Positions 1 through 22,891 of a stretch of DNA of 22,891 nucleotides are shown here, piece by piece. The notes below the pieces were generated by a model. It saw only the letters and a program-made list of their open reading frames with translations. It was not told the DNA's origin and made no database searches. Made by a program: the position numbers and the translations under genes. Origin of the DNA: a virus; the IMG/VR virus record IMGVR_UViG_3300023109_000151, positions 1 to 22,891 of that record; one strand, written 5' to 3'. Positions within the stretch are counted from its first letter, which is position 1, and the number at the start of each line of letters is the position of its first letter.

Positions 1-104
1 TTTTGAAACATGAGCTTAAATCTATTTTCTTGCCAAGCATATGGCACTTTCTTTTTTCTTAGTAGTATATGCCAGTCTGCGCTGGAAAGAATTTTAACCG
101 CCAT
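1..104 (-). CDS. Mre11/SbcD-like (T4 gp47-like) recombination nuclease, N-terminal fragment
   Basis: This is a partial gene that starts at ATG 104 and runs off the left edge; 34 codons are visible. The N-terminus reads MAVKILSSADWH, which is the start of calcineurin-like metallophosphoesterases of the Mre11/SbcD/gp47 family (typically KILHxADxHLG). Asp10 and His12 would be the first metal ligands. In T4, gp47 pairs with gp46 to form the nuclease that resects DNA ends for recombination-dependent replication. The start overlaps the stop of the upstream glycosyltransferase gene by 11 nt, so it is probably translationally coupled; I see no clear Shine-Dalgarno. The assignment rests on one motif plus its replication-block context. 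A gp46-like partner would be expected further left, outside the window. Confidence 0.72.
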   Translation of the reverse strand, partial: MAVKILSSADWHILLRKKKVPYAWQENRFKLMFQ

Positions 105-1107
105 AATTAAATATTTTGTTTAAGTTTCCTTGAAAAGTAAAAGAACCAACATGATTAAGCTTAGTATTAGGGTCTACCCATATTTTACCCCCTAAAGCTT
201 GCCATCTCCTACAAAAAGTATAGTCCTCAGATAAATACCTATTATCTTTAGGATCATGTATTGTATCAAATAGAGAATAGCAGTACTTATTAAACTTTGG
301 ATCTATAGAGCTATCGTTCTTATAAAATAAATCTGGATAGGCTTCAAACATAGCTTTAACTACTTCTTTTTTTACTATAAAAAATCCTGTAGAAGCATCT
401 AACACTTCTACAGCGCCATCTGAACTAGCTACTTTTTTAGTTTCTCTATTTTCAAACTTTAAATTTATAGCATACTCAGCCCCAAAAGTTGCAGGGTCTT
501 CTTCTTTTCTTTCTACTGCTCTACTAACTCCTCCCCAGTCTACTGTTTTCTTTGGGTAGGCTGCAGCAGTTATATTCTTATTCATAGCTAACATTCTTAA
601 TACTGAATCCGCCTCGAATTCTATGTCAGCATCAATAAACATTAAATGGGTAGCCGACTCATCTGCCATAAACATAGCTGTTAATATATTTCTAGCTCTA
701 GTTACTAAGCTTTCATTTCTTAAGGTTGTAATTCTAAAATTAATACCGTTTTGAATCATAGCTTGAGATAGCTTAAACATACTTAAAAAATATTGATCTG
801 TAACCATTCCTCCATAACAGGGGGTAGCAAAGAATATATTCATTTTTTTAAGCTCTTCAGAGTCTAACTTTACTTGTTGAGGCCCTACCTGATTAAAATA
901 TGCTTTTCCGTCTTCAGGTATTTTTACCCCTTCTAAAGAGGGATTACCTATTCCCTTAGGAGTAGATAGTTCTTTAAAAGCTTTAGCATCGATAGATGTT
1001 TCTGATTGAGATTCTTTAGGTTTGTTATTAGCCTCAGAAGAAGTTTTAGGGGAGCTGGAAGGCTCCCCTTTACTACCTGAGTACTCAGATAATTTTCTTT
1101 TAGTCAT
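94..1107 (-). CDS. GT-A fold glycosyltransferase with a long disordered N-terminal extension
   Basis: This 337-residue protein has a GT-A-like core from about residue 88. A first beta strand (MNIFFATPCYGG) is followed by RITTLRNESLVTRARN and then the metal/nucleotide-sugar binding DAD at 159-161 within LMFIDADIEF. A later SEDYTFCRRW segment resembles the acceptor-side ED motif of family 2-like enzymes. The first 85 or so residues are rich in Ser, Lys, Glu and Pro and look disordered, which is unusual for this class and may be a tether to a virion or DNA-replication partner. The ATG start at 1107 shares one base with the SSB stop (TAATG). Sitting between SSB and the Mre11-like nuclease, it is out of place in a replication operon. 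The substrate cannot be told from sequence. Confidence 0.75.
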   Translation of the reverse strand: MTKRKLSEYSGSKGEPSSSPKTSSEANNKPKESQSETSIDAKAFKELSTPKGIGNPSLEGVKIPEDGKAYFNQVGPQQVKLDSEELKKMNIFFATPCYGGMVTDQYFLSMFKLSQAMIQNGINFRITTLRNESLVTRARNILTAMFMADESATHLMFIDADIEFEADSVLRMLAMNKNITAAAYPKKTVDWGGVSRAVERKEEDPATFGAEYAINLKFENRETKKVASSDGAVEVLDASTGFFIVKKEVVKAMFEAYPDLFYKNDSSIDPKFNKYCYSLFDTIHDPKDNRYLSEDYTFCRRWQALGGKIWVDPNTKLNHVGSFTFQGNLNKIFNYGG

Positions 1108-1775
1108 TAAATATCTTCCATTCTTTCATCATCGTCTACTCTTAAATCAGCAGCTACTGCTTCTGAAAAATAGGCGGTATTACGAAGTAAAAATTCTTTT
1201 TGAGCTTCATAGGTTGGACGTTTGAAGATTTTCTCTAGCTCAAAAAGTTCAGCATTTTTTTCTTCTTCTGTAAGAGGTACAGTTCTTCTAGAAGGGATAC
1301 AAGTATATTTTACATTCATAACTTGTGGTCCAGTTTTTTCTTTCTTGATAGTAATGTCATATCCTTCTTCTGTGTCTGAAGGATTACCGTACTCTGGGTT
1401 CATAGCATAATCTAAGATTTGTCTATAAATAGTAGGTTTAAGATCGAATAGCTTAATAGCACCATCTTTTCTATCTACTGCATTACATACATAAGAGAAT
1501 ACAGGTTTATCTTGATAAATATCAGGATCAATTTCTTTTACAGGATCAATGCCTTCCTGCTCTTGAAAGGTTTCATTTTCTCTTACGAAACTTAGACACT
1601 CGATAGGAGTTCTTTTACCTTCGTTATTGGTTACCCAATAAACAAAACGAGGCATCACGTCTCCAATTAATCTAAGTTTATTTTCTCCTTCTGTGAGCTT
1701 AATACGCTCAATATTTCTATTCCCCCCGCTATTATTTGCAGGTTGTACTTTTAAGTTTGTCCATTGTAAGGCCAT
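1107..1775 (-). CDS. Single-stranded DNA-binding protein, gp32-like
   Basis: This 222-residue protein has the hallmarks of a phage gp32-type SSB. There is an early GENKLRLIGD segment of the kind that opens the OB-fold core in gp32-like proteins, followed by a Cys/aromatic-containing middle (CLSFVRENE, FSYVCNAVDRKDG). The C-terminal tail is strongly acidic (VDDDERMEDI); such tails recruit helicase, polymerase and recombination proteins. It coats ssDNA at the fork. The start at ATG 1775 has a good Shine-Dalgarno (GGAG) 8 nt upstream. It is followed by the GT-A gene with a one-base overlap. Its position downstream of polymerase, primase and helicases in the same operon supports the call. The zinc-finger cysteines of T4 gp32 are not evident as a full set. 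Confidence 0.8.
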   Translation of the reverse strand: MALQWTNLKVQPANNSGGNRNIERIKLTEGENKLRLIGDVMPRFVYWVTNNEGKRTPIECLSFVRENETFQEQEGIDPVKEIDPDIYQDKPVFSYVCNAVDRKDGAIKLFDLKPTIYRQILDYAMNPEYGNPSDTEEGYDITIKKEKTGPQVMNVKYTCIPSRRTVPLTEEEKNAELFELEKIFKRPTYEAQKEFLLRNTAYFSEAVAADLRVDDDERMEDI

Positions 1776-1776
1776 A

Positions 1777-2214
1777 TTATTTCTCCAATATAAGTTTTAT
1801 TTTCCGATCAGAATGGTTTATAAGAGGATTTTTATGATATTTTGTATCTACAAAATAATCAGGCAAAAATCTATTTTTATTATCTAAACTTCTCTGACCA
1901 AGGATATGTAGGTAATCGCTTTTGATATTACTAGGAAGAGAATAGTGTAACCATGAACCGTTTGTCATATAACACTGAGGCTCTTCTATTGTAAATCTAG
2001 AGACGATTTTATCAGGATATTTATCAAAATATCCTTTAGTAATAAGAAATTGTGGAAAGTTATCTATTTTTAACTTTTCTTTTAAGTTATAAAAGTTATT
2101 AGATATTATTTTATTAGGTCCTATAGCTACAGCAAAGGTTAATAAAACTTCTGCATCTTTAATATTTTTAGCAGCTTTTTTTATTTCTAATATATTTAAT
2201 AGTATACGCTTCAT
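1777..2214 (-). CDS. Hypothetical protein
   Basis: This is a 145-residue protein I do not recognise. I place the start at ATG 2214 (MKRILLNIL...), because the only longer option is a TTG five codons upstream. The sequence is rich in Lys, Ile and Asn, with no membrane segment, no Cys pairs and no obvious catalytic motif; the C-terminal third is basic (HSDRKIKLILEK). It lies directly after the UvsW-like helicase and one base before SSB, so it is co-transcribed with the replication genes. A small accessory replication role or an inserted moron-type gene are both possible. Confidence 0.6.
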   Translation of the reverse strand: MKRILLNILEIKKAAKNIKDAEVLLTFAVAIGPNKIISNNFYNLKEKLKIDNFPQFLITKGYFDKYPDKIVSRFTIEEPQCYMTNGSWLHYSLPSNIKSDYLHILGQRSLDNKNRFLPDYFVDTKYHKNPLINHSDRKIKLILEK

Positions 2215-2231
2215 GAGACCTGCTGTCAATA

Positions 2232-3539
2232 TTAATTTGAATTTATATGAAATTGTTGCTTATCATACCATTGTAATCTTTTTTCTTGCATGTTTTTTAC
2301 TATAGGTCCTCGTAGCCAAAAGTCTACAATGAGAGGAAATTTCTTTTCCTCGTGTTCTCTTACTATCCTACCTATTCTCTGTTCTAGTTTAGCATAGTTA
2401 TTTTGAGGACAGGTAAAGAATATAGTATCTAATCTATGACAAGATATTCCTTCATCAAATATTTTTGTACTTAGTATAGCAGTAATAGACTTACCAGCAT
2501 TTTCTAATATATATTCTCTATCCGAATTTTTAGTTGCGCCTACTAAAAGCCTAGACCCTTCTAACTTTTCGTGTATACCGTTGAGCATATCAATTCGTTC
2601 ACTTACTATTAATATACATCTACCTAGTGCTATTTTTCTTCTAGCGGTATCGCATATTAAATCTATATAGTTATCGTTTCTTGCTAAAGTATTTAAAGCT
2701 AGTGCCCAGTCTCTAGCAGGATTTCTTATTCTAAAATTAATATCTGTACGTACAACCTCTACGGAGGGGGTAAGACGTGCTTTATCTATTGCAGTTATTC
2801 TGTTAGGACCAAAGTAGTCAGATAATACTATATGCATACCATCTTTTCTAGTTGGGGTAGCAGATAAGGCTATTTTAGTTCTGGCACTTAACCCATTGAC
2901 TACTTTGCTAAACATTTCAGCAGGGCATAAATGTGCTTCATCTACTAACACTACTTCAAAATTATTTTTTAGCGTGTCTAGATGATTTATAAGAGTTTTA
3001 TATATAGCTACTGTAATATCTTTTACCTGTAGTTTACCATCGCCAATAAACCCTATATCTTCTCCAGGTATTAATTCTTTTAAAGAGTCATACCACTGAT
3101 ATGCTAATAGTTTAGTATGTACTATAATAACAGTAGGTTTAGAATTATTAGCTATCAAATAACAACCAAGAAAAGTTTTACCCCAACCACAAGGAGCTTT
3201 TATAAGACCGTTATACAGTCTTTCATTTTTATATATTTTATTAGCTACTTGTTGCTGTTCTGTTTTTAGCTTACCTTTAAATTTCCAATTTCTTCTATTA
3301 AAAAGAGGTCTATTATCTACCACATTTTTAAAGTCTATTTTATAAAAAGACCCTGAAGGTATAGAATGAGTATATTCTCCTTCTTCAGGAAATTGAAAAG
3401 TAGTAGCAAATTCATCACCTATTTTATAGTGAAAATGATCATAAAATATATCATCTACTTCTTGTTCTAAATCTTCTTTTTTGAAATAGATTTTATCTGA
3501 GATTGTAGCATTTTTTAAAACAAATTTAGTATAGCTCAT
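2232..3539 (-). CDS. Superfamily 2 DEAH-box DNA helicase, UvsW-like
   Basis: This 435-residue protein carries the full SF2 motif set. Motif I is PCGWGKT (116-122), motif II is the DEAH box (200-203), motif III is SATPT (226-230), and motif VI is QRIGRIVRE near residue 390. A Q-like segment (LKTEQQQVANKI, about 91-102) precedes motif I. The roughly 90-residue N-terminal extension before the helicase core and the overall length match phage UvsW-type branch-migrating helicases rather than the larger RecG or RecQ. UvsW-type enzymes unwind branched recombination intermediates and R-loops, moving replication from origin-dependent to recombination-dependent mode. The ATG at 3539 overlaps the stop of the upstream unknown gene by 4 nt. 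Confidence 0.85.
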   Translation of the reverse strand: MSYTKFVLKNATISDKIYFKKEDLEQEVDDIFYDHFHYKIGDEFATTFQFPEEGEYTHSIPSGSFYKIDFKNVVDNRPLFNRRNWKFKGKLKTEQQQVANKIYKNERLYNGLIKAPCGWGKTFLGCYLIANNSKPTVIIVHTKLLAYQWYDSLKELIPGEDIGFIGDGKLQVKDITVAIYKTLINHLDTLKNNFEVVLVDEAHLCPAEMFSKVVNGLSARTKIALSATPTRKDGMHIVLSDYFGPNRITAIDKARLTPSVEVVRTDINFRIRNPARDWALALNTLARNDNYIDLICDTARRKIALGRCILIVSERIDMLNGIHEKLEGSRLLVGATKNSDREYILENAGKSITAILSTKIFDEGISCHRLDTIFFTCPQNNYAKLEQRIGRIVREHEEKKFPLIVDFWLRGPIVKNMQEKRLQWYDKQQFHINSN

Positions 3540-4060
3540 AATCTTATTCTATCCTTTTTATTATAGAAAGCGCTAAATTCATAAATATGCCAACAAAAAT
3601 CTATGTAGACTAATCCCGCCCATAAGTTTTTTAAATTTTCAATATTAAGTAAAAATTTAGGTAGCTCAAAAGGGTGACTTATATCTTCTACCCAAAAAGC
3701 AGTTTCTTTTACTTTTATTATTTTTCTATAACTCATTTTATAGTGCTTATAGTAGTTATCAAAGTAGTGGGTATTTAAATTACTATCATAACCCCATTTA
3801 CTTTTACTAAGAAGTAGCGCACTTAAATTTGTACAAGTATAATCGTATTTTATAGTATAGTTATTAACACTATTTAAGTACTCTAACCTCTTTAAGTAGT
3901 TATTATCAGACATATTATCCCAGCTATCTACTAATAGTAAACTATCAGAAGAGATAAAATCCTTTTTAATAAATAACTTTTTATCTCTAAATATCTCATC
4001 TACAGGAGAATTTTTTAAAGTAAATATAGGATATTTTATATTATAAAACTTACTTCTCAT
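3536..4060 (-). CDS. Hypothetical protein
   Basis: This is a 174-residue protein of unknown family. It is very rich in Tyr, Asn, Lys and aromatic residues, with no transmembrane segment or recognised motif. The C-terminal part (NLKNLWAGLVYIDFCWHIYEFS) is hydrophobic but interrupted, more like a buried helix than a membrane span. It overlaps the sulfotransferase-like gene upstream (by 11 nt) and the UvsW-like helicase downstream (by 4 nt). Its A+T-rich, Tyr/Asn-heavy composition resembles the sulfotransferase-like neighbour, so the pair may have arrived together. It could act on the same substrate, but nothing in the sequence shows that. Confidence 0.6.
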   Translation of the reverse strand: MRSKFYNIKYPIFTLKNSPVDEIFRDKKLFIKKDFISSDSLLLVDSWDNMSDNNYLKRLEYLNSVNNYTIKYDYTCTNLSALLLSKSKWGYDSNLNTHYFDNYYKHYKMSYRKIIKVKETAFWVEDISHPFELPKFLLNIENLKNLWAGLVYIDFCWHIYEFSAFYNKKDRIRL

Positions 4061-4691
4061 AGCCTCTTAGTCTTAACCAATTATTTAGTCTGCTGTTATG
4101 CTTATAGTTTTTTTCAGATATATAGTTTTTAAAGTCTGTGTGTTCTAGATTAATGTGATTATGATGATACATAGTGATAGGATCTTGCTCACCGATAGGT
4201 AACTTATTCGATATTAGTATATTCTTTTGTATACTATTACTATCAGATAACTCATCTAATATATAATTAGGCAGCAGTAAATTTAAATATCTAACTATTT
4301 TGTAAATGGCTCTATCTATATTTAATATATCATACTCATATCTAAGACTGAGTACTTTTAAATCTTCTTTTATAGCTTTATCAAATACTAAGTGATCATA
4401 GTCTAGTAAAAAGTCAAACCAATCTTTAAAAGTATTTACATTAAATTGCTTATAGGACCACTCACAAAATTCTTCTTCCGTTAAGTTTCTTTTTCTCATA
4501 ATAGAAGCAGTTATAGATCTTAAATCTCTATAGGAATATATATTAAAATCTGTAGAGCACACAGGATATGTTATCCATTTCTCATGACACTTTTTTACAT
4601 TTGTAACTATAAATCTATTATTGATTAACTGTTTACAGATATTAAAAGAAACAGTAGTGCCGCTTCTATAAAGCCCGTTTACATATATCAT
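4050..4691 (-). CDS. Sulfotransferase-like protein (PAPS-dependent family)
   Basis: This 213-residue protein starts with MIYVNGLYRSGTT. Residues 6-13 (GLYRSGTT) match the 5'-phosphosulfate loop of PAPS-dependent sulfotransferases, a P-loop-like RSGTT. The segment IYSYRDLRSITAS (51-63) matches the 3'-phosphate-binding motif (YRDPRDxxxS type), and LSLRYEYD further on resembles the LRYEDL strand of the same fold. It would transfer sulfate from PAPS to a glycan or small molecule. It is short for the family, so it is probably a minimal domain. The start overlaps the polymerase stop by 4 nt (ATGA). It sits in the replication operon away from the glycan island at 11851-17913, with which it may cooperate. 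A P-loop kinase-like fold is the alternative reading. Confidence 0.68.
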   Translation of the reverse strand: MIYVNGLYRSGTTVSFNICKQLINNRFIVTNVKKCHEKWITYPVCSTDFNIYSYRDLRSITASIMRKRNLTEEEFCEWSYKQFNVNTFKDWFDFLLDYDHLVFDKAIKEDLKVLSLRYEYDILNIDRAIYKIVRYLNLLLPNYILDELSDSNSIQKNILISNKLPIGEQDPITMYHHNHINLEHTDFKNYISEKNYKHNSRLNNWLRLRGYEK

Positions 4692-6931
4692 CGATAGTCT
4701 TTAAGCTCCCCCCAACTAGGACCTACTTCAATATCTACCTTAATAGGCTTGCCCTCAATAAACACACCTCTATCTTTTTGTAAGTTCAAAGCTAAGTTAT
4801 CTGCGTAAATATCTATATAGTCTTCTCTAACCTCCGCAATAGTAGAATCATGTACTGTAGCAAAAATTCTAATATTATCTTGATACTGGTTATCTTGTAC
4901 CCATTTAACAGTATCTACAATACCCAGTAAGTTAATATCTGACGCAACACTTTGAATTAAAAAGTTAAGACCGGACCGCTCTGCATGAGCAGCTACCCCT
5001 CTAGAATCAGCTCCTGCTTCTGGAAGACGTCTTTTACGTCCGAATGCGCTATAAGTAAAATGATTTTCTTTAATAAAAGAAATATTACCATCAATCCATC
5101 TTTTTAAATCTTTTGCTTGAGTAAAATACAACTTGATAAAGCGCTTAGCTTCTTCAATAGATACATTAGCAGTTTCTGCAATTTTAGAAGGTCCAGCACC
5201 ATATAAAATACCAAAGGTAATAGCTTTTGCATTTTGTCTTTCAGCAGCATATAAATTTTTTACTTCATCAATCTCACAAGGAAGTTTAAACATGCTATGA
5301 GCTACGTAAGAGTGAAAATCTAATTCTTCTACAAAAGCTCGCTGTAAAAAAGAGTCTTCAGCTAGTGCAGCAGCCACATATACTTCTGCTGTTCCTAAAT
5401 CCGCTTGTACTATTTTAAATCCTGGAGAGGCTTTAAAAAACTTTTTAATACCTGAGTCTTTATCTCTAGGAAGATTTTGGTAATTAAGAACTCCAGAAGA
5501 TGATAGACGTCCTGCAGCAGTTCCAATAATGTTAAAGCTAGAACGAAGTCTATTATCTGCGTCTACTCCGTTCTTAATATTTTTAATATAAGTTGTAGAA
5601 AGTTTTACTTTCTTACGGAGATCAAGGATAGCATCTGCAAGAGGATTGTTCATTTCAGAAAGTACTTCTGCGTCTGTAGATTTAGCACCTGTTGCAGTCT
5701 TCTTAGTAGAAGGAAGCTTTAATATGTTAAATAGCACCTCTCGTAGATGAAAAGTACTGTTAGGGTTAAAAGTCTTTTTTTCTTGTTCCTCAAAAATTTT
5801 AATAGCAGGGTGCATGGATATTTCAGCCATACACTCTTCAATATCAATTTTAAAATCTTCTTCAATATCAGTTAGTACTTGAAGCTCAATAGGGCCTCCA
5901 GTATCTTCTAAATACATAAGAGCCTCAGTAGCAGGTTTTAATAATTCTTTGTATACATAAGAAAATTTAGAGTTCTTATCTATTAAAGGTTTAAACTTAT
6001 CATAAAGCTGAAAAGTAGCATCAGCGTCTTTACAAGCATAAGGAGATAAAATATCTAAAGGTAGCATACCATAGTTAAAATCTGCCAGTAAGATTTTATT
6101 TTTTCTACAAAACTCTTTCTTGTAGTCATGTAAATCTTTGTCATAATCTCCTAAGTCAGTGAATTTCATAGCTAGTTGTTTTAGACCATGAGAGCCTACC
6201 GTTTCATCTAAACAATAGTGCATAAGAATAGTATCTTCAAACTTTGGAAACTCAAACTTCAATGCTTGATACATAAATTGTACATCAAACTTAGCATTAT
6301 GTAGTACAATAGTTTTATCTATAAACATTTGTTTTACTTCGTCATAGAACTCTTCTACCACATCACAAGCTACAAAAATACCTTGATGAGACCGGGCAGA
6401 CATAGCTATACCAATAATAGAACCTTTTCTAGCAGATAGCGCAGTAGTTTCAATATCTACAACTAAAGTATCGGCTTTTTTAAACTGCTCTAGGTAAGGC
6501 AAAAACTCTTCTGAAGTACTAATATAAGCGTAGTCTTTTTCGTATACTAAAGGCTGCTCTCCTGCTAGAACACTTCTTACTTTGTCAAAACATTTTTGCA
6601 GCTCTAATCTGTACTGAGGTTTAATAGATAGCATATTAGGATCAATAATAGGTATATACTTTTCTTCTACTATCTGACCTGCATACTTAAGTATGCCTGT
6701 AAGTCCTGAAGTATATTTTAAAGATTCTGCCCCTACAGGACAGATAATATCATACTCATCTAGCGTAGTTAAATCTAGATCTACATTTTTCTTTAGAATT
6801 TTTTCCAAAGGTTCAGAGGATAGGTATTTTACTTCAAAATCAATTCCTTTAGAGAAAGATTTTAATTTTGATACTGTATCTGCTTTTAAAGGACTACTAA
6901 TAACTAACGCTACTTTTAAATCTTTACTCAT
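4688..6931 (-). CDS. polA: Family A DNA polymerase with 3'-5' exonuclease
   Basis: I place the start at ATG 6931, with GGAG 7 nt upstream; a TTG four codons earlier lies inside that Shine-Dalgarno. The protein has 747 residues. The proofreading domain is intact: Exo I DIE (159-161), Exo II HNAKFD (211-216), Exo III YACKD (298-302). Polymerase motif A is ADLGTAE with Asp511 and Glu516. Motif B is R565, K569, F573, Y577. Motif C is VHDS with Asp695. The residue equivalent to E. coli Pol I Phe762 is Phe573. Motif C has Ser696 where most family A enzymes have Glu (HDE). No 5' nuclease domain is present. The N-terminal 130 residues are phage-specific. This is the replicative polymerase, encoded directly after primase (8-nt overlap) and helicase. 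Confidence 0.95.
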   Translation of the reverse strand: MSKDLKVALVISSPLKADTVSKLKSFSKGIDFEVKYLSSEPLEKILKKNVDLDLTTLDEYDIICPVGAESLKYTSGLTGILKYAGQIVEEKYIPIIDPNMLSIKPQYRLELQKCFDKVRSVLAGEQPLVYEKDYAYISTSEEFLPYLEQFKKADTLVVDIETTALSARKGSIIGIAMSARSHQGIFVACDVVEEFYDEVKQMFIDKTIVLHNAKFDVQFMYQALKFEFPKFEDTILMHYCLDETVGSHGLKQLAMKFTDLGDYDKDLHDYKKEFCRKNKILLADFNYGMLPLDILSPYACKDADATFQLYDKFKPLIDKNSKFSYVYKELLKPATEALMYLEDTGGPIELQVLTDIEEDFKIDIEECMAEISMHPAIKIFEEQEKKTFNPNSTFHLREVLFNILKLPSTKKTATGAKSTDAEVLSEMNNPLADAILDLRKKVKLSTTYIKNIKNGVDADNRLRSSFNIIGTAAGRLSSSGVLNYQNLPRDKDSGIKKFFKASPGFKIVQADLGTAEVYVAAALAEDSFLQRAFVEELDFHSYVAHSMFKLPCEIDEVKNLYAAERQNAKAITFGILYGAGPSKIAETANVSIEEAKRFIKLYFTQAKDLKRWIDGNISFIKENHFTYSAFGRKRRLPEAGADSRGVAAHAERSGLNFLIQSVASDINLLGIVDTVKWVQDNQYQDNIRIFATVHDSTIAEVREDYIDIYADNLALNLQKDRGVFIEGKPIKVDIEVGPSWGELKDYR

Positions 6932-7805
6932 ACTCTTCTCCAAATAATTTCATTAATTCTGATTTACTTAAGTCTCCAGCATCTCTACCTTCAGGGGGTT
7001 GAACAATAATAGTTTCTATGTCCCTAGCTTCTAGCAGTGCAGTAATATTTTCTGCAGCTTTATTGCCGCTTATATCATTATCCATAAATATAGTAACCCT
7101 GGTACACCCTAAGTTATCTATCATAGATGCTTTTTCCTTACGAAAATTGTTTGTTCCAAAAATACAAACTGTATTTTTATACCCGTGTTGCCATAAGTTT
7201 AACATATCAAATAAGCCTTCAACAAGTATTAAGTGACTTTTATCTGTTATTTTGTCTATAGGAAATAATAAATCACTAGTAGAAGCGTTTGAGGGTTTTC
7301 TCATATATCTTGGACTCTGTGTTTTTACATTTAATATTTTATACCTTCCTTCTATAAACCTAAGCTTTCCTTGTTGATAGATAGGAAAACATAAATAGTC
7401 TACTAATCCTAGTTGTCCAGTAGTAAAACTTTCAAACTCTTTCATTACAGAGCCGCTTACGCCTTTAAAGTCTAGAGTAAAGTTTATCTTATCTGAAGGC
7501 AATATTATGTCCATTCCAAAAAACTTAGAATGAAGTTTATTTTTTAGTTTTTTAATCTTATAAGTCTGTTTAGTTTCTATCTCTACAGAAGAATCTTCTC
7601 CAATAGCTTTTAGCAGTTTTTTATAGCTTCCTCCAAACCCACAAGAAAAACAATTAAATACGTTTTTATCTAAGTTAAATCTCATACTAGGGTTAGAGTC
7701 TTCGTGCAGACCACTAACACATTTAATAAGAATTTCTTCACTATGGTTAGGATTATTTGCGTACTCAATTTGTTTCTTATCTAATATAGAGTATATATCA
7801 TGCAT
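6924..7805 (-). CDS. DNA primase with zinc-binding and TOPRIM domains
   Basis: This 293-residue primase has a zinc-binding domain near the N-terminus: Cys29, His34, Cys52 and Cys55, around a HEDSNPSM segment typical of DnaG/T7 gp4-type primases. A TOPRIM domain follows, with the catalytic Glu196 in LVEGLFD, Asp242 and Asp244 in FMDNDISG, and a GRDAGDL segment near residue 273. It makes RNA primers for lagging-strand synthesis. It is shorter than bacterial DnaG and has no fused helicase; that role falls to the neighbouring DnaB-like protein. The ATG at 7805 overlaps the helicase stop (TAATG), and the 3' end overlaps the polymerase start, so the three replisome genes are translationally coupled. 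Confidence 0.92.
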   Translation of the reverse strand: MHDIYSILDKKQIEYANNPNHSEEILIKCVSGLHEDSNPSMRFNLDKNVFNCFSCGFGGSYKKLLKAIGEDSSVEIETKQTYKIKKLKNKLHSKFFGMDIILPSDKINFTLDFKGVSGSVMKEFESFTTGQLGLVDYLCFPIYQQGKLRFIEGRYKILNVKTQSPRYMRKPSNASTSDLLFPIDKITDKSHLILVEGLFDMLNLWQHGYKNTVCIFGTNNFRKEKASMIDNLGCTRVTIFMDNDISGNKAAENITALLEARDIETIIVQPPEGRDAGDLSKSELMKLFGEEYE

Positions 7806-9181
7806 TAACCTAAATCCCTGCCTTGCTCTTTACTATCGTCTCCGTACTTGTTTAGTATTCTTCCACCAATAGCTTTAGACTTATTGGAGTCTATTCGTAG
7901 ACAGTCCCAATCCATGTGCACATTAAACTTTATAGCTTTACCGTTTCTAATCTTAGCTACTTCAAAAGGCAAAGCAGTAGGATCTTCCGATAAGTCACTA
8001 GGCATAAATCTAAAACTTTTATCAGCACTATCAAGAACGCCTTTAGCAAATCTAGCTTCTCCTGATGCATCAATTTGATATGGAGATATCATAATAACTT
8101 TATACTTTCTTGCAAGAGTTTTTAGAGAGTCAGATATATTAATTTGACTTTTCCAATCCATACGGTCTTCAACTTTTACAATATTTAAGTAGTCAATAAC
8201 ACACATTTTAATATCATGCTTAGTAGTCATCATATTTAGATAGTGATCTATTCTAGCCAGACTTAATTGTACGTCATCAATAATATGGAAACGATTATCT
8301 TTAAAAGGGACAACACCTCTTTTAAGTTCTTGATCAAAATTATTAAAGCTACCAGAGGTTAATAAATTACTGTATATAGAGTCAGATGCCTCACCTGGTT
8401 TATAAAAAGTATCTAATTTACTTTTAGCTATAGAAAACTTTTGGTCTTTAGTTAAATTATTAAGCATAAAGTCACTAAAAGGTACTCCACTAATCATACT
8501 CATAAGACGATAGTATACTTCTACGTATCGCATCTCAATACTCATGAACATTACAGAATTATTAAGTAGGAAGTTATTTAAAGCCATATTTAGAGTAATA
8601 ATAGATTTACCTGAGCCTCTTCTACCCCCAAAAAGTACTAGTTCTTCTAAGCCGAAACCTCCATTTGCAGCATCAAAGTCCGCACTTAGACCACTAGGAA
8701 ACATAACAAAATTATCTTCTTGAGGTACTGTTTCAATAGTTGCTACATCAAACAGTTCTTCTCCTTCTGGAATAAATTTTTGTACAGACAGTACATGTTC
8801 TTGTATTTTGTCTATGATCTCAGTTTGTTCTAAATTCTCTAAGTCATCTATAAATTTATCAATAAAACCAATAGTCTCTTCTCTTATATAATAATCTTGT
8901 AATTGAGAAGAAATGAAGTTAGAGTCAATAGAAGTTTCACCTTCTAAAGTAATATCTATCAATTCTGAACGTAAGTAAGCTTTTGAGCTTTCTTGCTTTT
9001 GTATTTCATAGAACTCCTGCATAGAAGGAATTCTTAAGTTTTTAGTATAGAAATTGTTAATTTTTCTAAACAGCACAAGATTATTACCTGTGAAATATTT
9101 ATTCACAAGTTTATTGAAAAAATCAGGGCTCTGAGTTGTTAATAGCCTTTTCAAGGCCAACTTTTGTAAATCTACTGACAT
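7805..9181 (-). CDS. Replicative DNA helicase, DnaB-like
   Basis: This 458-residue protein has a RecA-type motor domain in its C-terminal half. Walker A is GGRRGSGKS (185-193), a SIEM segment carries the likely catalytic Glu (216), Walker B is CVIDYL (327-332), and a Gln follows in ISPYQID (about 369), as in DnaB and T4 gp41. It forms the hexameric helicase at the fork and would load the adjacent primase. The N-terminal 150 residues are helical and do not look like the standard DnaB N-terminal domain. The start is ATG 9181, directly after the upstream HTH gene's TAG; no strong Shine-Dalgarno is visible, so coupling to that gene is likely. Confidence 0.92.
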   Translation of the reverse strand: MSVDLQKLALKRLLTTQSPDFFNKLVNKYFTGNNLVLFRKINNFYTKNLRIPSMQEFYEIQKQESSKAYLRSELIDITLEGETSIDSNFISSQLQDYYIREETIGFIDKFIDDLENLEQTEIIDKIQEHVLSVQKFIPEGEELFDVATIETVPQEDNFVMFPSGLSADFDAANGGFGLEELVLFGGRRGSGKSIITLNMALNNFLLNNSVMFMSIEMRYVEVYYRLMSMISGVPFSDFMLNNLTKDQKFSIAKSKLDTFYKPGEASDSIYSNLLTSGSFNNFDQELKRGVVPFKDNRFHIIDDVQLSLARIDHYLNMMTTKHDIKMCVIDYLNIVKVEDRMDWKSQINISDSLKTLARKYKVIMISPYQIDASGEARFAKGVLDSADKSFRFMPSDLSEDPTALPFEVAKIRNGKAIKFNVHMDWDCLRIDSNKSKAIGGRILNKYGDDSKEQGRDLG

Positions 9182-9937
9182 CTATTTTTTAATTACCGGA
9201 AATAATTCATGACGAGGAACAAACATTCTTTGGTGAGAGTAATCACCTTCTATCCATAAAAGATAGCTTTCTCTTCCATAGTCCTCAATGTGTTTTAATA
9301 CAGATTTAATATGATTTTTTAAAGAAGGAAGTTTCCAAGTTACTCCGTCTTCTAAAATCCAATAAATATTAAAGTGTACGTCTTCTACAGGTTCTTTGTG
9401 CTTCTTATAATCAAAAGGAGTAAGCTCTACATATTTCTGTACTCCTTGCTGTAAATATTCTATGTATTCTTCATCCATAGTTTTTTCTATGACAGCAAAA
9501 CAATTAGTAGGAGCATGAAATACTTTATCCCCCTTAGAAAATCTAATATCTAAGTCTTGAATAACATGATCTGTTTGAGCTGGAGCACTCTTTTTTCTAG
9601 AACGAATAGGCACTCCTAGTTCTAGTAAAAAAGATTTTACTTTTTGAGAAGATATATAATTTCTCTTTGCTATGCCGCTTACGCTATCTCCATCTTGATA
9701 GTCTTTAGCCATAGTAGTTTTTTCTGCATTAGTAAACTCTTTAGTTTTAGCAGCTTTTTTAAGTCGAAGAGTTCTCTCTTCTTTTTCTAAAAAGTCATTA
9801 ATAATATTATCTAATCTTTTAGTGTTATATGCGATACCTAAATGTTCACAAATAGCCTTCTTAGTTTTTTTACTTTTAATCATCCAAAGAGCTTGACGTA
9901 TTTTTGCTTCTGGAATTTCTATATTTTTAATAACCAT
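9182..9937 (-). CDS. HTH-containing DNA-binding protein, first gene of the replication operon
   Basis: This 251-residue protein has two helix-turn-helix-like segments in its N-terminal half: KKAICEHLGIAYNTKRLDNI (about 26-45) and SGIAKRNYISSQKVKSFLLE (about 86-105). A basic stretch (RSRKKSAP) follows, then a C-terminal alpha/beta domain (SKGDKVFHAPTNCFAVIEK onward) of unknown type. The start at ATG 9937 has an excellent Shine-Dalgarno (GGAGG) 7 nt upstream. It is the first gene after the promoter at 9966-9993 and directly precedes the DnaB-like helicase. An origin-binding or helicase-loading role, or a transcription regulator, would fit, but I see no diagnostic motif for either. Confidence 0.75.
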   Translation of the reverse strand: MVIKNIEIPEAKIRQALWMIKSKKTKKAICEHLGIAYNTKRLDNIINDFLEKEERTLRLKKAAKTKEFTNAEKTTMAKDYQDGDSVSGIAKRNYISSQKVKSFLLELGVPIRSRKKSAPAQTDHVIQDLDIRFSKGDKVFHAPTNCFAVIEKTMDEEYIEYLQQGVQKYVELTPFDYKKHKEPVEDVHFNIYWILEDGVTWKLPSLKNHIKSVLKHIEDYGRESYLLWIEGDYSHQRMFVPRHELFPVIKK

Positions 9938-9965
9938 TTAAGCCTCCATATTAACTTAATACCAG

Positions 9966-9993
9966 TATATAGCATAGAAGGCCTAAGTGTCAA
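9966..9993 (-). promoter_or_regulatory. Sigma70-type promoter for the replication operon
   Basis: On the minus strand a perfect -35 box TTGACA (9993-9988) is followed by a 16-bp spacer ending in TGC, an extended -10 TG element, and then TATATA (9971-9966). The predicted start near 9959 leaves about 22 nt of leader before the ATG at 9937, including GGAGG. It is the best match to the sigma70 consensus seen in the window and precedes helicase, primase and polymerase, as expected for an early host-RNAP promoter. Confidence 0.75.
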
Positions 9994-10001
9994 TATATAA
10001 T

Positions 10002-10322
10002 TTAATTAATCTGATACTTATACTCTTCCATCATAAAATATAAGTCATTACTTAACTCTCTAACTAGTCCTGTTTTTGTGTATACACAGGTAAAAGAGTC
10101 TGCTATTTCTTCGTCTTGTCTAAACACATATTCTAATGCAAAACTAGCATTATATGCTTTAATTAGCCCTTCAAACTCTTCCGCTGATTCTACATCTGGA
10201 TAAAATCTCTTTATTAAGTTGGTAAAGTACATTATCTTATCTTCTCCAGACATATTTAAAATATCTTGAAGTACTTTGTCAGGTAGATTATGTAAAAATA
10301 AAGAACTGTCACTATTACTCAT
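10002..10322 (-). CDS. Hypothetical acidic protein
   Basis: I place the start at ATG 10322 (MSNSDSSLFL...), giving 106 residues. A longer frame from TTG 10352 would begin inside the terminator stem at 10336-10366 and is rejected. The protein is acidic and helical (EEFEGLIKAYNASFALEYVFRQDEE), soluble, and of no family I recognise. It lies between the terminator of the four-HTH gene and the replication-operon promoter, so expression probably depends on read-through past the terminator or on a promoter I did not identify. GGGATAACGA before the ATG may serve as a weak ribosome site. Confidence 0.55.
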   Translation of the reverse strand: MSNSDSSLFLHNLPDKVLQDILNMSGEDKIMYFTNLIKRFYPDVESAEEFEGLIKAYNASFALEYVFRQDEEIADSFTCVYTKTGLVRELSNDLYFMMEEYKYQIN

Positions 10323-10335
10323 TTCGTTATCCCAT

Positions 10336-10366
10336 AAAAAAGGGCACGACAATTGCTTGCCGTGCC
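10336..10366 (-). terminator. Intrinsic terminator with GNRA tetraloop
   Basis: On the minus strand a 10-bp stem (GGCACGGCAA with TTGTCGTGCC, one G-U pair) closes on a GCAA tetraloop and is followed by C and six T. It lies 27 nt after the stop of the four-HTH gene. It is the strongest terminator in the window and would insulate that highly biased gene from the downstream replication operon. Confidence 0.88.
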
Positions 10367-10392
10367 AGTTATTGCAGTTAGTAATATAACTC

Positions 10393-11088
10393 TTAGGCTT
10401 CTAAAGCTTTTGGAGTATAATCTGTTGCAGAAATTCCGCGACGAGTTAACACAGTTTTAACACCGCGCTCACTTTTGCCAAATTGATCTGCTAACTCTGC
10501 AACACTCATACTGGTTGCCATATCTTCAATTCCTTCATAGGAATCGCTCTTAGCTGCTTTTTTATCACGCTGAGGTGCTTTAAGCTGCATAGAGAGAAGT
10601 TTTCCGCGAACGGAGTTTACAGATTTGCCAAGGGCATCTGCAATATCTTCTAAGAAAGCGCCCGAACCTGCCATATCAGAAATCTGAGCTTCTTCCGCCT
10701 CTGAATAGGTGCGTGGAGCTACTTTTTTCTCAGCTGGTTTAATATGAGCTGTCATTTCTAATGAAAGAGCCTTGCCGTTAACTTGACGAGAAGTTACTTC
10801 ACGACCCCACTCACCAGTAAAGTGAGCTGCAATTTCTTCCGCAGTGTGTACACCGCTATTGCCTTCTAGAAATGAGGTTAAAGCGGCTGTTTCGTCTGCA
10901 TCAAATGCAGGAGCTGCTTTAGGTTTTGTTGGAACGTCGTAACCAAGTTTACGAAGTTTTGCCGTTACAGAACGACGAGGAAAGTCAAACTCATCGCAAA
11001 GAGCGATAATAGTATCTTCCGTAATGCCGCCTGTGCATACTTGCTCCATACGAGCAACCATGTCTTCAGTATATTCAAATTTTGCCAT
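10393..11088 (-). CDS. Four-module helix-turn-helix DNA-binding protein
   Basis: This 231-residue protein is built from about four repeats of a small HTH (Myb/SANT- or sigma-region-like) module, at residues 5-52, 62-112, 125-168 and 183-219. The putative recognition helices align: RRSVTAKLRKLG, SRQVNGKALSL, VNSVRGKLLSM and ERGVKTVLTRRG. Linkers rich in Lys, Ala and Pro (PTKPKAAPA, KPAEKKVAP, APQRDKKAAK) separate them. The gene is clearly richer in G+C than its neighbours (GCT, GCG, CGT codons), a sign of high expression or separate origin. It has its own promoter, a strong Shine-Dalgarno (AGGGG) and its own terminator, so it is a single-gene transcript. A multivalent DNA-binding regulator or abundant nucleoid-type protein fits best. 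The neighbouring 104-residue gene carries one similar module. Confidence 0.8.
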   Translation of the reverse strand: MAKFEYTEDMVARMEQVCTGGITEDTIIALCDEFDFPRRSVTAKLRKLGYDVPTKPKAAPAFDADETAALTSFLEGNSGVHTAEEIAAHFTGEWGREVTSRQVNGKALSLEMTAHIKPAEKKVAPRTYSEAEEAQISDMAGSGAFLEDIADALGKSVNSVRGKLLSMQLKAPQRDKKAAKSDSYEGIEDMATSMSVAELADQFGKSERGVKTVLTRRGISATDYTPKALEA

Positions 11089-11149
11089 TTTTATTCCCCT
11101 CTGGTTTCAAATGTTTTGTGTTATTAATAAATGTGAAACTTTTTGTTTC

Positions 11150-11187
11150 GATAAGATGATATTATCAAATATCAGTATACTTAGCAA
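11150..11187 (-). promoter_or_regulatory. Promoter of the four-HTH gene with overlapping dyad
   Basis: On the minus strand, TTGCTA (11187-11182), a 17-bp spacer and TAATAT (11164-11159) form a promoter of the same layout as those at 18624-18652 and 19234-19262. GATAA-N7-TTATC (11166-11150) is an inverted repeat covering the -10 box and the predicted start, a natural position for a repressor; the downstream HTH protein is a candidate autoregulator. The leader is about 63 nt and includes a small hairpin (GAAAC-AAAAA-GTTTC). Confidence 0.6.
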
Positions 11188-11262
11188 GAAAAATATGAAA
11201 GTGTTTTTGTTTTTTGGTTGTTATTTTATAAATTGCTAAATTAATATATTTGTAATTTTATC

Positions 11263-11577
11263 TTATATTACTATCTTACCTTTTAAAGCATCAACAAGCA
11301 ACTCTAAATTTGCTTTTTTTGTCAGGTTTAGACCTTCTATTTCAATTTCTAACATTTCTTCTATGTCTCTAATCATAGTTTTTACGCTACGCTTATCTTC
11401 TTTTTCTTCTTCTGGTTTTCTGTATATCTTCATTTGAACCAGCTTACTTATTACACTTCTGTGTCCTTTTTTAAAGTGATCTGCTACGTCATATACGTCT
11501 AGTCCTTGATCTACATATAATCTTGTTAGAACCTCTTCTTCTTCATCACTCCAGGCTTTATTAGACTTAGTAGCCAT
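11263..11577 (-). CDS. Single-module HTH (SANT/Myb-like) protein
   Basis: This 104-residue protein begins with one HTH module (AWSDEEEEVLTRLYVDQG, then DVYDVADHFKKGHRSVISKLVQM, residues 8-51). Its recognition helix HRSVISKLVQM closely resembles the modules of the four-HTH protein encoded just downstream, so the two are probably paralogous. After a charged linker (PEEEKEDKRS) comes a helical tail (TMIRDIEEMLEIEIEGLNLTKKANLELL) suited to dimerisation. The start at ATG 11577 overlaps the PC4-like stop (TAATG). A DNA-binding regulator role is inferred from the fold only. Confidence 0.72.
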   Translation of the reverse strand: MATKSNKAWSDEEEEVLTRLYVDQGLDVYDVADHFKKGHRSVISKLVQMKIYRKPEEEKEDKRSVKTMIRDIEEMLEIEIEGLNLTKKANLELLVDALKGKIVI

Positions 11578-11861
11578 TAAGATTCTCCTTCATCTTCAAA
11601 TAATTCTAGTTGTTTACTTTTAATCTTACTTAAATAAGTTTTGGTAAGTATATCCCCCGCCTTGTCTAGAAGGTGAGCAGCCATATCTACAAATTCGGGT
11701 CTTAAAGCTAATCCCTTTTTAGTAGGGAACCAGTTACCCGTATCTCCGTCTCTCATATACTCTCTTATATGAATATACTCTTGACCTCTAAATTCGTTTA
11801 TAGTTATTTTTATAGCTTTATCTTCTGTTATATAACCTACAAAACCTAAATCAATTTCCAT
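11577..11861 (-). CDS. PC4-like (transcriptional coactivator p15) ssDNA-binding protein
   Basis: This 94-residue protein matches the PC4 domain pattern. The strand pattern INEFRGQEYIHIREYM, then GNWFPTKKGLALRPEFVDMAAHLL, corresponds to the VxIREWY...WxPgKKGIsLsxexW core of the family, followed by the C-terminal helix. PC4/Sub1 proteins bind ssDNA and melted promoters as dimers, and phage members are thought to help replication or transcription. An acidic C-terminal tail (LELFEDEGES) follows the domain and may recruit partners, as SSB tails do. The ATG at 11861 overlaps the GT4 stop, and the 3' end overlaps the HTH gene. It is the first gene of the DNA-binding block. Confidence 0.78.
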   Translation of the reverse strand: MEIDLGFVGYITEDKAIKITINEFRGQEYIHIREYMRDGDTGNWFPTKKGLALRPEFVDMAAHLLDKAGDILTKTYLSKIKSKQLELFEDEGES

Positions 11862-12984
11862 GAACTCTTTTTATCCTTGGATAATCATGTATCTTTTTAA
11901 GAGCATGATTATACATAATTCCTGCTTCTTCCCAGTTTTTTATTTTACTACTTTTAGGAATAGCACGTTTCTTCGTATCGTATAACATTTTCATTTTAGA
12001 TATCAAGTCTTGAACTTCTGGTTCTACTAACCAAGTATGAGAGCCCATTAAGTTAAAGCTATCTCCTGGTTTGCCTGCAAAAATATTATTAATGTCTACG
12101 ATTTTTTGAGAAGACTTTATTTTGTAATCTGTAACAAATTCATCAGTACAGCCTCCTCCAGTAACTAAAGGAATAGTCCCACAAGCTATTGCTTCTTGAA
12201 CAGGCATTCCAAAACCCTCTCCTCTATAAGGATGAACTAGTACGTCCACACTTCTATATAAATCTGCCATATCTTTTTCTGAATAAGGATCATCTATATA
12301 AGTTATTTTAGCTAAGTTATTAGTGTACTGTAGTTTAATTAATTGTTCTTGTAAGGCTGTTTTTCCATAAACTTGAGGGGTGTCTTTTACTATAAGCTCT
12401 ACGTTATCTTCTTTTTTAAATGTATTAGCCCACGCTTGTAGTAATATATCAAAACCTTTTCTATATTGATCACATCCTACAAATAAGAAAGTATATTTAT
12501 CTCTTTTAGGAGTATCTCTGTCTACATAAAAAATACTTGGATCATACCCTATAGGGATACAAAAAAGCCTTTCTGGGTTAATACCGCCTTCTTGATATAC
12601 TGCACCTGTCCAGCGAGTAAAAGTAATAAGAGCATCTGCAAAAGTTTCAAATTTGTATTGCCACTCAAAAGGCACTTTTGTAAACTCCCAAGGCTGTATG
12701 TATACTACTTTTGTATCATTAGAATGAGGCCATCTCCATATAGGAGGATAACTATGCCTTATTTGTATATCAGGAACTACAGCAGTCTCCTCTTTAGGAA
12801 GTAAATTTTCTAAGTTTTGTAATGTTTCTTGGCTAAGTTTAGCCTCTGAAGTAAAACTATCTATAGGAGAAATAACTACATTGTTATACTTAGATAATTC
12901 AATAGCTAAGTACCTATTTACAATAGACAAAGAGTGGTTATCATAAAATTTACCTATAATTTCTAAATTCATATTATTTTGCAT
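11851..12984 (-). CDS. GT-B glycosyltransferase, family 4-like
   Basis: This 377-residue protein has the C-terminal signature of family 4 glycosyltransferases: LFVGCDQYRKGFDILLQAW (about 167-185), a nucleotide-binding domain start, and the E-x7-E motif with Glu256 and Glu264 in GEGFGMPVQEAIACGT. This retaining GT-B enzyme would transfer a sugar from a nucleotide donor to a growing glycan. The start is ATG 12984; a second in-frame ATG at 12972 is an alternative, and neither has a good Shine-Dalgarno. It is the last gene of the glycan island in transcription order, and its end overlaps the PC4-like gene by 11 nt. Donor and acceptor cannot be inferred. Confidence 0.87.
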   Translation of the reverse strand: MQNNMNLEIIGKFYDNHSLSIVNRYLAIELSKYNNVVISPIDSFTSEAKLSQETLQNLENLLPKEETAVVPDIQIRHSYPPIWRWPHSNDTKVVYIQPWEFTKVPFEWQYKFETFADALITFTRWTGAVYQEGGINPERLFCIPIGYDPSIFYVDRDTPKRDKYTFLFVGCDQYRKGFDILLQAWANTFKKEDNVELIVKDTPQVYGKTALQEQLIKLQYTNNLAKITYIDDPYSEKDMADLYRSVDVLVHPYRGEGFGMPVQEAIACGTIPLVTGGGCTDEFVTDYKIKSSQKIVDINNIFAGKPGDSFNLMGSHTWLVEPEVQDLISKMKMLYDTKKRAIPKSSKIKNWEEAGIMYNHALKKIHDYPRIKRVHGN

Positions 12985-13795
12985 ACATAATCACCGCTTG
13001 TTCTTTACAATAGTTTAGTAGGTCTTTTTCTTTAATTTTTAATAGAGACTCCCATTGAGGGCCCATATTGCTAGTTTTAAAGTTTTTTAATTGTGTGTAG
13101 TTGTTAATATCTACTTTAGCTTGTATATCATAAAACGGGTCTTGTTTACTCTCAATACTGTGTCCAAAGTTATTAATTTTTAAATCTAATTCATTTTCTG
13201 GTCTACAGAAGCTCCAATGTAATATCGACAAAGGCGATTGAATTCTTTTTTGATTATTAGTCCATCTACAATAATTAAATGTATTATGTTTTAAAGTAGT
13301 AAAACCTTGAACTTCATTATTAGGAATACTCTTTCTATCCTCTTTTGATATCACTAGTATTTCACCGTCCCCAACTCTTTTATAAGGCAAAACCCAATAA
13401 AACATTAAGTCTACATCATAATTCTCTACTATAGGACAAAACTTATTAAAAAAGTCATCTGCATTTATTAGTATTTCATCAGCATCAAAAGAAAAAATCC
13501 AGTCGTTAGAACATTGCTCTTTTAAAAAGTTTCTTTCATAGTTATCATTTTCAATAGGCACAGCGCTTCTATGAAAGTTTCCTTCTACTACTTCTATTTT
13601 ATTATCACCATCAATACTACTTAGCTCTTTCCATAACTTATCTTCATCAAAAGAAAACTTATTACCGCTCCAAGATATTCTATCTTTATCTAATCCTAAT
13701 ATTATTTCATCTACATAGTTATAATAACTTTTTATAGAACTTACTAAATAACTAGCATCGTAAGATATTAGACTGATTACACTTTTTTTACGCAT
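12974..13795 (-). CDS. GT-A glycosyltransferase, family 2-like
   Basis: This 273-residue protein starts at ATG 13795 (MRKKSVISLI); a TTG two codons earlier is rejected. Signs of a GT-A fold are the N-terminal SVISLISYDASYLVSSIKSYYNYVDEIIL segment and a DAD metal-binding motif at 104-106 within WIFSFDADEIL. The order resembles beta-glucosyl or WaaE-like family 2 enzymes, which place a sugar on an LPS or capsule core. The C-terminal half is helical and not diagnostic. The start overlaps the upstream family 2-like gene by 8 nt and the end overlaps the GT4 gene by 11 nt, so it is embedded in one operon. Confidence 0.75.
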   Translation of the reverse strand: MRKKSVISLISYDASYLVSSIKSYYNYVDEIILGLDKDRISWSGNKFSFDEDKLWKELSSIDGDNKIEVVEGNFHRSAVPIENDNYERNFLKEQCSNDWIFSFDADEILINADDFFNKFCPIVENYDVDLMFYWVLPYKRVGDGEILVISKEDRKSIPNNEVQGFTTLKHNTFNYCRWTNNQKRIQSPLSILHWSFCRPENELDLKINNFGHSIESKQDPFYDIQAKVDINNYTQLKNFKTSNMGPQWESLLKIKEKDLLNYCKEQAVIMYAK

Positions 13796-14558
13796 TTTCA
13801 ACTACTCTGTCTACTGTTTCAAATTCTTTTTTGCCTATCCATTTATCCATGAATATTGATCTATTTATAGACCATTTTTCTTGAAGATTCGGATTTTGAG
13901 CTAATAGTCTTTTGTTATCTTTTCCTTCAAAATGAAGTAACGGAATACCCGTTTGATAAATTTTATGGCCAGCGCGGCGGGCAGAAAGACACCAATCCAC
14001 ATCACGATAGTAAGTCCAATAGAACTCAGGATCAAAATTACCAACGGAATTCCTAACAGAAGCTTTGAGGTAAACTCCGCCCATAGTAACCCAGGCAACT
14101 TCTCTGACTTTGTCGTATTGGCCCTCATCGATTTCCAATTCTTGATTTGCTTTTCCATCATAGAGGTTAAGTCCTCCTCCGAAATGTACTGCTTCACCAT
14201 TTTTACTAAATCTCCCACCAGCGTGCTGAATTATATATTTATTTTCCTCAGTTTTTTGAGGATATAAAAGTTTCATTCCAAATATATCAGCTTCTGGATA
14301 TTTAACTACAGTATTTATTAATTCTGTATACCATTTATTTTCTGTATCCTCTTGAAGAGGCAACATATCTGCATGTAATATAATTACATCTCTATGCTTA
14401 TGTTTATTCCATAGATACTGATAAGCCATATCACTGCCTATCTGACCTGTATCTTGCCAAAACTCATATTCAAGCTTCCATCCAAGGGCGGCTTTTAATT
14501 GTTGTATCTCTTGTTCAAATAAATAAGGAACTATAATAATAGGATTAGGAGTTGTCAT
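13788..14558 (-). CDS. Family 2-like glycosyltransferase with a G+C-rich central segment
   Basis: This 256-residue protein has a GT-A arrangement: DVIILHADMLPL (HAD at 62-64, in the DxD position), then VTMGGVYLKASVRNSVG and FYWTYYRDVDWCLSARRAGHKI (about 179-200). The latter matches the FxxxEDxDxxxRxxxAG acceptor-loop pattern of rhamnosyltransferase-type family 2 enzymes. Codons for about residues 115-198 (roughly 13965-14215) are visibly richer in G+C (CGC, GCC, GGC) than either end of the gene and create long shadow frames on both strands, which points to recent recombination inside the gene. The ATG at 14558 overlaps the upstream gene by 14 nt. Confidence 0.78.
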   Translation of the reverse strand: MTTPNPIIIVPYLFEQEIQQLKAALGWKLEYEFWQDTGQIGSDMAYQYLWNKHKHRDVIILHADMLPLQEDTENKWYTELINTVVKYPEADIFGMKLLYPQKTEENKYIIQHAGGRFSKNGEAVHFGGGLNLYDGKANQELEIDEGQYDKVREVAWVTMGGVYLKASVRNSVGNFDPEFYWTYYRDVDWCLSARRAGHKIYQTGIPLLHFEGKDNKRLLAQNPNLQEKWSINRSIFMDKWIGKKEFETVDRVVENA

Positions 14559-15534
14559 TATAAATATCTAACCAATTTTTAAATTCGTCTAATACGCTCT
14601 CAGCGCTATGAGTTTTAGTACAAGCAAAACTAGTACTAGTATGGGGGCAATGTCTAGGCCAAAAAGTAAAGTTAGCTGTTGGATTGCCAGGCTCTGTGTT
14701 AGTATCGGCATCTTTACTTAGTTTAGGAACTACACACTTAAAATCTCCACAATGATTATTAGTAGACGGTTTTATAGTTTTATGATATCCATCAGAATAA
14801 AACTCAGGACTATCGTACTCTGTAGGAAACACACTAGGAATACTAATAGTATTTACGTCCATAGCTGCAGAAGCATGCACTAAAGATCCTAAAGGAGATA
14901 TAAATAAGTTTTGACGCTTTAATATCTGTAAAGATTGATATAAATTAAAATTTCCACACTCTATGCCTAAAAAAGATAGCTCATGTTCTATATTTTTATT
15001 AGTCAGTATCTCTCTTATGCCTTGTATTATATCTAATCTCATTGTTTCTGACTGTAATTTTCTATTCCAGTCTAAAGGGCCTGACATACCTATTCTTAAT
15101 ATTTTATCATCAGGCTTAACAGAGTCTATGTTTAGTATGGTGTTACCGTCTAAAAACTGATCTTCGGTAATGTATTCTTTTATAGGTAAATTAGCACTCT
15201 TAGAAATTCCTAAATCTGAGAACCAACGCCAGTGTAAAAACATTTTATCTACTTTTTTAAACTGATCTTCGCTTTTATTTAAGTTTACGTTTTTTACTTG
15301 ACCTCTATTATCAAATTCTATTAATCCTATAGAATCTAACCAAGGCTGTTTACTAATAACTTCTAAAACTTCTGATATACCACTAGGTTGCTCATGAGTA
15401 GTAAGCATAAAATTACTTCTTAAACAATAACTTACTAAATGATCAGGGTTGTTTTCTTTATATCTTCTAGCAGCATTTATGCCTAGAATTACGTCTCCGA
15501 ATGCTTGTGTATTTGCAAATAGTACATGAGTCAT
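14545..15534 (-). CDS. Family 9-like (heptosyltransferase-type) glycosyltransferase
   Basis: This 329-residue protein opens with VLFANTQAFGDVILGINAARR, which matches the xxxxLGDxxxxxP start of family 9 heptosyltransferases. Late in the protein, FISPLGSLVHASAAMDVNTISI matches their donor-binding TGxxHxAAAxGxPxxxL segment. Several cysteines (HCGDFKC and RHCPHTSTSFAC) cluster in the C-terminal part, where family 9 proteins often carry a Cys pair. In bacteria this family adds heptose to the LPS core, so the gene suggests LPS-type glycan editing or synthesis. The start is ATG 15534, overlapping the epimerase stop (ATGA). It is moderately diverged; family membership rests on the two glycine-rich segments. 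Confidence 0.68.
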   Translation of the reverse strand: MTHVLFANTQAFGDVILGINAARRYKENNPDHLVSYCLRSNFMLTTHEQPSGISEVLEVISKQPWLDSIGLIEFDNRGQVKNVNLNKSEDQFKKVDKMFLHWRWFSDLGISKSANLPIKEYITEDQFLDGNTILNIDSVKPDDKILRIGMSGPLDWNRKLQSETMRLDIIQGIREILTNKNIEHELSFLGIECGNFNLYQSLQILKRQNLFISPLGSLVHASAAMDVNTISIPSVFPTEYDSPEFYSDGYHKTIKPSTNNHCGDFKCVVPKLSKDADTNTEPGNPTANFTFWPRHCPHTSTSFACTKTHSAESVLDEFKNWLDIYNDNS

Positions 15535-16562
15535 TTATTAAATAGCCTATCTGTCCATGTTTTAGGTGTTTTATCATTTATTATTTCTAAATCTATATGA
15601 TAATCAAAGTCTCTAGTAGTTTGGTCTCTCATCCACACCACAGTATCTCTTATAGTTTCTTCAATATCTGTGTCTGCTTTATAGTTTAGTACATCCTCTG
15701 CCTTATCAGTAGATACCCAAGCATTTTTTACTTCTCTAGGTCTTTCAGGGACAAAGTTTATTTCTGCAGTTTTGTTAAAATATTTAGCTACTTTATTTGC
15801 TAGTGCTGCTATAGAAGTTTCGGTTCCATGGCTAGGACCTATATTAAATACTTCTTTGCTTTCTATTTTATCTCTTTTATTATAAACTGTTACAAAAGCT
15901 TCTACACAATCTTTTACATGAGAAAAAGATCTTTTTTGTGTTCCGTCACCATAAATATATACAGGTTTATCTTTAGATATTAGGTTTGCAAAAATACTCA
16001 TAACGTTTCTAAAAGGATCACTATAGCACTGATGAGGGCCACACACATTATGAGGAACCATATGAAATACTTTTATTCCATGAATGTCACTCATTAAATT
16101 TAAATGCTGCTCTGCGTGTAATTTAGCTAAGCCATAAGGATCTACAGGATTAGGAGTATGATCTTCTTGAAAAGGAGGATTTCCTTCGCCATATCTTGCC
16201 ATAGAAGTGGTATTTATAAACATAGGTACATTATTACTTACAGAAGCACTACACACAGAAGCTGTTCCTGCATATATGTTCTCAACTATTTTTTTAGGAG
16301 AAAAAACACTTAAGCCTTCGTGTGCTAAAGCAGCACAGTGTATTACAAGCACAGGAGAGTAAATACCCATTACATTAGACAGCTCTTTAGTATCTAGTAT
16401 GTCTTGTTCATAATAAAAAAAGTTTTTATTATCAGGCATATTGGTTATATAACCACCTATTAAAGAGTCTATACCTATTACTCTGTATCCTAACTCTAAA
16501 TACTTATAACATAGATGACTACCTATTAAGCCTGCAGATCCTGTAATTACAACTGATTCCAT
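15531..16562 (-). CDS. NAD-dependent sugar epimerase/dehydratase (extended SDR)
   Basis: This 343-residue protein has the extended short-chain dehydrogenase signature. The nucleotide-binding TGSAGLIG has Gly8, Gly11 and Gly14, the family acidic residue is in VIGIDSL, and the catalytic Tyr143-x3-Lys147 is in DPYGLAK, with the Ser/Thr-rich strand INTTSMARYG before it. The substrate half includes VPHNVCGPHQCYSDPFRNVM and FVPERPREVKNAWVSTDKA, typical of UDP-glucose/UDP-GlcNAc 4-epimerases and related enzymes. It would make a nucleotide sugar donor in the cytoplasm for the neighbouring transferases. The exact reaction (epimerase or dehydratase) cannot be fixed from motifs. The ATG at 16562 overlaps the upstream gene by 16 nt. 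Confidence 0.9.
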   Translation of the reverse strand: MESVVITGSAGLIGSHLCYKYLELGYRVIGIDSLIGGYITNMPDNKNFFYYEQDILDTKELSNVMGIYSPVLVIHCAALAHEGLSVFSPKKIVENIYAGTASVCSASVSNNVPMFINTTSMARYGEGNPPFQEDHTPNPVDPYGLAKLHAEQHLNLMSDIHGIKVFHMVPHNVCGPHQCYSDPFRNVMSIFANLISKDKPVYIYGDGTQKRSFSHVKDCVEAFVTVYNKRDKIESKEVFNIGPSHGTETSIAALANKVAKYFNKTAEINFVPERPREVKNAWVSTDKAEDVLNYKADTDIEETIRDTVVWMRDQTTRDFDYHIDLEIINDKTPKTWTDRLFNK

Positions 16563-17320
16563 ACGTCATTCCAATCTACTAAGGGGGTTACACAATTATC
16601 TTGTAGGTGCGTAGCAGTGCCAGGCAAAGGACAAACAGCTACGTTCTGTCTAAAAGCTTTCCAGGTCCAAGAGTCGTCTGAAAACAAACCTGCTTGAAGT
16701 ATAGAAAACTTAAAAGGTAAGAATGTTTTTCCTTTTGCGGCTAAAGTTAAAGTAGCGCTGCTAACTGTTTTTAAATGGCAGTCAGGTCCTACTAGTACTT
16801 CTACTGTTCTGTCTTTATCAAAATACCTATCTGGATAATCATAAGGCAAATAAAAACCTTCATACCCTGCTTTAAAAACATTTTTCATAGTTTTTATGGC
16901 AGTTTTAGTATGAAGGTAATCGTCTTCGCATAAATATATTAGCTCTTCAGTATTTGCTTCTGCTATTTCTATTAAATTTTCCATTAATGGAATACAAGTA
17001 TTTATTGTAACAGGATGATACTGAGGATAAGGATGCTCCCCAAACGGAGGTACTTCAGTTCTGTTAGGTATATCTTTTATTTCTAATTTAGTAGGTATAG
17101 AGCAGGTTTCTCGCATCCAAGATTTAGTTTCTTCAGTAACTGTATCTGCTAATACTATAATCTTATCGTCCCAGCCTTCTAAATCTTGTTGTAAAGAAAG
17201 CCAGCATTTTCTAAAGATTTCATCTTTCTTTTTTCCATTCCATCTAGCTTTATCTTGTGAGCCGTCTGATATACTTCCTGGAGACTTATTAGCTTCTGAA
17301 GCTCTATATATTATTATCAT
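16547..17320 (-). CDS. Putative GT-A-like glycosyltransferase with EDD motif
   Basis: This 257-residue protein has a GT-A-like plan: an N-terminal MIIIYRASEA strand, WDDKIIVLADTVTEET as the second strand, and LIYLCEDDYLHTKTAI with an acidic EDD (132-134) in the place of the DxD metal site. A later DDSWTWKAFRQN supplies another acidic patch. I do not recognise a specific family; it differs from the DAD-type transferases nearby. Its setting between an acyltransferase and a sugar epimerase supports a glycan role. The ATG at 17320 overlaps the acyltransferase stop (ATGA). The activity is an inference from fold and context. Confidence 0.6.
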   Translation of the reverse strand: MIIIYRASEANKSPGSISDGSQDKARWNGKKKDEIFRKCWLSLQQDLEGWDDKIIVLADTVTEETKSWMRETCSIPTKLEIKDIPNRTEVPPFGEHPYPQYHPVTINTCIPLMENLIEIAEANTEELIYLCEDDYLHTKTAIKTMKNVFKAGYEGFYLPYDYPDRYFDKDRTVEVLVGPDCHLKTVSSATLTLAAKGKTFLPFKFSILQAGLFSDDSWTWKAFRQNVAVCPLPGTATHLQDNCVTPLVDWNDVWNQL

Positions 17321-17913
17321 TTTGTTACTTTTTTTCTTGAGAAATTTCTATATTCATCAATAATACTTATAATATAAGGATCTAAAGGTTCTATACCTTC
17401 TCTTACAAATTTTTCTATTTCATCTTTTTGATTATTATTAAAGTTATTTTTATAAATAGAAGAACGATATACTCCTCTTGTTTTAGAAGGATTACCAAAC
17501 ACTTTAGAGAAAGGTTTTACATCTTTTATTATGGGCGAAAATGTTCCTATAAAAGAATGACTACCTACTGTAGAGTAATTCTGTACATGAGCATTATACT
17601 CTATATAAACATTATTTTGAATAACACTATGAAAACCTAAGTAACAACAACCTGTTATAGTATTATTATTGCCTATCAAAGTATCACTATTAATAGTAGT
17701 ACTTGGGCCTATATAATTGCCACTTCCTATAACAGTATTCTCTCTGTAACCAGTTGCGCAGTTAATAACACATGCTGAAAGTATGGTATTGTTTTTACCT
17801 AGAGATATTCCATATTTATCATCTTTTACTAAAAACACCACTGAAGGGTCAATAGTATTAGAAGAATCTATAGAAAATTCTATAATAGCTTTGGAGGCAG
17901 AGTATACTTTCAT
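17317..17913 (-). CDS. Left-handed beta-helix acyltransferase-like protein
   Basis: This protein of about 198 residues consists mostly of hexapeptide repeats of the [LIV]-G-x4 kind (TVIGSGNYIGPSTTI, TLIGNNNTITGC, STVGSHSFIGTFSPI), ending in KVFGNPSKTRGVYR. That is the usual end of the coil in NeuD/PglD/LpxA-type O- and N-acyltransferases (the xGNPAK motif). It would acetylate or acylate a sugar. I place the start at ATG 17913; the longer frame from GTG 17940 begins inside the last hairpin of the tmRNA coding piece. There is no evident Shine-Dalgarno. It is the first gene of the glycan island and lies directly after the tmRNA on the same strand. Confidence 0.75.
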   Translation of the reverse strand: MKVYSASKAIIEFSIDSSNTIDPSVVFLVKDDKYGISLGKNNTILSACVINCATGYRENTVIGSGNYIGPSTTINSDTLIGNNNTITGCCYLGFHSVIQNNVYIEYNAHVQNYSTVGSHSFIGTFSPIIKDVKPFSKVFGNPSKTRGVYRSSIYKNNFNNNQKDEIEKFVREGIEPLDPYIISIIDEYRNFSRKKVTK

Positions 17914-17976
17914 AGTGCTATTCAAAATAATGAGTGTCACTTTTTCTGTTGCTAGGCAAGTGACCAGCCCCCTTAA

Positions 17977-18021
17977 TCATGCAGCTAGTGCGTAATTAGA
18001 TGGTGCAAAGTTATCGTTTGC
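17977..18021 (-). other. tmRNA proteolysis-tag reading frame
   Basis: From the resume codon GCA (18021-18019) the frame reads ANDNFAPSNYALAA and then TGA, 14 residues. The AND- start and -ALAA end are the standard tmRNA tag: the C-terminal LAA is read by ClpXP and related proteases, and the AND part by the SspB adaptor in some bacteria. The AND-N-F start resembles the alphaproteobacterial (Caulobacter-type) tag. The A four bases before the resume codon, important in E. coli tmRNA, is present. Confidence 0.95.
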
Positions 18022-18105
18022 GTTTGTAGTTTTTGGCTGAATATCGTAGGCCAACACGGTAATCTACTCTCATCTCTACACACCTGTCGATCCTATATCA
18101 GCCCC

Positions 18106-18199
18106 ATCATAAAGACATTATCATAAATGATACTATAGTATTAGTAAACCCTATTTTACGTCGATTACTAATACTATGATGTTAGTTAAAATGTCCTTA
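18106..18199 (-). other. Intervening segment of the permuted pre-tmRNA
   Basis: This 94-nt spacer joins the CCA end of the acceptor piece to the first G of the coding piece and would be cut out during maturation. It folds back on itself. TAAGGACATT (18199-18190) pairs with AATGTCTTTA (18119-18110, one G-U), extending the acceptor stem. Inside it, a perfect 13-bp stem (18177-18165 with 18147-18135) closes a 17-nt loop. This hairpin presents the two tRNA-like ends together for processing, probably by RNase P and 3' nucleases. Confidence 0.85.
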
Positions 18200-18296
18200 T
18201 GGTGGAGCTGTCGGGTACCGCCCCCGAGTCCAGTATGTATGTTGAATTGTATCAACGATTACAAAAAAGAGGTTTAAAACGATAGATGTATCGAAG

Positions 18297-18416
18297 TTAG
18301 TGACCTCTTAATTCCTTATTTATTTTTTGTCTTATTTTCTTATTAGATAGTTGTTTTAGTTTCTTTTTCCATGCTTTAGACAGTGCATGCGGTATTACTC
18401 CGTTTTTAGGATTCAT
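18297..18416 (-). CDS. 39-residue basic small protein
   Basis: A perfect Shine-Dalgarno, AGGAGG (18428-18423), sits 6 nt before ATG 18416, and the frame runs 39 codons to TAA. The product is very basic (KAWKKKLKQLSNKKIRQKI), which would suit RNA or ribosome binding. Its last codons overlap the first stem of the tmRNA acceptor piece, so its translation and tmRNA folding or processing would affect each other. No family is recognised. The consensus ribosome site and its place between bS21 and tmRNA argue that it is real. Confidence 0.65.
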   Translation of the reverse strand: MNPKNGVIPHALSKAWKKKLKQLSNKKIRQKINKELRGH

Positions 18417-18422
18417 TTGTAT

Positions 18423-18428
18423 CCTCCT
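18423..18428 (-). promoter_or_regulatory. Consensus Shine-Dalgarno (AGGAGG) of the 39-residue ORF
   Basis: The six bases match the anti-Shine-Dalgarno complement exactly, 6 nt from the ATG. They overlap the stop of the preceding 55-residue ORF (TATAGGAGG), which favours reinitiation. Confidence 0.75.
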
Positions 18429-18594
18429 ATAAAGAAACTATACTAGTACTTCCTTTTTCCTTATTAATAATCTTACTATTATAATTTCTAAGCCTATTAA
18501 ACCGGCTAGGCCGTCTATAAGGTGCAAACTTTAAAGGATTATTATGGAGTTTTTCTACAGCTTCATTGATAATTTTATCTTTTTCAGTATTCAT
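18427..18594 (-). CDS. 55-residue basic small protein
   Basis: ATG 18594 to TAG, 55 codons. The protein has an N-terminal helix (KDKIINEAVEKLHNN) and then a basic, Arg/Asn/Tyr-rich middle (FAPYRRPSRFNRLRNYNSK). No family is recognised; the composition suggests nucleic-acid binding. An AGAGAG element 7 nt upstream may act as the ribosome site. It is the first gene behind the promoter at 18624-18652, and its stop overlaps the Shine-Dalgarno of the next small ORF, so the two are coupled and lead directly into the tmRNA. Confidence 0.62.
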   Translation of the reverse strand: MNTEKDKIINEAVEKLHNNPLKFAPYRRPSRFNRLRNYNSKIINKEKGSTSIVSL

Positions 18595-18619
18595 GCGTTA
18601 CTCTCTTTTTTATTATATA

Positions 18620-18652
18620 GTTAATATTAACACTAAAAATAGTAGTTAGCAA
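18620..18652 (-). promoter_or_regulatory. Promoter of the small-ORF/tmRNA transcript
   Basis: On the minus strand, TTGCTA (18652-18647), a 17-bp spacer and TAATAT (18629-18624) repeat the layout of the promoters at 11159-11187 and 19234-19262. The -10 box lies in a perfect 12-bp palindrome, GTTAATATTAAC (18620-18631). A second candidate -10, TATAAT, sits just downstream. The predicted start is near 18617, about 23 nt before the 55-residue ORF. Confidence 0.6.
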
Positions 18653-18665
18653 CAAAAATTTAAAT

Positions 18666-18932
18666 TTAAGATTTGGAGTTTGGTGTATTTTTTTGCTTCT
18701 TTGTGTAGCCTGCTTTTCTTTCTAACTTTTGCATAAGAGCTTGTCTTTTAGCTTCTGCTTTTCTGTACCTAGCTTTACCTGCTTTTTTAGCTTCTCTAAG
18801 TTTTTCAGATTTAGAAACATAGTAACTTTGTCTTTTAGCATCTATATAGAACCCATCGGCATTTAGTTTTCTCATCATAATTTTATATGCTTTAGAGACA
18901 TCATTATTATATTTTTTTATACTTATTTTCAT
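18666..18932 (-). CDS. rpsU: Ribosomal protein bS21, phage-encoded
   Basis: This 88-residue protein matches bS21 in length, charge and layout. The N-terminal strand and helix (ISIKKYNNDVSKAYKIMMRKLNADGF) align with the ...EPFDVALRRFKRSCEKAG part of E. coli S21. RQSYYVSKSEKLREAKKAG aligns with RRREFYEKPTTERKRAKA, and a long Lys/Arg helix follows. bS21 sits near the 3' end of 16S rRNA, next to the anti-Shine-Dalgarno, and influences mRNA selection. Viral bS21 genes are known, including in phages of SAR11, where incorporation into host ribosomes is proposed. I choose ATG 18932, which overlaps the upstream stop (TAATG) with AAAGG before it; a TTG ten codons earlier is less likely. Confidence 0.88.
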   Translation of the reverse strand: MKISIKKYNNDVSKAYKIMMRKLNADGFYIDAKRQSYYVSKSEKLREAKKAGKARYRKAEAKRQALMQKLERKAGYTKKQKNTPNSKS

Positions 18933-19240
18933 TAATTTACCTTTATATAGTTTTGTATCCAAGAAGATAAGTGACCTGCAGAATATTTACCTATAAGTTT
19001 GGATATAACTCCATTATTTTTAGTTACCACAAACATAGGTGTTGTAATATTTTTTGAGAGGTCTGCACTGTTTACACTTTCTGTATTAATTCCTAGATCT
19101 TGCAGTGTGAGCAGTTCTCGTTGCACATAGGTTTTATTAAATTTGTTAAAATATCCTGTAACCTTCTTCAACTTATTTCTCCTATTAGTCTGACACTTTT
19201 TAAGAGTAGACATATTTTGATTTAATTTTATTCTTGCCAT
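18932..19240 (-). CDS. Hypothetical protein upstream of bS21
   Basis: This is a 102-residue protein of unknown family, the first gene of the leftward transcript. The N-terminal 40 residues are basic (RRNKLKKVTGYFNKFNK). The C-terminal half, with TPMFVVTKNNGVISKLIGKYSAGHLSSWI, faintly resembles the cis-Pro strand and last helix of thioredoxin-like folds, but there is no CxxC motif, so I do not assign that function. The ATG at 19240 lies about 12 nt after the predicted start of transcription with no Shine-Dalgarno. Its stop overlaps the bS21 start. Confidence 0.65.
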   Translation of the reverse strand: MARIKLNQNMSTLKKCQTNRRNKLKKVTGYFNKFNKTYVQRELLTLQDLGINTESVNSADLSKNITTPMFVVTKNNGVISKLIGKYSAGHLSSWIQNYIKVN

Positions 19241-19262
19241 TTATAATTTTTCATGCTAATAT
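19234..19262 (+). promoter_or_regulatory. Rightward promoter of the plus-strand arm
   Basis: TTGCCA (19234-19239), a 17-bp spacer and TAATAT (19257-19262). The predicted start near 19269 leaves a 23-nt leader before ATG 19292. It has the same layout as the minus-strand promoters of the tmRNA and four-HTH transcripts. The -35 box overlaps the first codons of the divergent gene. Confidence 0.6.
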
Positions 19263-19286
19263 TAATTTATAACAACAGGTAAGCAA
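19259..19286 (-). promoter_or_regulatory. Leftward promoter of the bS21 transcript
   Basis: On the minus strand, TTGCTT (19286-19281), a 16-bp spacer and TAATAT (19264-19259). Its -10 box overlaps that of the rightward promoter within the palindrome TAATATTA (19257-19264), so the two promoters cannot be occupied at the same time. Confidence 0.52.
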
Positions 19287-19291
19287 ATAAT

Positions 19292-19531
19292 ATGAAAGAC
19301 TATCAGAATGAATTGAGCCGTTGTCTATCCGTAGTAAAGTGGAATCCTAATGAAGCACTCTCTGAGATGAACCTCTTAAGAGACGAAGCATTAAGTTCTC
19401 CTTTAAAAGAAAAACTTTGGAAGCGTAAAGCTCGTGAAATAAATAACTTTTTAGACTCTTTAGAAAACACACGTTACTATAAAGAATCTGAATTCTGGAA
19501 AAACTCAAAACCAAGTAGGTTAATAATATAA
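19292..19531 (+). CDS. Hypothetical protein, first gene of the plus-strand arm
   Basis: This is a 79-residue, mostly helical, charged protein (NPNEALSEMNLLRDEALSSPLKEKLWKRKAREINNFLDSLE) with no recognised domain, Cys or membrane span. It starts at ATG 19292, about 23 nt after the predicted transcription start; AGG at about 11 nt is a weak ribosome site. Its stop overlaps the next start (TAATG), so the two genes are coupled. The position directly behind a strong-looking divergent promoter is typical of early host-takeover proteins, but that is inference. Confidence 0.62.
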   Translation: MKDYQNELSRCLSVVKWNPNEALSEMNLLRDEALSSPLKEKLWKRKAREINNFLDSLENTRYYKESEFWKNSKPSRLII

Positions 19532-19866
19532 TGAATAAGTATCAACAAGACTTTAACTCTTTGAAAACACTATTAACTAGCTCTTTTACCTCTGTAGAAG
19601 ATGTTGTAAAGTTAGTTAAACCACTTTTGTTAAAGATGAATAATCCAACCTTTTATAAAAAGTATTTATACACTAAGCCCGAAGAGGCTTACGGGGGAGT
19701 AGGGAGTTATTCCAACAATATGTTTACCATATTTACTAACGAGTGTATCAAAATTATTAATGAATGTCAAGACTTAAATGAAATGCTCAGGAAGCTACAA
19801 GTAGAATACTCATGGACAAATCGACACTCCGAGCCCTACTGGTTTAAAAATACAAAAAATACTTAG
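19531..19866 (+). CDS. Hypothetical protein
   Basis: This is a 111-residue protein of unknown family, helical in prediction by eye, with an aromatic C-terminus (YSWTNRHSEPYWFKNTKNT). There is no membrane segment or recognised motif. It is translationally coupled to the 79-residue gene (TAATG) and followed by an intrinsic terminator at 19885-19918, so the pair forms a short two-gene transcript. Confidence 0.62.
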   Translation: MNKYQQDFNSLKTLLTSSFTSVEDVVKLVKPLLLKMNNPTFYKKYLYTKPEEAYGGVGSYSNNMFTIFTNECIKIINECQDLNEMLRKLQVEYSWTNRHSEPYWFKNTKNT

Positions 19867-19884
19867 TATAAGTACAAATAAAAT

Positions 19885-19918
19885 CAGCTGCAGGCTACTC
19901 TTGCGGCTGTTTTTTATT
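19885..19918 (+). terminator. Intrinsic terminator after the two-gene transcript
   Basis: A 7-bp stem (CAGCTGC with GCGGCTG, one U-G pair) encloses an 11-nt loop and is followed by six T and then ATT. It ends the transcript of the two small genes 20 nt before the lysis-type gene, which must then have its own start or rely on read-through. Confidence 0.82.
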
Positions 19919-19937
19919 AACATAAGGGGAGTAGTGT

Positions 19938-20411
19938 ATGATAAAATCAATAACTATTTTTTTATTATTACTTAGTGCAAAGACCGTGCTGGCAGATACG
20001 AGTAAAGAAATAGAGTGCTTAGCAAAGAATATTTATTTTGAAGCACGCAATCAATCAGTAAGAGGTCAAATAGCTGTAGGAAACGTAACCATAAACAGGG
20101 TAAAAGATAGTAGATTTCCAAACTCAGTATGTAAGGTCGTAACTCAAGCCAAAAAAGACAAAAATAATAATATAATACTTAACAAATGCCAATTTAGTTG
20201 GTATTGTGATGGAATAAAAGATACTATGTTAAATAAAGAGGTAAAAGAATTTTCTTTTAAACTTGCTAAAGCGTTAATTTTAGGGCAAATATCAGACGTA
20301 ACACACAACTCAACGCACTATCATAGTAAAAAAGTCAAACCTTATTGGAGTAGCCATCTATCAAAAACGGTTACTATAGAGGATCACCATTTTTATAGGT
20401 GGGAAAAATAA
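19938..20411 (+). CDS. SleB-type cell wall hydrolase (endolysin) with signal peptide
   Basis: This 157-residue protein begins with an N-terminal signal sequence (hydrophobic 4-14, probable cleavage after VLA at 19). The mature part matches the SleB/CwlJ (Hydrolase_2) domain: ECLAKNIYFEARNQSVRGQIAVGNVTINRV (26-55) with the catalytic Glu35 in YFEAR, then FPNSVCKVV and CQFSWYCDG (84-92). Such enzymes cleave peptidoglycan glycan strands, probably as lytic transglycosylases. Export by Sec would let it act without a large holin pore. The Shine-Dalgarno GGGGAG lies 8 nt from the ATG. The next gene encodes a small TM protein, consistent with a lysis pair. Confidence 0.85.
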   Translation: MIKSITIFLLLLSAKTVLADTSKEIECLAKNIYFEARNQSVRGQIAVGNVTINRVKDSRFPNSVCKVVTQAKKDKNNNIILNKCQFSWYCDGIKDTMLNKEVKEFSFKLAKALILGQISDVTHNSTHYHSKKVKPYWSSHLSKTVTIEDHHFYRWEK

Positions 20412-20421
20412 AAATTTAAGA

Positions 20422-20451
20422 TTGACTAACATAATAAGCGTTTGATACAAT
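20422..20451 (+). promoter_or_regulatory. Sigma70-type promoter, possibly for a leaderless mRNA
   Basis: TTGACT (20422-20427), an 18-bp spacer and TACAAT (20446-20451), each matching consensus at five of six. The next start codon, ATG 20457, lies 6 nt after the -10 box, where transcription itself would begin, and no Shine-Dalgarno is present. That gives a leaderless message if this promoter is used. Confidence 0.5.
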
Positions 20452-20456
20452 AAAAA

Positions 20457-20768
20457 ATGATAGAAGAAAGTAGTTTAAGCGATGATGTTAAAAAGAATAT
20501 AAACTGGCTGCACGAAAGGTCGCAAAAAACAAAAAGTGATCTAGAAACACATGAAGCTGTGTGCGCAGAACGTTATATTCACATTAGTCAATCTTTATCG
20601 GCTCTAAATGCAAGTATAGAACAAAGTAATAAAAGAATACAAGAACTTCACGATACTGTGTCAGCTAGTAAAGTAAGTTTAAAAACTCTAATGTTCATAG
20701 GTTCTTTCATATTAGCAATTTCAGGATTTATTTATACTATTATAGGGATAATTAATCAAGCACCATGA
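20457..20768 (+). CDS. Small coiled-coil and TM protein, holin/XhlA-like
   Basis: This 103-residue protein has a charged helical N-terminal part (residues 8-70, heptad-like, KNINWLHERSQKTKSDLETH and IEQSNKRIQELHDTV) and one transmembrane segment at about 76-99, with only a few residues after it. This plan matches XhlA-like haemolysin/holin-associated proteins: cytoplasmic coiled coil, C-terminal membrane anchor. Together with the secreted SleB-type enzyme it probably forms the lysis module, though a spanin or other membrane role is possible. Its ATG is very close to a promoter -10 box, and its stop overlaps the next gene (ATGA). Confidence 0.65.
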   Translation: MIEESSLSDDVKKNINWLHERSQKTKSDLETHEAVCAERYIHISQSLSALNASIEQSNKRIQELHDTVSASKVSLKTLMFIGSFILAISGFIYTIIGIINQAP

Positions 20769-21109
20769 CTAAAGAAAAAGAGTTATTAAAATATCTATTA
20801 TCTAGTCCTCCTATGGATGTTTATAACGAGGATAACATGGATATTCAAGAAAGCAATTTAGAGTTAGTAGAGCCTAGACCTATTAAAGCTGATGAAGAAG
20901 AACTAGAATCTAGAGAAATAGGTTCAGCTAACTTGTTTTTAGCTTCTGCATTTCTGAGCACTATAAATGACATCGATTTACCGGCTAAATCAGACGAAGA
21001 TGTTACTAAAGCTCAAAAACTATGGCAACAATGGATGACAGAACTTAAAGAAGATAACTTCTTACGAGAAAAACCTAATACGTTACGAGAAAGTTTTAAA
21101 ATTGTTTAA
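20765..21109 (+). CDS. Hypothetical acidic protein
   Basis: This 114-residue protein is strongly acidic in the middle (LELVEPRPIKADEEELESREIG), helical at the end, with no known domain. The start at ATG 20765 overlaps the preceding stop (ATGA), and the 3' end overlaps the nuclease start by 8 nt, so it is coupled on both sides. The composition is reminiscent of scaffold or adaptor-type phage proteins, but nothing specific supports that. Confidence 0.6.
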   Translation: MTKEKELLKYLLSSPPMDVYNEDNMDIQESNLELVEPRPIKADEEELESREIGSANLFLASAFLSTINDIDLPAKSDEDVTKAQKLWQQWMTELKEDNFLREKPNTLRESFKIV

Positions 21110-21788
21110 CTATGAAAAGTGTTTAGAAGCGTATAATATAGATAGAGAGTCTGGAAGAGTATACAAAACTCCTGATGGTGAGTACCCTAGTATAACTACT
21201 ATTTTAGGAGCAACTTCGAATAATTCTTTTTTACATAAGTGGAGAGAAAGAGTAGGCGAAGAAGAAGCTAATAGAATATCTAAAGAAGCTACTGATAGAG
21301 GGACTGCAGTACACGACTACATAGAGCAGTACTACTTACAAGAAGATAGAGTTTTTAGCGACTGGTTTGTATCTTCTGGCCTTTCTAAAGAGCCAAGAAA
21401 AATTAAACAACCTGCTAGAGACATTATAAAAGAGTGTGATAGAAATAACTTTACTCCCTATGCTCAAGAAATACCTCTATGGCATCCCAAACTAAAATTT
21501 GCCGGAAGAGTAGATGGCATTGGATTATGGAATGGTGTACTATCTATAATAGATTTTAAAACCTCAAAAAAGAAAAAATACACCTCTCAAATAAAAAACT
21601 ACTATATACAAGCTACTGCATATGCTGTTGCACATAATTATTTATTTAACACTGCTATAAATAATTTTTCAATAGTTATTGGAGTAGATGAAAAAGAATC
21701 TCAATGTTTTACAGGTAAGGTAGTAAATTTTATACCTGAGCTTAAATATAGAGTTAGATCTTTTTATAGTCAACAGAAAGGAAGTTAA
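21102..21788 (+). CDS. PD-(D/E)XK nuclease, Cas4/RecB exonuclease-like
   Basis: This 228-residue protein has the nuclease core in order: RGTAVHDYIEQY with His71, YAQEIPLW with Glu123, GRVDGIG with Asp138, SIIDFKTSK with Asp151 and Lys153, and YYIQATAYA (168-176) as the RecB-type QxxxY helix. These match PDDEXK_1-type exonucleases that degrade or process DNA ends. I see no Cys set for an iron-sulfur cluster, so it is not a full Cas4. The start is a TTG (21102), the only usable codon; it lies 29 codons before the first conserved strand and overlaps the previous gene. It probably serves recombination or host DNA breakdown. Confidence 0.82.
   Translation: MFNYEKCLEAYNIDRESGRVYKTPDGEYPSITTILGATSNNSFLHKWRERVGEEEANRISKEATDRGTAVHDYIEQYYLQEDRVFSDWFVSSGLSKEPRKIKQPARDIIKECDRNNFTPYAQEIPLWHPKLKFAGRVDGIGLWNGVLSIIDFKTSKKKKYTSQIKNYYIQATAYAVAHNYLFNTAINNFSIVIGVDEKESQCFTGKVVNFIPELKYRVRSFYSQQKGS
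21776..21782 (+). promoter_or_regulatory. Ribosome binding site that decides the PhoH start
   Basis: GAAAGGA lies at the end of the nuclease gene, 7 nt before the ATT at 21790. No ATG, GTG or TTG occurs in the PhoH frame between the upstream in-frame stop (21724) and the Walker A motif, so this site points to ATT as the initiation codon. Confidence 0.5.
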
Positions 21789-21789
21789 T

Positions 21790-22479
21790 ATTAAGAACTC
21801 TTTAAAACAACAAGAATACTATCGTCTGATAGAAAAATATGACTTACTATTTTTAACAGGCGCCGCGGGTACTGGGAAAACTTATGTAGCATGTAACTCA
21901 GCTTTAAATTTTTTAGAAAGAGGTCTTATTGAAAAAATTATTATAACAAGACCGGTTGTAGCTACAGAAGATATAGGTTTTTTACCTGGAACTTTAGAAG
22001 AAAAAATAAATCCTTTTATGGACCCTATACTAGGAGTATTATCAGAGATTTATAATCCTAAAGAAATAAAAAGGATGGTTGCTAATAATGTTATAGAGGC
22101 AGTTCCCTTAGCTTATATGAGAGGAAGAACTTTTTCTAACTCTTTTATAATACTTGATGAAGCTCAGAATACTACTCAAAAACAGATGAGTATGTTTTTA
22201 ACTAGATTTGGCAGAAATATTAAGTGTTGTGTAACAGGAGACTTATTACAATCAGATTTACCTACTAGAGAAAATGGATTAAACTGGGCATCCTCAAAAC
22301 TAAGCCCCTCAGAGTTAGTAGCTTTTCTTACTTTTACTAGTGATCACGTTGTAAGAAGCCCTTTAGTCAAAGAAATTATGAGATATTTATATGCAGAAGA
22401 AACGTCGTATCCCATTAAAAAAACTTTTAGAGCTGGAAGCCTTGAGTCTATTGCCCCGAGAGAGGTCGTTAATAGTTAG
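21790..22479 (+). CDS. phoH: PhoH-like P-loop ATPase, apparent ATT start
   Basis: This protein of about 229 residues carries a complete PhoH domain. It includes FLTGAAGTGKTYVAC with Walker A at 24-31, IIITRPVVATEDIGFLPG, Walker B FIILDEAQNTT (119-129) and CCVTGDLLQSDLP. PhoH-like ATPases, related to SF1 helicases, are common auxiliary genes in marine phages; a role in phosphate stress or RNA metabolism is proposed but unproved. A start at the first ATG (22018) would remove Walker A. The conserved region begins right after the nuclease stop, and the only start with a ribosome site is ATT 21790. CTG 21826 is possible but has no such site. The ATT start (or coupling by frameshift) is inferred. 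Confidence 0.87.
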   Translation: MKNSLKQQEYYRLIEKYDLLFLTGAAGTGKTYVACNSALNFLERGLIEKIIITRPVVATEDIGFLPGTLEEKINPFMDPILGVLSEIYNPKEIKRMVANNVIEAVPLAYMRGRTFSNSFIILDEAQNTTQKQMSMFLTRFGRNIKCCVTGDLLQSDLPTRENGLNWASSKLSPSELVAFLTFTSDHVVRSPLVKEIMRYLYAEETSYPIKKTFRAGSLESIAPREVVNS

Positions 22480-22579
22480 TATTAAAAAGGCTCAAAGGGA
22501 TTATCCTCAAATAACTCCCAAAATGTATGCTGCATTTAATGGTATATACGATAGCTATTTTTATACAGGAGAAGAGTAA
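22391..22579 (+). CDS. Small hypothetical protein overlapping the phoH 3' end
   Basis: The frame from ATG 22391 has 62 codons, but its first 29 overlap phoH in another frame. The part after the phoH stop (IKKAQRDYPQITPKMYAAFNGIYDSYF) reads like a real protein, so the true start may be later, for instance at one of the TTG codons near 22439-22448. The product is basic at first and acidic at the end. Its stop overlaps the next ATG (TAATG), supporting translation. No family is recognised. Confidence 0.5.
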   Translation: MQKKRRIPLKKLLELEALSLLPRERSLIVSIKKAQRDYPQITPKMYAAFNGIYDSYFYTGEE

Positions 22580-22740
22580 TGATAAGTAAAGAAAGATATT
22601 GTAAGTCTTGCGGGCATAGATGCCACTGTTATTCTCCTGATTGTTCTGAGTGTAAAAATGATGTATGTATAAGTTGTAAATGTTCTGCTAACGAGAAGAG
22701 CTTTTGGCCTGATAATCCAGGAGAAGCATACTCTATTTAA
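22579..22740 (+). CDS. Cys-rich small protein, probable zinc-binding
   Basis: The 53-residue frame starts at ATG 22579, overlapping the previous stop. It has nine cysteines and two early histidines: CKSCGHRCHC, CSECKNDVC and CKC. The paired CxxC knuckles suggest one or two zinc sites of the ribbon type. The C-terminal tail (KSFWPDNPGEAYSI) is Cys-free. Small zinc proteins in phages often bind host RNA polymerase, proteases or nucleic acids, but the target here is unknown. It was found by reading the frame directly, as it falls below the usual length cut-off. Confidence 0.72.
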   Translation: MISKERYCKSCGHRCHCYSPDCSECKNDVCISCKCSANEKSFWPDNPGEAYSI

Positions 22741-22750
22741 GGAGATTTTT

Positions 22751-22885
22751 ATGCCCGTAAAAAAAGTAAAAGGCGGTTATAAGTGGGGAACCACTGGAAA
22801 AGTTTACAAAACTAAAAAAGCTGCAACTAAGCAAGCTAGAGCCGCTTATGCAAACGGTTATAAAGGTAAAAAAAGGAGAAAATAA
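22751..22885 (+). CDS. 44-residue basic protein of the GGYKWG...YxxGYK type
   Basis: ATG 22751 with GGAG 6 nt upstream, 44 codons. It is very rich in Lys, Gly and Tyr (KVKGGYKWGTTGKVYKTKKA, then KQARAAYANGYK, ending KGKKRRK). Short proteins and C-terminal tails with the KGGYKWG, Y-x-T-K-x-A and YA-x-GY pattern recur in marine phages; their role is not established, and nucleic-acid binding is the natural guess from the charge. Its end carries AGGAG for the next gene, whose ATG begins at 22887 and is cut off by the window edge. Confidence 0.72.
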   Translation: MPVKKVKGGYKWGTTGKVYKTKKAATKQARAAYANGYKGKKRRK

Positions 22886-22886
22886 T

Positions 22887-22891
22887 ATGCC
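22887..22891 (+). CDS. Start of a further gene, truncated by the window end
   Basis: An ATG at 22887, preceded by AAAGGAG with 8-9 nt spacing inside the end of the 44-residue gene. Only five bases are visible, so nothing can be said of the product. Confidence 0.4.

Follow-up and report, generated by a model that had tools for sequence, protein, structure and literature searches.

A circularly permuted, two-piece tmRNA gene kept behind a bS21 homologue in a phage lineage

The minus strand of the window (the whole stretch of DNA analyzed here, a 22,891-base IMG/VR virus record) carries, from 18262 to about 17937, a circularly permuted, two-piece tmRNA gene of the alphaproteobacterial type. ARAGORN called a permuted tmRNA (tmRNA*) at 17886-18293 on the minus strand with the tag ANDNFAPSNYALAA, and a cmscan search of Rfam placed two models on the same strand, RF04321 (tmRNA_permuted) at 17977-18262 with 121.5 bits (E 1.2e-23, cut-off 47) and RF01849 (alpha_tmRNA) at 17933-18315 with 110 bits (E 1.4e-29, cut-off 50). 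The acceptor piece precedes the coding piece on one strand and both models exceed their curated cut-offs. A preliminary description had placed a phage-borne tmRNA of this kind here and had proposed an Infernal search of Rfam as the check; the strand and coordinates proved right, with both models far over their cut-offs. We consider it probable that the gene provides a working two-piece tmRNA which recycles ribosomes stalled in infection with the help of host SmpB and proteases, and which acts beside a phage copy of ribosomal protein bS21.

The features of the gene and its surroundings are collected in Table 1. The acceptor piece begins with GUAAUC at 18262 and ends with the encoded CCA at 18200, although its true 5' end may lie upstream of 18262; it contains the 5' strand of P2, the T-arm, the sequence CAGCTCC, a discriminator A and the CCA, and a 5-bp hairpin is possible within it. 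The tag itself occupies 18021-17980 and its stop 17979-17977, and near the 3' end of the coding piece the motif GCAACAGAA aligns to RF01849.

Table 1. Positions of the tmRNA and neighboring features in the window
Feature	Position	Strand	Basis or remark
tmRNA acceptor piece (tRNA-like 3' part)	18200-18262	minus	RF04321 model positions 1 onward; in 7 of 7 aligned sequences
T-arm, 5-bp stem and 7-nt loop GGCGGTA	18211-18227	minus	covariation, pairing
Acceptor stem 3' strand CAGCTCC	18204-18210	minus	7 bp with 18105-18099, including G3-U70
Intervening spacer, 94 nt	18106-18199	minus	predicted to be removed on processing
tmRNA coding (mRNA-like) piece, starts GGGGCTG at 18105	17937-18105	minus	ARAGORN, Rfam; 3' end approximate
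P2 3' strand GATTAC	18059-18064	minus	pairs with 18262-18257
Further P2 pairs	18240-18236 with 18082-18078; 18233-18231 with 18086-18084	minus	letters checked
Tag reading frame ANDNFAPSNYALAA and stop TGA	17977-18021	minus	ARAGORN; peptide the same in 7 of 7
Ribosomal protein bS21 homologue, 88 aa from ATG 18932	18666-18932	minus	PF01165
55-aa ORF between bS21 and tmRNA	18427-18594	minus	present in all six close relatives, at 43% identity in L139
39-aa very basic ORF between bS21 and tmRNA	18297-18416	minus	in 6 of 6 close relatives
102-aa ORF at the head of the leftward genes	18932-19240	minus	in 6 close relatives; 40% identity in L068
257-aa gene u257, which follows the tmRNA in most lineage members	16547-17320	minus	gene-order anchor
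Hairpin and T-run directly before the acceptor piece	18263-18308	minus	-8.5 kcal/mol, six T
Glycosyltransferase	11851-12984	minus	PF00534

Close relatives were obtained from a scan of IMG/VR anchored on the DNA polymerase, which gave six contigs with a tmRNA in three, and from one anchored on the downstream hexapeptide gene, which recovered those three tmRNA-bearing contigs and three others, with a tmRNA in all six. RF04321 scores 112-127 bits in these six tmRNA-bearing relatives, and ARAGORN missed the tmRNA of one of them, L137. The window and the six relatives were aligned (seven sequences). The 7-bp acceptor stem with its G3-U70 pair, as described beforehand, is present together with the CCA; all seven pairs form and are invariant in the seven sequences, so that covariation in this alignment is uninformative on that stem. 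P2 had been drawn as a single 7-bp helix, which needs correction, since the supported pairs fall into three segments, GUAAUC/GAUUAC (6), AUACA/UGUGU (5) and CUG/CAG (3), each of which has one pair changed on both sides among the aligned sequences; one pair of P2b is broken (A-A) in L136 and L138. Several of the P2 pairs drawn in RF01849 do not form here, and part of the stretch assigned to P2 in that model may form a local hairpin instead. In the T-stem, three of the five pairs change on both sides and 100% of the alignment cells are paired. The spacer is exactly 94 nt long (18199-18106) and self-complementary, both as previously described, with an inner stem and, at its base, an 11-bp stem that pairs 18200-18190 with 18119-18109 and begins with the last A of the CCA; four pairs of the base stem change on both sides, with 93.5% of cells paired.

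Taken over the whole structure, 96.4% of cells in the alignment are paired against a mean of 88.4% in shuffled alignments, 12 pairs change on both sides against a mean of 6.6, and the covariation score is 0.263 against 0.116 (sd 0.017), none of these three values being reached in 500 shuffles; further pair types number 19 against 15.5, a value reached by 5 of the 500. Of the 12 pairs with change on both sides, three belong to P2, three to the T-stem, four to the base of the spacer stem and two to an optional hairpin. The shuffles leave relatedness in the data. Slid versions of the structure, a control which removes relatedness but in which the structure is still drawn from one of the aligned sequences, pair in 34-48% of cells. 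All seven sequences encode the same tag peptide, with three synonymous codon changes in L139 and with a TAA stop replacing TGA in L136, L138 and L139, and the spacer varies from 30 to 111 nt in length and is 20-49% identical to that of the window, except in L134 (99%). Compensatory change, a tag kept through synonymous changes and a variable spacer are together what would be expected of a functional RNA whose spacer is discarded, and this comparison of sequences supports the view that the phage tmRNA is conserved and under selection.

The acceptor stem was assessed in a larger set of 136 distinct phage permuted tmRNAs, which excludes 28 cellular loci (L140-L166 and L183). Bases 66-68 and 5-7 had been left free by the search pattern, and they pair with each other in 97.8% of cells, compared to 71.8% in shuffled sets (maximum 76.2%). 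All seven positions of the stem are paired in 133 of the 136 sequences and only four in the other three. The pattern fixed GGGG and CTCC, so that G3-U70 is built into this set and is no evidence there. The T-arm is 100% paired in the 136 sequences, a set retrieved in large part with a T-arm pattern, and their shortest spacer, 5 nt, is the floor of the pattern itself. In a regional alignment, three loci had a T-arm that deviates from the search pattern.

The tag frame has a resume alanine, a stop and a hydrophobic end of the LAA type. Since the tag keeps the ANDNF start and the LAA end found in cellular tags, its products would be expected at the same host proteases, and the idea in the preliminary description that the phage RNA competes with the host tag is weakened. 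A comparison with host tags, also suggested there, gave these shared ends but no tag identical to ANDNFAPSNYALAA among 19 cellular tmRNAs, a set picked by the tag core. Among 68 distinct tags, taken from loci outside the genome_contigs scan for the tag core and including at most two cellular loci (L166 and L183), 52 end in LAA and 67 in AA. These data bear on whether the RNA is instead a decoy or competitor, which would displace the host tmRNA from SmpB or the ribosome, or whose tag would be handled differently, thereby shielding truncated phage proteins or blocking host quality control. The lack of an identical tag in the 19 cellular tmRNAs would agree with such a role, as would the tag-less phage form of DS6A, which inhibits endogenous tmRNA in E. 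coli according to the available portion of PMC11915505; we nevertheless find a decoy unlikely, given that the tag frame is intact and identical in seven of seven sequences with synonymous change only, and that LAA, the end of 52 of the 68 tags, is what would be expected of a degradation tag. As a separate observation, ARAGORN predicts very long tags of 19 to 31 residues in four viral permuted tmRNAs (L040, L043, L054 and L061), which are possibly misreadings.

The bS21 homologue is the second of the leftward genes, and it ends 372 bases before the ARAGORN start of the tmRNA on the same strand, a neighbor absent from the preliminary description of the tmRNA. With PF01165 (cut-off 27) the window protein scores 26.7 bits as a 98-aa ORF and 23.8 bits in the 88-aa form from the inner ATG. 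All six tmRNA-bearing close relatives, which were scored on slightly longer open frames, are over the cut-off, and one of them, L134, has 88 aa identical to those of the window and scores 28.2 bits on its longer frame. The bS21 of the more distant L068 scores 23.2 bits, below the cut-off. No phage isolate had a sequence match to the window bS21 at E 0.01; with L068 bS21 as the query, only four Melnitz records matched at that threshold, and a comparison with solved structures gave weak bS21 matches only, with unrelated proteins among them. In a seventh near relative, G004, neither bS21 nor a tmRNA occurs within its 40 kb fragment.

Conservation of the gene order was analyzed from u257, an anchor independent of both bS21 and the tmRNA, which has no Pfam or PHROG match and, at E 1e-5, no counterpart among 50,697 phage records. 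It was found at 71 loci, 55 of them (L186-L240) at least 40% identical, and 45 of these 55, those with at least 2.5 kb upstream, were testable. For bS21 an HMM was used, built from an alignment of five bS21 of this lineage and that of Melnitz, all six of which match PF01165 at E<=0.001; tmRNAs were detected by ARAGORN, which overlooked many copies in this analysis, or a sequence signature, and in L208 and L212 by an Rfam match. By the script rule, 42 of the 45 have a same-strand tmRNA no more than 3.5 kb upstream of u257, or 43 with L196, which falls outside the rule because the end of its ARAGORN tmRNA overlaps u257 by 25 nt. A same-strand bS21 upstream was found in 41, and all three genes stand in the order bS21, tmRNA, u257 in 38 by the rule and in 39 with L196, the gap between bS21 and the tmRNA ranging from about 19 to 1990 nt. 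Two long contigs depart from this order, L231 (115,658 bases) and L240 (112,794 bases), in which bS21 is near u257 and the permuted tmRNA is well over 10 kb away, and these are useful for dating the formation or the split of the pair. No bS21 was found in the stretch examined of L202, L203, L211 and L227; L211 has a bS21 relative elsewhere on its contig, upstream of the tmRNA by about 4 kb. RF04321 is over its cut-off in 40 of 50 records searched (48 contigs of the 55, plus L241 and L254 from outside them), including L231 and L240. The order is inherited within one lineage, and counts of contigs are therefore not counts of independent events; when u257 proteins were clustered by single linkage at 60, 80 and 95% identity, 5 of 6, 16 of 20 and 28 of 32 clusters had bS21 and the tmRNA in order in at least one member.

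A tmRNA without benefit to the phage, either a captured host gene or the remnant of an integration site, is a reading that this distribution already disfavors and that we regard as highly improbable. Host tmRNA genes can serve as prophage integration sites, as the accessible text of PMC9004378 states, but here the gene is complete with compensatory changes, its place is kept across a lineage in which identity between u257 proteins falls to about 40%, and there was no integrase-family match among those window proteins that were scanned.

We also tested, and rejected, the idea that phages in general keep bS21 and the tmRNA adjacent. Among 90 of the at least 120 contigs found with the T-arm pattern, a usable bS21 match was present in eight, with that of G048 scoring below the cut-off; one more match was dropped as weak and with an internal stop. 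The two genes are within 1 kb of each other in only three contigs, all of which carry u257 and belong to this lineage. From the opposite direction, 80 bS21 loci, those kept of 115, had a tmRNA by ARAGORN or signature in 29 cases, made up of 28 of the 34 most similar loci and one of the other 46.

The 55-aa and 39-aa ORFs between bS21 and the tmRNA had no PHROG or Pfam match, and neither was found in L068; the 102-aa ORF had no Pfam match. The hairpin that immediately precedes the acceptor piece covers the last part of the 39-aa ORF as well and may be a terminator, an attenuator or a 5' leader of the tmRNA. It is absent from the output of a terminator scan with a loop limit of 8, and its counterpart in L139 has another sequence and length, with -9.9 kcal/mol and four T only. 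Between 17800 and 19400 a promoter scan predicted 12 sites, compared to 8.0 (sd 2.5) in shuffled sequence, and was uninformative. After the tmRNA on the same strand, 11851-17940 of the window is a run of probable sugar genes that holds, besides the glycosyltransferase, an NAD-dependent epimerase and a hexapeptide transferase; four ORFs within it had no Pfam match.

The best matches of the DNA polymerase are 38-40% identical and belong to phages that we take to be T5-like, as we do those matched by the helicase at about 29% identity, and a 231-aa protein is 41% identical to the D5 protein of Vibrio phage Ceto. Together with a u257 that has no match in phage records, these similarities suggest, as far as the records go, an uncultivated lineage related to T5. 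For the tmRNA an alphaproteobacterial gene source is likely from sequence comparison; in addition to the RF01849 match, a slightly degenerate 20-nt core of the tag found 26 genome contigs, and the 19 in which ARAGORN called a permuted tmRNA all have alphaproteobacterial titles, counting Micavibrio, which we presume to be alphaproteobacterial. The preliminary description had pointed to an alphaproteobacterial host or gene source, and it is the source that stands. The host does not follow with it, since the accessible text of PMC9004378 describes Melnitz as having an alphaproteobacterial-type two-piece tmRNA yet infecting a gammaproteobacterium, so that the permuted form points to the gene source more surely than to the host. 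A BLAST search with the coding piece matched one of six chosen genomes, and two of 190 genomes of the class of that genome (the same one included), over 32 bases each.

SmpB was found in none of 52 contigs (0 of 7 and 0 of 45 records), most of which are fragments, so that this is no proof of absence; the control search was positive in 10 of 14 genomes. With these SmpB results, the ends of the tag and the G3-U70 pair, the simplest reading is of an extra tmRNA that would use the SmpB, the synthetase and the proteases of the host. One leftward transcript would carry the 102-aa gene, bS21, the two small ORFs, the tmRNA and then the sugar genes, but a terminator-like hairpin ahead of the acceptor piece would lower read-through from the bS21 side, so that co-transcription is not certain. 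Host tRNA-processing enzymes would cut at the end of the encoded CCA and at GGGG, releasing the spacer, which would stand out atop the acceptor stem as a hairpin and be discarded, and the two pieces would remain joined through the acceptor stem and P2. Through G3-U70, the identity pair for alanine, the host alanyl-tRNA synthetase would charge the RNA with this amino acid. Host SmpB would then bind the charged RNA and bring it into ribosomes stalled on broken mRNA, ANDNFAPSNYALAA would be added, and the product would be sent to host proteases of the ClpXP type. The gain to the phage would be ribosomes kept free while mRNA is degraded in infection, and the phage bS21 made from the same set of genes would bias the initiation of those ribosomes. 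What the sequences show is the gene, its structure, the conservation of the tag and the gene order, and beyond these we infer the transcript, its processing and charging, the use of SmpB, the timing and the benefit. Against this reading are the hairpin ahead of the acceptor piece, the tmRNA lying elsewhere in two of the 45 contigs (L231 and L240), the A-A break in P2b, the score of the window bS21 just below the cut-off and the inactivity in E. coli of ribosomes carrying the HTVC008M bS21 (PMC6375957).

The available portion of PMC6375957 reports that bS21 acts at initiation, that the bS21 of pelagiphage HTVC008M enters E. coli ribosomes and that ribosomes carrying it were inactive in an E. 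coli assay. It is possible, though we are doubtful, that bS21 and the tmRNA form a coupled module for ribosome takeover that selection has held side by side across the lineage, in which case ribosomes with phage bS21 would prefer phage mRNA and the co-expressed tmRNA would keep those ribosomes circulating while host mRNA is destroyed. That the tmRNA or its tagging serves as a sensor, reporting stalled ribosomes in order to time lysis or replication, appears very unlikely. PMC7162821, in the text available, does say that phages use tmRNAs to sense the state of the host and can induce lysis, but no regulatory target was found in the sequence, and at gathering scores the window has no Rfam riboswitch.

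The tmRNA described here is a real, well-conserved and ordinary member of a known RNA family that resides in a phage, and phage two-piece tmRNAs are already known as a kind. The accessible text of PMC9004378 counts 402 tmRNA-encoding genomes among 18,146 from phages; their unique structures number 133, of which 53 are two-piece per ARAGORN, 50 of these 53 being from marine or aquatic samples, and it reports a two-piece tmRNA in Methylophilales phage Melnitz; 79 unique bacteriophage tmRNA sequences are listed in the portion available of PMC11915505. With the alphaproteobacterial permuted tmRNA of RF01849 and RF04321, the window RNA shares the order of the pieces, the acceptor stem, the T-arm, the encoded CCA, P2, the spacer, the ANDN...LAA tag and the GCAACAGAA region, and differs in that the gene is in a phage, that the spacer ranges from 30 to 111 nt in close relatives and that several P2 pairs of the alpha model are absent. 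Melnitz (PMC9004378, as far as available; MZ577097) likewise has an alphaproteobacterial-type two-piece tmRNA and a bS21 in the same genome, but its bS21 (35389-35661) and tmRNA (45984-46436) are about 10 kb apart, whereas here they are neighbors; Melnitz is T4-like and the phage here T5-related, and the glutamine riboswitch reported in the available text for Melnitz has no Rfam riboswitch counterpart here at gathering scores. The Roseobacter and Rhodobacter phages DSS3P8, vB_RpoS-V10 and RcXuper also have a permuted tmRNA (RF04321, 107-112 bits), but in these it lies downstream of several tRNA genes, with GOLLD RNA nearby in two of the three, and none of the three whole records has a bS21 match.

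Phage copies of the same ribosomal protein are described in the accessible parts of PMC6375957 (HTVC008M) and of PMC9723584 (Bacteroidetes phages), in the latter among structural genes, and a genome with both bS21 and a tmRNA, AP-J-162, appears in the text available of PMC11242549. PMC9723584 profiled the genes next to bS21 across 900 phages through protein families (pVOG), and its main text as available nowhere uses the word tmRNA. No published report of bS21-tmRNA adjacency was found among the papers listed, including in the accessible text of PMC7162821, PMC9004378, PMC11242549 and PMC9723584, in a search whose scope left aside most subscription papers and all bioRxiv preprints. This strongly kept bS21 neighborhood, not found described, is somewhat more interesting than the RNA alone. 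In the literature found, the purpose of phage tmRNAs is only proposed, and a tmRNA kept behind a phage ribosomal protein offers a natural pairing for testing joint remodeling of ribosomes and rescue.

The two-piece form is common in viral metagenomes. One T-arm pattern found at least 120 stretches in IMG/VR, and ARAGORN calls a permuted tmRNA in 69 of those listed. The form may go unannotated, as the permuted tmRNAs of three isolate genomes are without a label in their records: vB_RpoS-V10 (L002, 2939-3365), RcXuper (L003, 2942-3364) and DSS3P8 (L004, 2939-3360). In V10 and DSS3P8, a GOLLD RNA ends about 160-190 bases upstream of the permuted tmRNA.
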